A stretch of 64,000 nucleotides of DNA from Marmoricola sp. Leaf446. Lineage in GTDB: Bacteria > Actinomycetota > Actinomycetes > Propionibacteriales > Nocardioidaceae. The position numbers were made by a program, and so were the translations under genes. The notes under the pieces were generated by a model, which saw only the letters and a list, made by a program, of their open reading frames with translations, made no database searches and was not told the origin of the DNA. Positions 1-64,000 of this stretch are shown one piece after another. The stretch spans positions 770,169 through 834,168 of the forward strand of contig NZ_LMRF01000001.1 in NCBI RefSeq assembly GCF_001424755.1. The letters are read 5' to 3'. Each line of letters starts with the position of its first letter. The first letter of the stretch is position 1.

Positions 1-146
1 CCGCCAAGATGCTCGCCGAGTCGGCGCTGTGCCTGCTCCTCGACGACAACCCGACGACCGCCGGCCAGGTCACCACCGCCCAGGCCATGGCGGCCAACCT
101 GGTGCCGCGGCTGCAGGCTGCCGGGATGCGGTTCGAGGTCGTCTGA
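1..146 (+). CDS. C-terminal end of a saccharopine dehydrogenase-like / trans-acting enoyl reductase family protein (5' part outside window)
   Basis: Only the last 48 codons are present. The frame reads AKMLAESALCLLLDD, then about 30 residues ending AAGMRFEVV. The AKMLAESALCL phrase followed by a T/A-rich segment and a final RLQAAGMRF helix is typical of the C-terminus of actinobacterial saccharopine-dehydrogenase-like NAD(P)-binding proteins (a family that includes the trans-acting enoyl reductase Rv2449c type). The function cannot be refined without the missing Rossmann half. It converges with the efeB end and shares a terminator with it. Confidence 0.6.
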   Translation, partial: AKMLAESALCLLLDDNPTTAGQVTTAQAMAANLVPRLQAAGMRFEVV

Positions 147-162
147 GGATCGGCAGTGGTGG

Positions 163-223
163 GTAGTCCGAGACGAAAAGCACCGCCGACAGCCTGATGA
201 CGGTGCTTCTCGTCTCGGACTAC
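163..223. terminator. Bidirectional hairpin terminator between convergent genes
   Basis: A 23-base arm starting GTAGTCCGAGACGA (163-185) is matched by its complement at 201-223 with a single A/C mismatch and a 15-base loop. It sits between the stops of the saccharopine-dehydrogenase-like gene and efeB, so it can serve both strands. Confidence 0.85.
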
Positions 224-236
224 CGGGGTTCCGGGC

Positions 237-1526
237 TCAGGTGAAGAGCGTGTCGCCGACGAAGCCGGTCGAGCGGCGTACGCCGGGAGGCACCGCCCAC
301 AGGCCCGAGCCGGTGTGCTGGAGGTACTCCATCAGCCCGTCCTGGGCCGAGAGCCGGGTCTGCATCGGGATGTAGTGAACGTCGGGGTCGCGGACGAAGG
401 CCACGAAGAACAGGCCGGCGTCGAGGCGCCCGAGCGCGTTGCTTCCGTCGGTGAAGTTGTAGCCGCGGCGCAGCATCTTCACGCCCTTGTTCTGGGTCGG
501 GTGCGCCAGCCGGACGTGGGAGTCCAGGCCGATGAGCGGGCCCTCGCGGCCCTGGAGGTCGAAGTCGGGCTCGGTGAACTCGGTGCCGCCCGAGAGCGGC
601 GCGCCCTGCTCGCGGTCGCGGCCCACCAGCGACTCCTGCTCGCGCAGGCTGCTGCGGTCCCAGGTCTCGATCTGCATGTTGATGCGGCGGGCCACCAGGT
701 AGGTGCCGCCGGCCAGCCAGTCGGCGCGGGGGTCGTCGCCCTCGCCGACCCAGACGAACTCCTCGACGCCCTCGCGGTCCTGCGACTTCAGGTTGGCGGT
801 GCCGTCCTTGAAGCCGAACAGGTTGCGCGGCGTGGCCTGCGCGGTCGAGGTCGAGGAGGTGCGGCCGAAGCCGAGCTGGGCCCACCGCATCGCGGCGGTG
901 CCGAAGGCGATGCGGGAGAGGTTGCGGATGGCGTGGACCGCGACCTGGGGGTCGTGGGCGCAGGCCTGGACGCACAGGTCGCCGTTGCTGCGGGCGGGGT
1001 CGAGCTTGTCGGCCGGGAAGTGCGGCAGCTCGCGCAGCGCCGCCGGCTGCTTGCCGTCGAGCCCGAAACGCGGCTTGCCGTCCCGCTCGAACAGCGTCGG
1101 GCCGAAGCCGAAGGTGAGGGTCAGCCCGGAGGCGTCGAGGTCGAGCGCCTCGCCGGTGTCGTCCGGCGGCGCGTCGTACGACGTGGGAACGCCCTCGCCG
1201 ACCGGGCGGCCCGAGGTCATCGCCCGCGCGGCCGCCGTCCACGCCCGCAGCAGCAGGATCAGGTCGTCGCGCGACTCCGAGGTGACGTCGAAGGCGGCGA
1301 AGTGGAGCCGGTCCTGCGCGGGGGTGACGATGCCGGCCTGGTGACGGCCGCCGAAGGCGTAGCTGGACTGGCCGGGCTTGCCCGGGTCCTCGGCCGCGTG
1401 CCCCACGGCGTACCCGCCGACCCCGGCCGCGCCCACGGCGAGCGCGCCGGCACCGGCGGCGCCGAGGAGGCGTCGCCGGCTGACGCCGGAGGGCGAGGTG
1501 GGGGTCTCGGAGGCGGGCTCGGTCAC
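237..1526 (-). CDS. efeB: EfeB, Tat-exported DyP-type haem peroxidase of the EfeUOB iron uptake system
   Basis: 429 residues from a GTG start that overlaps the efeO stop (GTGA). Residues 16-22 (SRRRLLG) followed by an Ala/Gly/Val stretch form a twin-arginine signal. The DyP signature FGFKDGTANL and the proximal haem histidine in SHVRLAHPTQN are present. Members of this family oxidise ferrous iron or extract iron from haem at the outer face of the membrane and pass it to EfeO/EfeU. Last gene of the efeUOB operon. An upstream in-frame extension exists but only antisense-like peptide sequence precedes VTEPASETP, so the GTG start is preferred. Confidence 0.95.
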   Translation of the reverse strand: MTEPASETPTSPSGVSRRRLLGAAGAGALAVGAAGVGGYAVGHAAEDPGKPGQSSYAFGGRHQAGIVTPAQDRLHFAAFDVTSESRDDLILLLRAWTAAARAMTSGRPVGEGVPTSYDAPPDDTGEALDLDASGLTLTFGFGPTLFERDGKPRFGLDGKQPAALRELPHFPADKLDPARSNGDLCVQACAHDPQVAVHAIRNLSRIAFGTAAMRWAQLGFGRTSSTSTAQATPRNLFGFKDGTANLKSQDREGVEEFVWVGEGDDPRADWLAGGTYLVARRINMQIETWDRSSLREQESLVGRDREQGAPLSGGTEFTEPDFDLQGREGPLIGLDSHVRLAHPTQNKGVKMLRRGYNFTDGSNALGRLDAGLFFVAFVRDPDVHYIPMQTRLSAQDGLMEYLQHTGSGLWAVPPGVRRSTGFVGDTLFT

Positions 1527-2695
1527 AGCGTGATGGCCCCGGTGAGCTTGGAGAGCGGCTCGGCCAGCGCGTTGACCCGGTCGGAGAGCTCCTTGCGCTG
1601 CGGCTCGGTGACGGTGTCGTAGGAGACGAAGTCGTCCTTGCCCCGGCGGTACTGGTCGAGCGAGGTCTGCAGGTCGCGGAACGCCGACTGGATCTTCTGC
1701 GACAGCGCCGGGTCCTTGACGTCGAGCAGGGGCTTGAGGCCCTCGTAGGCCACGCGGGCGCCGTCGACGTTGGCCTGGAAGTCGTAGAGGTCGGTGTGCG
1801 ACCAGATGTCCTCCTCGCCGGTGATCTTGCCGCTGGCGACCTCGTCGAGCAGGCCCTTGGAGCCGTTGCCGATCTGGTCGACGGTGTAGTCGAGGTCCTG
1901 GACGCGGCTGTCGAGGGTCTTGGTGTTCGCCAGCAGGTCCTGGCCGTACTTCTCGCGGTCGGCCTCGCCGAGCGCGGTGTAGCCCGACGCCGGCGGCCAG
2001 AGGTCCTTCTCGATCCGGTGCCAGCCGGTCCACTCCTGGCCGGGGGTGAGGTCGGCCTCGCGGAGGTCCATCTTGGGGTCGAGGTCGCCGAAGGACTCGG
2101 CCACGGTCTCGATGCGCTCCCAGTAGGTGCGGGCCTGGGGGTAGAGCTCGCGGGCGCGCTCGTCCTGCCCCGCGGCGTACGCCGTGACGAAGGCGGTGGT
2201 CTCGTCGACCAGCTGCGAGGACTGGTCCTTGACGTAGGCGGCGTACTGCGTCGTCGCGGCGTCGATGTCGGCCTGCTCGACACCGGTGATCGTGGTGTCC
2301 TCGCCGGAGTCGGTGACGGTGAAGTCGGTGCGGATGCCCTTGCCGGTCATGCCGGGACGGCACGAGGCGACGTACGAACCGGGGGCGGCCCGCACGACGA
2401 GGTCCCGCGACAGGCCGGGGCCGACGTTCTCGATCTCGCCGACGATGCGCAGGCCGTCCTCGGCGTAGAAGTAGAACTCGGTGACCTGGTCGCCGGAGTT
2501 CTTGACGTCGAAGACCAGGTTGCCCGAGGGCGCCTTCGTGGTGGTCAGGTCACAGGCGTCGGCGGTGGAGTCGACGGTGATGGTGCCGTCGCCGGCGGAG
2601 CCGGAGGCCTGCGGGTCGTTGGACTCGGTCAGGGAGCAGCCGGTGGTGCTAATCAGGAGCGCGGCGCAGGCGGCAGCGGCGGGGACGAGCTTCAC
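1523..2695 (-). CDS. efeO: EfeO, lipoprotein with cupredoxin and M75-type domains, iron uptake
   Basis: 390 residues. The N-terminus MKLVPAAAACAALLISTTGC ends in a lipobox-like STTGC, so the protein is probably a lipoprotein. Residues about 35-125 are cupredoxin-like (DACDLTTTKAPSG... GSYVASCRPGM), followed by the helical M75/imelysin-like domain with the conserved HxxE pair in GWHRIEKDLW. EfeO is the periplasmic-side iron-binding partner of the EfeU permease. It lies 20 bases after efeU and overlaps efeB by 4 bases. Confidence 0.95.
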   Translation of the reverse strand: MKLVPAAAACAALLISTTGCSLTESNDPQASGSAGDGTITVDSTADACDLTTTKAPSGNLVFDVKNSGDQVTEFYFYAEDGLRIVGEIENVGPGLSRDLVVRAAPGSYVASCRPGMTGKGIRTDFTVTDSGEDTTITGVEQADIDAATTQYAAYVKDQSSQLVDETTAFVTAYAAGQDERARELYPQARTYWERIETVAESFGDLDPKMDLREADLTPGQEWTGWHRIEKDLWPPASGYTALGEADREKYGQDLLANTKTLDSRVQDLDYTVDQIGNGSKGLLDEVASGKITGEEDIWSHTDLYDFQANVDGARVAYEGLKPLLDVKDPALSQKIQSAFRDLQTSLDQYRRGKDDFVSYDTVTEPQRKELSDRVNALAEPLSKLTGAITL

Positions 2696-2715
2696 GGGGA
2701 GGAGGGTCTCTCTGC

Positions 2716-3594
2716 TCAGGCGGCCCGCGCCGGCGCCGGCGTGGGTGCGGTGGTGGCGGTGCCGGTGCGGCGGGGGCGACGCGCCCGCAGCAGGAACACC
2801 GTCATGGTCGGGACGACGTAGGCCACCCAGGCGACGGCCTCGAGCCAGGTGGTGGCGGGGGAGAAGTTCAGCGTGCCCTTGAGGATCGTGCCGAGCACCG
2901 AGGCGGGCGCGATGGTGTCGCTGACGTCGAAGGCCAGGCTGTTCAGGCCGGGGAGCATCCGGGCCTCCTGCAGGTCGTGGACGCCGTACGCCAGGACGCC
3001 GGCCGCGACGACGATGAGGATCGCCCCGGTCCAGGTGAAGAAGCGCGACAGGTCGATCTTCAGCACGCCCTTGTAGAAGGCGTAGCCCATCGCCACGGCG
3101 GTGAGGATGCCGAGCAGGGCGCCCAGCAGTGGCACCAGCTGCGAACCGCCCGAACCGGTCGCCTGCGTGGCCGACCAGAGGAAGAGCGCGGTCTCCAGGC
3201 CCTCGCGACCGACGGCGAGGAAGGCGACGAGCGCGAGGCTGGCGCGCCCGGCCTCGGCGGCGGCGTCGATGCGGCCGCGCAGCTCACCGCTCAGGGCGCG
3301 GGCGTGCCGGGCCATCCAGAAGACCATCCAGGTCACGAAGCCGACGGCGACGATCGACAGGATGCCGCCGAGCGCTTCCTGGGCCTCGAAGGTGAGCCGG
3401 CGGGGGCCGAAGGTGAGCAGCGCACCGAAGGCGGCGGAGATCGCGACGGCCAGGGCGACGCCGACCCAGATGCGGGGCAGCAGGTGACGGCGACCGGACC
3501 TGACGAGGTAGGCGACGAGGATGACGACGACGAGGCTGGCCTCGAGGCCTTCGCGGAGGCCGATGAGGTAGTTGCCGAGGGGGAAGGACGACAT
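2716..3594 (-). CDS. efeU: EfeU, iron permease of the FTR1 family
   Basis: 292 residues with about seven hydrophobic segments. Two REGLE iron-binding motifs are visible: GLREGLEAS near residue 15 and VGREGLETA in the fourth helix. This is the signature of FTR1/EfeU high-affinity iron channels. The ATG is chosen over the GTG one codon earlier because an AGGAG lies 5 bases from it but only 2 from the GTG. First gene of efeUOB, with an iron box between promoter and start. C-terminal tail is Arg- and Ala-rich. Confidence 0.95.
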   Translation of the reverse strand: MSSFPLGNYLIGLREGLEASLVVVILVAYLVRSGRRHLLPRIWVGVALAVAISAAFGALLTFGPRRLTFEAQEALGGILSIVAVGFVTWMVFWMARHARALSGELRGRIDAAAEAGRASLALVAFLAVGREGLETALFLWSATQATGSGGSQLVPLLGALLGILTAVAMGYAFYKGVLKIDLSRFFTWTGAILIVVAAGVLAYGVHDLQEARMLPGLNSLAFDVSDTIAPASVLGTILKGTLNFSPATTWLEAVAWVAYVVPTMTVFLLRARRPRRTGTATTAPTPAPARAA

Positions 3595-3605
3595 CACGGC
3601 TCCTG

Positions 3606-3624
3606 ACAGGTAAGGCTTGCCTAA
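3606..3624 (-). promoter_or_regulatory. DtxR/IdeR-type iron box upstream of efeU
   Basis: On the efe strand the site reads TTAGGCAAGCCTTACCTGT, matching 14 of 19 positions of the IdeR/DtxR consensus TTAGGTTAGSCTAACCTAA. It is 12 bases before the efeU start, so the ferrous-iron-bound repressor would block transcription of efeUOB when iron is plentiful. Confidence 0.85.
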
Positions 3625-3681
3625 TCAGCGTAGACCCGTTGGTTGGGGGCGACAACCGTGGGCCAGGTCACGCCGCGGCCG

Positions 3682-3687
3682 TAGGGT
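3682..3687 (+). promoter_or_regulatory. -10 box of lutA, leaderless type
   Basis: TAGGGT followed by 6 bases and the lutA ATG. The spacing puts the transcription start at or next to the A of ATG, and no Shine-Dalgarno sequence is needed. Confidence 0.6.
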
Positions 3688-3693
3688 CGGGGC

Positions 3694-4482
3694 ATGCGCG
3701 TAGCTCTGCAGGTGACCTGTCTGGGGGACGCGTTGTTCCCCGACGTCGGCAAGGCGACCCTGAGGCTGCTCCGGCGGCTCGGGGTGGAGGTCGACTTCCC
3801 GGAGGCGCAGACCTGCTGCGGCCAGCCGATGATCAACTCCGGCTACCTCGACGAGGCGGTGCCGGCGGTGCGTTCCTTCGTGCGCGCCTTCGAGGGGTAC
3901 GACGCGATCGTCACCCCCAGCGGGTCGTGCGCCGGGGCGGCGCGGCACCAGCACGCGATGGTGGCCCGCCGGGCCGGTGACCAGGGCCTCGCCGACGCGG
4001 TCGCCACCACCGGCCCCCGCACCCACGAGCTCAGCGAGTTCCTCGTGGACGTGCTCGGCGTCACCGACGTGGGGGCGTCGTTCCCGCACGCCGTGACCTA
4101 CCACCCGACCTGCCACTCGCTGCGGATGCTCGGGGTCGGCGACAAGCCGCTGCAGCTGCTGCGCGAGGTGCGCGACATCGACCTGCGCGAGCTGCCGGGG
4201 GCCACCGAGTGCTGCGGCTTCGGCGGCACCTTCGCGGTCAAGAACTCCGACACCTCGATCGCGATGGGCGCCGACAAGGCCCGCCACGTCCGCGACACCG
4301 GCGCCCAGGTGCTGGTCGCCGGCGACGCGAGCTGCCTGATGCACGTCGGCGGCATGCTGGGTCGCCAGCGGGCCGGCGTACGCACGATGCACCTGGCGGA
4401 GGTCCTCGCCAGCACCGAGGGACTGGCGGTCGAGGGATCGGGCGCCGGCTCCGCGCCCAAGCACACCGAGGAGCCCGTATGA
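3694..4482 (+). CDS. lutA: LutA, (Fe-S)-binding subunit of L-lactate oxidation complex
   Basis: 262 residues with the duplicated CCG domain: TCCGQPM near residue 31 and ECCGFGGTF near residue 171 (tandem Cys-Cys-Gly motifs that bind Fe-S clusters). LutABC oxidises L-lactate to pyruvate. The stop overlaps the start of lutB (ATGA), so the three genes are translationally coupled. Leaderless start supported by the upstream TAGGGT. Confidence 0.93.
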   Translation: MRVALQVTCLGDALFPDVGKATLRLLRRLGVEVDFPEAQTCCGQPMINSGYLDEAVPAVRSFVRAFEGYDAIVTPSGSCAGAARHQHAMVARRAGDQGLADAVATTGPRTHELSEFLVDVLGVTDVGASFPHAVTYHPTCHSLRMLGVGDKPLQLLREVRDIDLRELPGATECCGFGGTFAVKNSDTSIAMGADKARHVRDTGAQVLVAGDASCLMHVGGMLGRQRAGVRTMHLAEVLASTEGLAVEGSGAGSAPKHTEEPV

Positions 4483-5981
4483 CGCTCGCCCCCGACCCCC
4501 TGACCAGTGCCGCGACGTTCGTCGGGATGCCGGCCTTCCCCACCGCGGCCCGCGCCGCGCTGGCCGACAGCCAGCTGCGCCACAACCTCGAGCACGCCAC
4601 CCACACGATCCGCGACAAGCGGGCCCGGGTCGTGGCCGAGGTCGACGACTGGGAGGAGCTCCGCACCCGCGGGGCGGCGCTCAAGGACGCCACGCTCGCC
4701 GACCTCGAGACCCACCTGCTCACCCTGGAGGAGCGGCTCACCGCTGCCGGCGCCACCGTGCACTGGGCTCGCGACGCCGAGGAGGCGTGCCGGGTCGTCG
4801 CCGACGTGGCCCGCAGCCACGGGCTCGACGAGGTCGTCAAGGTCAAGTCGATGGCCACCGCCGAGATCGGGCTCAACGAGGCGCTGGCCGCCGAGGGCAT
4901 CGCCGCCTGGGAGACCGACCTGGCCGAGCTCATCGTCCAGCTCGGCGACGACCTGCCCTCCCACATCCTGGTGCCGGCGATCCACCGCAACCGCTCCGAG
5001 ATCCGTCAGATCTTCCTCGACAAGATGGCCGGTGCCGGCCGACCGGCTCCCGCCGACCTGAGCCAGGAACCGGCCGAGCTGGCCGCGGCGGCCCGGCTGC
5101 ACCTGCGTGAGAAGTTCCTGCGGGCCAGGATGGCCGTGTCCGGCGCCAACTTCGCGGTCGCCGAGACCGGGACCCTGGTCGTCGTGGAGTCCGAGGGCAA
5201 CGGTCGGATGTGCCTGACCCTGCCCGAGGTCCTCGTCTCGGTCGTGGGCATCGAGAAGGTGGTCCCGACCTTCGAGGACCTCGACGTCTTCCTGCGGCTG
5301 CTGCCCCGGTCGAGCACCGGCGAGCGGATGAACCCCTACACCTCGACCTGGACCGGCGTCAGCCCCGGCGACGGGCCGCAGGAGCTGCACGTCGTGCTGC
5401 TCGACAACGGTCGCACCCGGGCGCTCGCCGACGAGGTGGGCCGCCAGGCGCTGCGCTGCATCCGGTGCTCCGCCTGCCTCAACGTCTGCCCGGTCTACGA
5501 GCGCACCGGGGGCCACGCCTACGGCTCGGTCTACCCCGGCCCCATCGGCGCGATCCTGAACCCGCTGATGAAGGGCGTCGGCGTCGACGAGCAGACCGAC
5601 TCGCTGCCGTACGCCTCGTCGCTGTGCGGCGCCTGCTACGAGGTCTGCCCGGTCAAGATCGACATCCCCTCGGTGCTGGTCGACCTACGGTCGCAGGTCG
5701 TCGACGCCCACCGCGGCGGCCGTCCCTCGGTCGAGGCGGTCGCCATGAAGGGGGCCGGCGCCACCTTCGGCTCGTCGCGTCGGCTGCGCCTGGCCGAGCG
5801 CTTCACCGGCATCGGCACGCGCGTCGCCGGCCGCTTGGGCCTCGCGTCCGCGTGGTCCGGCGCCCGCGACCTCCCGACTGCCCCCACGGAGTCCTTCCGG
5901 GCCTGGTGGAGGCGCACGGGTGGCGGCACGGACAGCGCTCCAGGCGGTCCGGGCAGCGGCACGGGCGGGCTCGACCGATGA
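4479..5981 (+). CDS. lutB: LutB, iron-sulfur lactate utilization protein
   Basis: 500 residues. LUD domain followed by two 4Fe-4S ferredoxin motifs: CIRCSACLNVCPVY and SLCGACYEVCPVKI, each a CxxCxxCxxxCP type. A DUF3390-like C-terminal region follows (VEAVAMKGAGATFGSS...). Forms the electron-transfer core of the LutABC complex. Start at ATGACGCTCGCC overlapping lutA; longer readings upstream are frame shadows of lutA. The extreme C-terminus is low complexity (Gly/Ser/Thr). Confidence 0.95.
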   Translation: MTLAPDPLTSAATFVGMPAFPTAARAALADSQLRHNLEHATHTIRDKRARVVAEVDDWEELRTRGAALKDATLADLETHLLTLEERLTAAGATVHWARDAEEACRVVADVARSHGLDEVVKVKSMATAEIGLNEALAAEGIAAWETDLAELIVQLGDDLPSHILVPAIHRNRSEIRQIFLDKMAGAGRPAPADLSQEPAELAAAARLHLREKFLRARMAVSGANFAVAETGTLVVVESEGNGRMCLTLPEVLVSVVGIEKVVPTFEDLDVFLRLLPRSSTGERMNPYTSTWTGVSPGDGPQELHVVLLDNGRTRALADEVGRQALRCIRCSACLNVCPVYERTGGHAYGSVYPGPIGAILNPLMKGVGVDEQTDSLPYASSLCGACYEVCPVKIDIPSVLVDLRSQVVDAHRGGRPSVEAVAMKGAGATFGSSRRLRLAERFTGIGTRVAGRLGLASAWSGARDLPTAPTESFRAWWRRTGGGTDSAPGGPGSGTGGLDR

Positions 5982-6577
5982 GCGCCCGCGACGACGTCCT
6001 GGCCCGCGTCCGCGCGGCCACCGCCACCGCGGTCGCACCGCCGCTCGAGCGCCCGGTGGTGCAGAGCCGCCCCGGCGACGTCGACCTCTTCGTCGAGCGG
6101 GTCGCGGACTACCGCGCCGTGGTCGAGCGCTGCACCCCCGAGGAGCTCGGGGCGCGGCTCGCGGAGGTGGTGGGGGAGCGGCGGGTCGTGGTGCCCGACG
6201 GCCTGCTCGAGGTCCTCGACCAGGGCGGTCTCGTGCTCCCCGGCGCCGTCGCCGACGACGGCCTCGCCGCGACCGAGCTCGACCGGCTCGACGGCGTGGT
6301 GACCGCCGCGACGGTCGGCATCGCCGAGACCGGCACGATCGTCCTCGACCACGGCCCCGGCCAGGGCCGTCGCGCGGTCACGCTGGTGCCCGACCTGCAC
6401 GTGTGCGTCGTGCGTGCCGACCAGGTCGTCGCCGACGTCCAGGACGCAGTGGCCCGGCTCGATCCCGCACGGCCCCACACCTGGATCAGCGGCCCCTCCG
6501 CGACCAGTGACATCGAGCTCGACCGTGTCGAGGGCGTCCACGGCCCTCGGCAGCTGCACGTCGTCGTGGTGGGCTGA
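5978..6577 (+). CDS. lutC: LutC, LUD-domain lactate utilization protein
   Basis: 199 residues beginning MSARDDVLARVRAA and overlapping the lutB stop by ATGA. The middle contains the LUD-domain phrase VGIAETGTIVLDHGPGQGRR followed by LVPDLHVCVV and the ending DIELDRVEGVHGPRQLHVV, all family-typical. Third subunit of the lactate oxidation complex; no regulator gene (lutR/lldR) is adjacent. Confidence 0.95.
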   Translation: MSARDDVLARVRAATATAVAPPLERPVVQSRPGDVDLFVERVADYRAVVERCTPEELGARLAEVVGERRVVVPDGLLEVLDQGGLVLPGAVADDGLAATELDRLDGVVTAATVGIAETGTIVLDHGPGQGRRAVTLVPDLHVCVVRADQVVADVQDAVARLDPARPHTWISGPSATSDIELDRVEGVHGPRQLHVVVVG

Positions 6578-6638
6578 GGCCGCTGCACCCAGGTCGCCCC
6601 CCGTCCTCGGGCGTTGCGGGGCGTCGCGGTCGATGAGG

Positions 6639-6711
6639 TGCCCCAGGCCAGAGTCGAACTGGCGACCTTTCGCTTAGGAGGCGGCTGCTCTATCCACTGA
6701 GCTACTGGGGC
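6639..6711 (-). tRNA. tRNA-Arg (anticodon CCT)
   Basis: 73 bases on the minus strand. Acceptor GCCCCAG/CTGGGGC (7 bp), D-arm GCTC...GAGC, T-arm GCCAG-TTCGACT-CTGGC, discriminator A, no encoded CCA. The anticodon loop CTCCTAA gives CCT (reads AGG). The anticodon stem has only three inner G-C pairs; the outer two positions read C/A and G/A as I fold it, which is unusual. Confidence 0.92.
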
Positions 6712-6946
6712 GCGTCAGGTGAGCACCGCCCACCTGGCAGGGCTCATCTTGTCAGGGGCGCCCCGCCGGGGTCGAAACCGCCTCGCACGACCCCCGTCCT
6801 CCCCACCTGAGGCTTTCCTCAGCCCCGGCACAGGGACCCGTGGCAGGATGGGCCGGCTAGTGCCCCCGGTCCGAACCGCGGCGCACCCCCACTGACCAGC
6901 ACCGACGCCCCGGGCCCCGGGCGACCGACAGACGGAGACCGACACG

Positions 6947-8158
6947 GTGAGCGACGCAGAACCCCGCCACGCCGGCGTCTCCCGTCGGCGGCGCATCCTG
7001 CGGCGGGTGGTCGTCGGGCTGTGCGTGCTGGCCGTGATCGCGACCGCGGGCGTCGTCGTGGCCTACCGACAGCTCGAGGGCAACATCAACGCGGTCCAGA
7101 TCGACCTCGGTGACGACCGGCCCGAGCAGGTCGAGGTCGAGGGGCCCGACGAGCCGCTCAACGTGCTGGTGATGGGCTCCGACGAGCGCTCCGGCAGCGG
7201 CATCGGTGGCGAGACCCCGGGGCTGTCGGACACCACGATGCTGCTGCACCTCTCGGCCGACCGCAAGCGCGCCTACGGCGTCAGCCTGCCGCGCGACCTG
7301 ATGGTCGACCGGCCCGACTGCGTCGGCAAGCGGGGCCGGGTCGTCCGCGGCGCGAAGACGCAGTTCAACGCGGCCTACAACGTGGGTGGTCCCGGGTGCA
7401 CGGTCCGCACCGTCGAGGCCATCACCGACGTGCGCATCGACCACTTCGTCGTGATCAACTTCGCGGGCTTCAAGGACATGGTCGACGCCGTCGACGGCGT
7501 CAAGGTGTGCGTGCCCAACGAGGTCAACGACGACATCGGCAACATCTACCTGCCCGCCGGCACCTACAAGGTCAACGGCAACCAGGCGCTCGACTACGTG
7601 CGCGTACGACACGGCCTGGGCGCCGAGAACGGCGACATCGGGCGGATGAAGCGACAGCAGGCCTTCATCGCCGCCATGATCGAGAAGGTCGTCTCGCGCG
7701 GCACCCTGGCCAACCTGCCCCGGCTCTACCGCTTCCTGGACGCCGCCACCAGCTCGCTGACCACCGACCGCGGCTTCGCGCAGCTGCGCGAGCTCGCCGG
7801 CCTCGGGTCGTCGCTCAAGGACATCGGTCTGGACAACATCCAGTTCATCACCGTGCCCAACGAGCCCTACCCGGCCGACACCAACCGGCTGCAGTTCGCC
7901 CCCGAGGCCAACGCGCTGTGGCGCCGGATCCGCTTCGACCGCCCGCTCGGACCGCTCGCCGCCGACGCCGTCGTCCCGGGCCGCAAGCCCGGGGAGCTGC
8001 CCTCGGACGACGCCTCGCAGGACCCCTCGCCCGGGCCCTCCGGCGCCTCGCCCTCCACCTCGCCGTCGCCGACCACGACCCCCGACCAGGCCGCCGCCCG
8101 CGCCGCCGCGGAGGCCGAGCGCCGGCGCATCGCCGAGGAGGCCGGGCTCTGCGCCTGA
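6947..8158 (+). CDS. LytR-CpsA-Psr (LCP) family wall-polymer ligase
   Basis: 403 residues from GTG. An Arg-rich N-terminus precedes one membrane anchor (about residues 21-42), then the extracellular LCP domain with the hallmark phrases VLVMGSDER, DTTMLLHL, GVSLPRDLMV and LDYVRVRHG. These enzymes transfer wall glycopolymers from undecaprenyl carriers to peptidoglycan (arabinogalactan or teichoic-type polymers). The C-terminal 90 residues are Pro/Ser/Ala-rich and end in a charged helix. Stands alone between the tRNA and the epimerase gene. Confidence 0.92.
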   Translation: MSDAEPRHAGVSRRRRILRRVVVGLCVLAVIATAGVVVAYRQLEGNINAVQIDLGDDRPEQVEVEGPDEPLNVLVMGSDERSGSGIGGETPGLSDTTMLLHLSADRKRAYGVSLPRDLMVDRPDCVGKRGRVVRGAKTQFNAAYNVGGPGCTVRTVEAITDVRIDHFVVINFAGFKDMVDAVDGVKVCVPNEVNDDIGNIYLPAGTYKVNGNQALDYVRVRHGLGAENGDIGRMKRQQAFIAAMIEKVVSRGTLANLPRLYRFLDAATSSLTTDRGFAQLRELAGLGSSLKDIGLDNIQFITVPNEPYPADTNRLQFAPEANALWRRIRFDRPLGPLAADAVVPGRKPGELPSDDASQDPSPGPSGASPSTSPSPTTTPDQAAARAAAEAERRRIAEEAGLCA

Positions 8159-8264
8159 CGCCCCGTCCGGAGGGTGGGCGGTGGGTGCGAGTACCCCACG
8201 TCCGTCGACCTGACACGGCGCGTCCGATTTGCCGTCACCGGATCGTTATCGCAGGATGGCGGGG

Positions 8265-9185
8265 ATGAGGACAGTCCTGACCGGAGGCACCGGCGTCATC
8301 GGACGCGCCGCCGTCGCCTCCCTGCGGCGAGCCGGCCACGACGTCGCGGTGGTCACGCGCTCGCCGCGTGCCGACCGGACTGCCGCCGCCCTCGGTGTCG
8401 TCGCCCTGCGCGGCGACGTGCTCGACCGGGCCTCGCTGCGCGCCGCCTTCGACGGTGCCCACGTCGTCGTCAACCTCGCTGGACGCACACCCGTGGGCCA
8501 CAGCGCCCTGACGCCCGGACCGTGGCGTCGCCAGGACCTGCTGCGCACGCAGGGCGTGGCCAACGTCGTGCACGCCGCCCGCGCCGCCGGTGTGCGGCGG
8601 CTGGTCCAGGAGGGCGTGAGCTATCTCTACGCCGACCAAGGCGACGAGTGGATCGACGAGCGCAGCCCGCTGGAGATCACCACGACCACCGAGCCGGCCG
8701 CGGTCGGCGAGTCGCACGTGCAGGACTTCGGCAGCTGCTCGCGCGTCGGCGTGGTGCTGCGCTTCGGCAGCATCGTGGGCGACGACCAGCAGACCCGGTA
8801 CTGGCTGCGCGCCGCGGAGGCCGGGCGACGCATCGGTCTGGGCCACCCCTCGGACTGGGCGCACGTCGTGCACACCGACGACCTGGGCGACGCCGTGCTC
8901 GCGGCCCTGCACGCGCCGACGGGCGTCTACAACGTGGGCGCGGAGCCGGTGCAGCGCCACGAGCTCGTGCAGGGGTACGCCGACGCGATGGGCGTCGAGT
9001 CGACCTCGTTCATGGGCCCGGTCGGCCGGTGGTGGATCGGCCCGCGCTACGAGCCGCTCGCCCGCTCGCTGCGGGTGTGCTCCGACCACTTCGCCTCGCA
9101 GACCGGCTGGCAGCCGCAGCGACCGAAGTTCGACGCGGGGTGGCTCGACGCCGCGCTGCGACGATGCGCGAGCGCGAGCCGCTGA
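8265..9185 (+). CDS. NAD-dependent epimerase/dehydratase-like SDR protein
   Basis: 306 residues from MRTVLTGGTGVIG, an N-terminal TGGTGxIG Rossmann motif of extended (atypical) SDRs. The proximal catalytic region VQEGVSYLYADQGDEWIDE lacks the usual YxxxK pair, suggesting a divergent or non-catalytic member. The substrate is unknown. An ATG 9 bases earlier (MAG) is a possible alternative start. The 3' end overlaps the next small gene by 22 bases. Confidence 0.75.
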   Translation: MRTVLTGGTGVIGRAAVASLRRAGHDVAVVTRSPRADRTAAALGVVALRGDVLDRASLRAAFDGAHVVVNLAGRTPVGHSALTPGPWRRQDLLRTQGVANVVHAARAAGVRRLVQEGVSYLYADQGDEWIDERSPLEITTTTEPAAVGESHVQDFGSCSRVGVVLRFGSIVGDDQQTRYWLRAAEAGRRIGLGHPSDWAHVVHTDDLGDAVLAALHAPTGVYNVGAEPVQRHELVQGYADAMGVESTSFMGPVGRWWIGPRYEPLARSLRVCSDHFASQTGWQPQRPKFDAGWLDAALRRCASASR

Positions 9186-9376
9186 CGCCCCCGGACGGCC
9201 CGGAGACCGCTGCCGAGCGGGCCCGCCGTCGGCGACGGCTGGCTGAGGTCTTCGGCGAGGTGCTGCCCGAGCAGACGGGCGACGACCGAGGAGGTCGCGG
9301 CGACGACGAGCGCGCGGACGCGGCCGACGAGCGGTTGCGCCGCGACGTGCCCCCGCACCACGGCCCGGTCGGCTGA
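9164..9376 (+). CDS. Small conserved actinobacterial protein (unknown function)
   Basis: 70 residues: MREREPLTPPDGPET, then an Arg-rich helix RARRRRRLAEVFGEVLPEQT, an acidic stretch and the ending LRRDVPPHHGPVG. The pattern RRLAEVFGxVLPE...VPPHHG recurs in small actinobacterial proteins as I remember them, so I treat it as real. No domain with known function. Translation probably couples to the overlapping epimerase gene. Confidence 0.6.
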   Translation: MREREPLTPPDGPETAAERARRRRRLAEVFGEVLPEQTGDDRGGRGDDERADAADERLRRDVPPHHGPVG

Positions 9377-9414
9377 CCGGGCCGCGGCCCGGGGTCGCCA
9401 CGGCGCCCCGGTGG

Positions 9415-9795
9415 TCAGCGGTCGGCGGGCGAGGACGTGCCGGGAGGGGTGACGCTGCCACCCGCGAGCAGGTCGCGGATCTGACGGAGCAGCTCGATGT
9501 CCTCGGGCGTGCCCGGGGCCGGCGAGGGGAAGTAGCGCTCCTTGGCCTTCGTGTAGGGCGTCACGATGAAGAAGTAGACGACCGCGGCCAGGATCACGAA
9601 GGACACCACGGCGTTGAGGAACGCGCCGAAGGTGTTGGGGTCGTTGGTGAAGTACTCCTTGCTGCTCTCCGGGAGCAGGGCGGTCAACCAGTTGGTGAAC
9701 GTGGTCACCACGGCACCGAACGCCGTGCCGATGATGACGGCGACGGCGAGGTCGATGAGGTTGCCGCGGAGGAGGAAGTTCTTGAAGCCGCTCAT
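9415..9795 (-). CDS. mscL: MscL, large-conductance mechanosensitive channel
   Basis: 126 residues, normal length. N-terminus MSGFKNFLLRGNLIDLAVAV and the glycine-rich first membrane helix (VAVIIGTAFGAVVTTFTNW) are diagnostic; second helix is AFLNAVVSFVILAAVVYFF, followed by the cytoplasmic helix EDIELLRQIRDLL. Homopentameric pore that opens on membrane tension to release solutes. AGGAGAG precedes the ATG. Confidence 0.97.
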   Translation of the reverse strand: MSGFKNFLLRGNLIDLAVAVIIGTAFGAVVTTFTNWLTALLPESSKEYFTNDPNTFGAFLNAVVSFVILAAVVYFFIVTPYTKAKERYFPSPAPGTPEDIELLRQIRDLLAGGSVTPPGTSSPADR

Positions 9796-9858
9796 GCGGG
9801 CTCTCCTGTCCGAGAGGGGACGTGACCCGGGTCGGGGCCCGACCCGGCCCGGCTCAAC

Positions 9859-10539
9859 CTAGTCCCTCCAGACGGGGATGAGAACTGCGGTCGCGGCGCG
9901 CGCGGCCACCCGCGTCGCGGCCAGGTCGGGCACGGCCACGACCACCAGACGGCCGGGCGGCGCGCCGTCGGAGAGGCCGGCGGACCGGTCGGCCGCGGCC
10001 GGCAGCGCCACCACGGGCACGTCCTCGACCAGGACCTCCGGAGCCGCCCGTCCGGCGGGGTCGGCGAGCACGAAGCTCACCCGGTCGCCGACGCGGAGTA
10101 GCGACACCGCCGTAGCGTCGGCCACCCGCAGCGGCACGGCGGTGCGGCCGGGGTAGCCCCGCAGCAGTCGGCCCTGCACCACCCGGAGCCGGGTGAGCGT
10201 CTCCCCTCGGGTGACCGGGGCGGCGAGGACGCGGCCCACGACCTGCCGGGGGTCGGTGACCGCGTCGTCGGGCAGCGTGCCGGGCGGGACCTCGCGGGCC
10301 ACGACCGAGCCCGGCCGCAGCACGCTCCCGCCGGCGAGGTCGGTGGCGGCCGTCCACGCCCGCACCGTGGGTGGGGCCTGCGGCGAGGCGGCCCCCAGGG
10401 CGACCAGCACGGCCAGCCCCGCGCACAGCGCCGAGAGGCCGCGGCGGTGCAGCAGCACCCGGCGCCGCACCCGGCGCGCGAGGGTGCGCGGTGCGGACCA
10501 CGGGGAGCGGGCAGGTCGGGAGGAGGACGCCGGGGCCAT
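9859..10539 (-). CDS. SAF-domain membrane protein, CpaB/RcpC-like
   Basis: 226 residues. Basic N-terminus, one membrane anchor (about residues 33-52), then a SAF domain (TDLAGGSVLRPGSVVAREVPPGTLPD... GRVLAAPVTRGETLT) and a second beta-rich half (AVPLRVADATAVSLLRVGDRVSFVL). CpaB/RcpC proteins with this layout help assemble Flp pili, but no pilus genes are near; a similar orphan lies next to FmdB-type genes in other actinobacteria. Leaderless promoter upstream. Confidence 0.75.
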   Translation of the reverse strand: MAPASSSRPARSPWSAPRTLARRVRRRVLLHRRGLSALCAGLAVLVALGAASPQAPPTVRAWTAATDLAGGSVLRPGSVVAREVPPGTLPDDAVTDPRQVVGRVLAAPVTRGETLTRLRVVQGRLLRGYPGRTAVPLRVADATAVSLLRVGDRVSFVLADPAGRAAPEVLVEDVPVVALPAAADRSAGLSDGAPPGRLVVVAVPDLAATRVAARAATAVLIPVWRD

Positions 10540-10545
10540 GCCCGG

Positions 10546-10551
10546 ACGCTA
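10546..10551 (-). promoter_or_regulatory. -10 box of the SAF-domain gene, leaderless type
   Basis: TAGCGT on the minus strand, 6 bases before the ATG. Confidence 0.55.
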
Positions 10552-10621
10552 GGCGCGGACGCCGCCGAGCGTCGTACGTCGTCCACAGGCCCCGGCGCGG
10601 GGACCGTCGGGGTGGCTTGGG

Positions 10622-10957
10622 TCAGGCGGACTTCGTCTGGCTCGAGGAGGAGCCGTCGCTCTTCGAGGGCGCGGGGGACGACTCCTTCTTCGCCGGCGTC
10701 GACTCCGTGGGCGTCGAGGTCGAGCCGCCGTCACCGGAGGAGCCCGACGAGCTGCCGGAGGAGCCGGAGCCGCCGTTGGTGGCGCGGCTGTCGTTGCGGT
10801 AGAAGCCGGAGCCCTTGAAGACCACGCCGACCGCGTTGAAGACCTTGCGGAGCCGGCCCTCGCAGACCGGGCAGACGGTCAGCGAGTCGTCGGAGAAGCT
10901 CTGCACGGCCTCGAAGAAGTGGCCGCACTCGGTGCAGGAGTACTGGTAGGTGGGCAC
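10622..10957 (-). CDS. FmdB-family zinc-ribbon protein, Ruc-like redox chaperone candidate
   Basis: 111 residues from GTG with GGAGGACC upstream. Residues 1-45 form the FmdB zinc ribbon: MPTYQYSCTECGHFFE with a second knuckle VCPVCEGRL, giving four cysteines. After the GVVFKGSGFYRND phrase the remaining ~55 residues are Ser/Gly/Thr/Lys-rich and look disordered. The Mycobacterium homologue (Rv0991c, Ruc), at the same position relative to the formyl-THF ligase gene, is a chaperone activated by oxidation of these cysteines. Identity of function here is inference. Confidence 0.88.
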   Translation of the reverse strand: MPTYQYSCTECGHFFEAVQSFSDDSLTVCPVCEGRLRKVFNAVGVVFKGSGFYRNDSRATNGGSGSSGSSSGSSGDGGSTSTPTESTPAKKESSPAPSKSDGSSSSQTKSA

Positions 10958-11031
10958 GGGTGGGGGTCCTCCGGGGAAGTCACACGGACGGGGGAGCGGC
11001 GCTCGTCGTCGCCGCCGAATGCTACGGCACA

Positions 11032-13638
11032 ATGCCTGCCGTGACGTCGTCCCGCCTGCTCGGCCGCCTCGACACCTTCCGCGGCTGGCCGGGGTGGGCC
11101 CGTGCGACGACGTACGCCGTGGCGGCGCTCGCGCTGCTCCTGGTGGTGGTCACGGTGGGCGCGGTGGCGATGGTCCGGCGGCCGCTGCCGCAGACCCAGG
11201 GCACCGTGGACGTGCCCGGGCTCGGCGCCGAGGTCGAGGTGCTGCGCGACGCCCGTGGGGTCCCGCAGATCTACGCCGACGACGCCACCGACCTCTTCTA
11301 CGCCCAGGGCTACGTCCAGGCCCAGGACCGCTTCTACGACATGGACGTACGCCGCCACGTCACCGCGGGTCGGCTCTCCGAGCTGGTCGGTCCCGCGGCG
11401 GTGGAGTCCGACCTGACCGTGCGCACGCTGGGCTGGCGCCGCGTGGCCGAGCGCGAGCTCGACCTGATCGACCCGGCCACCCGCGGCTACCTGGAGTCCT
11501 ACAGCGACGGCGTCAACGCCTGGCTCCGCGGGCGCTCGACGACGTCGATGTCGGTGGAGTACACCCTGCTGGCCCTCGGCGGGCTGGACTACAAGCCCGA
11601 GCCGTGGACGCCGGTCGACTCCCTGGCCTGGCTCAAGGCGATGGCGTGGGACCTGCGCGGCAACATGGCCGACGAGGTGGCCCGCACCCGGCTCGCGGTC
11701 GACCGGTCGCCCGAGCAGGTCGACGAGCTCTACCCGCGCTACCCCTACGGCCGTCACGAGCCCGTGCTGCCCGACGTGACCGCCGCGGCGGCGGCGCCGC
11801 GCGCGACCCCGGCCTGGGCCACCCGGTCACCGGGGGAGGAGCAGCGCCGCCGACGCGCCGACGCCCTGGAGGCGGTCCGCGACCACCTGGCCTCCGTGCC
11901 GGCGCTGCTCGGCACCGGCGACGGCCTGGGCTCCAACGCCTGGGCGGTGTCGGGAGAGCACACCGTCTCGGGCGAGCCGCTGCTGGCCAACGACCCGCAC
12001 CTGGGCGTCTCCCAGCCCGCGGTCTGGTACCAGACCGGACTGCACTGCCGCTCGCTCGGCGAGGACTGCCCCTTCGACGTCTCGGGGTTCACCTTCGCCG
12101 GCTTCCCGGGGGTGATCGTCGGCCACAACCGCGACATCGCCTGGGGGATGACCAACCTCGACCCCGACGTGACCGACCTGTTCCTGGAGAAGGTCGAGGG
12201 CAAGACCTACGAGTACGACGGCCAGCAGCTGCCGCTCGTCGAGCGCGACGAGGAGATCCGGGTCGAGGGTGAGGGGACCCGCCTGATCACGGTGCGGTCC
12301 ACCCGCCACGGACCGCTGCTCTCCGACGTCTCCCGCGAGCTGTCCAGCGTGGGCGCCAACGCCGAGGTCGGCCCCGACGCCCCCGAGCGCGGCAACGGCT
12401 ACGGCGTCGCGCTGGCGTGGACGGCGCTGACCCCGCGACCCACGGCCGACGCGGTCTTCGCGCTGGGCCGCGCGCGCGACTGGGACGACTTCCGCGAGGC
12501 GGCCCGCGACTTCGCCGTCCCCAGCCAGAACCTCGTGTACGCCGACCGCGAGGGCAACATCGGCTACCAGGCGCCGGGCGACGTGCCCGTCCGCCGGTCG
12601 GGCCGCGACGGTCGCTACCCGGCCGCCGGGTGGGACCCGCGCAACGACTGGACCGGTCGGCTGGTGCCCTTCGAGCAGCTGCCCAGCCGCCTCAACCCCG
12701 CCGAGGGCTTCGTGGTCTCGGCCAACCAGGCCGTCACCGGGCCCGAGTACCCCTTCCTGCTCACCACCGACTGGGACCACGGCTACCGCAGCCAGCGGAT
12801 CCGCCGGCTCCTCGAGGCCCGGATCGACGCGGGCGCCCAGCTCGACGTGCGGGCGATGCAGGGCATCCAGACCGACACCCGCAACCCGATGGGGCCGGTC
12901 CTGGTGCCCTACCTGATGCGGCCGCTGATGACCTCGGAGTACTACGCCGACGGCCAGCGGCTGCTGCTCGACTGGGACTTCACCCAGACGCCCGACTCGG
13001 CAGCGGCGGCGTACTTCGACACGGTCTGGCGCACGCTGCTGCGACTGACCTTCCACGACGAGCTGCCCGAGTCGCAGTGGCCCGACGGCGACCAGCGGTG
13101 GGTCGCCGTGGTGACCAACCTGCTGCGCCAGCCCGACTCGCAGTGGTGGGACGACAGCACCACCACCGGCGTGATCGAGGACCGCGACGAGATCCTGGCC
13201 GAGGCGCTGGAGCAGGCCCGCGACGAGCTCACCCGACGGCTCTCGGTCAGCCCGCGGCAGTGGAGCTGGGGCCGGCTGCACCGGATCGAGCTGGAGCACC
13301 AGACCCTGGGCCGGGGGTCGTCGGTGGCGCGGGCGCTGCTCGACCGCGGGCCCGAGCCGGTCGGCGGGGGCGGCGCCAGCGTCAACGCGACGGCGTGGGC
13401 CGCGCCCGAGGGGTACGACGTGACGACGGCGCCCTCGATGCGGATGGTCGTCGACCTGGCCGACCTCGACGACTCCCGGTGGGTGCTGCTGGGCGGGGCC
13501 TCGGGCCACCCGGCGTCGCCGCACTACACCGACCAGCTCGACACCTGGCTGGCCGGCCGCTCGCTGGCCTGGCCGTTCTCCCGCGACGCCGTCGAGCGGG
13601 CGGCCGAGGACCGCCTGGTGCTACGCCCCCGCGGCTAG
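11032..13638 (+). CDS. Penicillin acylase (Ntn-hydrolase) family protein, membrane anchored
   Basis: 868 residues. A hydrophobic segment at about 27-47 anchors or exports the protein. The alpha-chain region (TVDVPGLGAEVEVLRDARGVPQIYADD) is followed by the GLGSNAWAVSG site, where the Ser (about residue 301) would become the N-terminal nucleophile after self-cleavage. DPHLGVSQPAVWYQ and the later QNLVYADREGNIGYQAPG are family hallmarks. Natural substrate is unknown; relatives cleave beta-lactam side chains or acyl-homoserine lactones. Start could also be the GTG three codons later. It overlaps the converging cyclo-ligase gene by 18 bases. Confidence 0.93.
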   Translation: MPAVTSSRLLGRLDTFRGWPGWARATTYAVAALALLLVVVTVGAVAMVRRPLPQTQGTVDVPGLGAEVEVLRDARGVPQIYADDATDLFYAQGYVQAQDRFYDMDVRRHVTAGRLSELVGPAAVESDLTVRTLGWRRVAERELDLIDPATRGYLESYSDGVNAWLRGRSTTSMSVEYTLLALGGLDYKPEPWTPVDSLAWLKAMAWDLRGNMADEVARTRLAVDRSPEQVDELYPRYPYGRHEPVLPDVTAAAAAPRATPAWATRSPGEEQRRRRADALEAVRDHLASVPALLGTGDGLGSNAWAVSGEHTVSGEPLLANDPHLGVSQPAVWYQTGLHCRSLGEDCPFDVSGFTFAGFPGVIVGHNRDIAWGMTNLDPDVTDLFLEKVEGKTYEYDGQQLPLVERDEEIRVEGEGTRLITVRSTRHGPLLSDVSRELSSVGANAEVGPDAPERGNGYGVALAWTALTPRPTADAVFALGRARDWDDFREAARDFAVPSQNLVYADREGNIGYQAPGDVPVRRSGRDGRYPAAGWDPRNDWTGRLVPFEQLPSRLNPAEGFVVSANQAVTGPEYPFLLTTDWDHGYRSQRIRRLLEARIDAGAQLDVRAMQGIQTDTRNPMGPVLVPYLMRPLMTSEYYADGQRLLLDWDFTQTPDSAAAAYFDTVWRTLLRLTFHDELPESQWPDGDQRWVAVVTNLLRQPDSQWWDDSTTTGVIEDRDEILAEALEQARDELTRRLSVSPRQWSWGRLHRIELEHQTLGRGSSVARALLDRGPEPVGGGGASVNATAWAAPEGYDVTTAPSMRMVVDLADLDDSRWVLLGGASGHPASPHYTDQLDTWLAGRSLAWPFSRDAVERAAEDRLVLRPRG

Positions 13639-14211
13639 CCGCACCACGCCGTCGGGCGTGACCGCCGCGTGGACGGCGCGGTCGTGTGCCTCCGCCGGCA
13701 CCTCGTCGAGCAGCTCGCCGCGGTGCAGCACCGCGCAGGTGAAGGTGCCCCGCGGGACGCGCTGCAGGGCCCGGTCGTAGCACCCCGCCCCCCGGCCGAG
13801 CCGGGTCCCGTCGGCCCCGACGGCCAGCCCGGGCACCAGCACCACGTCGGCGCCGGCCACCGCGTCGACGCCCAGCCGGGCACCGGTCGGCTCGAGCAGC
13901 CCGCGGGACGGTCGCAGCTCCTCCGGCCCGGCGTACGCCGCCCAGTCGAGGTCCATGCCGGGCAGCACGACCGGCAGCAGCACCCGGGTGCCGGCCTGGG
14001 CCAGCGCCTCGAGGAGGGGACCGGTGCCGGGCTCGTGCGAGACCGAGACGTAGGCCGCCACGGTCGCGGCCCGACGCACCTCCTCGGTGGCGAGCAGGTG
14101 CGCGGCCGTGGCCCGGGCGCCCTCCCCGAGCTCCAGCACGGGGATGCGGCGGCGGGCGGCCAGGAGCTGGTCGCGCAGGGCGAGCTTGGCGGTCCGTGTG
14201 AGGTCGGGCAC
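13621..14211 (-). CDS. 5-formyltetrahydrofolate cyclo-ligase
   Basis: 196 residues. ATP-dependent conversion of 5-formyl-THF to 5,10-methenyl-THF. Diagnostic sites are the N-terminal KLALRDQLLAARR helix and the phosphate-binding GRGAGCYDRAL loop. Length is normal. Divergent from the UDP-glucose pyrophosphorylase gene with only 23 bases between starts, the same arrangement as in mycobacteria. Confidence 0.95.
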   Translation of the reverse strand: MPDLTRTAKLALRDQLLAARRRIPVLELGEGARATAAHLLATEEVRRAATVAAYVSVSHEPGTGPLLEALAQAGTRVLLPVVLPGMDLDWAAYAGPEELRPSRGLLEPTGARLGVDAVAGADVVLVPGLAVGADGTRLGRGAGCYDRALQRVPRGTFTCAVLHRGELLDEVPAEAHDRAVHAAVTPDGVVRLAAGA

Positions 14212-14221
14212 GGATGGAGCC

Positions 14222-14227
14222 TACGAT
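14222..14227 (+). promoter_or_regulatory. -10 box of the UDP-glucose pyrophosphorylase gene
   Basis: TACGAT 7 bases before the ATG. A GGAGG also lies in those 7 bases, so translation could be leaderless or use a very short leader. Confidence 0.45.
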
Positions 14228-14234
14228 CGGAGGC

Positions 14235-15620
14235 ATGAAGTCGAAGGGACTCAAGCAGGCCCGCGAGAAGATGGCCGCCGAGGGCGTCGACCAGGTCGCG
14301 ATCGAGGTCTTCTCGCACTACTACCGCCAGATCGAGCACGGCGAGACCGGCATGATCGCCGAGGACTCGATCGAGCCGGTCGACATCGAGTCGCTCGCCG
14401 ACGTCGAGGTCCCGGACGACGTCGCCGCCGAGGCGGTGGGCGCCACCGTGGTGATCAAGCTCAACGGCGGGCTCGGCACCTCGATGGGCATGGCGCGCGC
14501 CAAGTCGCTGCTGTGCGTGCGCCGCGGGCTGTCCTTCCTCGACGTGATCGCCCGTCAGGTGCTCCACCTGCGCCGCGAGTACGGCACCACGCTGCCGCTG
14601 ATCTTCATGAACAGCTTCCGCACCTCCGAGGACACCCTGGCCGCGCTCGCGCGCTACGCCGACCTCGAGGTCGACGGGCTGCCGCTGGAGTTCCTGCAGA
14701 ACAAGGAGCCCAAGCTCCGCAAGGACGACCTCACCCCGGTGACGTGGACCAAGGACCCGGCGCTGGAGTGGTGTCCGCCCGGCCACGGCGACCTCTACAC
14801 CGCGCTGGTCGGCACGGGCCTGCTCGACCGGCTCATCGACGCCGGCTACCGCTACGCCTTCGTGTCCAACTCCGACAACCTCGGCGCCGTCGCCGACGCG
14901 CGGGTGGCCGGCTGGTTCGCCCAGTCCGGGGCCCCGTTCGCGATCGAGGCGGTGCGGCGTACGCCCTCGGACCGCAAGGGGGGCCACTTCGCCCGCCGCA
15001 AGGCCGACGGCCGCATCGTGCTCCGCGAGACCGCGCAGACCCCGAAGGCCGACCAGGAGGCGCTGCAGGACCTCTCGCGCCACCAGTTCTGCTCCACCAA
15101 CAACCTGTGGTTCGACCTCGCCCGGATGCGAGAGGAGATGGCGCGGCGTGACGGCATCCTCGGTCTCCCGCTGATCCGCAACGAGAAGAACGTCGACCCC
15201 GCCGACAAGCGCAGCCCCGAGGTGATCCAGGTCGAGACCGCCATGGGCGCCGCGATCGAGGTCTTCGAGGACTCCCGGCTGATCGAGGTCGGCCGCGACC
15301 GGTTCGTGCCGGTCAAGACGACCAACGACCTGCTGGTGCTGCGCTCGGACGCCTACGACATCGGCAGCGACTTCGTGCTCGACCAGCAGGTGGAGAGCAT
15401 CCCGTTCGTCGACCTCGACGACGAGCACTACAAGCTGGTCGCCGACTTCGACCAGCGCTTCGCCTCCGGCGTGCCCTCGATGCGCCAGGCCGAGTCGCTG
15501 GTCGTCTCGGGCGACTGGAGCTTCGGCGAGAAGGTCGTGGTGCGCGGCCGGGCCGAGCTCGACGGCGACCACGGCCGCGTCGAGGCCGGCAGCGTCCTCG
15601 GCGACGCGCCCGCCGAGTAG
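14235..15620 (+). CDS. UTP-glucose-1-phosphate uridylyltransferase (UDPGP family)
   Basis: 461 residues, much longer than bacterial GalU (about 300) and belonging to the eukaryote-like UDPGP family. Sites seen: nucleotide-binding VVIKLNGGLGTSMG near residue 75, PPGHGDLYTAL, and FVSNSDNLGA for the metal/UTP contacts. Makes UDP-glucose for wall and storage polysaccharides. Start ATGAAGTCG has GGAGG 1 base upstream and a TACGAT box; the codons before it are not conserved-looking. Confidence 0.93.
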   Translation: MKSKGLKQAREKMAAEGVDQVAIEVFSHYYRQIEHGETGMIAEDSIEPVDIESLADVEVPDDVAAEAVGATVVIKLNGGLGTSMGMARAKSLLCVRRGLSFLDVIARQVLHLRREYGTTLPLIFMNSFRTSEDTLAALARYADLEVDGLPLEFLQNKEPKLRKDDLTPVTWTKDPALEWCPPGHGDLYTALVGTGLLDRLIDAGYRYAFVSNSDNLGAVADARVAGWFAQSGAPFAIEAVRRTPSDRKGGHFARRKADGRIVLRETAQTPKADQEALQDLSRHQFCSTNNLWFDLARMREEMARRDGILGLPLIRNEKNVDPADKRSPEVIQVETAMGAAIEVFEDSRLIEVGRDRFVPVKTTNDLLVLRSDAYDIGSDFVLDQQVESIPFVDLDDEHYKLVADFDQRFASGVPSMRQAESLVVSGDWSFGEKVVVRGRAELDGDHGRVEAGSVLGDAPAE

Positions 15621-15639
15621 GACGCTGCACCCGGCCGTC

Positions 15640-15645
15640 TAGGTT
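15640..15645 (+). promoter_or_regulatory. -10 box of moeA/glp, leaderless type
   Basis: TAGGTT 6 bases before the ATG; no Shine-Dalgarno sequence. Confidence 0.6.
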
Positions 15646-15651
15646 CGTCCC

Positions 15652-16905
15652 ATGTCCTCGCCGTCCCGTGAGACCCGCCCGATCCCGCCCGAGGACTACC
15701 TCCGCCGGGTGCTGGAGGTCGTCACCCCGCTCGAGGCCGCCGAGCGGCCGCTGCTCGACGCCCTCGGTCTGCCCGTCGCCGAGGACGTCCACGCCGACGT
15801 CCCGCTGCCGGTCTTCGACAACTCCTCGATGGACGGCTACGCCGTGGCGTTCCGCGACGTCGCGGAGGCCACCGCCGAGCGACCCGTCCACCTGCCGGTG
15901 GTGGGGGAGATCGCGGCCGGGCAGACCACGATCCACACCCTGACCCCGGGCACCGCCGTACGCATCATGACCGGCGCGCCCGTGCCGACCGGGGCGACCG
16001 CGGTGGTGCCGTTCGAGTGGACCACCGAGGAGGGGCGCCAGGTCGTCGTCTCCCAGGCGCCCGAGGAGGGCCAGCACGTACGCCGCTCCGGCGAGGAGGT
16101 CGCGCGGGGCGACCTGTTGATGCGACGCGGCGAGGTCGTCGGCACCCGTCAGGTCGGGCTGCTCGCCGCGCTGGGCCGCGGCCGGGTCGCCACCGCGCCC
16201 CGCCCCCGCGTGGTGGTGATGTCCACGGGGCTCGAGCTGGTCGAGCCCGGGAGGGCGCTCCAGGGCGCCCAGATCTACGACTCCAACAGCTATCTCCTGG
16301 CGGCGGCCGTCCGCGCCCACGGTGGCATCGCCTACCGGGCCACCGCCACCACCGACGACCCCGACCAGTTCGCCGACGCCCTGGCCGACCAGCTGCTGCG
16401 CGCCGACCTCGTCGTCACGAGCGGCGGTGTCTCCAAGGGCACCCACGACGTGGTCAAGGAGGTGCTGCGCGAGCTCGGCACCGTGGAGTTCCTCGAGGTC
16501 GCGATGCAGCCGGGCAAGCCCCAGGGCTTCGGGGTGGTGGGGGAGGACCGGACCCCGATCTTCACGCTGCCCGGCAACCCGGTCTCGGCGTACGTCTCCT
16601 TCGAGTCGTTCGTCGTGCCGGCGATGCGCCGGATGACCGGGCACGCCCGGGTCGAGCCGGTGCTGCGCGCCGGGGTGATCACCGAGGCGGTGCGCTCGAT
16701 GCGCGGCAAGACCCAGCTGCTGCGGGCGCGGGTCGAGCACTCCGGGGGCCGGCTGCTGCTGACCCCGGTGGGCGGCCCCGGCTCCCACCTGATCGCGGGG
16801 CTGGCCCAGGCCGACGCGCTGGTCGTGCTCGACGCCGACGTCACGGCCGTCTCGCAGGGCGACGTCGTCCCCGTGCTGCTGCTCGACCGGGTGGCGGGCT
16901 CGTGA
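15652..16905 (+). CDS. glp: MoeA-like molybdopterin molybdotransferase; likely Glp (gephyrin-like division protein)
   Basis: 417 residues with the MoeA order: N-terminal [30 protein letters not shown], then the MogA-like domain with [13 protein letters not shown] and [13 protein letters not shown], and a beta-rich C-terminal domain. The family inserts molybdate into adenylylated molybdopterin. In corynebacteria the MoeA-like protein encoded in this conserved neighbourhood is Glp, which binds FtsZ and the membrane receptor GlpR. The same neighbourhood (formyl-THF ligase, UDP-glucose enzyme, moeA, rimJ, sepX/glpR) is seen here, so a division role is likely, alone or in addition to cofactor synthesis. 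Overlaps moaC by GTGA. Confidence 0.9.
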
Positions 16906-17399
16906 GCGACCGGCACGAGGGGACCGACGGTCCGCGCCTGACCCACGTCGACGAGCGCGGCGCCGCCCGGATGGTCGACGTGGGGGACAAGGACGTCACC
17001 TCCCGCAGCGCCACCGCGACCGGCCGCGTGCTGGTCTCCGCCGACGTCGTCGCGCTCTTGCGCGGAGAGGGCGTGCCCAAGGGCGACGCGCTCGGCGTGG
17101 CCCGGGTGGCCGGCATCATGGCGGCCAAGCGCACCGCCGACCTCGTGCCGCTGTGCCACCCCCTCGCGATCTCCGGCGTCACCGTCGACCTCGAGGTGGA
17201 GGACGACGCCGTGGCGATCCGGGCCACCGTGCGCACCACCGACCGCACCGGGGTGGAGATGGAGGCGCTCACGGCCGTCTCGGTCGCCGCCCTCACGGTG
17301 GTCGACATGGTCAAGGCCGTCGACAAGGGCGCGGTCATCACCGAGGTCCGCGTCGAGGAGAAGCTCGGCGGCAAGAGCGGGACGTGGCGCCGTGGCTGA
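16902..17399 (+). CDS. moaC: MoaC, cyclic pyranopterin monophosphate synthase
   Basis: 165 residues. [19 protein letters not shown], the [12 protein letters not shown] active-site loop, [24 protein letters not shown] and the lysine-containing MVKAVDKGA are the MoaC signature. Acts with MoaA in the first step of molybdopterin synthesis. GTG start overlaps the preceding stop; its own 3' end overlaps mogA by 8 bases. Confidence 0.96.
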
Positions 17400-17883
17400 G
17401 GCCCCGACCCCGCTGCCCGCCGCCGTCGTCGTCGCCTCCAACCGCGCCGCGGCCGGGGTGTACGACGACACCACCGGTCCGCTGATCGTCGAGGCGCTCC
17501 GGGCCGACGGCTGGACGGTCGGCGACCCCGTCGTCGTGCGCGACGGCGAGCCCGTCGGAGAGGCGATCCGCGCCGCCCTCGACGCCGGCGCCCGTGCCGT
17601 GCTGACCACCGGCGGCACCGGCCTCACCCCGACCGACCTGACCCCCGAGGTCACCCGCCCGCTGCTGAGCCGCGAGGTCCCGGGCATCGCCGAGGCGATC
17701 CGCGCCCACGGCACGGCCAAGGGCGTCCCGACCGCGGCGCTCTCGCGCGGCCTCGCCGGGGTCGCCGGCCAGGCGTTGGTCGTCAACCTCCCGGGGTCGC
17801 GCGGCGGGGTCAAGGACGGCCTCGCGGTCGTCGTGCCCCTGCTGCGGCACGCCGTGGAGCAGATCGTCGGGAGCGACCACTGA
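17392..17883 (+). CDS. MogA/MoaB-type molybdopterin adenylyltransferase
   Basis: 163 residues from [23 protein letters not shown], the [15 protein letters not shown] loop and [13 protein letters not shown] are the molybdopterin-binding motifs of this family. Activates molybdopterin by adenylylation before MoeA. Its co-transcription with moeA and moaC makes a compact molybdenum cofactor cluster inside the division neighbourhood. Confidence 0.95.
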
Positions 17884-17897
17884 GCGCCGGGTGGCCC

Positions 17898-18515
17898 GTG
17901 GTGCTGGAGTCCGGCGGCGTCCGGCTGCGACCCATCACCCAGGCCGACCGGCACACCTGGCGGCGGGTCCGCCAGGCCAACGCCGCGTGGCTCGGACCCT
18001 GGGACGCCACCGCCCCCTCGCACTCGCAGGCCCAGCCGCGCTCGTTCGCCGCGATGGTGCGCACCATGCGCCGCGAGGCGCGCGCCGGACGGCAGCTGCC
18101 GTTCGTGATCGAGCTCGACGGCCGCTTCGTCGGCCAGCTCACCGTGAGCAACGTGCTCCGGGGCTCCGCGCAGTTCGCCTCGGTCGGCTACTGGGTCGAC
18201 GAGGCGTACGCCGGCCGCGGCATCGTCACCCGGGCCGTGGCCCTGGCCGTCGACCACTGCTTCGGCCCGGTCGGGCTGCACCGCATCGAGGTGGCCATCC
18301 GGCCCGAGAACCACTCCTCGCTGCGGGTGGTGGAGAAGCTGGGCTTCGTCGAGGTCGGCCACGCCCGGCGCTACCTGCACATCGACGGGGAGTGGCGCGA
18401 CCACCGGCTGTTCGCGCTGACCCAGGAGGACGTGCCCGAGGGGCTGCTCGTCCGGCTCGAGCGGGGCCTCCGCGAGGGCCCCGGCACCCGGGATCCACAC
18501 CAGTCACAGGAGTGA
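17898..18515 (+). CDS. rimJ: GNAT acetyltransferase, RimJ/RimL type
   Basis: 205 residues. Begins VRLRPITQADRHTWRRVR and shows the RimJ-like acetyl-CoA core GYWVDEAYAGRGIVTRAVALAVDHCF, then HRIEVAIRPENHSSLRVVEKLGFVEVG. Probably acetylates a protein N-terminus. A rimJ gene occupies this slot between moeA and sepX/glpR in mycobacteria too. GTG start 14 bases after mogA. Confidence 0.88.
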   Translation: MVLESGGVRLRPITQADRHTWRRVRQANAAWLGPWDATAPSHSQAQPRSFAAMVRTMRREARAGRQLPFVIELDGRFVGQLTVSNVLRGSAQFASVGYWVDEAYAGRGIVTRAVALAVDHCFGPVGLHRIEVAIRPENHSSLRVVEKLGFVEVGHARRYLHIDGEWRDHRLFALTQEDVPEGLLVRLERGLREGPGTRDPHQSQE

Positions 18516-18563
18516 ACTGACGACACACCGCCACGGGTCCGGTGCGCGGTGACCGCCCGCTCG

Positions 18564-18569
18564 TAGGGT
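18564..18569 (+). promoter_or_regulatory. -10 box of sepX/glpR, leaderless type
   Basis: TAGGGT 7 bases before the GTG start. Confidence 0.6.
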
Positions 18570-18576
18570 TCGGGTT

Positions 18577-19467
18577 GTGGACCTGTCAGCTGTGATCTTC
18601 GTGGTGCTCGCCCTCGCCTGGGCCGTCTACCTCATCCCCAAGGCCCTCGCCCACCACGACGAGGTGGCGGGGGAGCGGCTCGAGGAGGGCCACTCCGAGA
18701 AGGTCCGCGTGCTGACCCGTCGTCGCCGCCCCGTCGACGAGGCGGCCCCCGACGCCGTCGAGGAGGTCGAGACCGCGATCGAGGTCGAGCGCACCGACAC
18801 CGTCACGCGTCGCGCCGCTCCGGAGCTCAGCCCCACCGCTCGCGCCGCGCGCAACCGGCGTCGGGTGCTCGGTGGCCTGGTCACCGTGCTGCTCGCGGTC
18901 GTGGCGCTGGCCGGCTTCGCGGTCGCGCCGTGGTGGTCCGTCGCCGTCCCGGCGGTGGCGATCGTGGCCTTCCTGGTCGTCGCCCGGATGTCGGTGCGCC
19001 GGGCCCAGGCGCGCCGCACCCGCCCTGCGGACTCGTCGGCCCCCTCGGTCGAGCCCGTCGAGACCCCGGCCCGCGTCGAGACCCCCGCCCCCACGTCGTC
19101 GGTCGCGCCCCGCTCGTCGGTCGCGCCCCGCTCGTCGGTCGAGCCCGTCGAGACCCCCTCGCCGGCACCCGCCCCGATGTCCTACGAGGCCCTCGAGCTG
19201 CTGACCGACCCCGGCACCGGGCGCGAGCAGCGGGCCGAGCTCGAGGCCGCGCTGGCCGACGAGGGCTCGCTGTGGGACCCGCTTCCCCTCACCCTCCCGA
19301 CCTACGTGGGCAAGGCCACCGCCCGCCGCACCGTGCGCACCATCGAGCTGACCGGGATGACCAGCTCGGGCCACGACGACGCCGACACCGCGATCGCCCG
19401 GCAGGCCGACGAGGACGCCGACCGTGCGGCCTCGGAGGCGACCGACCGCAAGGTCGCCGGCGCCTGA
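18577..19467 (+). CDS. sepX: SepX/GlpR divisome membrane protein
   Basis: 296 residues from GTG. Short N-terminal membrane helix (DLSAVIFVVLALAWAVYLIPKAL), a cytoplasmic charged linker with LTRRRRPVDE, two adjacent helices at about residues 98-134 (VLGGLVTVLLAVVALAGFAV and VAVPAVAIVAFLVVA), then a disordered Ser/Val/Glu/Pro segment containing an 8-residue repeat (SSVAPR...) and an acidic C-terminal domain starting DPLPLTLPTYVGKATARRTVR. This architecture and position match the divisome protein SepX of Streptomyces and GlpR of Corynebacterium, the membrane receptor of Glp. Confidence 0.85.
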   Translation: MDLSAVIFVVLALAWAVYLIPKALAHHDEVAGERLEEGHSEKVRVLTRRRRPVDEAAPDAVEEVETAIEVERTDTVTRRAAPELSPTARAARNRRRVLGGLVTVLLAVVALAGFAVAPWWSVAVPAVAIVAFLVVARMSVRRAQARRTRPADSSAPSVEPVETPARVETPAPTSSVAPRSSVAPRSSVEPVETPSPAPAPMSYEALELLTDPGTGREQRAELEAALADEGSLWDPLPLTLPTYVGKATARRTVRTIELTGMTSSGHDDADTAIARQADEDADRAASEATDRKVAGA

Positions 19468-19533
19468 CCCGATTCGGGACCACGCCGGTCCCGGTGGTAA
19501 CTTTTCCCTCGCGCTCGTGCAGACGGGCGCTCC

Positions 19534-19608
<75 letters not shown>

Positions 19609-19611
19609 CGA

Positions 19612-19640
19612 GAAGCCGCAGGCCACTGGCCTGCGGCTTC
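19612..19640 (+). terminator. Hairpin terminator after tRNA-Ala
   Basis: GAAGCCGCAGGCC and its exact complement separated by 3 bases, beginning 5 bases after the tRNA. Confidence 0.9.
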
Positions 19641-19768
19641 GGTGCTTCCCGGGCGCTGCGGACACCGCCCGACGCAAGGACCGCCCCGTGCAGACGCTGC
19701 GTGAGGTCTGCCCGGGGCGGTCGTTGGGGCCGCTGTACCCGCCGCCCGCGACCTCATGCACCCCACCG

Positions 19769-19782
19769 GTGACCTGTGTCAC
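19769..19782. promoter_or_regulatory. CRP/GlxR-type site upstream of the GH16 gene
   Basis: GTGACCTGTGTCAC, that is GTGA-N6-TCAC, the core of the cAMP-receptor-protein consensus TGTGA-N6-TCACA; the outer T and A are G here. It lies about 50 bases before a TAGACT (19823-19828) that could be the -10 of the glucanase gene. Confidence 0.45.
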
Positions 19783-19901
19783 GGCCCCCGCCCACGGGAC
19801 GGACGGGTCTTGGCGGCGACCGTAGACTGCCCGCACGGGTCGTGAGCGCCGCTCGGCGCCACTCGACCACATGGTTCTTGCCAGACGGGGGTGGACAGGA
19901 C

Positions 19902-20771
19902 GTGCCAGCACTGCTGGAACGAGAGCCCTCGCCGGCTCCCGACGTCGACCGCCGACGGCGTCCGTGGCTCCCTCGCCTCCTGGTGGTGGTGACCGCCGTC
20001 CTGGTGGTCGTGCTCGTGGTGGTGACCGTGGTCTACCGCGACGTCACGTCGAGCCAGGAGCCCCCGCGCACCTTCAGCGACGACTTCGCGGCCGCCCAGC
20101 TGGCGTCGCAGTGGACGCGTGAGTCCAGCGACGGCTACGGGATCGAGACCTTCACCTCCGACGAGGACCTCGTGACGGTCGACGACGACGACCGTCTGGT
20201 GGTCTCGGCCAAGCGCAACGAGGACGGCTCGTGGCGCGGCGGCATGGTGAGCACGCGCAAGAGCTTCAAGCTCTCCAGCGGCACCGTCGAGGTGCGGGCG
20301 GCGCTGCCCACCGCGCAGGGGGCCTGGCCCGCGATCTGGCTGCACAACTCGGCCTACGGCGAGGCCGGTCCGGCCCGGGCCGAGATCGACATCATGGAGC
20401 TCTTCCCCGGCGGCGGCGACGGCGGACCCGGGTCCTACATGACCGTGCACGACTGGGTGCACAACGACCAGGGCACCTTCATGAAGCCCCCGCACGTCCC
20501 CTCCACCGACGGCCGGATGCACACCTGGAAGATCTCGTGGGACGCCACGGGGATCTCGCTGTGGATCGACGGCGAGCCGCAGGGCAAGATCACCGCCACC
20601 GAGTTCAACGCGCTCGGCAACGGCGCCGACTGGTCGGTGTTCACCAAGACCGACCAGTACCTCATCCTCAACATGGCCGTCGGCACCTCGTGGGGCGGCC
20701 CCGAGCCGACGCCCGACACCAACCGGCTCGACATGCTGGTCGACTGGGTCAAGATCCGCCGGGGCGACTGA
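19902..20771 (+). CDS. Membrane-anchored glycoside hydrolase family 16 (beta-glucanase-like)
   Basis: 289 residues from GTG. A proline/arginine cytosolic tail (RRRRPWLPR) and a Val-rich membrane helix (about 21-46) place the catalytic domain outside. The GH16 catalytic motif EIDIMEL (ExDxxE) is intact, preceded by GTVEVRAALPTAQGAWPAIWL and followed by HTWKISWDATGISLWIDG. Expected to cleave beta-1,3/1,4-glucans or related polymers. The start is uncertain: an in-frame GTG 60 bases earlier exists but adds unlikely sequence. Confidence 0.88.
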   Translation: MPALLEREPSPAPDVDRRRRPWLPRLLVVVTAVLVVVLVVVTVVYRDVTSSQEPPRTFSDDFAAAQLASQWTRESSDGYGIETFTSDEDLVTVDDDDRLVVSAKRNEDGSWRGGMVSTRKSFKLSSGTVEVRAALPTAQGAWPAIWLHNSAYGEAGPARAEIDIMELFPGGGDGGPGSYMTVHDWVHNDQGTFMKPPHVPSTDGRMHTWKISWDATGISLWIDGEPQGKITATEFNALGNGADWSVFTKTDQYLILNMAVGTSWGGPEPTPDTNRLDMLVDWVKIRRGD

Positions 20772-20879
20772 CCCCGACCGTTCCGTCCTCCCGGCTCCGG
20801 GTGTGTCGTGCGCCACGGACGGGTACGGCGCCACCACGCCGGTCCGCTCGGGCCGTCGGCGTCGAGCCCAGGGGGCGTC

Positions 20880-22301
20880 ATGACCCAGACCGAGGACCGC
20901 AGCGAGGCGCAGGAGGGTGCGCTCAACGGGCTGATGCTGGTGGTGGCCGTCGTCTCGGCCGTGAGCGGGCTGCTCTACGGCTACGACACCGGCATCATCT
21001 CCGGCGCGCTGCTGCAGATCTCCGAGGAGTTCTCGCTCGGCAACGGCCTCGAGCAGTTCATCGCCGCCGGCATCCTGGCGGGCGCGGTGATCGGTGCGCT
21101 CGGGGGCAGCTTCCTGTCCGAGCGCTGGGGTCGCCACCGCACCATCCTGCTGATCTGCGTCCTCTTCGTCGCCGGGAGCCTGCTCTGTGCGATCTCGCCC
21201 AGCCCGGTGCTGCTGGCGCTGGCGCGGGTGCTCCTGGGCGTCGCGGTCGGTGGGGCCACCCAGACCGTCCCGATGTACGTCGCCGAGATGGCGCCGGCGC
21301 GGCTGCGCGGCCGCCTGGTGCTGTGCTTCCAGCTGGCGATCGGTGTCGGCATCGTCATCTCCACCCTCGTCGGTGCCACCGAGCTCGTCGACTGGCGGGT
21401 GTCGATCGGCGCGGCCGCCGTACCCGCCCTGCTCATGCTGCTGCTCCAGCTGCGCCTGCCCGAGAGCCCCCGCTGGCTCGTTAAGCAGGGCCGCCGCGAG
21501 GAGGCCGAGACGGTGCTGCGCCGGGTCCGGCCCGACGGCTACCCGATCGACCGCGAGCTCGAGGAGATCGTCGAGCTCGAGGAGCGCAAGGCCGAGACGA
21601 AGGCGCGCGACCGCGGGTGGAGCGGGCTGAAGCGACCCTGGGTGCGGCCCGCCCTGCTGGTCGGCTGCGGTATCGCAGCGCTGACCCAGCTGTCCGGGAT
21701 CGAGATGATCATCTACTACGCCCCGACGATCCTGACCGACAACGGGTTCAGCACCACCGCCGCGCTGCGGGTCAGCGTCGCGCTGGGCGTGACCTACCTG
21801 CTGGCGCAGGTGGTCGGCCTCATGATCGTCGACCGCGTCGGTCGCCGGCGGCTGACCCTGGTCATGGTGCCCGGGGCGGCACTGAGCCTGTTCGTGCTGG
21901 GCGCGTTCTTCGTCACCGGCAATGCCGGGAAGGACAACATCCCGTTCATCGTCACCTGTCTGATCGTCTTCATGCTGTTCAACGCCGGTGGCCTGCAGCT
22001 GATGGGCTGGCTCACCGGCTCCGAGATCTACCCGCTCGCCGTCCGTGGGGCCGGGACGGCCGTGCAGTCGGCCACCCTCTGGGGCACCAACCTGCTGATC
22101 ACGCTGACGCTGCTGACGATGATCGAGCTGCTCGGGGTGGGCCAGGTGTTCTGGCTCTACGGGCTGTTCAACGTGGCGGCGTGGGTGTTCGTGTGGCGGT
22201 TGATGCCCGAGCTGACCGGCCACAGCCTGGAGGACATCGAGTCCCACCTGGCCGAGGGTCGCTTCACGCCGGCCGACTTCGCGGAGCGTCGTACGGCCTG
22301 A
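20880..22301 (+). CDS. MFS sugar transporter (sugar porter family)
   Basis: 473 residues, about 12 membrane helices. Sugar-porter signatures: GYDTGIISGALL in helix 1, ERWGRHRT after helix 2, the PESPRWL motif after helix 6, QLSGIEMIIYYAP in helix 7 and VDRVGRRRL after helix 8. Likely a proton-coupled monosaccharide importer. The adjacent GH16 enzyme could supply sugar, but the two genes are separated by 108 bases and co-function is inference. Start has AGGGGGCG upstream. Confidence 0.93.
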   Translation: MTQTEDRSEAQEGALNGLMLVVAVVSAVSGLLYGYDTGIISGALLQISEEFSLGNGLEQFIAAGILAGAVIGALGGSFLSERWGRHRTILLICVLFVAGSLLCAISPSPVLLALARVLLGVAVGGATQTVPMYVAEMAPARLRGRLVLCFQLAIGVGIVISTLVGATELVDWRVSIGAAAVPALLMLLLQLRLPESPRWLVKQGRREEAETVLRRVRPDGYPIDRELEEIVELEERKAETKARDRGWSGLKRPWVRPALLVGCGIAALTQLSGIEMIIYYAPTILTDNGFSTTAALRVSVALGVTYLLAQVVGLMIVDRVGRRRLTLVMVPGAALSLFVLGAFFVTGNAGKDNIPFIVTCLIVFMLFNAGGLQLMGWLTGSEIYPLAVRGAGTAVQSATLWGTNLLITLTLLTMIELLGVGQVFWLYGLFNVAAWVFVWRLMPELTGHSLEDIESHLAEGRFTPADFAERRTA

Positions 22302-22313
22302 GGGGGCGCCGCC

Positions 22314-22319
22314 TATGTT
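22314..22319 (+). promoter_or_regulatory. -10 box of the following membrane protein gene, leaderless type
   Basis: TATGTT 6 bases before the GTG start. Confidence 0.55.
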
Positions 22320-22325
22320 CGGGGC

Positions 22326-22943
22326 GTGGCGACGACGACGCAGGACGCAGGCTCCCGCACCAGCGTGCGGTGGGCGGGGCCGGTGACCGCCGGGGTGCTC
22401 AGCGCCCTGCCCGGCGTGACCCTCATGGCGGCGGGGTGGTTCCACCCCGAGAACCTGGACGAGACGACGGCGCACCGGTGGTGGACGCTGCACGTGCCCG
22501 GGATGCTGGTCTTTCCGCTGGTCGGCCTCGCCCTGATGTGGCTGTTCAAGGGCCGCCGCGACCCCGTGGCCGTGGTCGCGGTGCTCGCGTCCTTCGTCTA
22601 CGCGATCTTCTACAACGCCCTGGACATCCTCAGCGGCATCGGGGCGGGGTGGGTGACCTCGCGGCTGCCGTCCGGGGCGCCGCGGCCCGACGAGGTGCGG
22701 TCGATCTTCGCGCTCGGCACGCCGCTCGGCGAGATCGGCTCGTGGGCGTTGCTGCTCGCGGCCGTGGTCGTGGCGGGCGACTTCCTGGTGCGTCGTCGGC
22801 TCGCCGCTCTGCCCGCGGTGCTGCTGCTCCCCGGCGCCTGGCTGGTGCACACCGACCACATCTACTGGCCGGGCGGGGCGCTGGGGATGGGGCTCGTCGG
22901 CGTCGCGACGGGCTACCTCGCCTGGCTGGACCGACGCGGCTGA
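22326..22943 (+). CDS. Multi-pass membrane protein of unknown function
   Basis: 205 residues from GTG, with about six hydrophobic helices: GVLSALPGVTLMAAGWF, HVPGMLVFPLVGLALMWLF, PVAVVAVLASFVYAIFYNAL, SWALLLAAVVVAGDFLV, a Leu/Ala stretch and GLVGVATGYLAWL. I do not recognise a family. The WWTLHVPGM and FYNALDILSGIGAGW phrases might help a profile search. Leaderless start. Confidence 0.7.
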   Translation: MATTTQDAGSRTSVRWAGPVTAGVLSALPGVTLMAAGWFHPENLDETTAHRWWTLHVPGMLVFPLVGLALMWLFKGRRDPVAVVAVLASFVYAIFYNALDILSGIGAGWVTSRLPSGAPRPDEVRSIFALGTPLGEIGSWALLLAAVVVAGDFLVRRRLAALPAVLLLPGAWLVHTDHIYWPGGALGMGLVGVATGYLAWLDRRG

Positions 22944-23050
22944 ACGACCCACTCGTCGGGCCCGGTTGTCAACTCCGGGGGTCCGAGCGGATCTTCTGAT
23001 CTAGTCCAGATGAACTATGTCCGAATTCCTGGAGATGCCCTACGGTGGGG

Positions 23051-23062
23051 GAACAGTTGTTC
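23051..23062. promoter_or_regulatory. Possible LexA (SOS) box core
   Basis: GAAC-AGTT-GTTC, the GAAC-N4-GTTC core of the actinobacterial SOS box TCGAAC-N4-GTTCGA. The flanking two bases on each side (GG and AC) do not match. It lies just after a TACGGT (23041-23046) and 24 bases before the start of the small membrane protein. Confidence 0.35.
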
Positions 23063-23086
23063 ACCGAGGTACCTGGGAGGGGCACC

Positions 23087-23269
23087 ATGGGAGCAGTCGC
23101 ACCGCTGTCGGTCCTGCTGGTCGGGTTGGTCGGCCTCGCGATCGTCGCGCTCGCCGTGGCCCGGATCGCGCTGCTGGAGCGTCGTCTCCGGATGGTCGAG
23201 CCGACCCCGCTCACGCCCGCGACCAGCGACGCCGAGCCCTGGACGCTGCCCGGCACCGCCGTCGCCTGA
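23087..23269 (+). CDS. Small single-helix membrane protein (60 residues)
   Basis: Begins MGAVAPLSVLLVGLVGLAIVAL, one N-terminal membrane helix, then a basic juxtamembrane ARIALLERRLRMVE and a short Pro/Thr tail. GGGAGG lies 5 bases before the ATG. Function unknown. Its size and layout are like those of small SOS-induced division inhibitors of other actinobacteria, and a LexA-like core precedes it, but this is only suggestive. Its stop is 4 bases from the end of the converging mannosyltransferase gene. Confidence 0.6.
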   Translation: MGAVAPLSVLLVGLVGLAIVALAVARIALLERRLRMVEPTPLTPATSDAEPWTLPGTAVA

Positions 23270-23273
23270 GGCG

Positions 23274-24911
23274 CTAGATCCAGCGGCGGAACCACATCCG
23301 CTGCAGCCACTGCGCGTTGGTGAGCAGCTCGTCGGTCCACACGGGCCAGAAGAAGACGAACGCCACCACCGTGAGTGCCAGCACGACACCGGCCACCGAG
23401 CCGGCCAGCAGCCGTCGGGTCCGTGACGAGGCCGGCCCGCCGGCGATCCCGCCCACGAGCAGGGTCAGGGCGAGCACCAGGAACGGCAGGCTGGCCGAGG
23501 AGTAGTAGCTGAAGATCGGCCGGTCGGCGTAGCGGAACCACGGCAGCCACGTGGCGGCGAGCCCGACCAGGACGAGCCCGTGGCGCCAGTCGCGTCGCAG
23601 CAGGCCGGCCACCACCGACCACAGCGCCGCCGCGGTGCCCGCCCACCACACCACCGGGTTGCCCAGCAGCAGCACCTGCCGCAGGCAGGTCGATCCCGCG
23701 ACCGCCGTGCACCCCTGCTCGCCCGGGGCGATGTCGAGCTCGGTGGAGATGCCGACGGGCCGGTTGAGCACGAACCAGCCCCACGGGCTGGACTGGTAGG
23801 CGTGGGTGCTGTCGTCGAGGAACCGGGTGTGGAAGGAGTAGACGTCGCGGTGGTAGTGCCACAGCGACTGCAGCGACTGCCACAGCTCGGGGAAGAACCC
23901 GGTGGCGTCCTGCTCCAGGTAGCTGCCCCAGTAGGGGCCGTACTGCGTGTCCGAGAGCGCCCGCTCGTAGGCGTCGGCGTGCAGCAGCCAGCCGGTCCAG
24001 CTGAGCACGTAGAGCACGAACGGCAGCAGCACGACGTACGCCAGGGCGGGGGTCGCGTCAATGACCGCGGACCTGGCCACCGCCCAGCGGACCCCGAAGG
24101 AGCGCCGGGCGCCGGCGTCCCAGAGCCACATGGTCAGCCCGAAGGCCGCCAGCACGAACAGCGCAGTCCACTTGGTCGAGATCGCCGCGCCCCAGCACAG
24201 CCCGGCCGCCAGCCGCCACGGCCGCCAGAGCAGCCGCGGTCCCCAGGCGTTGGCCGCCAGCCGGGTCCCGCCGACCAGGTCGGCCATCCGCGAGCGCGTC
24301 CAGTCGCGGTCGGCGACCGTGCACGCGACCGCGCACAGGATGAAGAAGGCCAGGTAGACGTCGAGCAGCGCCAGCCGGGAGAGCACGAAGTGCTGGCCGT
24401 CCAGGCACAGCAGCAGGCCGGCGAGGACGCCCAGCGCGGTGGACCGGGTCAGCCGGCGGGCCAGGCGCACCATCACCAGGACCATCAGCGCGCCGACCAC
24501 GGCCGAGGAGACCCGCCAGCCGAAGGGCGTCATCCCGAAGGCCGACTCCCCGAGCGCGATCAGCCACTTGCCCAGCTCGGGGTGCACCACCATCGACGGG
24601 TCGCCGGTCCACAGCCCGGTGGTCTGGCCGCCGAGGATGGCCTGGTCGGCGTCCTGGACGTAGGTCTGCACGTAGCCGAAGTGGCGCAGCGACCACGCGT
24701 CCTTGGCGTAGTAGGTCTCGTCGAAGGCGAACGCCCTGGGGTTGCCCAGGTCCCACAGCCGCAGCGCGAGCGCCAGCGCGAAGACGCCGAGCGCCGCCAC
24801 CCAGCCCCGCACCCGGTCCGAGCCCGGCAGCCGCGCCCGCGAGGGAGCCGTCGGGAGCCGCTCGCCGCGCGGCGTCGCGGACAGCGTCGTACGGCGCTCG
24901 AGGAGGCTCAC
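23274..24911 (-). CDS. pmt: Protein O-mannosyltransferase (PMT family)
   Basis: 545 residues, about 11 membrane helices, GT39 fold. The first extracytoplasmic loop carries the catalytic acidic pair in AFDETYYAKDAWSLRHFGY, followed by DPSMVVHPELGKWLIALGE; LCLDGQHFVLSRLALLDVYLAFF is another family block. Transfers mannose from polyprenyl-phosphate-mannose to secreted proteins. GTG start is chosen because the upstream in-frame region is antisense to rsmI. It diverges from rsmI with 34 bases between starts, as in mycobacteria and corynebacteria. Confidence 0.95.
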   Translation of the reverse strand: MSLLERRTTLSATPRGERLPTAPSRARLPGSDRVRGWVAALGVFALALALRLWDLGNPRAFAFDETYYAKDAWSLRHFGYVQTYVQDADQAILGGQTTGLWTGDPSMVVHPELGKWLIALGESAFGMTPFGWRVSSAVVGALMVLVMVRLARRLTRSTALGVLAGLLLCLDGQHFVLSRLALLDVYLAFFILCAVACTVADRDWTRSRMADLVGGTRLAANAWGPRLLWRPWRLAAGLCWGAAISTKWTALFVLAAFGLTMWLWDAGARRSFGVRWAVARSAVIDATPALAYVVLLPFVLYVLSWTGWLLHADAYERALSDTQYGPYWGSYLEQDATGFFPELWQSLQSLWHYHRDVYSFHTRFLDDSTHAYQSSPWGWFVLNRPVGISTELDIAPGEQGCTAVAGSTCLRQVLLLGNPVVWWAGTAAALWSVVAGLLRRDWRHGLVLVGLAATWLPWFRYADRPIFSYYSSASLPFLVLALTLLVGGIAGGPASSRTRRLLAGSVAGVVLALTVVAFVFFWPVWTDELLTNAQWLQRMWFRRWI

Positions 24912-24945
24912 GCTGCCCGAGGATACGGCTGCGATGATCGGGGAC

Positions 24946-25805
24946 ATGAGCGATCCGCGCGAGTCCTCCCACCTGGCCGGGGGCGGCGTGCTGGTCCTGG
25001 CCGGCACCCCGATCGGCCGCCCCGAGGACGCCTCGCCGCGGCTGGCGACCGAGCTGCGCGGCGCCGACGTGGTCGCCGCCGAGGACACCCGGCGGCTGCG
25101 GCGCCTGGCCGGTGACCTGGGCGTGGAGATCCCCGGGCGGGTCGTGTCCTACTTCGAGGGCAACGAGCACCTGCGCACCGACGCCCTGGTCGAGGCCCTG
25201 GTGGCCGGCGAGCGGGTCGTGCTGGTGACCGACGCGGGCATGCCGAGCGTCTCGGACCCCGGCTACCGCCTCGTCGCCGCCGCGATCGAGCGCGACGTGA
25301 CGGTGACCAGCCTGCCCGGCCCCTCGGCGGTGCTGACCGCGCTGGCGGTCTCGGGACTGCCGGTCGACCGGTTCTGCTTCGAGGGGTTCCTGCCGCGCAA
25401 GGCCGGTGAGCGGCTCCGGCGGCTGCAGGCGATGGCCGACGAGGAGCGCACGCTGGTCTTCTTCGAGGCCCCGCACCGCACCGCCGCCGCGCTGGGGGCG
25501 CTGGCCGAGGCGTTCGGCGACGACCGCCGGGCGGTGGTGTGCCGCGAGCTGACCAAGACCCACGAGGAGGTACGCCGCGGCACGCTGGCCGAGCTGGTCG
25601 CCTGGGCCGCCGACGGCGTGCGCGGCGAGGTCACGCTGGTCGTCGAGGGCGCCGAGCCGCCCGAGGCGGTCTCCGACCCGGTCGCGCTCGCCGCGCTGGT
25701 GGCGGCCGAGGAGCTCGTCGGGGTGCCGCGCAAGCAGGCGATCGGCGACGTGGCGCGACGCTCCGGGGTGCCCAAGCGCCTCGTGTACGACGCGGTGCAC
25801 CGCCC

Positions 25806-25809
<4 letters not shown>
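24946..25809 (+). CDS. rsmI: RsmI, 16S rRNA (cytidine-1402-2'-O)-methyltransferase
   Basis: 287 residues. VLVLAGTPIGRPEDASPRL, VAAEDTRRLRRL, LVTDAGMPSVSDPGYRLV, SLPGPSAVLTALAVSGLP and FFEAPHRT are the consecutive tetrapyrrole-methylase-fold motifs of RsmI. An ATG 12 bases upstream is a possible alternative start. Overlaps tatD by GTGA. Confidence 0.96.
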
Positions 25810-28014
<2,205 letters not shown>

Positions 28015-28021
28015 CGGCCTC

Positions 28022-28027
28022 TACGCT
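28022..28027 (+). promoter_or_regulatory. -10 box of rsmA, leaderless type
   Basis: TACGCT 7 bases before the rsmA GTG, only 7 bases after the rpfB stop. Confidence 0.5.
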
Positions 28028-28034
28028 CGTCCCC

Positions 28035-28934
28035 GTGACGACTCCTTCTGCCGGACCGAGCCTGCTCGGTCCGGCAGAAGTGCGTCTGCTGGCCGGCCGG
28101 CTCGACCTGCGCCCCACCAAGCAGCGTGGGCAGAACTTCGTCATCGACCCCAACACGGTGCGCCGCATCGTGCGCGACTCCGGCATCGGCCCCGACGACG
28201 TGGTCCTCGAGGTCGGCCCCGGCCTGGGGTCGCTGACCCTGGCGCTGCTGGCGGTGGCGCGACGCGTGGTCGCCGTCGAGGTCGACCCGCTGCTGGCCGC
28301 CGAGCTGCCCGCCACCGTCGCGGAGCGCGCGCCCGACCAGGTCGCCGCCTTCGAGGTGGTGCTCGCCGACGCCCTGCGCATCGCCGAGGTGCCCGGTCCG
28401 GCGCCGACCGCGCTGGTGGCCAACCTGCCCTACAACGTGTCGGTGCCGGTGCTGCTGCACCTGCTCGGCCTGCTGCCCTCGCTCGAGCGCGGCCTGGTGA
28501 TGGTGCAGTCCGAGGTGGCCGACCGGCTCGCGGCCCGTCCGGGATCGAAGGTCTACGGCGTGCCGTCGGTCAAGGCGTCGTGGTACGCCGAGGTCCGTCG
28601 CGCCGGCGCCGTGGGCCGCAACGTCTTCTGGCCCGCCCCCAACGTCGACTCCGGGCTGGTCGCCTGGAGCCGGCGCGAGCCCCCGGCCACCTCGGTGTCG
28701 CGCCGCGAGGTCTTCACCGTCGTCGACGCCGGGTTCGCCCACCGCCGCAAGGCGCTGCGCGCGTCGCTGCGCGAGCTGGCCGGCTCGGCCGAGGCCTCGG
28801 GCGCCGCGCTGGCCGCGGCCGGTATCGACCCGCTGACCCGCGGGGAGCAGCTGGTGCTGACCGACTTCGTGCGCCTGACCGAGGCGCTCGTCGAGGTCAC
28901 CGGGCACCCGGTCGTCGCGGGGGAGGGCCGATGA
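28035..28934 (+). CDS. rsmA: RsmA/KsgA, 16S rRNA dimethyladenosine transferase
   Basis: 299 residues. [22 protein letters not shown], the SAM-binding [25 protein letters not shown] and the catalytic [17 protein letters not shown] (NLPY) identify KsgA, which dimethylates A1518/A1519. [12 protein letters not shown] near residue 11 is family-conserved, so the GTG at the cited start, rather than the one at 28080, is right. A perfect 16-bp hairpin sits inside codons 4-16. Overlaps ispE by ATGA. Confidence 0.95.
28045..28080 (+). repeat. Perfect 16-bp inverted repeat inside the rsmA start region
   Basis: CTTCTGCCGGACCGAG, loop CCTG, and the exact complement. If rsmA is transcribed leaderless from 28035 the hairpin begins about 10 bases into the mRNA; transcripts reading through from rpfB would also form it. 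Confidence 0.9.
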
Positions 28935-29844
28935 GGCCCGCGCCGGTGACCGTCCGGGCCGCGGCCAAGGTCAACCTCGTGCTCTCGGTCGCGCGACCGC
29001 GCTCCGACGGGATGCACCCGCTCGACACCGTCTACCAGGCGATCAGCCTCTACGACGACGTCCGCGCCTCGCCCGCCGAGGAGTGGGAGGTCGGCGTCAC
29101 CCCGGTCGGCGGGGTGGACTGCTCCGGCGTACCCCTCGACGAGGGCAACCTCGCCGTCCGTGCCGGGCAGCTGCTCGCCGCCCACCACGGCCTCGACCGG
29201 GCCGCGCGGCTCGACATCGACAAGGGCATCCCGGTGGCCGGCGGGCTCGCCGGTGGCAGCGCCGACGCCGCCGCGGCCCTGGTGGCGCTGGACCGGATGT
29301 GGCACCTGCACACCTCCGACGACGACCTGCTCGACCTGGCCGCCCAGCTGGGCAGCGACGTGCCGTTCGCGCTGCTCGGCGGCACCGCCCACGGCGGCGG
29401 CCGCGGCGAGCAGGTCACCCCGCTCGAGGACACCGGCGACCACTGGTGGGTCGTGGTGCCCGATGCGGGCGGGCTGTCGACACCGGCGGTCTACCGCGAG
29501 CACGACCGGGTGCGCCCCGACGCCCCCGAGACCCCGCCCGCGAGCCACGCGCTGCTGGCGGCGCTCGCCGACGGCGACCACGCGGCGCTCGCCGCGGCCC
29601 TGCACAACGACCTGGAAGGACCCGCGGTGAGCCTGCGACCCGAGCTCGGCGAGCGACTGGCGCTCGTCCGTGCCCACCACGAGGGCGCGGTGCTGCTCTC
29701 CGGCTCCGGTCCGACCGTGCTGGCGCTCTCGAGCACCCACGAGGGGGCGACGCAGACCCGGCGCGCCCTGCTGGAGGCCGGCGTGCCGGTCGTCCACGTC
29801 GCCACCGGCCCCGTCGCCGGCGCCCACGTCGTCGAGCTCGTCGG

Positions 29845-29848
<4 letters not shown>
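28931..29848 (+). CDS. ispE: IspE, 4-diphosphocytidyl-2-C-methyl-D-erythritol kinase
   Basis: 305 residues of the GHMP kinase fold. [13 protein letters not shown] at the N-terminus, the glycine-rich phosphate loop [40 protein letters not shown] and [12 protein letters not shown] near the C-terminus. Fourth step of the MEP isoprenoid pathway. ATGA overlaps with both neighbours couple it to rsmA and the ABC-F gene. Confidence 0.96.
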
Positions 29849-31653
<1,805 letters not shown>

Positions 31654-31659
31654 GGGGCG

Positions 31660-31693
31660 GGGCAGTTTCCCCGGCCAGCCGGTGAAACTGCCC
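31660..31693 (+). terminator. Palindromic terminator after the ABC-F gene (member of a repeated palindrome family)
   Basis: GGGCAGTTTC / GAAACTGCCC arms with inner CCGGC/GCCGG, one mismatch and a 2-base loop, 6 bases after the stop. A second hairpin with CGGGCA-gttt-TGCCCG follows at about 31721-31736. The same palindrome occurs after the ChoD-like gene. Confidence 0.75.
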
Positions 31694-31775
31694 GTGCAAC
31701 CGGGATGAAACGGGCGCCGGCGGGCAGTTTTGCCCGCGAGGGTGCCCGACTTGTCCGGCGAGGGCCTCCGGCAAC

Positions 31776-32415
31776 GGAGCGTCGTTCGAAGTGGGCGCCC
31801 GGACGACCTGCTCGTATGACGCGTTGCCCGGGTGGCTGGAGCGTCGTACGGGGTGGTCGCTCGGACGACCTGTTCGTATGACGCGTTGCCCGGGTGGCTG
31901 GGGCGTCATACGGGGTGATCGCTCGGACGACCTGTTCGTATGACGCGTCGCTCGCCGACGACCAGGACGTATGACGCCCCCCGCCGCGACGCCCCTCCCG
32001 ATCAGCCGCGCGGGACGTCATCAGGGTCGTGGCCTCCAGGCCACCATCTCGATGACGTCCGGAGCTGATGACGCCGCGCCCCCGGACGCCCTCGGTCGGA
32101 GCGTCATACGGGGTGGTCGTCCGGACGACCTGCTCGTATGACGCGTTGCCCGGGTGGCTGGAGCGTCATACGGGGTGCTCGCTCGGACGACCTTTTCGTA
32201 TGACGCGTCGCTCGCCGACGACCAGGACGTACGACGCGCCCCCACCGCGACGCCCCTCCCGATCAGCCGCGCGGGACGTCATCAGGATCGTGGCCTCCAG
32301 CCCACCATCTCGATGACGTCCGGAGCTGATGACGCCGCGCCCCCGACGCCCTCCTCCGCAGCTGACGACGCCCCACCCGACGACCAGCACGTACGACGCA
32401 CCCCCGCCGCGACGG
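31776..32415. repeat. Tandem array of hairpin-forming units (62-base and 260-base periods)
   Basis: This stretch holds no plausible gene. A 260-base unit is tandemly repeated (31838-32097 and 32098-32353; the copies differ at few positions). Each unit contains two 62-base subunits carrying a 40-base palindrome with arms GTCATACG / CGTATGAC and an inner GGTCG...CGACC (at 31843, 31905; 32103, 32165; a diverged one at 31781), and one other hairpin with arms GGACGTCATC / GATGACGTCC enclosing GTGGCCT/AGGCCAC (32013-32060 and its copy about 32274-32321). A truncated third unit ends near 32414. Function unknown. Confidence 0.9.
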
Positions 32416-32439
32416 GAGCCCACCCACGGACCCCCGACC

Positions 32440-32928
32440 TCAGACCAGCGGCACCATCAGCTGCTTGAGCAACCGCGCGAGCGACTCGCGATCCTCCGGG
32501 GGGAGGGCGGCGAGCAGGGAGCGCTCACGGTCGAGCAGCGACTCGAAGGCGTCGTCGACGCTGCGGCCGCCGGCGTCGGTCAGGCGGACGAGTACGCCGC
32601 GCCGGTCGTGGGGGTCGGGCAGTCGGTCGACGAGGCCGCGGGCGACGAGCCGGTCGACGCGGTTGGTCATCGTGCCGCTGGTGACCAGCGTCTGCCGTAA
32701 CAGCGCGCCGGGACTGAGCTGGTAGGGCCGCCCGGCACGCCGGAGCGCGGCGAGCACGTCGAACTCCCACGGCTCGACGTCGACCGCGGCGAAGGCGGCG
32801 CGCCGCTCGCGGTCGAGCAGCCGGGCGAGCCGGGTGAGGCGGCTGAAGACCTCGACGGGCGCCAGGTCGAGGTCGGAGCGCTCGCGGCCCCACGCCTCGA
32901 CCAGCTCGTCGACCTCGTCCCGCTCCAC
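32440..32928 (-). CDS. MarR-family transcriptional regulator
   Basis: 162 residues from GTG. Winged helix-turn-helix: VEPWEFDVLAALRRAG, LSPGALLRQTLVTSGTMTNRVDRLVARGLVDR (recognition helix region) and the wing DPHDRRGVLVRLTDAG, all MarR landmarks. Probably controls the divergent methyltransferase gene and itself through the palindrome between them. Leaderless: TACGCT (32935-32940) lies 6 bases before the GTG. Confidence 0.93.
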   Translation of the reverse strand: MERDEVDELVEAWGRERSDLDLAPVEVFSRLTRLARLLDRERRAAFAAVDVEPWEFDVLAALRRAGRPYQLSPGALLRQTLVTSGTMTNRVDRLVARGLVDRLPDPHDRRGVLVRLTDAGGRSVDDAFESLLDRERSLLAALPPEDRESLARLLKQLMVPLV

Positions 32929-32934
32929 GACCCG

Positions 32935-32940
32935 AGCGTA
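32935..32940 (-). promoter_or_regulatory. -10 box of the marR gene, leaderless type
   Basis: TACGCT on the minus strand, 6 bases before the start. Confidence 0.55.
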
Positions 32941-32962
32941 GCCCGAACTGGAGGCTGCCGAG

Positions 32963-32980
32963 ATTCTCGATGTCGAGATA
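32963..32980. promoter_or_regulatory. Likely MarR operator
   Basis: TCTCGATGTCGAGA, a palindrome with 6-bp arms and a 2-base centre, extended weakly by AT/TA. It overlaps the -10 of the methyltransferase gene (TACCGT, 32979-32984) and lies in the -35 area of marR, so a bound dimer would block both. Confidence 0.6.
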
Positions 32981-32990
32981 CCGTCGACGG

Positions 32991-33758
32991 ATGGCCTTCA
33001 GCTGGGACCCCGCCCGCTACCTCGGGCACGCCGACCACCGCGCCCGCCCCTTCCACGACCTGCTCGCCCGGGTCGGCGTCGACGACCCGGACCTCGTCGT
33101 CGACCTCGGCTGCGGGGCCGGCAACCTGACCGCCCTGCTGCCGCAGCGCTGGCCGGACGCCCGGGTCGTCGGCATCGACAGCAGCGAGGAGATGCTCGAC
33201 CGGGCCCGGGAGGTGGCCGACGTCGAGCTCGAGGTCGGCGACGTCCGCGACTGGCCCGCCCGCGGCCTGCGACCGGAGGTGCTGGTCAGCAACGCGGTGC
33301 TGCACTGGCTGCCCGACCACCTCGAGCTGCTGCCCGCCCTGGCCGCGACGGTCGCGCCCGGCGGCTGGCTGGCGCTGCAGGTGCCCGGCAACTGGCACGC
33401 GCCGAGCCACACCCTGGTCGCCGAGCTGGCCGCGCGGGCGCCGTACGCCGAGCACACCGGTGACGTGGCCCGGATGGTCAGCCACGATCCGGAGACCTAC
33501 CTGCGGGTGCTCGACGCGCAGGGTTGGGAGGTCGACGCGTGGGAGACGACCTACGCCCACGTGCTCACCGGCGCCGACGCCGTCTTCGACTGGATCAGCG
33601 GCACCGGCCTGCGCCCGACCGTGCAGGCGCTTCCCGACGACCTCCGCACCGCCTTCGAGGACGAGCTCAAGCAGCAGCTGCGGGCGGCGTACCCCGAGCG
33701 CGACGGCGTCGTGGTGATGCCGTTCCGGCGGGTCTTCGCCGTCGCCCGACGCGGCTGA
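32991..33758 (+). CDS. tam: SAM-dependent methyltransferase, trans-aconitate methyltransferase-like
   Basis: 255 residues from MAFSWDPARYLGHADHRARPFHDLLARV, the Tam-type opening. Motif I VVDLGCGAGNLTALL, then VVGIDSSEEMLDRAR, and SNAVLHWLPDH; PGGWLALQVPGNWHAPSH is also typical. Would methylate trans-aconitate or a related acid. The start is set by a TACCGT box 6 bases upstream (leaderless); an upstream in-frame ATG would sit inside the operator. Confidence 0.88.
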   Translation: MAFSWDPARYLGHADHRARPFHDLLARVGVDDPDLVVDLGCGAGNLTALLPQRWPDARVVGIDSSEEMLDRAREVADVELEVGDVRDWPARGLRPEVLVSNAVLHWLPDHLELLPALAATVAPGGWLALQVPGNWHAPSHTLVAELAARAPYAEHTGDVARMVSHDPETYLRVLDAQGWEVDAWETTYAHVLTGADAVFDWISGTGLRPTVQALPDDLRTAFEDELKQQLRAAYPERDGVVVMPFRRVFAVARRG

Positions 33759-33786
33759 GGCCCGCGGCGCCCGGCAGGATGCCCCC

Positions 33787-34698
33787 GTGCCCCTCTCCTT
33801 CTTCGTCCCGGCCGAGGCCTCCGACCCCGCCGGGACCCGCGACCCCGGCGACCCCGCCGACCCCGGCGATCGGGACGCCTGGACGCCGACCGATGCCGCC
33901 TGCAGCCTGTGGAGCGACGACCACCTCCACGGCGTCGCCGTCAGCGGGTTCCTGGCGCGGGCCGCGGAGGCCGAGGTCGCGAGACGCGGACGCGACGACC
34001 TGCGGGCGGCGCGGTGGACGGTCGACCTGTTCCGCCCCGCCCGCCGTCGGGTGACGCGGGCGCGCGTCCACGTGGTGCGCGAGTCGGCGCGGCTGTGCCT
34101 GGTCGACGTCGAGCTGGTGCAGGACAACGACGACGGCGAGGAGGTCGCCGCCCGGGCCAGCGGGCTGTTCCTCAAGCAGGGCGAGCCCGCGGCCGGCGCG
34201 GTCTGGGAGCCCGAGGGCGCCCCCGAGCCGCCGCCGCTCGATCTCGCCCCGCCCACCGACCGGCCGCGGCTGCCGCTGTTCCGCAGCGAGGGCGTCGGCT
34301 GGCACGACTCGTTCGAGGTGCACCAGAACTCCGGTCGCAAGACCACCTGGCAGGTCGGGGTGCCCGTCGTGCCGGGGGAGCGTCCCTCGGGCTTCGTCGC
34401 GGCCGCCTCGGTCGCGGACGTCGCGAGCATGGTCACCAACTGGGGCGACCGCGGCATCGAGCAGATCAACACCGACATCACGCTCACCCTGGCGCGCGCC
34501 CCCGAGGGCGTCGAGATCGGCCTCGAGGCGGCCGACCGGGTCTCGGCCGACGGCATCGCGGTCGGCACGGCGACCGTCTTCGACCGCGCCGGCCGGCTCG
34601 GCAGCGCGGTGGTGACCTCGGTGTCGAACGCGCAGCGGGCCGTCGACCTGACCGGCGGTGACCCGGCCGACGACCCGCGGCTGCAGCGCGGAGTCTAG
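33787..34698 (+). CDS. Acyl-CoA thioesterase-like protein (double hot-dog)
   Basis: 303 residues from GTG. Two hot-dog halves: WTVDLFRPARRRVTRARVHVVRESARLCLVDVELVQ and, in the second, GFVAAASVADVASMVTNWGDRGIEQINTDITLTLAR with GIAVGTATVFDRAGRLGSAVVTS near the end, as in the TesB/4HBT_3 class of actinobacteria. The substrate is probably a CoA ester; not more specific. N-terminal 35 residues are low complexity (Asp/Pro/Ala). Confidence 0.8.
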   Translation: MPLSFFVPAEASDPAGTRDPGDPADPGDRDAWTPTDAACSLWSDDHLHGVAVSGFLARAAEAEVARRGRDDLRAARWTVDLFRPARRRVTRARVHVVRESARLCLVDVELVQDNDDGEEVAARASGLFLKQGEPAAGAVWEPEGAPEPPPLDLAPPTDRPRLPLFRSEGVGWHDSFEVHQNSGRKTTWQVGVPVVPGERPSGFVAAASVADVASMVTNWGDRGIEQINTDITLTLARAPEGVEIGLEAADRVSADGIAVGTATVFDRAGRLGSAVVTSVSNAQRAVDLTGGDPADDPRLQRGV

Positions 34699-34705
34699 CG
34701 GCGCC

Positions 34706-35884
34706 TCACGCCGCCGGACGCGAGCCCGAGCGCACCCAGGCGTCGCGGGCGGCGACGCCGATGTCGGGGTTGTCGGTGAACAGCCCGTCGACGCCGGCGT
34801 CGAGGAAGGCGCGGACCTCGGCCGCCAGGTCACCCGGCGCGTTCGGGTCGGTGCCGCGGCGGAAGTTCACGGCCATGAACTGGTTCTCCCGGCGCAGCGT
34901 GAAGGGGTGCACGACCAGCCTGTTGCGGTGGGCGTCGCGCACCAGCGGGCTCGGCGCCCCGGTGCGGCCCGAGGCGTCGCGGGGGAGGACCAGCTCCTTG
35001 TTGGGGCCGATGCCCTCGGCGTACGACGAGATGGCGCGCAGCTCGCGCGGCGTGGTCAGGTCGCGGTAGGTGCGGGGGTCGCCCTGCGCCACGAGGTCGT
35101 ACGGCGCCCCGGAGCCGTCGATGAGCTGGATGATGGGGAGCTTGGTCATCCGGTCGAGCTGACGCAGGTTGGTCGTCTCGAAGCTCTGCAGGAACACCTT
35201 GTCTCCTCGCGAGTCGAAGCCGCGGGCGCGCAGCGTGTCCACCAGCGTGCGCTCCATCGGCAGCCCGATGGACTGGAAGTACGTCGGGTGCTTGGTCTCG
35301 GTGTAGACGCCGACGTCGCGGGCGGTGCCCGGCCGGGCGTCGTTCGTACGACGCACCAGGTCGAGCACCTCGGTCAGCGTCGGCACCTCGAACCGCCCGT
35401 CGTACGCCGTGTTGGCCGGCCGCACCAGCGGCAGCCGCTCCTCGGCCCGCAGGGTCTTGAGCTCCGCGAGGGTGAAGTCCTCGGTGAACCACCCGGTGAC
35501 CGGGCGGCCGTCGATCTGCTTGGTGGTGCGACGCGCGGCGAACTCCGGGTGCTGCGACACGTCGGTGGTGCCACCGATCTCGTTCTCGTGGCGGGCGACC
35601 AGCACGCCGTCCTTGGTCGGCACCAGGTCGGGCTCGACGTAGTCGGCGCCCTGCTCGATCGCGAGCTGGTAGGCCGCCAGCGTGTGCTCGGGCCGGTAGC
35701 CGGACGCGCCGCGGTGGCCGATCACGAGCGGCTGCGAGGCGCGCACGCCGCGGTCGCCGGGGTCCTTCGGCGGCGCGGCCTGGGCGGCCCCGACGAGGCC
35801 GGGCAGGGTGAGCAGGAGGGCCAGCGCGAGGCCGGCCAGGAGCGTGGGCACGACCGAGAGGCCGCGCTTCCCGAGAGAGGTCAT
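34706..35884 (-). CDS. Secreted glycerophosphodiester phosphodiesterase
   Basis: 392 residues with an N-terminal signal peptide ending near AAQAAPPKD. Catalytic VIGHRGASGYRPEHT, metal ligands in YVEPDLVPTKDGVLVARHENEI, and TETKHPTYF are GlpQ/GDPD motifs; the C-terminal GVDGLFTDNPDIG is also typical. Hydrolyses glycerophosphodiesters (or teichoic-type polymers) outside the cell. Start MTSLGKRG chosen for the signal peptide; converges with the thioesterase gene (7 bases apart). Confidence 0.93.
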   Translation of the reverse strand: MTSLGKRGLSVVPTLLAGLALALLLTLPGLVGAAQAAPPKDPGDRGVRASQPLVIGHRGASGYRPEHTLAAYQLAIEQGADYVEPDLVPTKDGVLVARHENEIGGTTDVSQHPEFAARRTTKQIDGRPVTGWFTEDFTLAELKTLRAEERLPLVRPANTAYDGRFEVPTLTEVLDLVRRTNDARPGTARDVGVYTETKHPTYFQSIGLPMERTLVDTLRARGFDSRGDKVFLQSFETTNLRQLDRMTKLPIIQLIDGSGAPYDLVAQGDPRTYRDLTTPRELRAISSYAEGIGPNKELVLPRDASGRTGAPSPLVRDAHRNRLVVHPFTLRRENQFMAVNFRRGTDPNAPGDLAAEVRAFLDAGVDGLFTDNPDIGVAARDAWVRSGSRPAA

Positions 35885-36042
35885 GGCTGACAACCAACCC
35901 CGCGGAGGTGACGGCACGCAAGGTCCAGGTGTCCGGCGGGGGTCGATCTGTCGTCGGGCGGGCGGCGAGCCGGGCTAGTCGGGGGACGGCAGGGTGCTTG
36001 ACGACCCCGGACCTCGTAGTTAGTTTGTCGACCCAACGTACT

Positions 36043-36058
36043 CGTGACCTACGTCACA
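36043..36058. promoter_or_regulatory. CRP/GlxR-type site upstream of the sugar operon
   Basis: CGTGACCTACGTCACA matches the CRP consensus TGTGA-N6-TCACA at all but the first base. It is 20 bases before the ROK gene, suggesting cAMP-dependent carbon control of the operon. Confidence 0.6.
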
Positions 36059-36078
36059 GTCTGGGACAGGTGGGGCGC

Positions 36079-37377
36079 ATGGTGCCAGGGCCGGGGGCAG
36101 GCCTCGCGACGTCGGCCACGGCCGACCAGGTCGCCGTACGCCGCCACAACCTCGCGGTCGTCGCCACGCACCTGCGCCGTCACGGAGCCCGCTCGCGCGC
36201 ACGGGTCGCGGCCGAGACCGGGCTCAACAAGGCGACTGTGTCGAGCCTCGTCGCCGAGCTGTGCACCCGCGGCCTGGTGATGGAGGGCGAGGTCGAGCGC
36301 GGCGCGGTCGGTCGCCCCGGACGGGTCGTGGCCATCGACACCGACTCCTACGTCGCACTCGGCGCCGAGGTCAACATCGACTACGTCTCGGTGCTGGCGA
36401 TGGACCTCGGCGGCGGCGTCGTGGAGGAGCGCCGCGTGCCGATGGACACCGCCACCATGGCCCCCGACCTGGTGCAGGACCGCCTGGCCGACACCGTCGC
36501 GGACGTCATCGACCGCCTCGTCGCGCGGGGCACGCGTCCCGTGGGCCTGACGCTCGCGGTGCCCGGCCTGTCCGACGAGTCCACGGGCCAGGTCCACGAC
36601 GCGCCCAACCTCGGCTGGCGCGACCAGCCCGTCGTCGAGGCCGTGCGCCGCCGGCTGGGCGACCCCGACTTCCCGATCCACCTCGACAACGAGGCCAACC
36701 TGGCGGCGCTGGCCGAGCTCGACAACCGCGGGCCGGGCCGCTCGGTGCAGCACCTGCTGCTGCTCACCGGCGCGGTCGGCGTCGGTGGCGGCGTGGTGTG
36801 CGGCGGCCAGTTGCTGCGGGGGGCCCGGGGCTTCGCCGGGGAGCTGGGCCACGTCCAGGTCGACCCCGACGGCGAGCCCTGCCCCTGCGGTCGCCGCGGC
36901 TGCTGGGAGACGGTCGTGGGCCTCAAGGCGCTGCTGCGTCTCGCGGCGGACGCCGACGACGAGGTGCGCGACCCGGCGGTCGACCTCGAGCGCCGCCTCC
37001 AGTCCGTACGCCGCCGCGCCGTCGCCGGCGACGAGCGCACCCTGCGGGCCATCGAGGAGGTGGGCCGGTGGCTGGTCAGCGGCTGCGGCAACCTCGTCAA
37101 CGTCTTCAACCCCGAGATCCTCGTGCTCGGCGGCTACTTCGCCGTCCTGGGGGAGTGGTTCGTCCCGCAGCTGCGTGAGGGCCTGCGCGCGCACGTCTTC
37201 GCCCCCGAGGCCGGCGGTGTCACGGTCGAGCTCTCGGTGCTGGGGTTCTCCGCCGCGGTCCGCGGCGGCGCCCTGCGCGCCGCCCAGGCGGTCTTCGACG
37301 ACCCCACGCTCGCGCCGGTGCGCGAGCCGATCGACCTCGACCACCCGACCCCCGACCGCACGGGAGCCCTCGCATGA
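36079..37377 (+). CDS. ROK-family transcriptional repressor of the sugar operon
   Basis: 432 residues. N-terminal helix-turn-helix (VRRHNLAVVATHLRRHGARSRARVAAETGLNKATVSSLVAEL) joined to a ROK/sugar-kinase-like domain with LGAEVNIDYVSVLAMDLGG, VGVGGGVVCGGQLLRGARGFAGELGH and the zinc-binding CPCGRRGCWE. Such proteins are released from DNA by the transported sugar. A GTG 9 bases upstream is also possible as start. The stop overlaps the ABC ATPase start (ATGA). Confidence 0.92.
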   Translation: MVPGPGAGLATSATADQVAVRRHNLAVVATHLRRHGARSRARVAAETGLNKATVSSLVAELCTRGLVMEGEVERGAVGRPGRVVAIDTDSYVALGAEVNIDYVSVLAMDLGGGVVEERRVPMDTATMAPDLVQDRLADTVADVIDRLVARGTRPVGLTLAVPGLSDESTGQVHDAPNLGWRDQPVVEAVRRRLGDPDFPIHLDNEANLAALAELDNRGPGRSVQHLLLLTGAVGVGGGVVCGGQLLRGARGFAGELGHVQVDPDGEPCPCGRRGCWETVVGLKALLRLAADADDEVRDPAVDLERRLQSVRRRAVAGDERTLRAIEEVGRWLVSGCGNLVNVFNPEILVLGGYFAVLGEWFVPQLREGLRAHVFAPEAGGVTVELSVLGFSAAVRGGALRAAQAVFDDPTLAPVREPIDLDHPTPDRTGALA

Positions 37378-38906
37378 GCACCGCCGCCACACCTCCCGAC
37401 CAGCCCGGTGCTCCGCTGCTGCAGATGCGCGGGATCGTCAAGGAGTTCCCGGGGGTCCGCGCCCTCGACGGCATCGACCTCGACGTCCGCGCCGGCGAGG
37501 TCCACTGCCTGCTCGGCCAGAACGGCGCCGGCAAGTCGACGCTGATCAAGATCCTCTCGGCCTCCTACCAGCCCGACGAGGGCACCATCGTGTGGGACGG
37601 CGAGGAGCGCCGGCTGACCTCGCCCATGGCGGCCATCAACGCCGGCATCGCCACGATCTACCAGGAGCTCGACCTCGTCCCGGGCCTGACGGTGGCGGAG
37701 AACGTCTTCCTCGGCCACGAGAAGTCGCGGCTGGGCATGAGCCAGCGCTCGGTGGCCAACCGGGCGACGCGCGACCTGCTCAAGCGGCTGGGCCACTCCG
37801 AGATCGCGCCCCACCGCCGGGTCGAGACGCTCTCCCCGGCCGGCCAGCAGGTCGCGAGCATGGCCCGGGCGCTGTCCCACGACACCCGGCTGCTGATCCT
37901 CGACGAGCCCTCGGCGGTGCTGGACGCCGGTGAGGTGGCCAACCTGTTCCGCGTCATCCGCGGCCTGACCGCCGAGGGGGTCGCGGTCGTCTACATCTCC
38001 CACCGGCTCGAGGAGATCCGTGAGATCGGCGACCGCATCACCGTGCTCAAGGACGGTGCCACCGTCGCCACCGGCCTGTCCGCGCGCGACACCCCGACCT
38101 CCGAGCTGATCAGGCTGATGACGGGGCGCTCGATCGAGTACGTCTTCCCGCCGCGCTCGGAGAAGCCGTTCGGCGACGTGGTCCTCGAGGTGGAGGGGCT
38201 GGGCCTCGAGGGGGTCTTCGCCGACGTCGACCTGACCGTGCGGGCCGGTGAGATCGTCGGCCTGACCGGCCTGGTGGGAGCCGGCCGGTCGGAGATCCTC
38301 GAGACCGTCTACGGCGCCCGGAAGGCGACGGCGGGCACGGTCAGCGTCGACGGCCGCCGGCTGCGCCCCGGGCAGGTGCCGGCCGCCGTCGGTGCCGGGA
38401 TCGGGCTCGCCCCCGAGGAGCGCAAGAGCCAGGGTCTGCTGCTCGACCAGTCGGTCGCGGACAACATCACCGTCTCCTCGCTGCGGTCGGTCTCCCGCTT
38501 CGGCTTCCTCGACCGCGGCGCCGAGCGGCGCAAGGCCGACGAGCTGTCCACCTCGCTCGACGTGCGTCCCAGCGGGGTGGCCCGCAAGGTCCGCACGCTC
38601 TCGGGCGGCAACCAGCAGAAGGTCGTCCTGGCGCGCTGGCTGCTGCGGGGGTGCCGGGTGCTGATGCTCGACGAGCCCACCCGCGGCGTCGACGTCGGCG
38701 CCCGGACCGAGATCTACCAGCTCGTCCGCACGCTGGCCGACTCCGGGGTCGCGGTGGTCGTGGTGTCCAGCGAGGTCGACGAGGTGCTGGGCCTGGCCGA
38801 CCGGGTCCTGGTGGTGCGTGAGGGAGCGGTGGTCGCCGAGGCCCCCGCAGGAGAGCTCGACGAGTCGAAGGTCCTGGACCTCGTCATGGAAGGAAGAGTC
38901 GCATGA
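37374..38906 (+). CDS. Sugar ABC transporter ATP-binding protein (RbsA/XylG type)
   Basis: 510 residues, two fused ATPase domains as in carbohydrate uptake CUT2 transporters. Domain 1: Walker A GQNGAGKSTLIK, LSPAGQQVASMARAL, LILDEPSAVL. Domain 2 has the degenerate Walker A GLVGAGRSEILE with signature LSGGNQQKVVLARWL and VLMLDEPTRGVDVGA. Energises uptake of a monosaccharide with the next two genes; overlaps both neighbours by 4 bases. Confidence 0.96.
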   Translation: MSTAATPPDQPGAPLLQMRGIVKEFPGVRALDGIDLDVRAGEVHCLLGQNGAGKSTLIKILSASYQPDEGTIVWDGEERRLTSPMAAINAGIATIYQELDLVPGLTVAENVFLGHEKSRLGMSQRSVANRATRDLLKRLGHSEIAPHRRVETLSPAGQQVASMARALSHDTRLLILDEPSAVLDAGEVANLFRVIRGLTAEGVAVVYISHRLEEIREIGDRITVLKDGATVATGLSARDTPTSELIRLMTGRSIEYVFPPRSEKPFGDVVLEVEGLGLEGVFADVDLTVRAGEIVGLTGLVGAGRSEILETVYGARKATAGTVSVDGRRLRPGQVPAAVGAGIGLAPEERKSQGLLLDQSVADNITVSSLRSVSRFGFLDRGAERRKADELSTSLDVRPSGVARKVRTLSGGNQQKVVLARWLLRGCRVLMLDEPTRGVDVGARTEIYQLVRTLADSGVAVVVVSSEVDEVLGLADRVLVVREGAVVAEAPAGELDESKVLDLVMEGRVA

Positions 38907-39991
38907 GCAACAGAGGCACCGAGCCCGTCGCGGTCGACGACGTCCGCGGGGACGCCGACCGGTCGGCCACCGAGCGGGCCGAGCAGGAGGGTCTGGAGGC
39001 CGGGTCGTCCCGCGGCGGCCGGGTCTGGGAGCTCCTCTCCTCGAGCGTGGGCCGCAACCTCGGCCTGCTCGTGGGCCTGGCGCTGCTGTGCGTCGTCGGG
39101 TTCGCCACGGCGGGGGAGCGCTTCCTCAGCGAGTCCAACCTGATCACCGTGCTGCTGCTGGCCTCGGTCATCGGCGTGGTGAGCGTCGGCATGACCTTCG
39201 TGATCACCGGCGGCGGCATCGACCTCTCGGTCGGCGCGATCGTCGCGCTGTCCTCGATCTGGTGCACGACGCTGTCGGTCCAGGCCACCGGGCGCGACGT
39301 CGGCTGGCTGACCATGGCGTTCTCGGCCCTGGCGGTCGGCGCGGTGTGCGGCCTGATCAACGGGACCCTGATCGCGTACGGCGGGGTGGTGCCGTTCGTC
39401 GCCACCCTCGCCATGCTGGCCAGTGCCCGCGGCTACGCCGAGATCCTCAGCAACCGCCGCACCCAGATCGTCGACGTGCCCGGCTTCACCGACGCCCTCA
39501 ACGCCCGGCCCCTGGGCGTGCCGATGCTGGTGGTCATCTTCCTCGTGGTCGCGGCGCTGGGGTGGGTGCTGCTCAACCGCACCACCTTCGGTCGGCGCAC
39601 CGTCGCGGTCGGCGGCAACCCGGAGGCTGCGCGGCTGGCGGGCATCAACGTCAAGCGCCACACCGTGCTGCTCTACGTGCTGCTCGGGATGTGCTGCGGC
39701 ATCGCCGCACTGATGATCGTGGCCCGCACGACGACCGGCTCCTCCACCCACGGCGGTGGCTACGAGCTCGACGCGATCGCCGCCGTCGTGATCGGCGGGA
39801 CGCTGATCGCCGGTGGCCGCGGCACGATCGTCGGCACCGTCCTGGGCGTCCTGATCTTCACGACCCTGACCAACGTCTTCACGCTCAACGACCGCTCCAC
39901 CTCCGAGCAGGCCCTGATCAAGGGCGTGATCATCGTCGTCGCCGTGCTGCTCCAGCAGCGCCTGGCCGAGCGAAAGGTGGCCAAGACCTAG
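38903..39991 (+). CDS. Sugar ABC transporter permease (RbsC type)
   Basis: 362 residues. A 50-residue charged N-terminus is followed by about 9-10 membrane helices. GMTFVITGGGIDLSVGAIVALSS, the GLINGTLIAYGGVVPFVATLAM block and the EAA-like GGNPEAARLAGINVKRHTVLLYVL are CUT2 permease hallmarks. Confidence 0.95.
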   Translation: MSNRGTEPVAVDDVRGDADRSATERAEQEGLEAGSSRGGRVWELLSSSVGRNLGLLVGLALLCVVGFATAGERFLSESNLITVLLLASVIGVVSVGMTFVITGGGIDLSVGAIVALSSIWCTTLSVQATGRDVGWLTMAFSALAVGAVCGLINGTLIAYGGVVPFVATLAMLASARGYAEILSNRRTQIVDVPGFTDALNARPLGVPMLVVIFLVVAALGWVLLNRTTFGRRTVAVGGNPEAARLAGINVKRHTVLLYVLLGMCCGIAALMIVARTTTGSSTHGGGYELDAIAAVVIGGTLIAGGRGTIVGTVLGVLIFTTLTNVFTLNDRSTSEQALIKGVIIVVAVLLQQRLAERKVAKT

Positions 39992-40062
39992 CGGCCGCGC
40001 CCGCACCCCGACCCGTCCCATCCCGTCTCACCCGTCATCACACGCACGCAAGGAGCACCGCC

Positions 40063-41118
40063 ATGAACCGCACCCCCCTCCGCACCCGCCTCGGCGTCGG
40101 CGCCGTCGCCGGCCTGAGCTGCCTGGCCCTGACCGCCTGCGCCAGCAACGACACCAGCTCCTCCTCCGAGGAGAAGGGGTCCTCCAGCGCCAACGCCGCG
40201 TCCGGCTCCAACGACGAGTCGGGCGACAAGCTGGTCATCGGCTTCTCCGCGCCGGCCGCCGACCACGGCTGGATGGCCTCGATCACCGAGTCCACCCGCA
40301 AGGCCGCCGAGAAGTACGACGACGTCGAGCTCCGCGTCGCCGAGGGCACCAACGAGGTCAACCTGCAGATCAGCCAGGTCGAGACCTTCATCAACGACAA
40401 GGTCGACGCCATCGTGCTGCTGCCCTTCGACGGCGACGCGCTCACCCGGGTGGCCCTCCAGGCGATGGAGGCCGGCATCCCGGTCATCAACGTCGACCGC
40501 GAGTTCAACGACCCCAACGCCGCCCGCGTGACCGTGCTCGGCGACAACTACGGCATGGGCGTCTCGGCCGGCCAGTACATCTGCTCCCAGCTCGAGGACG
40601 AGCCCGACAGCGTCGTCGCCGAGATCGCGGGCATCGACTCGCTGCCCCTGACCCAGGACCGCAGCAAGGGCTTCAAGGACGCGCTCGACGAGTGCGGCCT
40701 CGACGTGGACGCCCGGGTCGCCGCCGACTTCACCGTCGAGGGCGGCGAGGAGTCGACCCGCAACCTGCTGCAGGCCCAGCCCGAGATCGACGCCATCTGG
40801 AACCACGACGACGACCAGGGCGTCGGCGTGCTGGCCGCGATGAAGAGCGAGGACCGCGACGAGTTCTTCATGGTCGGCGGTGCCGGCTCGGCCAACGCGA
40901 TGCGGGAGATCCAGTCCGGCGACGGCGTGCTGAAGGCGACCGTCGTCTACCCGTCCACGCAGGGCGCCGACGGCGTCAAGCTCGCCCGGCTGCTGGCCCA
41001 GGAGAAGGCGATGAGCGACCTGGTCGAGGTCGAGGTGCCCCGCGAGGTGCAGCTCTACGCGCCGGTCGTGACCGAGGAGAACGTCGACAAGTACATCGAC
41101 ACCGCCTTCGAGTCCTGA
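40063..41118 (+). CDS. Sugar ABC transporter substrate-binding lipoprotein
   Basis: 351 residues. Signal peptide with lipobox LTAC (MNRTPLRTRLGVGAVAGLSC...), a Ser-rich linker (residues about 27-50), then a periplasmic-binding type-1 fold: KLVIGFSAPAADHGWMASITEST, EVNLQISQVETFINDKVDAIVLLPF, GIPVINVDREF, and IWNHDDDQGVGVLAAM. The NHDDDQG pattern is common to RbsB/XylF-type proteins binding pentoses or inositols. AAGGAG is 8 bases before the ATG. Confidence 0.95.
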   Translation: MNRTPLRTRLGVGAVAGLSCLALTACASNDTSSSSEEKGSSSANAASGSNDESGDKLVIGFSAPAADHGWMASITESTRKAAEKYDDVELRVAEGTNEVNLQISQVETFINDKVDAIVLLPFDGDALTRVALQAMEAGIPVINVDREFNDPNAARVTVLGDNYGMGVSAGQYICSQLEDEPDSVVAEIAGIDSLPLTQDRSKGFKDALDECGLDVDARVAADFTVEGGEESTRNLLQAQPEIDAIWNHDDDQGVGVLAAMKSEDRDEFFMVGGAGSANAMREIQSGDGVLKATVVYPSTQGADGVKLARLLAQEKAMSDLVEVEVPREVQLYAPVVTEENVDKYIDTAFES

Positions 41119-41132
41119 GCCGCCCCTGACGT

Positions 41133-41172
41133 CCCCGCCCCCGCCCGTCGGACACCCGCGGGCGGGGCGGGG
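41133..41172 (+). terminator. Strong GC hairpin after the substrate-binding protein gene
   Basis: CCCCGCCCCCGCCCG pairs with CGGGCGGGGCGGGG across a 10-base loop with one bulged C. Because the downstream genes continue in the same direction, it may be a partial terminator that favours expression of the transporter genes over the enzymes. Confidence 0.6.
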
Positions 41173-41203
41173 TCACCACCACCCGACCCTGGAGTGACAC
41201 CCG

Positions 41204-42388
41204 ATGACCGAGACCCGTCCCGCCCTGCAGGTCGCCATGGTCGGCCACGCCTTCATGGGGGCCGCCCACAGCCAGGCCTGGCGCGTGGCTCCCCGCTTCT
41301 TCGACCTCCCGCTCGCGCCGGCCATGCACGTCGTCGTCGGTCGTGACGCCGGCCGGGCCCAGGACGCCGCCGAGCGCCTGGGCTGGGCGGGGTCGGCCAC
41401 CGACTGGCGCGAGGTCGTCGCCCGCGACGACGTCGACCTGGTCGACATCTGCACCCCCGGCCACACCCACGCCGAGATCGCGATCGCCGCGCTCGCGGCC
41501 GGCAAGCACGTCCTGTGCGAGAAGCCGCTGGCCAACACCGTCGCCGAGGCGGAGGAGATGGCCGCGGTCGCCGAGCGCGCCGCCGGCGACGGCGTCCGCG
41601 CCATGGTCGGCTTCACCTACCGCCGCGTCCCCGCGGTCGCCCTGGCCCGCCGGCTGGTCCAGGAGGGCCGGATCGGCCAGGTACGCCAGGTCCGCGCGGT
41701 CTACCTCCAGGACTGGATCGCCGACCCCGAGGCGCCGCTGTCCTGGCGCCTCGACAAGGAGCTCGCCGGGTCCGGCGCCCTGGGCGACATCGGCGCCCAC
41801 GCCGTCGACCTCGCCCAGTTCGTCACCGGCGACCGGCTGGTCGAGGTCTCCGGCCACCTCGAGACCTTCGTGACCGAGCGGCCCGTCGCCGCGGGCGACA
41901 CCGCCGGCACCCTCGGCGGCGGGGGCGCCTCGGGCGAGCGCGGCCCGGTCACCGTCGACGACGCCGCGCTGTTCCTCGCCCGGTTCGCGGGCGGCGCGAT
42001 CGGCACGTTCGAGGCGACGCGCTTCGCCACCGGCCGCAAGAACGCGCTGCGCCTGGAGGTCAACGGCTCGCAGGGCTCGCTGGCCTTCGACTTCGAGGAC
42101 ATGAACGTGCTCGAGCTCTTCGACGCCACCGAGCCCGACGAGACCGCCGGGTTCCGGCGGATCCTGGTCACCGAGCCCGGCCACCCCTACGTGTCGGCCT
42201 GGTGGCCCGCGGGTCACGGCCTCGGCTACGAGCACGGCTTCACCCACCAGGTGGTCGACCTCGTCGAGGCGATCGCCGCCGGCACCGACCCCCACCCCAC
42301 CTTCGCCGACGGTCTGCAGGTCCAGCGCGTGCTGGCGGCCGTCGAGCAGAGCTCGTCCACCCGCACCTGGCAGGAGATCCCCGCATGA
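41204..42388 (+). CDS. Gfo/Idh/MocA family oxidoreductase
   Basis: 394 residues. Rossmann N-terminus ([20 protein letters not shown], a variant glycine motif), [35 protein letters not shown] with the EKP motif, and [21 protein letters not shown] with the catalytic-type GxH. NAD(P)-dependent dehydrogenase of sugars or inositols, probably acting on the imported substrate. Overlaps the xylA-like gene by ATGA. Confidence 0.92.
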
Positions 42389-43545
42389 GCGACCTCACCC
42401 CCCGTCCCGAGGACAAGTTCTCCTTCGGGCTGTGGACCGTCGGCTGGCAGGGCACCGACGTGTTCGGTCCCGCCAGCCGCTCGCTGCTGGACCCGGTCGA
42501 GGCGACGTACCAGCTGGCCGAGCTCGGTGCCGCCGCGGTGAGCTTCCACGACGACGACCTGCTGCCCGACGAGGACGCCCGCGACGCCACCCTCGAGCGC
42601 TACAAGAAGGCGCTGGCGGAGACCGGCCTCGTCACCGAGATGGTCACCACCAACCTGTTCAGCGACCCGGTGTTCAAGGAGGGCGCGCTGACCGCCAACG
42701 ACCGGCGCGTGCGGCGCCACGCCGTGGCCAAGGTGCTGCGCAACCTCGACCTGGCCGCCGAGCTGGGCGCCGAGACGTTCGTGGTGTGGGGCGGGCGCGA
42801 GGGCGCTGAGCACGGTGGCGGCAAGGACGTGCGCGCGGCCCTGGACCGGATGAAGGAGGCCATCGACCTGTTCTGCTCCTACGTGCTGCGGCAGGGCTAC
42901 GACCTGAGGTTCGCCCTCGAGCCCAAGCCCAACGAGCCGCGCGGCGACATCCTGCTCCCGACCATCGGCCACGCGCTGGCGTTCATCGACGAGCTGGAGC
43001 ACCCCGACCTGGTCGGCCTCAACCCCGAGGTCGGCCACGAGGAGATGGCCGGGCTCAACTTCGCCCAGGGCATCGCCCAGGCCGCCTGGCACGGCAAGCT
43101 GTTCCACATCGACCTCAACGGCCAGCACGGCCCGCGGTTCGACCAGGACCTGCGGTTCGGCGCCGGCAACCTGCGCGGCGCCTTCTGGGCCGTCGACGCG
43201 CTGCTCGGCAGCGGCACCGCCCCGGCGTACGACGGCTACGTCCACTTCGACTACAAGCCGCCGCGCGCCGAGGCGATCGACGGCGTGTGGTCGTCGGCCG
43301 CGTCGTGCATGCGCAACTACCTGCTGCTGCGGGAGCGGGCCCTGGCCTTCCGCGCCGACCCCGAGGTGACCGAGGCCCTGGCCGCGGCCAAGGTCGGCGA
43401 GCTCGCCACCCCGACGCTCGAGCCGGGGGAGACCCTCGCCGCGCTCCGCGAGGAGGAGCACGACCTGACCGCGCTGCGTGAGCGCGGCACCGCGATGGAG
43501 GCGCTGGACCAGCTCGCCATGGAGCACCTGCTCGGCGCCCGCTGA
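42385..43545 (+). CDS. xylA: Xylose isomerase
   Basis: 386 residues, the length of the short actinobacterial class I enzyme. The opening [24 protein letters not shown], catalytic [10 protein letters not shown] (His), [15 protein letters not shown], metal-binding [33 protein letters not shown], and [22 protein letters not shown] all match XylA. Aldose-ketose isomerisation of D-xylose (or glucose). No xylulokinase gene lies in the window, so the operon substrate is not certain. Confidence 0.93.
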
Positions 43546-43582
43546 GCCGACCCGACCGACCACCACACCACCGGAGGACCCC

Positions 43583-44590
43583 ATGCCCCGACCCATCACC
43601 CTGTTCACCGGCCAGTGGGCCGACCTGCCGCTCGAGGAGGTGGCCGAGCTCGCCTCCGGCTGGGGGTACGACGGCCTCGAGCTCGCCTGCTGGGGCGACC
43701 ACCTCGACCCCTGGCAGGCCGCCGAGGACGACGCCTACGTGCAGGGCAAGCTCGACCTGCTCGAGAAGTACGACCTGAAGTGCTTCGCGATCTCCAACCA
43801 CCTCAAGGGCCAGGCGGTCTGTGACGACCCGATCGACGGCCGCCACGAGGCGATCCTGTCCTCGCGGGTGTGGGGCGACGGCGACCCGGAGGGCGTGCGG
43901 CAGCGCGCGGCCGAGGAGATGAAGCTGACCGCCCGCACCGCGCAGCGGCTCGGCGTGGACGTCGTCGTCGGCTTCACCGGCTCCTCGATCTGGAAGTACG
44001 TCGCGATGTTCCCCCCGGCGACCGAGGAGATGGTCGAGGCCGGCTACCGCGACTTCGCCGACCGGTGGAACCCCATCCTCGACGTCTTCGACGAGTGCGG
44101 GGTGCGCTTCGCCCACGAGGTGCACCCCTCGGAGATCGCCTACGACTATTGGACGACCGTCCGGACGCTCGAGGCGATCGGCCACCGGGAGGCGTTCGGC
44201 CTCAACTGGGACCCCAGCCACTTCGTGTGGCAGGACCTCGACCCGGTGGGGTTCATGTGGGACTTCCGCGACCGGATCTACCACGTGGACTGCAAGGACG
44301 CGAAGCGGCAGACCGGCAACGGCCGCAACGGCCGGCTCGGGTCGCACCTGCCGTGGGCCGACCCGCGGCGCGGGTGGGACTTCGTCTCGACCGGTCACGG
44401 GGACGTGCCGTGGGAGCAGTCCTTCCGGATGCTGAACACGATCGGCTACGACGGCCCGATCTCGGTGGAGTGGGAGGACGCGGGCATGGACCGGCTCGTC
44501 GGTGCTCCCGAGGCGCTGGACTTCGTCCGACGGCTCGCCTTCGACGCCCCCACCGCGGCCTTCGACGCCGCGTTCAGCACCAAGGACTGA
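43583..44590 (+). CDS. TIM-barrel sugar (phosphate) isomerase/epimerase
   Basis: 335 residues of the AP-endonuclease-2-like (xylose isomerase-like TIM barrel) family, about 37 bases after xylA with GGAGG before the ATG. Metal-site candidates: [36 protein letters not shown] and [11 protein letters not shown]. Members isomerise or epimerise keto-sugars and inositol derivatives (IolE/IolI style). Likely partners the Gfo/Idh dehydrogenase; exact reaction unknown. Confidence 0.88.
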
Positions 44591-44687
44591 GCACGTCGCC
44601 CCCGGGGCACCCGCACGACGCGTCGCGTCGGCGCGGGGCCCCGGGCGGCACCCGTCGCCGGTAGCCTGAGCCAGGTCTTCGTGACTT

Positions 44688-44766
44688 TCCCCGGTTGGTC
44701 TGCCGGCAGGGCCCGCCTGACTTTGAATCAGGACAAGCGACGTAGGTTCGACTCCTACCCGGGGAG
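44688..44766 (+). tRNA. tRNA-Gln (anticodon TTG)
   Basis: 79 bases as I fold it. Acceptor TCCCCGG/CCGGGGA with discriminator G and first pair U-A, both glutamine identity elements; anticodon stem CCTGA/TCAGG with loop CTTTGAA (TTG); T-arm GTAGG-TTCGACT-CCTAC. The D-arm (GGTC...GGCC plus two extra bases) and a 9-base variable loop are larger than usual. CCA not encoded. A TAGCCT at 44662 may be its -10. It ends 1 base before the glmU start codon. Confidence 0.8.
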
Positions 44767-44767
44767 C

Positions 44768-46231
44768 GTGAGCACCGATCGCACCGCCCCGACCCCTCCC
44801 GCCACCGACCTGACGGTCGTCGTCCTCGCCGCGGGGGGCGGCACCCGGATGAAGTCCAAGACGGCCAAGGTGCTGCACCCGCTGGCGGGTCGCAGCATGC
44901 TCGGCCACGTGCTGGCGGCGGTCCGCGAGCTCGAGCCGCGGCGCGTGGTGACGGTGGTGGGCCACCAGCGCGAGCAGGTCGCGCCCCACGTCGAGCAGCA
45001 CCTGCCCGAGGCGCGGATCGCGGTGCAGGAGACCCAGGACGGCACCGGTCACGCCGTGCGCATCGCCTGGGACGTTCTCGACGACGCGGACCGACAGGGC
45101 ACCGTGCTCGTGGCGTACGGCGACACGCCGCTCCTCGAGGGCGCCAGCCTCCGGGCGCTGGTCGCCGACCACGTCGGCGCCGGCCGGGCGGTGAGCATCC
45201 TGTCGGGCATCGTCGGCGACCCCCACGGCTACGGCCGGGTGGTGCGCGACGAGGCCGGTGAGGTCACCGGCATCGTGGAGCAGAAGGACGCCACCGACGA
45301 GCAGCGCGCGGTCCGCGAGATCAACAGCGGCATCCTCGCCTTCGACGCCGCCTTCCTCGGCGCGGCGCTGCCCCGGCTGTCCTCGCAGAACGCCGCGGGG
45401 GAGTACTACCTCACCGACACCGTCGCCCTGGCCCGCGCGGACGGCCTGCCCGTCGGCGCGATGCCGCTCGACGACGTGCTGCAGACCGAGGGCGCCAACG
45501 ACCGGGTGCAGCTGGCCGAGCTGGGCCGCGAGAAGAACCGCCGCATCCTGGCCCGCTGGATGCGCGAGGGCGTCACCGTGATGGACCCCGCCACCACCTG
45601 GGTCGACGCCGACGTGGTGCTCGCCCGCGACGTCACGCTGCTGCCCGGCGTACAGCTGCTCGGCGCGACCGTGGTCGAGGAGGACGCCGTCATCGGCCCG
45701 GACTGCACGCTGGAGGACGTCGAGGTGGGCGAGGGGGCGCGCGTCGTACGCACGCACGGGCAGCTGGCCGTCATCGGCGCCGGCGCGACCGTCGGCCCGT
45801 TCTCCTACCTGCGCCCGGGCGCCCGGCTGGGGGCCCACGGCAAGATCGGCGCGTTCGTCGAGGTGAAGAACTCCACCATCGGCGACGGCGCCAAGGTGCC
45901 CCACCTGTCGTACGTCGGCGACGCCGACATCGGCGAGGGCACCAACATCGGCGCCGGGACGATCTTCGCCAACTACGACGGGGTCGCCAAGCACCGCACC
46001 ACGATCGGCAGGCACGCCCGCACCGCCAGCAACAACACGTTCGTGGCGCCCGTGACCGTCGGCGACGGCGCCGCCACCGGGGCCGGCTCGACGATCCGCG
46101 AGGACGTCCCGCCGGGCGCGCTGGCGGTCTCGGCCGGTCCGCAGCGCACCATCGCCGGGTGGGTGCTCAAGCGCCGCGAGGGCACCGCGCAGGCCGACGC
46201 GGCGCGTGACGCAGGGGCGACCGAGGAGTGA
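44768..46231 (+). CDS. glmU: GlmU, bifunctional N-acetylglucosamine-1-phosphate uridyltransferase / glucosamine-1-phosphate acetyltransferase
   Basis: 487 residues. Uridyltransferase half: TVVVLAAGGGTRMKSKTAKVLHPLAGR, ETQDGTGHAVRIA, YGDTPLLEG, and EINSGILAFD. Acetyltransferase half: hexapeptide left-handed helix (GPFSYLRPGARLGAHGKIGAFVEVKNS, VPHLSYVGDADIGEGTNIGAGTIFANYDG). Makes UDP-GlcNAc for peptidoglycan. The GTG immediately after the tRNA-Gln is the only start that keeps the pyrophosphorylase motif, so no separate ribosome-binding site fits between the two genes. Confidence 0.96.
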   Translation: MSTDRTAPTPPATDLTVVVLAAGGGTRMKSKTAKVLHPLAGRSMLGHVLAAVRELEPRRVVTVVGHQREQVAPHVEQHLPEARIAVQETQDGTGHAVRIAWDVLDDADRQGTVLVAYGDTPLLEGASLRALVADHVGAGRAVSILSGIVGDPHGYGRVVRDEAGEVTGIVEQKDATDEQRAVREINSGILAFDAAFLGAALPRLSSQNAAGEYYLTDTVALARADGLPVGAMPLDDVLQTEGANDRVQLAELGREKNRRILARWMREGVTVMDPATTWVDADVVLARDVTLLPGVQLLGATVVEEDAVIGPDCTLEDVEVGEGARVVRTHGQLAVIGAGATVGPFSYLRPGARLGAHGKIGAFVEVKNSTIGDGAKVPHLSYVGDADIGEGTNIGAGTIFANYDGVAKHRTTIGRHARTASNNTFVAPVTVGDGAATGAGSTIREDVPPGALAVSAGPQRTIAGWVLKRREGTAQADAARDAGATEE

Positions 46232-46339
46232 CCCGGGAGTGAACCTGGGCGCGGCCCGAGGGGTGACCCCCCTGCCGGCCGACCCTGCCGGTGGGCCACA
46301 ATCGACCCGCACGTCCTTCCAGCACGAGGAGCGCCGCAC

Positions 46340-47320
46340 GTGAGCGGAATGAAGCGCACCACCGAGAAGAACCTGATGGTCTTCACCGGACGGGCCCACC
46401 CCTCGCTGGCGGACGAGGTGGCCACGCTGATGGGCACCGAGCTCGTGCCGACGTCGGCCTACGAGTTCGCCAACTCCGAGATCTACGTGCGCTACGAGGA
46501 GTCCGTCCGCGGCTCCGACGCCTTCGTGATCCAGAGCCACACCGCGCCGGTCAACGAGTGGATCATGGAGCACCTGATCATGGTCGACGCGCTCAAGCGC
46601 GCCTCGGCCAAGCGGATCACCGTGGTGCTGCCGTTCTACGGCTACGCCCGCCAGGACAAGAAGCACCGTGGCCGCGAGCCGATCTCGGCGCGGCTGATGG
46701 CCGACCTGTTCAAGACCGCGGGCGCCGACCGGCTGATCGCGGTCGACCTGCACGCCGACCAGATCCAGGGCTTCTTCGACGGGCCCGTCGACCACCTGAT
46801 GGCGATGCCGATCCTGGCCGACTACGTCAAGGAGAAGTACGGCGACCAGCGCCTCGCCGTCGTCTCCCCGGACGCCGGCCGGATCAAGGTCGCCGAGCGG
46901 TGGTCGGCCCGGCTGGGCGGCGTACCCCTGGCCTTCATCCACAAGACCCGCCGCGAGGACCGCCCCAACGAGACCGTCGCCAACCGCGTGGTCGGCAAGG
47001 TCGAGGGCCGGATCTGCATCCTCACCGACGACATGATCGACACCGGCGGCACCATCGTGAAGGCCGCCGACGCGCTCATGGCCGACGGCGCGGCCGGCGT
47101 GATCATCGCCGCCACCCACGCGATCCTCTCCGACCCCGCGGTCGACCGGCTGAAGAACTCCCCGGCCACCGAGGTCGTGGTCACCAACACCCTCCCGATC
47201 GCCCCGGAGTGCCACTTCGACAAGCTCACGGTGCTCTCGATCGCGCCCCTGATCTCCCGCGCGATCAAGGAGGTCTTCGAGGACGGCTCGGTGACCTCGA
47301 TGTTCGACGGCCACGCCTGA
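46340..47320 (+). CDS. prs: Ribose-phosphate pyrophosphokinase (PRPP synthase)
   Basis: 326 residues from GTG with GGAGCG upstream. LMVFTGRAHPSLADEVA, EFANSEIYVRYEESVRGSDAF, LPFYGYARQDKKHRGREPISARL (ATP flexible loop), VDLHADQIQGFFDGPVDHL, and the PRPP loop ILTDDMIDTGGTIVKAA. Makes PRPP for nucleotides, His, Trp and, in actinobacteria, decaprenyl-phosphoryl-arabinose. glmU-prs-rplY-pth is the usual actinobacterial order. Confidence 0.97.
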   Translation: MSGMKRTTEKNLMVFTGRAHPSLADEVATLMGTELVPTSAYEFANSEIYVRYEESVRGSDAFVIQSHTAPVNEWIMEHLIMVDALKRASAKRITVVLPFYGYARQDKKHRGREPISARLMADLFKTAGADRLIAVDLHADQIQGFFDGPVDHLMAMPILADYVKEKYGDQRLAVVSPDAGRIKVAERWSARLGGVPLAFIHKTRREDRPNETVANRVVGKVEGRICILTDDMIDTGGTIVKAADALMADGAAGVIIAATHAILSDPAVDRLKNSPATEVVVTNTLPIAPECHFDKLTVLSIAPLISRAIKEVFEDGSVTSMFDGHA

Positions 47321-47376
47321 GCGGTCGCTCGCGACCCGATTTCATGCCCGCGTCACCCAGCGGCTAGGATCGTGCA

Positions 47377-47542
47377 GTTGCCTCGGCGAGGGAGCGGGCC
47401 CGCGAGGGTCGGCTCCGTGATCGACGCGGTCGGTTCGTGACCCCATGCACCGCGCCCGTCGGCCTGCGGTGCATGTGCTGTCCCCGGCCCGTGGCAAACC
47501 CACTGACGTAGTCCCCGCACGCCCACCTGAGGAGCCGCACCG
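47377..47542 (+). ncRNA. Long 5' leader of rplY with a stable hairpin
   Basis: TAGGAT at 47365-47370 would start transcription near 47377, giving a leader of about 165 bases with no gene. It contains CATGCACCGC (47444-47453) paired with GCGGTGCATG (47466-47475), extended by an inner GCC/GGC pair. Ribosomal protein leaders often carry autoregulatory structures; this one is only a candidate. Confidence 0.4.
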
Positions 47543-48256
47543 ATGTCCGAAGACAAGATCAAGGCCGAGACCCGCACCGAGTTCGGCAAGGGCGCCGCGC
47601 GCCGCATCCGCCGGGCCGACAAGGTGCCCGCGGTCATCTACGGCCACGGCAACGCGCCCATCCACGTCACGCTGCCCGGCCACGACACCTTCCTCGCGCT
47701 CAAGCGCGGCGGTGCCAACGCGCTGCTGGACATCGACGTCGACGGCAAGAAGTACCTCGCGCTGACCAAGCAGATCCAGGCCGACCCGATCAAGGGCTTC
47801 CTCGAGCACGTCGACTTCGTCGAGGTCCGCAAGGGCGAGATGGTCACCGTCGACATCCCCGTCCACGTGACCGGCGAGTCCAAGTCCGACGCGCTGACGG
47901 TGACCGAGCTCAACACGGTCTCCATCGAGGCCGACGCCACCGCGATCCCCGAGGCCTTCGAGATCTCCGTCGAGGACGCCGAGATCGGCTTCCAGGTCTT
48001 CGCCAAGGACCTCGCGCTGCCCAACGGCGCGACGCTGCTCACCGACGAGGACCTGCTGGTCGTCAACGTGATCCACGCGCCCACCGCCGAGGAGGTCGAG
48101 GCCGAGCTGGAGGAGGCCGAGGCCGAGGTCGGCATCGAGCGCGACGAGACCGACGAGGAGGCCGCCGAGGCTGCCGAGACCGAGGGCAGCGAGTCCGAGG
48201 CCGCCGGCGAGGGCGACACCGTCCCCGAGACCGACGCCAACGACGGCCAGCGCTGA
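47543..48256 (+). CDS. rplY: Ribosomal protein bL25 (CTC form)
   Basis: 237 residues: the N-terminal L25 domain (KIKAETRTEFGKGAARRIRRADKVPAVIYGHG) that binds 5S rRNA, then the TL5/CTC domain (PIKGFLEHVDFVEVRKGEMVTVDIPVH) and a strongly acidic Glu/Ala tail of about 45 residues. GAGGAG lies 9 bases before the ATG. Confidence 0.97.
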   Translation: MSEDKIKAETRTEFGKGAARRIRRADKVPAVIYGHGNAPIHVTLPGHDTFLALKRGGANALLDIDVDGKKYLALTKQIQADPIKGFLEHVDFVEVRKGEMVTVDIPVHVTGESKSDALTVTELNTVSIEADATAIPEAFEISVEDAEIGFQVFAKDLALPNGATLLTDEDLLVVNVIHAPTAEEVEAELEEAEAEVGIERDETDEEAAEAAETEGSESEAAGEGDTVPETDANDGQR

Positions 48257-48265
48257 TCCGCTCCG

Positions 48266-48859
48266 GTGGTCGATGACGCGGTCTGGCTGGTCGTCGGGCT
48301 GGGCAACCCTGGTCCGACGTACGCCGGGACGCGGCACAACATCGGCTACCTCGTCACCGACGAGCTCGCCCGTCGCACGGGCGGCTCGTGGCGCAAGCAC
48401 AAGACCGGGCGCGCCGACGTCGTCGAAGGACGACTCGGTGCGCCCGGCACTGCGTCACCGCGGGTCGTGCTGGCACGCCCGCGCTGCTACATGAACGAGT
48501 CCGGGGGACCGGTCAAGGCGCTGGCCACGTTCTACAAGGTCGCCCCCGACCACGTCGTCGCGATCCACGACGAGCTCGACATCGCCTTCGGCACGCTGCG
48601 CACCAAGCTCGGTGGCGGCGACAACGGCCACAACGGGCTGAAGTCGATGCGCTCCTCCCTCGGCACCGGCGACTTCTACCGGGTGCGGGCCGGCATCGGC
48701 CGCCCCCCGGGTCGCCAGGAGCCGGCCGACTACGTGCTCTCGGCGTACTCCCGGGCCGAGCAGAAGGAGCTCCCCTTCCAGGTCGACACCGCCGCCGACG
48801 CGGTCGAGTCCCTGATCCGCGACGGCCTCGAGTCCACCCAGCAGAGGTACAACAGCTGA
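48266..48859 (+). CDS. pth: Peptidyl-tRNA hydrolase
   Basis: 197 residues from GTG. VVGLGNPGPTYAGTRHNIGYLVTDEL holds the catalytic His; PRCYMNESGGPVKAL, HDELDIAFG and GGGDNGHNGLKSM are the remaining motifs. Releases peptides from stalled peptidyl-tRNAs. Nine bases after rplY. Confidence 0.97.
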   Translation: MVDDAVWLVVGLGNPGPTYAGTRHNIGYLVTDELARRTGGSWRKHKTGRADVVEGRLGAPGTASPRVVLARPRCYMNESGGPVKALATFYKVAPDHVVAIHDELDIAFGTLRTKLGGGDNGHNGLKSMRSSLGTGDFYRVRAGIGRPPGRQEPADYVLSAYSRAEQKELPFQVDTAADAVESLIRDGLESTQQRYNS

Positions 48860-48888
48860 GCCGTCGGTCTGGGCCGCTACTGGCTCAC

Positions 48889-48894
48889 TAGGGT
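48889..48894 (+). promoter_or_regulatory. -10 box of cysQ, leaderless type
   Basis: TAGGGT 7 bases before the GTG; it supports that GTG as start. Confidence 0.6.
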
Positions 48895-48901
48895 GGTCTG
48901 C

Positions 48902-49693
48902 GTGACCGACTTCGACTCCGACCACGAGCTCGCCGCCTGGGCCGCCACCTCCGCCGGGGAGCTCCTCCTCGACGTACGCCGCCAGGGCCTGGAGGGCCGC
49001 GAGCTCAAGGACGCCGGCGACATGGCCGCCCACGAGCACCTGATGAAGGTGCTCGCCGAGCACCGGCCCGACGACGCGATCCTCTCGGAGGAGTCGTGGC
49101 GCGGCACCGAGTCGACCCACGACCGCTCGATCACCGACCGGGTCTGGATCATCGACCCCCTCGACGGCACCCGTGAGTTCTCCGAGCCGCCCCGCGACGA
49201 CTGGGCCGTCCACGTCGCGCTGTGGGAGCGCGGCGCCGGCAACGGCGACGGGGGACTGGGCGAGCTGATCGCCGGCGCAGTCGCCCAGCCCGGCATCGGG
49301 CAGACGTTCAGCACGGGGGACCGGGTCGACGTACCCCCCCGCACCTCGGACCGCCCCCGCATCGTGGTCAGCCGCACCCGCCCCCCGGCCTTCGTCGAGG
49401 CGTTCGCCGCCGAGATCGACGCCGAGCTGGTCCCGATGGGCTCCGCGGGCGCCAAGGTGATGGCGGTCGTCCGCGACGTCGCCGACGCCTACATCCACGC
49501 CGGGGGACAGTACGAGTGGGACTCCGCCGCCCCCGTCGCCGTCGCCCGCGCCGCCGGCCTGTTCACCAGCCGCGTGGACGGTACGCCGCTGCGCTACAAC
49601 CAGGACGACGTCTCCCTGCCCGACCTCATCGTGTGCCGTCCGGAGCTGTCGGAGTCGATCCTGGAGTTCGTACACAAGCACCAAGCAGACTGA
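48902..49693 (+). CDS. cysQ: CysQ-like 3'(2'),5'-bisphosphate nucleotidase (inositol monophosphatase family)
   Basis: 263 residues. Metal motif 1 ILSEESW with DRVWIIDPLDGTREFSEPPRDDWAVHVAL (DPLDGT), and the C-terminal GQYEWDSAAPVAVARAAGL (WDxAAP) identify the lithium-sensitive phosphatase superfamily; the short form near pth in actinobacteria is the CysQ type acting on PAP. Last ordinary gene before the low-GC island. Confidence 0.9.
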   Translation: MTDFDSDHELAAWAATSAGELLLDVRRQGLEGRELKDAGDMAAHEHLMKVLAEHRPDDAILSEESWRGTESTHDRSITDRVWIIDPLDGTREFSEPPRDDWAVHVALWERGAGNGDGGLGELIAGAVAQPGIGQTFSTGDRVDVPPRTSDRPRIVVSRTRPPAFVEAFAAEIDAELVPMGSAGAKVMAVVRDVADAYIHAGGQYEWDSAAPVAVARAAGLFTSRVDGTPLRYNQDDVSLPDLIVCRPELSESILEFVHKHQAD

Positions 49694-49820
49694 CCGGCGG
49701 GTGTGTGTTCTGCCTACTCGCTCTTCGTGGACGAGTCGGGACTAATCAAGTGGTGCTTGATTTCCTGCTGGTCAGCCCGCAGGCAAGCGACAAGAACTCT
49801 GTATCGGCGTTCTGGTGTTC

Positions 49821-49826
49821 TAGGCT
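49821..49826 (+). promoter_or_regulatory. -10 box of the SIR2-NTPase gene, leaderless type
   Basis: TAGGCT 6 bases before the ATG, with no Shine-Dalgarno sequence. The same TAGGCT box precedes the semialdehyde dehydrogenase gene, so the foreign gene carries a host-compatible promoter. The 130 bases after cysQ are already AT-richer than the surroundings. Confidence 0.5.
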
Positions 49827-49832
49827 GATTGG

Positions 49833-52283
49833 ATGGACCTAACCTACCTAGTGGGCGCCTCGGCGGCAGACTCTCTCATCCGTGGGGTGACCGCTGGTCG
49901 GTATCACTTGCTCTTGGGTGCAGGCGCGAGTCTGGGCGGAAAAAGCAGAAGTGGTGTGGACCTCCCGGGCGGCGTGGCATTGGCTGCCGAACTAAAGCAG
50001 CAATTCGACCTGCCACTCGCTGACACGCATCTGCGGCGAGCTTTTAAGCTTGCGAGGAGCGAGCGGTCTAGGGCTGGCGAGGAGTTCGGTGATTACATCA
50101 ATTCCCGTTTTACGGGCGTCACGCCTCCAGACTGGATGAAAATCCTAGTTCAGTACCCGTGGCAGAGAATTTGGACGCTCAACATAGATGATGCTGTTGA
50201 GCGCGCTTATGACGCATGGAGCGCTGATGCGGTGGTCAGGGCGCGGGGGGTTTCTTGGAGTGAAAACTCGTCTTCTGCCACCAACGATAAAGAATGGGTG
50301 CACGTCGTGCATCTTCACGGGCGTGCATCGAAAGCTAGTCGAGACGGTGAACTCGTATTCAGTACAACCGATTACGCGAATGCCTATGGGGAAAAGGGTT
50401 ACTGGCACTCCCATTTTGCAGGTGAGTATGAATCCTCGCCAACCATTGCGGTGGGGGCATCTCTAGACGGGGAGTTCGATCTCGAAAATATCCTTGAGAG
50501 ACGCAAGTTAACCTTCGACCTTCCCTCCTTCATAATTGCGCCGGGCATCACGGATGACTTCGCGCGAGAGTACCGCTCGTACGATCTCACGCCGATTAAA
50601 GCGACTGCTACCGAGTTCTTCGAGGCTCTCCATCTCGCAACCACTCAGGTTCGGGGTCGTGCTGATGCCGCGTGGAGTCACCCGATGATGGGTGTTGCGT
50701 TCGAAAAAGCGTGGCAGCGTGTTGACGCCGCGAAGCCTGCCGCTGTCGACAGTCGTCACGATTACTATTCGGGCCACGCCCCCACGTGGTCTGACATTGA
50801 AAAAGGAATGCCTGCCACTCGGCATCGAGTCGATGGAGTTGTAAAAAGAATCGTGGCTCAACCGCGCGGCGATATGGGTGTCCATTTGTTGACGGGCGAG
50901 GCATGCTCAGGCAAGTCGAGTGCACTATTATTGGCGGCTCGCGAGTTACTAAACAGGGGTTTCGAACCCTTGCTTTTCGTTGGTAGCGCGGCTCCTGATG
51001 TTGAAGCGCTTGCGGCGTACTCGCGCGCAAACCCAAATGCAATATTCTTATTCGACGGCGCTGAGGATTTCGCGCGCGACATTGGGGAGCTTGCGCACCA
51101 CCACGGCGCTGACCACACGATTCGTGTGTTGATGGTCGACAGGTCACGAGCACTCGCCCATATGAAACGCAGTATCCCTGAACATTTCATGAGCCAAACG
51201 ATCCTGCATGCCGAACTTACTAACAAGGAGATTGCCGACCTGTACGATAGGTTAAAGCAGAAAAATCGACTCGGGCACCTAGCAACTGCTACTCAGCTGG
51301 AGTTTGCGAATCACTTCAAGGTGCATCAAGGGCGACTGTTTGACGGCATGGCCTCTGTCGAGAACGGGCGGGGGTTTATAGACCGGGTGGGTGATTCTTA
51401 CGATGAACTTCGTCGTAAGCCCGGGGTTGGACTCGTTCGTTTGGCGGCGCTGACCTCAATGTCTGGCTATGGGGTTCCCCTGACCGCACTTACCGCGGCA
51501 TCGGGTTTGCCCGCGGCCGAGATCAGTCGTCTTGTTCGGGAGACGAGGATCGGGGACTACGTAACCGTTGATAGTAGGGAGCTGCGTCTGAGATCCCGTC
51601 ATTTCGGTGAGACACTATGGAACGATTTCCTTCCGGTCCCCGAGAAGGCAGAAGCAGCTAAGCGACTGGTGCTTGCAGTTGCGCCGTTCGTGGACCCGTC
51701 TGCCATCTCGGACGACACGCTTTCCTACCGCATCGCGCGATCGGTGATGGATGAGGAATTTGTAAGGTCCGTTCATGGGGACAAGCAATCTGCGCTTCAC
51801 TGGTACGAAGATTTAGAGCGCGATTACGCGTGGAACGCTCGATTTTGGGAGCAACGGGCGCTTCTCGCTTCCAGTGCGGGGAGGCACGAGCAAGCTCTCA
51901 GCTGGGCCGTGACTGCTGTAGCGAAGTGGCGCGATTCGTTCTCGCTGAATACGGTCGGCGTAGTCTCAATGAGACGTGCGGTCGCAGAAGCTAGGCCTGG
52001 AAAGTGGCCGATCGACTCGTTCGGGGATGCAGAACAATATCTGCGGGAGTCGCGCGGTCGACGATCGAGTGGAACAGGGCGCGACAGGGCTGAATACCCC
52101 TACGTCAGTTTCTTTTCAGGAATACTGGATATTCTGCAGGTCACAGGGCGCGTTGAAGGTCGGGATCGCGACACAGTTCAGCGGAATATCATGGATTGGC
52201 AAGTGGCTGCGGAGGATATCAGGGGCGAAGCTCAGATAGAAATCGCCCGCGTCGTTTCGCGTGTCGTAGCCAGATGGACCTAA
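49833..52283 (+). CDS. SIR2-like NADase fused to a P-loop (STAND-like) NTPase; putative antiphage defence protein
   Basis: 816 residues. N-terminal SIR2 domain (about 20-270): NAD-binding HLLLGAGASLG (GAGAS at 29-33), TLNIDD (115-120, the usual TxNxD site), HLHG (160-163) and AVGASLDGEFDL (206-217). Then a P-loop ATPase: Walker A GEACSGKSS (355-363), Walker B AIFLFDGAED (403-412) and an arginine-containing VLMVDRS (432-438). Residues about 520-590 look like a winged helix and 650-720 like TPR/helical repeats with a WEQRALLASSAGRHEQAL motif. This effector-NTPase-sensor layout is that of STAND defence proteins such as Avs5-type SIR2-STAND, which deplete NAD when they sense phage. No partner gene adjoins. 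GC is about 50% against 70% nearby and codon use is foreign, indicating horizontal transfer. Exact family unassigned. Confidence 0.85.
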   Translation: MDLTYLVGASAADSLIRGVTAGRYHLLLGAGASLGGKSRSGVDLPGGVALAAELKQQFDLPLADTHLRRAFKLARSERSRAGEEFGDYINSRFTGVTPPDWMKILVQYPWQRIWTLNIDDAVERAYDAWSADAVVRARGVSWSENSSSATNDKEWVHVVHLHGRASKASRDGELVFSTTDYANAYGEKGYWHSHFAGEYESSPTIAVGASLDGEFDLENILERRKLTFDLPSFIIAPGITDDFAREYRSYDLTPIKATATEFFEALHLATTQVRGRADAAWSHPMMGVAFEKAWQRVDAAKPAAVDSRHDYYSGHAPTWSDIEKGMPATRHRVDGVVKRIVAQPRGDMGVHLLTGEACSGKSSALLLAARELLNRGFEPLLFVGSAAPDVEALAAYSRANPNAIFLFDGAEDFARDIGELAHHHGADHTIRVLMVDRSRALAHMKRSIPEHFMSQTILHAELTNKEIADLYDRLKQKNRLGHLATATQLEFANHFKVHQGRLFDGMASVENGRGFIDRVGDSYDELRRKPGVGLVRLAALTSMSGYGVPLTALTAASGLPAAEISRLVRETRIGDYVTVDSRELRLRSRHFGETLWNDFLPVPEKAEAAKRLVLAVAPFVDPSAISDDTLSYRIARSVMDEEFVRSVHGDKQSALHWYEDLERDYAWNARFWEQRALLASSAGRHEQALSWAVTAVAKWRDSFSLNTVGVVSMRRAVAEARPGKWPIDSFGDAEQYLRESRGRRSSGTGRDRAEYPYVSFFSGILDILQVTGRVEGRDRDTVQRNIMDWQVAAEDIRGEAQIEIARVVSRVVARWT

Positions 52284-52414
52284 GCGGAAAGTTCCTTTGT
52301 ACTGAGTAAAACTGACTTTTCCGCCCGCGAGGTCACCCCCCCTTCTGAATTGGGCCGTCTGGCACGCTCGTCATCGATGGACGCAAGCTGTAGCTCGGGT
52401 CTCGAAGAGACAAG

Positions 52415-52747
52415 GCGACGGAGATCGAGGTCGACGACAAGGTCGTGCGGGATCCGGGCCCCAATCGGGTCCACGTCCCGTTGCGGGGCGAGACTAAGAC
52501 GGGGCGGCTCGCGTATTACTTTCCCTGGGCCCTCTCCGTGGGCGACGGGATCACCACCGCGCTGCGGGGGCGGCCGTTCATGCTGCACCGGTCAGCGACG
52601 GGGGTGTCGGGGGAGAAGCGGCACCAGAAGCGGCTGCAGAAGGGGTGCCGTGGTGAATGGAGACGATGCTGGTTCACTTTGCGCGCTGGAACCGCACCGC
52701 TGGCGAGTTGTGCGTGACCTGGCTGCCGCAAGTGATCTGGGCAGTGC
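52415..52747 (+). pseudogene. Decayed 5' fragment of a LigD-type polymerase gene
   Basis: This stretch aligns without large gaps to 54496-54816, the first third of the intact gene further on: shared blocks include GCGACGGAGATCGAGG, GACGACAAGGTCGTGCGG and GGGGTGTCGGGGGAGAAG. It has many substitutions and a frameshift around 52648-52670, and stops at the point matching codon ~110. It lies between the SIR2 gene and the acyltransferase end. The 130 bases before it (52284-52414) hold a weak GCGGAAA/TTTTCCGC hairpin and nothing else recognisable. Confidence 0.8.
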
Positions 52748-52784
52748 CCCAGCCGCGCGAGCGGTGCCAACCGGTCTCACGCGG

Positions 52785-54410
52785 TCAGTTGCTCGTCTTC
52801 TTGGCTGGGGCATTCTTTGCGGTGCTCTTCTTGGCCGGAGCTTTCTTGGTGGCGGTCTTCCTGGGCGGCGCCTTCTTCGCGGCGGCCTTCTTCGCCGGCT
52901 TGTCCAACGCAGCACGTGTCGCCGCTGACCGACCCGATCGGGCCTTCTGGGTGGGCTTGTCGGACGCGTCAGACGAACCGGAGTCGTCGCCTCCGGACGG
53001 CAGCCCAAGGCCCTTCTCCAGCGCGGTCAGCGCCTCACCGGTGTAGACGGCGAGCCGCTGCAGGTGGGGCACCGCGTCCCGGTCGCCGATGAAGCCGAAG
53101 TTCATGGTGTCGGCGTACGTCTCCAGGGTGATGTTCAGCGCCATCCCGTGCGCCGGGATCGACACCGGATAGACGGCCTCCAGGCGCGAGCCGTGCAGCC
53201 AGAGCGTCTTCTTCGGGCCCGGCACGTTGGAGAGCACCAGGTTGAAGGTGTTCGGCAGCGGGTTCTTGACGCCCGCGATCGCGGCCGAGGTCTGGGCGAC
53301 GCTGGGCGCCAGAAGGTATCCGGAGTACGCCAGCGAGGGCAGCTGACCCAGCCCGGCCATCTGGTCCTTCGCCTTGGTCGTCGAGTCGATCACCGCCTCC
53401 AGCCGCTCCACCGGGTCCGCCACGTGGGTGCCCATGGAGGCCATCAGCACGGCGACCTTGTTGCCGCCGCCCTCGTCGCCGTCGTCGCGGATGTTCACCG
53501 GCACGAAGGCCACCAGGGGCTTCGTCGGCAGCTCGCCGAGCTCGTCGAGGTAGGCGCGGAGCCCGCCGCCGCAGACCGCCATCACGACGTCGTTGAGGGT
53601 GCCGCCCGACGCCTTGGCGACGGCCTTGAAGCGGGAGGTGTCGAACTGCTGGGTGGCGAAGCGACGGGTCCGGCTGGTGCGCTGGTTGAAGATCGAGTCG
53701 GGCGCGCTCCAGCCGCCCTTGAGGTTCTTGTGCTCCTCCCCGCGGCTGGTCTCGAGCTTGATGACCGCCTTGGCCACGCCGGCCGCGGAACCCGCCGCGC
53801 CGAGCGCACCCTTGGCCACCCCGGTCGCCGTACCGGTCACGGCGCGGACCAGCGACGCGGACTCCTTCGGCGGCTTCGAGCGCTTCGGCGGGTCGAGGCT
53901 GAAGAAGAACTTGCCCTTGCTGTCCGGGTCCTCCGAGAGCGAGCGGCCCAGCATCTTCACCGCGCTGTAGCCGTCCACCAGGGCGTGGTGCACCTTCGTG
54001 TACAGCGCGAACCGACCGCCCTCGAGGCCCTCGATGACGTGCAGCTCCCACGGCGGCCGGGTGAAGTCGAGCTGGTGGCTGTGCAGCCGCGAGACCAGGA
54101 TGCCGAGCTCGCGCTCGTCGCCCGGGCTGGCCAACGCGGAGCGGCGTACGTGGAAGTCGAAGTCGAAGTTCTCGTCCTCGACCCACGCCTGTCGGGGGTG
54201 GCGCAGCAGGAACGGGTGCGTCAGCTTCTGGTTCCACGGCGGCAGCACCGGCTGGTGGCGCGCCTCCTCCAGGATGTCGCGCAGGTACGTCGGTCCCGCG
54301 TCGGCCGGCGGCGTGAACGGCATCAACGACGCGACGTGCATCATCGTCTCCGGCGTCTCGATCCACAGGAACATCGCGTCCTGCGGGGGAACCCTGCGCT
54401 TCTTGGCCAT
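52785..54410 (-). CDS. WS/DGAT-family acyltransferase with a lysine/alanine-rich C-terminal tail
   Basis: 541 residues. Condensation-fold N-terminus (PPQDAMFLWIETPETMMHVASLMPF), catalytic HHALVDGYSAVKML (HHxxxDG), and the second-half motifs GGTLNDVVMAVCGGGLRAYL, PVNIRDD and LVLSNVPGPK. Makes wax esters or triacylglycerols from acyl-CoA. The last 70 residues, after GLPSGGDDSG, are unlike the family: repeated KKAPAKK/KKAPPRK units resembling histone H1, so the protein may bind nucleic acid or membranes electrostatically. Divergent from the LigD-like gene with 73 bases between. Confidence 0.9.
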   Translation of the reverse strand: MAKKRRVPPQDAMFLWIETPETMMHVASLMPFTPPADAGPTYLRDILEEARHQPVLPPWNQKLTHPFLLRHPRQAWVEDENFDFDFHVRRSALASPGDERELGILVSRLHSHQLDFTRPPWELHVIEGLEGGRFALYTKVHHALVDGYSAVKMLGRSLSEDPDSKGKFFFSLDPPKRSKPPKESASLVRAVTGTATGVAKGALGAAGSAAGVAKAVIKLETSRGEEHKNLKGGWSAPDSIFNQRTSRTRRFATQQFDTSRFKAVAKASGGTLNDVVMAVCGGGLRAYLDELGELPTKPLVAFVPVNIRDDGDEGGGNKVAVLMASMGTHVADPVERLEAVIDSTTKAKDQMAGLGQLPSLAYSGYLLAPSVAQTSAAIAGVKNPLPNTFNLVLSNVPGPKKTLWLHGSRLEAVYPVSIPAHGMALNITLETYADTMNFGFIGDRDAVPHLQRLAVYTGEALTALEKGLGLPSGGDDSGSSDASDKPTQKARSGRSAATRAALDKPAKKAAAKKAPPRKTATKKAPAKKSTAKNAPAKKTSN

Positions 54411-54471
54411 GGGGGCGATCCTGCACCACCCGCCCGGGGCCGTGAGCCGAGTTCACCAAGGGGCGGACCAC

Positions 54472-54477
54472 TAGGTT
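54472..54477 (+). promoter_or_regulatory. -10 box of the LigD-like polymerase gene, leaderless type
   Basis: TAGGTT 6 bases before the ATG. Confidence 0.55.
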
Positions 54478-54483
54478 GGCCCC

Positions 54484-55437
54484 ATGCCCTCCCCAGCGAC
54501 GGAGATCGAGGTTGACGACAAGGTCGTGCGGGTGTCGAACCCCGACCGCGTCTACTTCCCGGCGCGGGGCCAGACCAAGATGGACCTGGTCGAGTACTAC
54601 CTCTCCGTGGGCGACGGCATCGTCAACGCGCTGCGGGAGCGGCCCTGCATGCTGCACCGGTTCCCGACCGGGGTGTCGGGGGAGAAGGTGCACCAGAAGC
54701 GGCTGCCCAAGGGCGCGCCGCCGTGGATGGAGACGGTGCGGGTGCACTTCCCGCGCTGGAACCGCACGGCCGACGAGCTGTGCGTGACCGAGCTGGCGCA
54801 GGTGATCTGGGCGGTGCAGATGAGCACCGTGGAGTTCCACCCCTGGAACAGTCGCCGCGCCGACGTCGAGAAGCCCGACGAGTGGCGCATCGACCTCGAC
54901 CCCGGGCCGGACTGCCCGTGGGAGACGGTGCAGCGGGTCGCCCACGTCGCCCACGAGGTGCTCGACGACCTCGGCGCTGTCGGCTTCCCCAAGACCAGCG
55001 GCGGCAACGGGATGCACGTCTACGTCCGGATCGCGCCCGACCACGGCTTCGGTGACGTACGCCGCGCCGCGCTGGCCTTTGCCCGCGAGGTCGAGCGCCG
55101 CTCCGACGAGGTCACCACCGCCTGGTGGCGCAAGGACCGCGACCCGGCCGACCTGTTCGTCGACTACAACCAGAACGCGCGCGACCACACCATCGCCGCG
55201 GCGTACTCCGTGCGCGGCAACCCCATCGGCACCGTCTCCGCCCCCATCGGCTGGGAGGAGGTCGACGAGGTCCACCCCGACGACTTCACCATCGCCACGA
55301 TGCCGGCGCGGTACGCCGAGCTCGGCGACCTGCACGCCGACATCGACAGCCACGTCTTCGACATCGCGCCGCTGCTGGAGTGGGCCGAGCGCGACGAGGA
55401 GGCCGGGGCCGCCGCACCGCCCGAGCCGGAGGAGTAG
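54484..55437 (+). CDS. Stand-alone LigD-type archaeo-eukaryotic primase/polymerase domain protein
   Basis: 317 residues corresponding to the PolDom of LigD. NPDRVYFPARGQTKMDLVEYYLSVG, RPCMLHRFPTGVSGEKVHQKRLPKG, FHPWNSRRADVEKPDEWRIDLDPGP (the DxD catalytic pair) and SGGNGMHVYVRIAP are LigD-polymerase motifs; a third acidic residue is in FVDYNQNARDHTIAAAYSVRG. Ligase and nuclease domains are absent and no Ku gene is present in the window. Such orphans support NHEJ-like or gap-filling repair. The ending is acidic/Pro-rich. Confidence 0.92.
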   Translation: MPSPATEIEVDDKVVRVSNPDRVYFPARGQTKMDLVEYYLSVGDGIVNALRERPCMLHRFPTGVSGEKVHQKRLPKGAPPWMETVRVHFPRWNRTADELCVTELAQVIWAVQMSTVEFHPWNSRRADVEKPDEWRIDLDPGPDCPWETVQRVAHVAHEVLDDLGAVGFPKTSGGNGMHVYVRIAPDHGFGDVRRAALAFAREVERRSDEVTTAWWRKDRDPADLFVDYNQNARDHTIAAAYSVRGNPIGTVSAPIGWEEVDEVHPDDFTIATMPARYAELGDLHADIDSHVFDIAPLLEWAERDEEAGAAAPPEPEE

Positions 55438-55538
55438 GACTGTCGGCTTCCCGCCGTGGGAACCCCTCCAAAACCGCATGAATGCGGTCGCAGTGGACGA
55501 CGATGAGGAACTCATCCGCTACTGACAGGGGGACGGCG

Positions 55539-55940
55539 ATGACTGCCGTGGTGTCGAAGTTCTTGCTCGCTCTGGCCACCGTCGTGACGCTGCTGGTGGT
55601 CGCACCGCCGTCGGCCAACGCCGCGACGTGCCCGGCCTGGACCGTGATGAAGCGGACGTCGACGTCCCTGACGGCCACGCTGCCCAACGGGTCCACGACC
55701 CGCCGCACCTGGACGCTGACGGTGCGCAAGAAGGGCTCGAGCTACGTCGCCTGCTTCGGCAACAAGAGCGAGTCGGGCTACGCCAAGATCCAGTGGCGTC
55801 CGGGTCGCGCCGGCGTCCCCGACGACACCTTCTGGTATACCGACAACATGGCCGTGGTCCAGGGTCCGCCGGCCTACGTCCGGGGGATCGGCAAGTACCG
55901 CGGCCAGGTGAAGTACTCCGCGTGGCTCAAGGTCCGCTGA
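55539..55940 (+). CDS. Small secreted protein of unknown function
   Basis: 133 residues with a classical signal peptide (SKFLLALATVVTLLVVAPPSANA, cut before ATCPAW). The mature part is about 105 residues, Trp/Lys/Arg-rich (TTRRTWTLTVRKKGSSYVACFGNKSESGYAKIQWRPG), with two cysteines that could pair. CAGGGGGAC precedes the ATG. Family not recognised; size and charge are consistent with a beta-rich extracellular domain. Confidence 0.65.
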   Translation: MTAVVSKFLLALATVVTLLVVAPPSANAATCPAWTVMKRTSTSLTATLPNGSTTRRTWTLTVRKKGSSYVACFGNKSESGYAKIQWRPGRAGVPDDTFWYTDNMAVVQGPPAYVRGIGKYRGQVKYSAWLKVR

Positions 55941-55947
55941 CGCAGGC

Positions 55948-56709
55948 TCAGACCACGTCGACCCGGGCCAGGCGGAAGCCCACCGACCGCGCGAAGTGGC
56001 GCAGGCCGCCGGGCATGCGCAGCGGGTTGCCCGACGCGCAGAGGTAGGCAACGCCGAGCCGACGCGCCTCGTCGGCCACGACCTCGCTCATCAGGTAGCG
56101 CGCGTTGCTGACCTCCTCGCGGACCTGCAGTCCGCGGAAGTAGGCCAGCATCGCGCAGTCACGGTCGACGGCCAGCACGGCCAGCAGCAGCGGGTTGCCG
56201 TCGAGGTGGGCGACGTACCACGGGTCGAGCTCGAGGAGCGGCGTGAGGTCGGGGGACTCGCTGCGGTAGTTCTCGTCGGGGTGCACCTGCTCCTGCCGCA
56301 CCGCGGCGGCGAGCAGGAGGCGCTTCTCCTCGGGGTCCGTCACCCGTCGCCACCCGACGCCCTGGCGCTCGGCCCGCCGGGCCTTCTTGCGGCTGGTGCG
56401 GTTGGGCTCGCCGACAGGGGCGTCGAGGCCGGCCGCCGGGTGGTCGACGAGCTGTCGGACGAGCACCACCTGCTGGAGCGGCGTCCGCACGCCCCACCGC
56501 GAGCGGCCGAGGTGGCCCGCTATGAACGCCGCCGCGGCGCCGGCGTCCGGCCGGTAGGCGACGCTGGGCAGACCACGGATCAGGCGCAGCACCCGGGCGA
56601 GCACCGCCGGCTGGCGGTGGAACCAGAACTGGGTGCGGCCGTGCTCGTGGAGGAGCTCGGCCAGCTCGCTCTCGATGGCGGTCGGACCCACGCCGATCCC
56701 CCCGATCAT
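55948..56709 (-). CDS. Hypothetical protein, member 1 of a tandem paralogous pair
   Basis: 253 residues. Shares with its upstream neighbour the blocks SRWGVRTPLQQVVLV, TSRKKARRAERQGVGWRRV, YRSESPDLTPLLELD, LLAVLAVDRDCAMLAYFRGLQ, NARYLMSEVVADEARRLGVAYLC and MPGGLRHFARSVGFRLARV. The second half looks GNAT-like (a beta strand, then the GFRL end), and the middle is strongly basic. Function unknown. Start could also be a GTG 18 bases downstream (VGPTAIESEL), which has GGGGGGAT upstream. Confidence 0.65.
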   Translation of the reverse strand: MIGGIGVGPTAIESELAELLHEHGRTQFWFHRQPAVLARVLRLIRGLPSVAYRPDAGAAAAFIAGHLGRSRWGVRTPLQQVVLVRQLVDHPAAGLDAPVGEPNRTSRKKARRAERQGVGWRRVTDPEEKRLLLAAAVRQEQVHPDENYRSESPDLTPLLELDPWYVAHLDGNPLLLAVLAVDRDCAMLAYFRGLQVREEVSNARYLMSEVVADEARRLGVAYLCASGNPLRMPGGLRHFARSVGFRLARVDVV

Positions 56710-56748
56710 CGCCCGTCAGTGCACAACCGCACCAGTCTAGGCGTCCGA

Positions 56749-57501
56749 TCAGGAGAGCACGGGCGCCGTCTCGACCTTGACCCGTCGCACGCGGAACCCG
56801 ACCATGCGCGAGAAGTGCTGCAGGCCGGCGGGCAGGCGGAACGGTGTCCGGGTGTCGCACAGGTGGCGTACGCCGCGCCTGATCAGCTCCTCGGCCAGGA
56901 CCCCGGTCATCAGGTAGCGCGCCGCGCTGGCCGCCGGCCCCTCCTGGAGCGTCCGGAAGTAGCGCAGCAGCGACCAGGCGCCGTCGACCGGGGTGACCGA
57001 GAGCAGCAGCGGGGCGCCCTCGTGCTCGGCGACGAGCCACAGGTCGATGTCCAGCAGCTCGCCGTGCTCCGGGGCCTCCGAGCGGTACTGCTCCTGGGGG
57101 TGGTTGCGCTCGTAGTCGAGGGCCGCGTCGAGCAGCCGCTGCTTCTCGGCCGGGTCGTCCACCACCCTCCAGGTCACCCCCAGGCGCTCGGCCTGACGGG
57201 CCTTCCGTCGCTGGGTGGCACGCTCGCGGCCCTCGTCGTAGCGGCGGGGCGCCTCGGGCAGCTCGAGCATGGTGACGGCCTGCTGGAGCCGCGAGGACAG
57301 CCCGATGCGCGAGCGTCGCAGCGGCGCCGCGATGACCTCGGACTCGAAGCTCCCCGAGGGGCGGTAGACCGACGCGGGCAGGTGCTTGAGCAGCTGGTCC
57401 GCCTGCCAGGCGACGCGGGGGCGGCGGTGCTCCCAGGGGCGCTCGCCCGCGTGCTCGGCGAGCAGGGCGGCCAGCTGTGTCTCGGCGTCGTCGGCGTGCA
57501 T
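56749..57501 (-). CDS. Hypothetical protein, member 2 of a tandem paralogous pair
   Basis: 250 residues from MHADDAETQLAALLAEHAGERP, similar in length to its paralogue downstream. Conserved blocks: RSRIGLSSRLQQAVTML, ATQRRKARQAERLGVTWRVVDDPAEK, YRSEAPEHGELLDIDLWLVAEHEG, RYFRTLQEG, ARYLMTGVLAEELIRRGVRHLC and LPAGLQHFSRMVGFRVRRVKV. Possible GNAT-type acyltransferase fold by ordering of elements; not certain. The two genes are 39 bases apart, so one operon after a local duplication. Confidence 0.65.
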   Translation of the reverse strand: MHADDAETQLAALLAEHAGERPWEHRRPRVAWQADQLLKHLPASVYRPSGSFESEVIAAPLRRSRIGLSSRLQQAVTMLELPEAPRRYDEGRERATQRRKARQAERLGVTWRVVDDPAEKQRLLDAALDYERNHPQEQYRSEAPEHGELLDIDLWLVAEHEGAPLLLSVTPVDGAWSLLRYFRTLQEGPAASAARYLMTGVLAEELIRRGVRHLCDTRTPFRLPAGLQHFSRMVGFRVRRVKVETAPVLS

Positions 57502-57619
57502 GTGAATCGGTCTCTCGCGTCGGCGGCCGCCCGGTCCTGTGCCCGACCGGCGGTGCGGCACCCTAACGCGGCCCTCCTGAGCCGGGCCTCCTCCGTCTCA
57601 CGGCGGGGGTCCAGACTCA

Positions 57620-57646
57620 CTTGACAAGACGGCTCATTGTGTCAAG
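57620..57646. promoter_or_regulatory. Inverted repeat upstream of the semialdehyde dehydrogenase operon
   Basis: CTTGACA and TGTCAAG separated by 13 bases, about one helical turn and a half centre to centre; a possible dimeric operator. It lies 14 bases before the TAGGCT -10 box. Confidence 0.45.
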
Positions 57647-57659
57647 TTACTCGCGAGTC

Positions 57660-57665
57660 TAGGCT
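57660..57665 (+). promoter_or_regulatory. -10 box of the semialdehyde dehydrogenase gene, leaderless type
   Basis: TAGGCT 7 bases before the ATG; TTGTGT (57638-57643) could be its -35. Confidence 0.55.
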
Positions 57666-57672
57666 GCGCGAC

Positions 57673-59304
57673 ATGTCTGCCCACTCCCAGCCCGCAGGCG
57701 CCGGTGGCGCGTCGTACGGCGACGGCGACCTCGCCGATCCCGAGCACGACGTCACGGCGTCCTACGCCCTCGACCCGGCCTCGGTCCGCGCGCTGACCAG
57801 GCGTGTCGTGTCGACGACCGGCCGCGAGATCCCGGCGTACACCCCGATCACGGGGCAGCCGCTCGCGATGGTGCCGCAGTCGGGGGAGGCCGACGTCGAG
57901 GAGGCGTTCGCCCGGGCCCGCCGCGCCCAGCGCGCGTGGGCGCAGACCCCGCTCCGCGAGCGCGCCGCGATGCTGCTGCGCCTGCACGACCTGGTGCTCG
58001 ACCGGCAGGACGAGATCATCGACCTGATCTGCTGGGAGTCGGGCAAGGCACGCAAGCACGCCTTCGACGAGCCGCTGCACATCGCGCTCACCGCGCGCTA
58101 CTACGGCCGCACCGCCGTCCAGCACCTCGCGCCCAAGCGGGTCCGCGGCGTCGTGCCCGGGCTGACGCAGGCCGAGGTCACCCGCGTGCCCAAGGGCGTC
58201 GTCGGGATCATCGCGCCCTGGAACTACCCCTTCACGATGGCGCTGTGCGACGGCATCCCCGCGCTGCTGGCCGGCAACGCCGTGGTCATCAAGCCCGACG
58301 CCCAGACGATGCTCTCGGCGCTGCTCGGCGCCCAGCTGCTCGAGGAGGCGGGGCTTCCGGAGGGCCTGTGGAACGTCGTCGCCGGCCCCGGCCGCGAGCT
58401 CGGCACGCCGATCATCGACCGCTCCGACTACGTCTGCTTCACCGGCTCCACGCCGACGGGCCGCATCATCGCCCGGCAGTGCGCCGAGCGGCTGATCGGC
58501 TGCTCGCTCGAGCTCGGCGGCAAGAACCCGATGCTGGTGCTGCGTGACGCCGACCTCGACCGCGCGGCGGAGGGCGCCGTACGCGCCGTGTTCTCCAACG
58601 CCGGCCAGCTCTGCGTCGCGATCGAGCGGCTCTACGTCGCCGACCAGGTCTACGACCGGTTCCGCGACAAGCTCGTGGAGCGCACCAAGGCGATGACGCT
58701 GCGTGCGGGCCTGCAGTGGGGCAGCGACATGGGCTCGCTGATCTCGCAGGACCAGCTCGACACGGTCGTGGCCCACGTCGACGACGCCGTCGCCAAGGGA
58801 GCTCGTGTGCTCGTCGGCGGCAAGGCGCGGCCCGACCTCGGGCCCTACTACTACGAGCCCACCGTGCTCGAGGGCGTCAGCCCCGACATGACCTGCTTCG
58901 GCGAGGAGACCTTCGGACCCGTCGTCGCGCTGCACCGCTTCCACGACGAGGCGGACGCCGTCACGCGGGCCAACGAGGGCGAGTACGGCCTCAACGCCTC
59001 GATCTACAGCCGCGACACCAGGCGCGCCCGCGAGATCGGTCGCCAGATCAGGTGCGGCACGGTCAACGTCAACGAGGCGTTCGCCGCGACCTTCGCCAGT
59101 ATCGAGGCGCCGATGGGCGGGATGCGGCAGTCTGGGATGGGCCGCCGCCAGGGGGCCGAGGGGCTGCTGCGCTACACCGAGACCCAGTCGCTGGCTGTGC
59201 AGCGGGTGCTGCGCTTCGCACCCCAGTTCGGCATGGACGACAAGACCTACGCCCAGGTGATGACAGCCAACCTGCGGCTGCTGCGGAAGGCGGGACGGGC
59301 GTGA
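57673..59304 (+). CDS. Succinate-semialdehyde dehydrogenase-type aldehyde dehydrogenase
   Basis: 543 residues. NAD(P)-binding VGIIAPWNYPFTMALCDGIPALLAGN, FTGSTPTGRII, catalytic Glu in LELGGKNPMLVL, catalytic Cys in FSNAGQLCVAIERL, and EETFGPVVAL are aldehyde-dehydrogenase hallmarks; the GabD2-like actinobacterial group is longer than average, as here. The 70-residue N-terminal extension has no known domain. GTGA overlap with the following oxidase gene, so co-translated. Confidence 0.92.
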   Translation: MSAHSQPAGAGGASYGDGDLADPEHDVTASYALDPASVRALTRRVVSTTGREIPAYTPITGQPLAMVPQSGEADVEEAFARARRAQRAWAQTPLRERAAMLLRLHDLVLDRQDEIIDLICWESGKARKHAFDEPLHIALTARYYGRTAVQHLAPKRVRGVVPGLTQAEVTRVPKGVVGIIAPWNYPFTMALCDGIPALLAGNAVVIKPDAQTMLSALLGAQLLEEAGLPEGLWNVVAGPGRELGTPIIDRSDYVCFTGSTPTGRIIARQCAERLIGCSLELGGKNPMLVLRDADLDRAAEGAVRAVFSNAGQLCVAIERLYVADQVYDRFRDKLVERTKAMTLRAGLQWGSDMGSLISQDQLDTVVAHVDDAVAKGARVLVGGKARPDLGPYYYEPTVLEGVSPDMTCFGEETFGPVVALHRFHDEADAVTRANEGEYGLNASIYSRDTRRAREIGRQIRCGTVNVNEAFAATFASIEAPMGGMRQSGMGRRQGAEGLLRYTETQSLAVQRVLRFAPQFGMDDKTYAQVMTANLRLLRKAGRA

Positions 59305-61070
59305 AGGACACCGGTACGGGCGGTTCGGGAGGCGGGGGCTCGAACGCCGGCGGCGAGAGCGCCTTCGACTACGACGTCCTCGTCATCGGCTCCGGCTTCG
59401 GTGGCTCGGTCACCGCGCTGCGGCTGACCGAGAAGGGCTACAAGGTCGGCGTCATCGAGGCCGGCGCCCGCTTCGCGGACGAGGACTTCGCGAAAACCTC
59501 CTTCGACCTCAAGAAGTTCCTCTACCGCCCCGAGATCGGGTGCTACGGCATCCAGCGCATCGACGCGGTCCGCGACTCGCTGATCCTCGCCGGTGCGGGC
59601 GTCGGCGGCGGCTCGCTGGTCTACGCCAACACGCTCTACGAGCCCCTGGGTGCGTTCTACCGCGACCGGCAGTGGGCCCACATCACCGACTGGAAGAAGG
59701 AGCTCGCGCCCTTCTACGACCAGGCCAAGCGGATGCTCGGCGTCGTCGAGAACCCGCTGCGCACGCCCGCCGACGACGTGATGGAGCAGGTCGCCACCGA
59801 GATGGGCGTGGCCGACACCTTCCACCCCACCCCGGTCGGCGTCTTCTTCGGCCAGCCCGACCAGAAGATGGGCGAGACGGTGGCCGACCCCTACTTCGGC
59901 GGCGCCGGGCCGGAGCGGCGTACGTGCGTGGCGTGCGGTGACTGCATGACCGGCTGCAACTACAACGCCAAGAACACGCTGGTGAAGAACTACCTCTACC
60001 TCGCCGAGCAGGCCGGCGCCCGCGTGATGCCGCTGTCGACGGTGACGCGGGTCAGCGAGCGCGACGGCGGCGGGTACGACGTGCGGATCCGCTTCACCAA
60101 GGCCAAGCGTGCGACCGCACGCTCGACCCGCACGCTCTCCGCCGAGCACGTGGTGTTCGCCGCGGCCGCGATCGGCACCCAGAAGCTGCTGCACAAGATG
60201 AAGGCCGAGGGTCACCTGCCGCGGCTCTCCGACCGCCTCGGCGAGCTCTCGCGCACCAACTCCGAGTCGATCCTGGGCGCGATCGCGCCGGACACCAAGA
60301 TCGACTACAGCTACGGCGTCGCGATCACCTCCTCCTTCCACCCCGACGAGGACACCCACGTCGAGCCGTGCCGCTACGGCAAGGGCAGCAACGCGATGTC
60401 GCTGATGCAGACGGTGCTCACCGACGGCGACGTCCCCGGCCGCCGCTGGCAGCAGTGGCTCAAGGAGCTGTGGACGCAGCGCAAGAACGTGCACTCGCTG
60501 TACGACGTGCGCCACTGGTCCGAGCGCACCGTCGTCGCGCTGGTGATGCAGACGCTCGACAACTCGATCACCGTCTATCCCAAGAAGGTGCCGGGCACCA
60601 ACAAGTGGCGCCTCACCTCGCGCCAGGGCCACGGCGAGCCCAACCCCACGTGGATCCCGGTCGCCAACACCGTGGTGCGCAAGATGGCCAGGATCATGGG
60701 CGGCACCGCCGGCGGCTCGATCGGCGAGCCCTTCAACATGCCGATGACCGCCCACTTCATCGGCGGCTGCACCATCGGCGACTCGATCGAGACCGGCGTG
60801 GTCGACCCCTACCAGCGGGTCTACGGCTACGAGAACATGCACATCGCCGACGGCTCGGCCATCACCGCCAATCTGGGCGTCAACCCGTCGCTGACGATCA
60901 CCGCCCAGGCCGAGCGCGCGATGGCGTTCTGGCCCAACAAGGGCGAGGCCGACCCCCGCCCGCCGCTGGACGCGGCGTACGAGCAGCTCTCGCCGGTCGC
61001 CCCGCACCGCCCGGTCGTCCCCGCCTCGGCCCCCGGCGCCCTGCACCTGCCGATCGTGGGGGTCAGCTAG
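59301..61070 (+). CDS. GMC-type FAD oxidoreductase, ChoD-like
   Basis: 589 residues. A Gly/Ser-rich N-terminus precedes the FAD dinucleotide motif YDVLVIGSGFGGSVTALRL; then LAGAGVGGGSLVYANTL and a four-cysteine segment CVACGDCMTGCNYNAKNTL typical of ChoD (Rv3409c) type enzymes; C-terminal MTAHFIGGCTIGDSIETGVVDPYQRVYGYENMHIADGSA with the His active site. Annotated cholesterol oxidase, though sterol activity of this subgroup is unproven. Same neighbourhood as in mycobacteria, close to guaA. Confidence 0.9.
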   Translation: MKDTGTGGSGGGGSNAGGESAFDYDVLVIGSGFGGSVTALRLTEKGYKVGVIEAGARFADEDFAKTSFDLKKFLYRPEIGCYGIQRIDAVRDSLILAGAGVGGGSLVYANTLYEPLGAFYRDRQWAHITDWKKELAPFYDQAKRMLGVVENPLRTPADDVMEQVATEMGVADTFHPTPVGVFFGQPDQKMGETVADPYFGGAGPERRTCVACGDCMTGCNYNAKNTLVKNYLYLAEQAGARVMPLSTVTRVSERDGGGYDVRIRFTKAKRATARSTRTLSAEHVVFAAAAIGTQKLLHKMKAEGHLPRLSDRLGELSRTNSESILGAIAPDTKIDYSYGVAITSSFHPDEDTHVEPCRYGKGSNAMSLMQTVLTDGDVPGRRWQQWLKELWTQRKNVHSLYDVRHWSERTVVALVMQTLDNSITVYPKKVPGTNKWRLTSRQGHGEPNPTWIPVANTVVRKMARIMGGTAGGSIGEPFNMPMTAHFIGGCTIGDSIETGVVDPYQRVYGYENMHIADGSAITANLGVNPSLTITAQAERAMAFWPNKGEADPRPPLDAAYEQLSPVAPHRPVVPASAPGALHLPIVGVS

Positions 61071-61151
61071 GCGGTTGCCCGGGTGTCGGGCGCTCGGTGG
61101 GAGGTCTGGGTCGTCTGACGGGGGGGGCGGCGACGCTGGTGTGACGGTGAC

Positions 61152-61185
61152 CGGCAGTTTCACCGGCTGGCCGGTGAAACTGCCG
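61152..61185 (+). terminator. Perfect 16-bp palindrome after the ChoD-like gene (same family as 31660-31693)
   Basis: CGGCAGTTTCACCGGC, loop TG, exact complement. Shares its arm sequence GGCAGTTTC and inner CCGGC with the palindrome after the ABC-F gene 29 kb away. Confidence 0.75.
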
Positions 61186-61489
61186 CGAGTGCCACAGCAG
61201 GGCCGCTGGGACGCGGGCTCGACGACGCTGGTGTGGCAGTCGACCGGAGGATGCTCGGTCGCCCTCCGGCGTACGTCGTCCCTGTGGCCACTCCGCCGGG
61301 GAGTCGGGTGCTGGGCCGGGTCTGTAGCTCCGGCGCAGCGACGGTTTCCCAGGCGACCTTGGGAATTCGCCGCCGAGTGTCGCAGCAGCGCTCCCCACCG
61401 ACCGCCTCGACGACGCTGGTGTGGCAGTCGACCGTCCGGCCGTCGTACGGCGCCCGCCTGGCCATCCCCCCGAAGCCCCCACGACGGCA

Positions 61490-61524
61490 GAAGACCCCGG
61501 ACGCCAGAGGCGTCCGGGGTCTTC
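61490..61524 (+). terminator. 16-bp hairpin, 3-base loop, upstream of guaA
   Basis: GAAGACCCCGGACGCC-AGA-exact complement. Strong intrinsic-terminator-like structure although no U run follows. Confidence 0.75.
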
Positions 61525-61545
61525 GGCTGTCACGACAGCCGACGA

Positions 61546-61586
61546 GCCAGGGCCCGACCGGGGAGGGAGGGAGGTCGGGCCCTGGC
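61546..61586 (+). repeat. 14-bp hairpin with a 13-base purine loop
   Basis: GCCAGGGCCCGACC and exact complement GGTCGGGCCCTGGC, with GGGGAGGGAGGGA in the loop. The same purine run recurs at 61619-61634 between CGAC and GTCG. Confidence 0.8.
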
Positions 61587-61756
61587 AGGTCCGCTGTTGT
61601 GTCGTGCACGGACCCGACGGGGAGGGAGGGAGGTTGTCGGATCCACCCACCTCAACGAGGGGTCACGGGGCCGGTTACGGGGCATGCGGAGAAATCTTCA
61701 ACCATCTCGTCTGGCAGACTCAGGGGTCCGCTGAACCCCCACCGGAAGGGTCGATC

Positions 61757-63340
61757 GTGACCGATCACGACCTCGTCCTCGTCGTCGACTTCGGGGCCCA
61801 GTACGCCCAGCTGATCGCCCGTCGCGTCCGGGAGGCCCGGGTCTACTCCGAGATCGTCCCGCACACGATGCCGGTCGCGGAGATGCTCGCCAGGAAGCCC
61901 GCCGCGATCATCCTCTCGGGCGGTCCGTCGTCGGTGTACTCGCCCGGCGCCCCGGCCGTCGACGACGACCTGTTCAGCGCGGGACTGCCGGTGTTCGGCA
62001 TGTGCTATGGCTTCCAGGCGATGGCCCAGGCGCTCGGCGGGGAGGTCGCGCGCACCAGCTCCTCGGAGTACGGCCGCACGCCCGTCACCGTCACCGCCCC
62101 CGGCACGCTGCTCGCCGGCCTGCCCGCGGCGCACCGCGTCTGGATGTCGCACGGCGACTCGGTCCAGTCGGCGCCCGAGGGCTTCGACGTGCTGGCCTCG
62201 ACCACCAAGACACCGGTCGCGGCGTTCGAGGACACCGAGCGCCGGATGGCCGGCGTGCAGTGGCACCCCGAGGTGCTGCACAGCGAGCACGGGCAGGAGG
62301 TGCTGTCGCACTTCCTGCTCGACATCGCCGGCTGCCGGCCGACCTGGACGATGGTCAACATCGTCGAGGAGCAGGTCGAGCGGATCCAGCAGCAGATCGG
62401 CCCCGAGGGGCTGGCGATCTGCGCGCTCTCCGGTGGCGTCGATAGCGCCGTCGCCGCGGCCGTCGTGCAACGTGCGATCGGGGACCGCCTGACCTGCGTG
62501 TACGTCGACCACGGACTGATGCGCAAGGGCGAGTCGGAGCAGATCGAGCGCGACTTCGTGGCCGCGACCGGCGCCGACCTGGTCGTGGTCGACGCCGAGA
62601 AGCAGTTCCTCGACGCGCTCGCCGGCGTCTCCGACCCCGAGACCAAGCGCAAGATCATCGGCCGGGAGTTCATCCGCGTCTTCGAGGCCGCCGAGGCCGA
62701 CATCCTCGCGCCCAAGATCGCCGCCGGCTCGCACGCCGAGGGCGTCAAGATGGCCTTCCTGGTGCAGGGCACGCTCTACCCCGACGTCGTCGAGTCGGGC
62801 GGGGGAGCGGGCACCTCCAACATCAAGTCGCACCACAACGTGGGCGGGCTGCCCGACGACCTCGAGTTCGAGCTCGTCGAGCCGCTGCGCACGCTGTTCA
62901 AGGACGAGGTGCGTCTCGTCGGCGAGCAGCTCGGCCTGCCCGCCGAGCTGGTCTGGCGCCACCCGTTCCCCGGGCCGGGCCTCGGCATCCGGATCATCGG
63001 CGAGGTCACCCGCGAGCGCCTCGACATCCTGCGCGAGGCCGACGCGATCGCCCGCGAGGAGCTTTCCCGCGCGGGTCTCGACCGCGACATCTGGCAGTTC
63101 CCGGTGGTGCTGCTGGCCGACGTGCGCTCCGTCGGCGTGCAGGGCGACGGTCGGACGTACGGCCACCCGGTCGTGCTGCGGCCGGTGACCTCCGAGGACG
63201 CGATGACCGCCGACTGGGCGCGGGTGCCCTACGAGGTGCTCGAGACCGTCAGCACCCGCATCACCAACGAGGTGCCCGAGATCAACCGGGTCACCCTCGA
63301 CATCACCAGCAAGCCGCCGGGGACGATCGAGTGGGAGTGA
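61757..63340 (+). CDS. guaA: GMP synthase (glutamine-hydrolysing)
   Basis: 527 residues from GTG. Glutaminase half: [18 protein letters not shown], catalytic Cys in [16 protein letters not shown], and [14 protein letters not shown] (His/Glu). Synthetase half: P-loop [26 protein letters not shown], and the C-terminal [11 protein letters not shown]. Converts XMP to GMP. GGAAGGG lies 5 bases before the GTG; GGGGT/ACCCC pairs just upstream. Confidence 0.97.
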
Positions 63341-63677
63341 GCGGGCGGCTGGTCGGCTGCTGATTCCCCGGACGTCCGGGGAATCTGGTGCTCGGCAGGC
63401 GTCGCGATGCCTGCCAAGCACCTGGGAAGGCTGCCAGGCAGCGCGATTCGTCCTGTTGCGGGCGGCCGGCCCCGGCGTACGACGCCCAGCGGGCCACTCC
63501 GCCGGAGAGCCTGTCGCTTGCCCGGAACCACAGCTCCAGCGCAGTGGCGGTTTCCCAAGCGACCTTGGGAAACCGCAGCCGCCACCAGCCCCAGCCCCCA
63601 AGCCCCCGGGACGCACCACGGGGCCAGGTCACCACGAGAGGTGACCGGGCCCCGGTGCGCCGTACGGCGACCCCAGC
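63341..63677. repeat. Gene-free 337-base interval between guaA and the dioxygenase with palindromes and a repeat
   Basis: No gene seen. Contains a 24-base perfect palindrome centred at 63373/63374 (GATTCCCCGGAC and complement) and, at 63472-63575, a diverged copy of the 104-base element found upstream of guaA. Its end forms the hairpin GCGGTTTCCCAAG-CGAC-CTTGGGAAACCGC (63547-63576), a likely bidirectional terminator between the convergent genes. Confidence 0.85.
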
Positions 63678-64000
63678 TCAGCGTGTGGCGGGACCGACCG
63701 GCACGTCTCCCGCGAGCGTGATCCGGCGCATGATCCGGGTCTCGTCGTAGTCGCGGTTGGCGTAGTGCAGCGTGCTGCGGTTGTCCCACATGCCGACGTC
63801 GCCGAGCTGCCAGCGGTGACGGACGGTGTGCTCGGGCTTGAGCAGGTGGGCGTAGAGCATGTCGAGGATGGCGCGGCTCTCGGCGTCGGAGACGCCCACG
63901 ACGTGCTCGGTGAAGCCGGGGTTGACGAACAGGCCCTTGCGGCCGGTCTCGGGGTGGACGCGTACGACGGGGTGCTCGACGGGGGTCAGCTCGGTGACCT
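63678..64000 (-). CDS. TauD/TfdA-family Fe(II)/2-oxoglutarate dioxygenase (5' part outside window)
   Basis: The last 107 codons are present and the frame continues through the right edge: TPVEHPVVRVHPETGRKGLFVNPGFTEHVVGVSD, then RHRWQLGDVGMWDNRSTLHYANRDY and RIMRRITLAGDVP. The distal iron-binding His (STLHYA) and the 2-oxoglutarate-binding Arg (RIMRR) are present; the HxD motif lies beyond the window. Probably desulfonates taurine-like or alkyl sulfate substrates. Stops facing guaA. Confidence 0.85.
   Translation of the reverse strand, partial: VTELTPVEHPVVRVHPETGRKGLFVNPGFTEHVVGVSDAESRAILDMLYAHLLKPEHTVRHRWQLGDVGMWDNRSTLHYANRDYDETRIMRRITLAGDVPVGPATR

Follow-up and report, generated by a model that had tools for sequence, protein, structure and literature searches.

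The array and its repeat unit

What is a tandem array of hairpins doing between an ABC-F ATPase gene and a MarR-like gene in Marmoricola sp. Leaf446, and how did it arise? The window, i.e., the whole stretch of 64,000 nucleotides that was analyzed, contains the array at positions 31776-32414, between the 3' ends of these two convergent genes, and the array is real: Tandem Repeats Finder, a repeat search of the window and counts across the genome all confirm it. Tandem Repeats Finder reports a period of 62 (31776-31948, 2.8 copies, 91% match) and a period of 260 (31838-32353, 2.0 copies, 94% match); the repeat search recovers the 62-bp and 260-bp families again, along with the inverted arms. 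The 260-base tandem unit of the original prediction is thus retained, but its 62-base palindromic module is not: the true repeat unit is an imperfect palindrome, always exactly 46 bp long, which together with a linker of 16 bp makes up the 62-bp period. Likewise, the two palindromes originally assigned to each 260-bp unit are present, both of type A, but the unit additionally holds one right half-copy and one type B palindrome. The window contains five type A palindromes, with the arms RCGTCATACG/CGTATGACGY (n=5), two type B palindromes of the same 46 bp, with the arms GACGTCATC/GATGACGTC (n=2), and three right half-copies. The features of the locus are as follows.

29845..31653, + strand: ABC-F ATPase gene, upstream of the array; stops 124 bp before the first palindrome
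31778..31823, unstranded: palindrome, type A copy 1, with the degenerate left arm CGTCGTTCG
31838..32353, unstranded: two tandem 260-bp units
31840..31885, unstranded: palindrome, type A copy 2, arms CGTCGTACG / CGTATGACG
31902..31947, unstranded: palindrome, type A copy 3, 46 bp
31955..31977, + strand: right half-copy CCGACGACCAGGACGTATGACGC (repeat search)
32014..32059, unstranded: palindrome, type B copy 1, GACGTCATC / GATGACGTC
32100..32145, unstranded: palindrome, type A copy 4, the most symmetric copy of the array
32162..32207, unstranded: palindrome, type A copy 5, 46 bp
32215..32237, + strand: right half-copy (repeat search)
32275..32320, unstranded: palindrome, type B copy 2, 46 bp
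32377..32399, + strand: right half-copy, the last of the array (repeat search)
32440..32928, - strand: MarR-like gene, convergent; the array lies between its 3' end and that of the ABC-F gene

The tandem pair at 31838..32353 is read as a local duplication. With at most one mismatch, the arm sequence CGTCATACG occurs 32 times in the window compared to 13.7 expected, and none of 100 shuffles gives as high a count. The array is not a CRISPR, in agreement with the original prediction: identical repeats with unique spacers of constant length are absent, the linkers are themselves repeated, and the palindromes vary.

Two other repeats were encountered in the window. A near-perfect hairpin of 32-34 bp, GGCAGTTTCACCGGC...GCCGGTGAAACTGCC, is found at 31661-31692 and 61153-61184, and again elsewhere (L087:5015-5046); it is likewise located after genes and is unrelated to the 46-bp palindrome. 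Positions 52785-52898 contain 30-bp repeats that lie within a region of the minus strand predicted to be coding (52785-54410) and apparently encode a Lys/Ala-rich stretch.

Structure and covariation

The hairpins of the array are strong, and in the consensus fold of the palindrome, an outer arm of 11 bp is followed by an internal loop (4x4) with poor pairing, an inner stem of 5 bp and a loop of 6 nt. In the aligned copies, symmetric positions pair in 81.0% of the cases compared to 71.3% in shuffles, and the covariation score is 0.305 against 0.162 (0 of 500 shuffles as high), although part of this signal comes from the split between the A and B subtypes, and the shuffles are not a strict test because the copies are related to each other. 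When the partner is slid by 1-3 columns, pairing falls to 19-48%. The symmetrically compensated changes that had been noticed between the units accordingly exceed both kinds of control. Mismatches on the sense strand are about equally G.T (64) and A.C (51) and thus give no indication that one RNA strand is under selection; this balance speaks against an RNA hairpin as the selected structure and in favor of a process at the level of DNA. The earlier suggestion of a small RNA cluster finds no support in this balance or in an Rfam scan, in which all matches are below the gathering scores, at chance level and biologically implausible (e.g., miRNA and insect flavivirus repeats).

A dispersed family of palindromes

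The palindrome is far from unique to the locus or absent from relatives, which is the outcome that the original prediction, together with a lack of covariation, had named as its refutation. In the 3.81 Mb genome of Leaf446, CGTCATACG occurs exactly 62 times compared to one occurrence of the reversed control, and a covariance model built from 41 palindrome copies yields 116 matches counted over both strands, i.e., about 60 palindromes. Within the genus, the model has matches in 18 of 24 genomes (1 to 115 each), so that the copy number is patchy, from 0 to about 60 palindromes. Among the matches listed from a search of 84,980 species for the exact pattern CGTCATACG-N24-CGTATGACG, all but a few belong to Nocardioidaceae (Nocardioides, Marmoricola, Aeromicrobium, Mumia); of the 117 loci among these matches, three carry another or a broader label, namely, one Pseudactinotalea and two unplaced actinobacterial MAGs. 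The arms (CGTCATACG) are conserved family-wide, and the interior of the palindrome is genome-specific.

The positions of the copies were typed at 80 loci from many species, with six copies inside predicted genes and nine at locus edges omitted. Of the typed copies, 46% are located between convergent genes, compared to 19% of gene pairs that are convergent; 45% are between tandem genes, many of these 7-45 bp beyond the upstream stop codon, and 8% are in divergent positions, several of which belong to the nuclease unit (see below), at its upstream end. One cluster in Leaf446 (L089, C4:99.4 kb) consists of three palindromes with a 73-bp spacing directly 3' of a XerC-like recombinase gene; the sister species lacks them there.

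Sites just past stop codons and between convergent genes, and the strength of the hairpins, would also fit palindromes selected as bidirectional terminators or as 3' mRNA-stabilizing hairpins, with an incidental link to the nuclease. However, no G+C-rich hairpin followed by a T-run was found within 31600-32500, so that an intrinsic terminator was rejected for the array, which has no T-run and no terminator-like site; the sense strand has no G.U bias; the exact sequence and length of the arms are conserved more than a terminator needs; and several genomes of the genus do without the palindromes. This explanation, which does not account for a single gene family being bracketed in most of its orthologs, appears very unlikely.

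Among the extragenic repeats of bacteria, REP-like ones are some of the commonest, and the HUH RAYT transposase is, to our knowledge, the only enzyme tied to them. The guess that the array is a REP/BIME-like element holds in kind, given that these are dispersed, extragenic palindromes 3' of genes, but fails with respect to the enzyme. Similar as the size, dispersal and placement are, a classical REP/BIME moved by a RAYT is extremely improbable: no Y1_Tnp domain (PF01797) is detected in the Leaf446 genome, compared to 5 of 14 control genomes that are positive, there is no unpaired tag of the GTAG type, and the gene that the palindromes bracket encodes a DUF559 protein unrelated to RAYT. The RAYT was accordingly rejected as the mover.

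The partner nuclease

The protein family that most commonly adjoins the palindromes consists of proteins of about 312 residues (8 loci in 8 species). The gene, about 1 kb in length, encodes an AbiEi-like N-terminus and a C-terminal Vsr/DUF559 nuclease domain; in Leaf446, it resides on another contig than the window, near C3:95355-96308 (L088:4356-5309). The Pfam DUF559 profile (PF04480) scores above the cut-off in most members and below it in some. The AbiEi winged-helix region at the N-terminus is recognized both by PADLOC, with E-values down to 1e-10, and by structure comparison, in which the AbiEi structure 6y8q aligns with residues 10-201. The best PDB matches of a model of the nuclease domain only (pLDDT 69) are I-Bth0305I, NGO0050 and PvuRts1I, followed by AbaSI (Z 6.3 to 3.8), a coherent set, though the Z scores are modest. 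The structural matches have middling Z scores (6-7.5) and come from low-confidence models, the full-length model being poor in the middle of the protein (pLDDT under 40 for most of residues 63-139); Foldseek alone finds no significant match. Residues E210, D241, E252 and G255 show no variation among the approximately 89 homologs with a letter at these positions, and H258 and D267 are nearly invariant. The dN/dS of the Leaf446 gene compared to the sister species is 0.15.

A strong ortholog is present in 116 of 342 genomes of the family, mostly in one copy. Leaf446 encodes two more AbiEi-DUF559 paralogs (L312 at C5:281 kb and L319 at C1:979 kb). In one genome (G006, L302 / L318), a frameshift breaks the nuclease gene in two, and about 50 palindromes are still present; it is possible that the enzyme was recently lost.

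Palindromes bracket the nuclease gene

A strong ortholog of the nuclease (over 400 bits) is encoded in seven genomes of the genus, and all seven orthologs have the CGTCAT palindrome on both sides, compared to none of 20 weaker paralogs. All seven genomes belong to the 10 palindrome-rich ones and none to the other 14 (hypergeometric 3.5e-4). At the first 28 additional loci of the family, the gene is flanked on at least one side in 28 of 28 cases and on both sides in 23. A de novo search for a matched left/right palindrome pair, the test used for bracketing, detects such a pair around 41 of 46 strong orthologs, around 11 of 14 homologs from other families, each with its own different 40-52-bp palindrome, and around 13 of 19 paralogs, each again with its own palindrome, so that the idea of unflanked paralogs, which do lack the CGTCAT palindrome, was rejected. 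Among 300 ordinary, randomly chosen genes, the search returns nine, four of which are the nuclease itself and the rest weak matches. Across the 342 genomes, palindromes are present in 109 of the 116 that carry the gene compared to 85 of the 226 that do not (Fisher 2e-26, in a test that ignores phylogeny and treats species as independent). Some of these 85 genomes with palindromes and without a close nuclease ortholog are complete and palindrome-rich; four fairly complete, palindrome-rich cases (G241, G346, G141 and G175) represent either loss of the enzyme or a diverged driver.

Different palindromes in different lineages

At the loci from other families, the palindromes match from left to right within a locus and differ between loci (CGTCCGAAGA, CGTCCTGCAGG, GGTCGAGGTA, TCGATGTA, ATCAGTCAGACG, GGACCTGTCCG and others). 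When eight foreign palindromes were concatenated into one query and compared to nine genomes, each genome matched essentially its own palindrome only, at no fewer than 40 loci in G374, more than 20 in G585 and several in the others; the genome of Leaf446 gave nothing below E 0.1 with the eight foreign palindromes. The identity of the palindrome arms tracks the identity of the nucleases (Mantel r 0.50, 0 of 5000 shuffles as high, in a test that again ignores phylogeny), consistent with the tree. Taken together, bracketing and co-divergence, both seen in sequence comparisons, strongly suggest that the nuclease recognizes its palindrome.

The paralog L312 is bracketed by a palindrome of its own, CCGTGTGGACTCC, so that a single genome may harbor several palindrome-nuclease pairs. 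A search for further copies of one paralog palindrome in approximately 220 kb of Leaf446 DNA gave only chance-like matches. A phage or plasmid vector was considered and rejected: the exact pattern CGTCATACG-N24-CGTATGACG is found in none of the viral contigs of IMG/VR, and no relative of the nuclease is detected in IMG/VR or PLSDB. A nuclease homolog bracketed by TCGGTGATGCA palindromes is encoded in MT837139.1 (L409), an entry labeled 'Bacteriophage sp.' from human gut with 74% G+C, which may be a misfiled actinobacterial scaffold.

Copying within genomes and relocation of the unit

Many palindrome loci are shared with the sister species (about 95% DNA identity), where the array of the window is shorter at the same locus; one locus has a type B copy here and a type A copy in the sister species, and at five of seven further loci checked the element is missing there. 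A precise empty site with a target duplication was not found in this comparison, and the absences often coincide with other rearrangements. Comparison of palindrome interiors across loci gives a higher similarity inside one genome (0.62) than between species (0.42), and this holds in 18 of 18 species; within a single nuclease unit, the left and right interiors are 78% identical, compared to 43% between units. Three pairs of loci with related nucleases (L324/L325, L339/L342 and L329/L348) lie in unrelated surroundings, with homology confined to the palindrome-gene-palindrome unit; for L324/L325 and L329/L348, the similarity ends at the outer ends of the palindromes. The left and right palindromes of a unit are in direct orientation in 32 cases and inverted in 12. 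About one third of the units share a common ancestral neighborhood near fumarase and a spermidine-synthase-like gene. Because the nuclease is mostly single-copy and about one third of its loci are in one ancestral neighborhood, the unit is not a freely jumping transposon; the shared neighborhood, the relocated units and the within-genome likeness together indicate that the unit is mostly inherited vertically and occasionally moved, and that the palindromes are copied within genomes. Compared to L332, one unit has an insertion sequence with an integrase-type (apparently DDE) transposase inserted at its right palindrome (L327:2470-3795); REPs have been reported as targets of insertion sequences (PMC1525189), and the palindromes may serve as such targets.

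These observations bear on a homing-type selfish nuclease that would cut chromosomal sites, with repair inserting the unit and solo palindromes left as remnants of recombination between flanking palindromes. The nuclease domain is, in the predicted model, structurally closest to the homing endonuclease I-Bth0305I, units do relocate, and the excess of direct over inverted flanks (32 vs 12) is what deletion to a solo copy needs. This possibility deserves some weight and is nevertheless unlikely: solo palindromes outnumber units by about 50 to 1, tandem amplification has occurred with no gene remnants, the unit is mostly single-copy, and no conserved target site is seen.

AbiEi antitoxins autoregulate via inverted repeats, and the N-terminus of the nuclease resembles such an antitoxin; together with the presence of palindromes both upstream and downstream of the gene and the conservation of the arms, as expected of protein sites, this would be compatible with palindromes as operators, or as sites recognized by an AbiEi-like regulator or defense nuclease, the gene being autoregulated and the dispersed sites serving regulation, self-marking or control of the nuclease rather than mobility. 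However, the dispersed copies are 3' of genes and scarce in divergent promoter regions, the interiors are genome-specific and homogenized, neither of which binding sites need, the units relocate with the palindromes as their boundaries, and the copy number varies from 0 to about 60, all of which makes this function quite unlikely. A site for a nucleoid protein had been proposed as well; intragenomic copying and a cognate flanking nuclease explain more than such a site would.

A possible mechanism

The explanation that we favor, and consider reasonably probable as a whole, is that non-autonomous REP-like palindromes form a local cluster in the array and are recognized, cut and spread by the cognate nuclease that they bracket elsewhere in the genome. 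The N-terminal winged-helix domain would recognize the palindrome as a duplex, a cruciform or a single-strand hairpin, and the C-terminal nuclease domain would nick or cut at it; repair or strand transfer would then copy palindromes into tolerated 3' intergenic sites and, rarely, copy the entire palindrome-gene-palindrome unit in the same manner. The tandem 62-bp and 260-bp duplications of the window would be a secondary local amplification. For cleavage and copying by the nuclease, we rely on the predicted fold and the pattern of homogenization, and from the sequence comparisons we infer that the nuclease spreads the palindrome; gene conversion that does not involve the nuclease could also homogenize the copies.

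The palindrome together with the nuclease that it brackets has the appearance of a spreading DNA element of a kind not described before and widespread in actinobacteria, although this novelty is provisional because the literature search covered open-access papers. The signature of bracketing, co-divergence, intragenomic copying and relocation ties a family of proteins with DUF559 and AbiEi domains, annotated as of unknown function and present in many families of Actinomycetes, to a specific DNA substrate, so that it becomes directly testable what these proteins do and where many hairpin repeats of actinobacteria come from, and points to a possible new route for the spread of DNA via a single small nuclease.

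Comparison with known systems

The EDxHD/Vsr-like homing endonucleases (I-Bth0305I) and DUF559 proteins are similar to the present enzyme in the predicted nuclease fold and in the invariant acidic and His residues, but here the nuclease domain is fused to an AbiEi-like winged-helix N-terminus. We know of none that is bracketed by cognate palindromes; in the open-access literature, no such bracketing was found for either group, and no paper was found that links DUF559 or AbiEi-DUF559 proteins with palindromic repeats. Insertion sequences and MITEs also combine a repeat-bounded gene with many gene-less copies, but the ends here are palindromes of mixed orientation, direct more commonly than inverted, and no target duplication was found; we are not aware of an IS family with a DUF559 protein.

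The CGTC-tagged REPs resemble the present repeats as CGTC-bearing palindromes 3' of genes; they are reported to have no dedicated transposase, and the missing enzyme was put as an open question (PMC3733652). In those REPs, the tag is unpaired at one end, whereas here CGTC pairs with GACG in every aligned copy; Actinobacteria are not mentioned for them (PMC3733652), and the systems related to the present one use other arms (e.g., GGTCGAGG, TCGATGTA and ATCAGTCAGACG).

The closest likeness in organization is to the 'REPtrons', that is, REP/REPIN sequences with their RAYT (TnpA-REP), which share the dispersed, often clustered extragenic palindromes (PMC3116915, PMC8266576, PMC3733652) and the single cognate gene, usually single-copy and flanked by the repeats. 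RAYT genes occur in single copy in association with their REPs (PMC3116915), and the repeat co-evolves with its enzyme (PMC8266576), as is the case here. The differences are in the enzyme, which is predicted to be an AbiEi/Vsr-like nuclease of the PD-(D/E)xK type and not an HUH transposase; in the palindromes, which are 40-52 bp, near-symmetric and paired to the end of the arms, with no unpaired tetranucleotide (GTAG) tag; and in the host group, Actinomycetes. We see a somewhat better than even chance that Actinomycetes harbor a large undescribed class of such systems, where a private family of 40-52-bp palindromes would be maintained and spread by each lineage of AbiEi-Vsr nucleases, with several independent pairs per genome, as a non-HUH counterpart of REP and RAYT.
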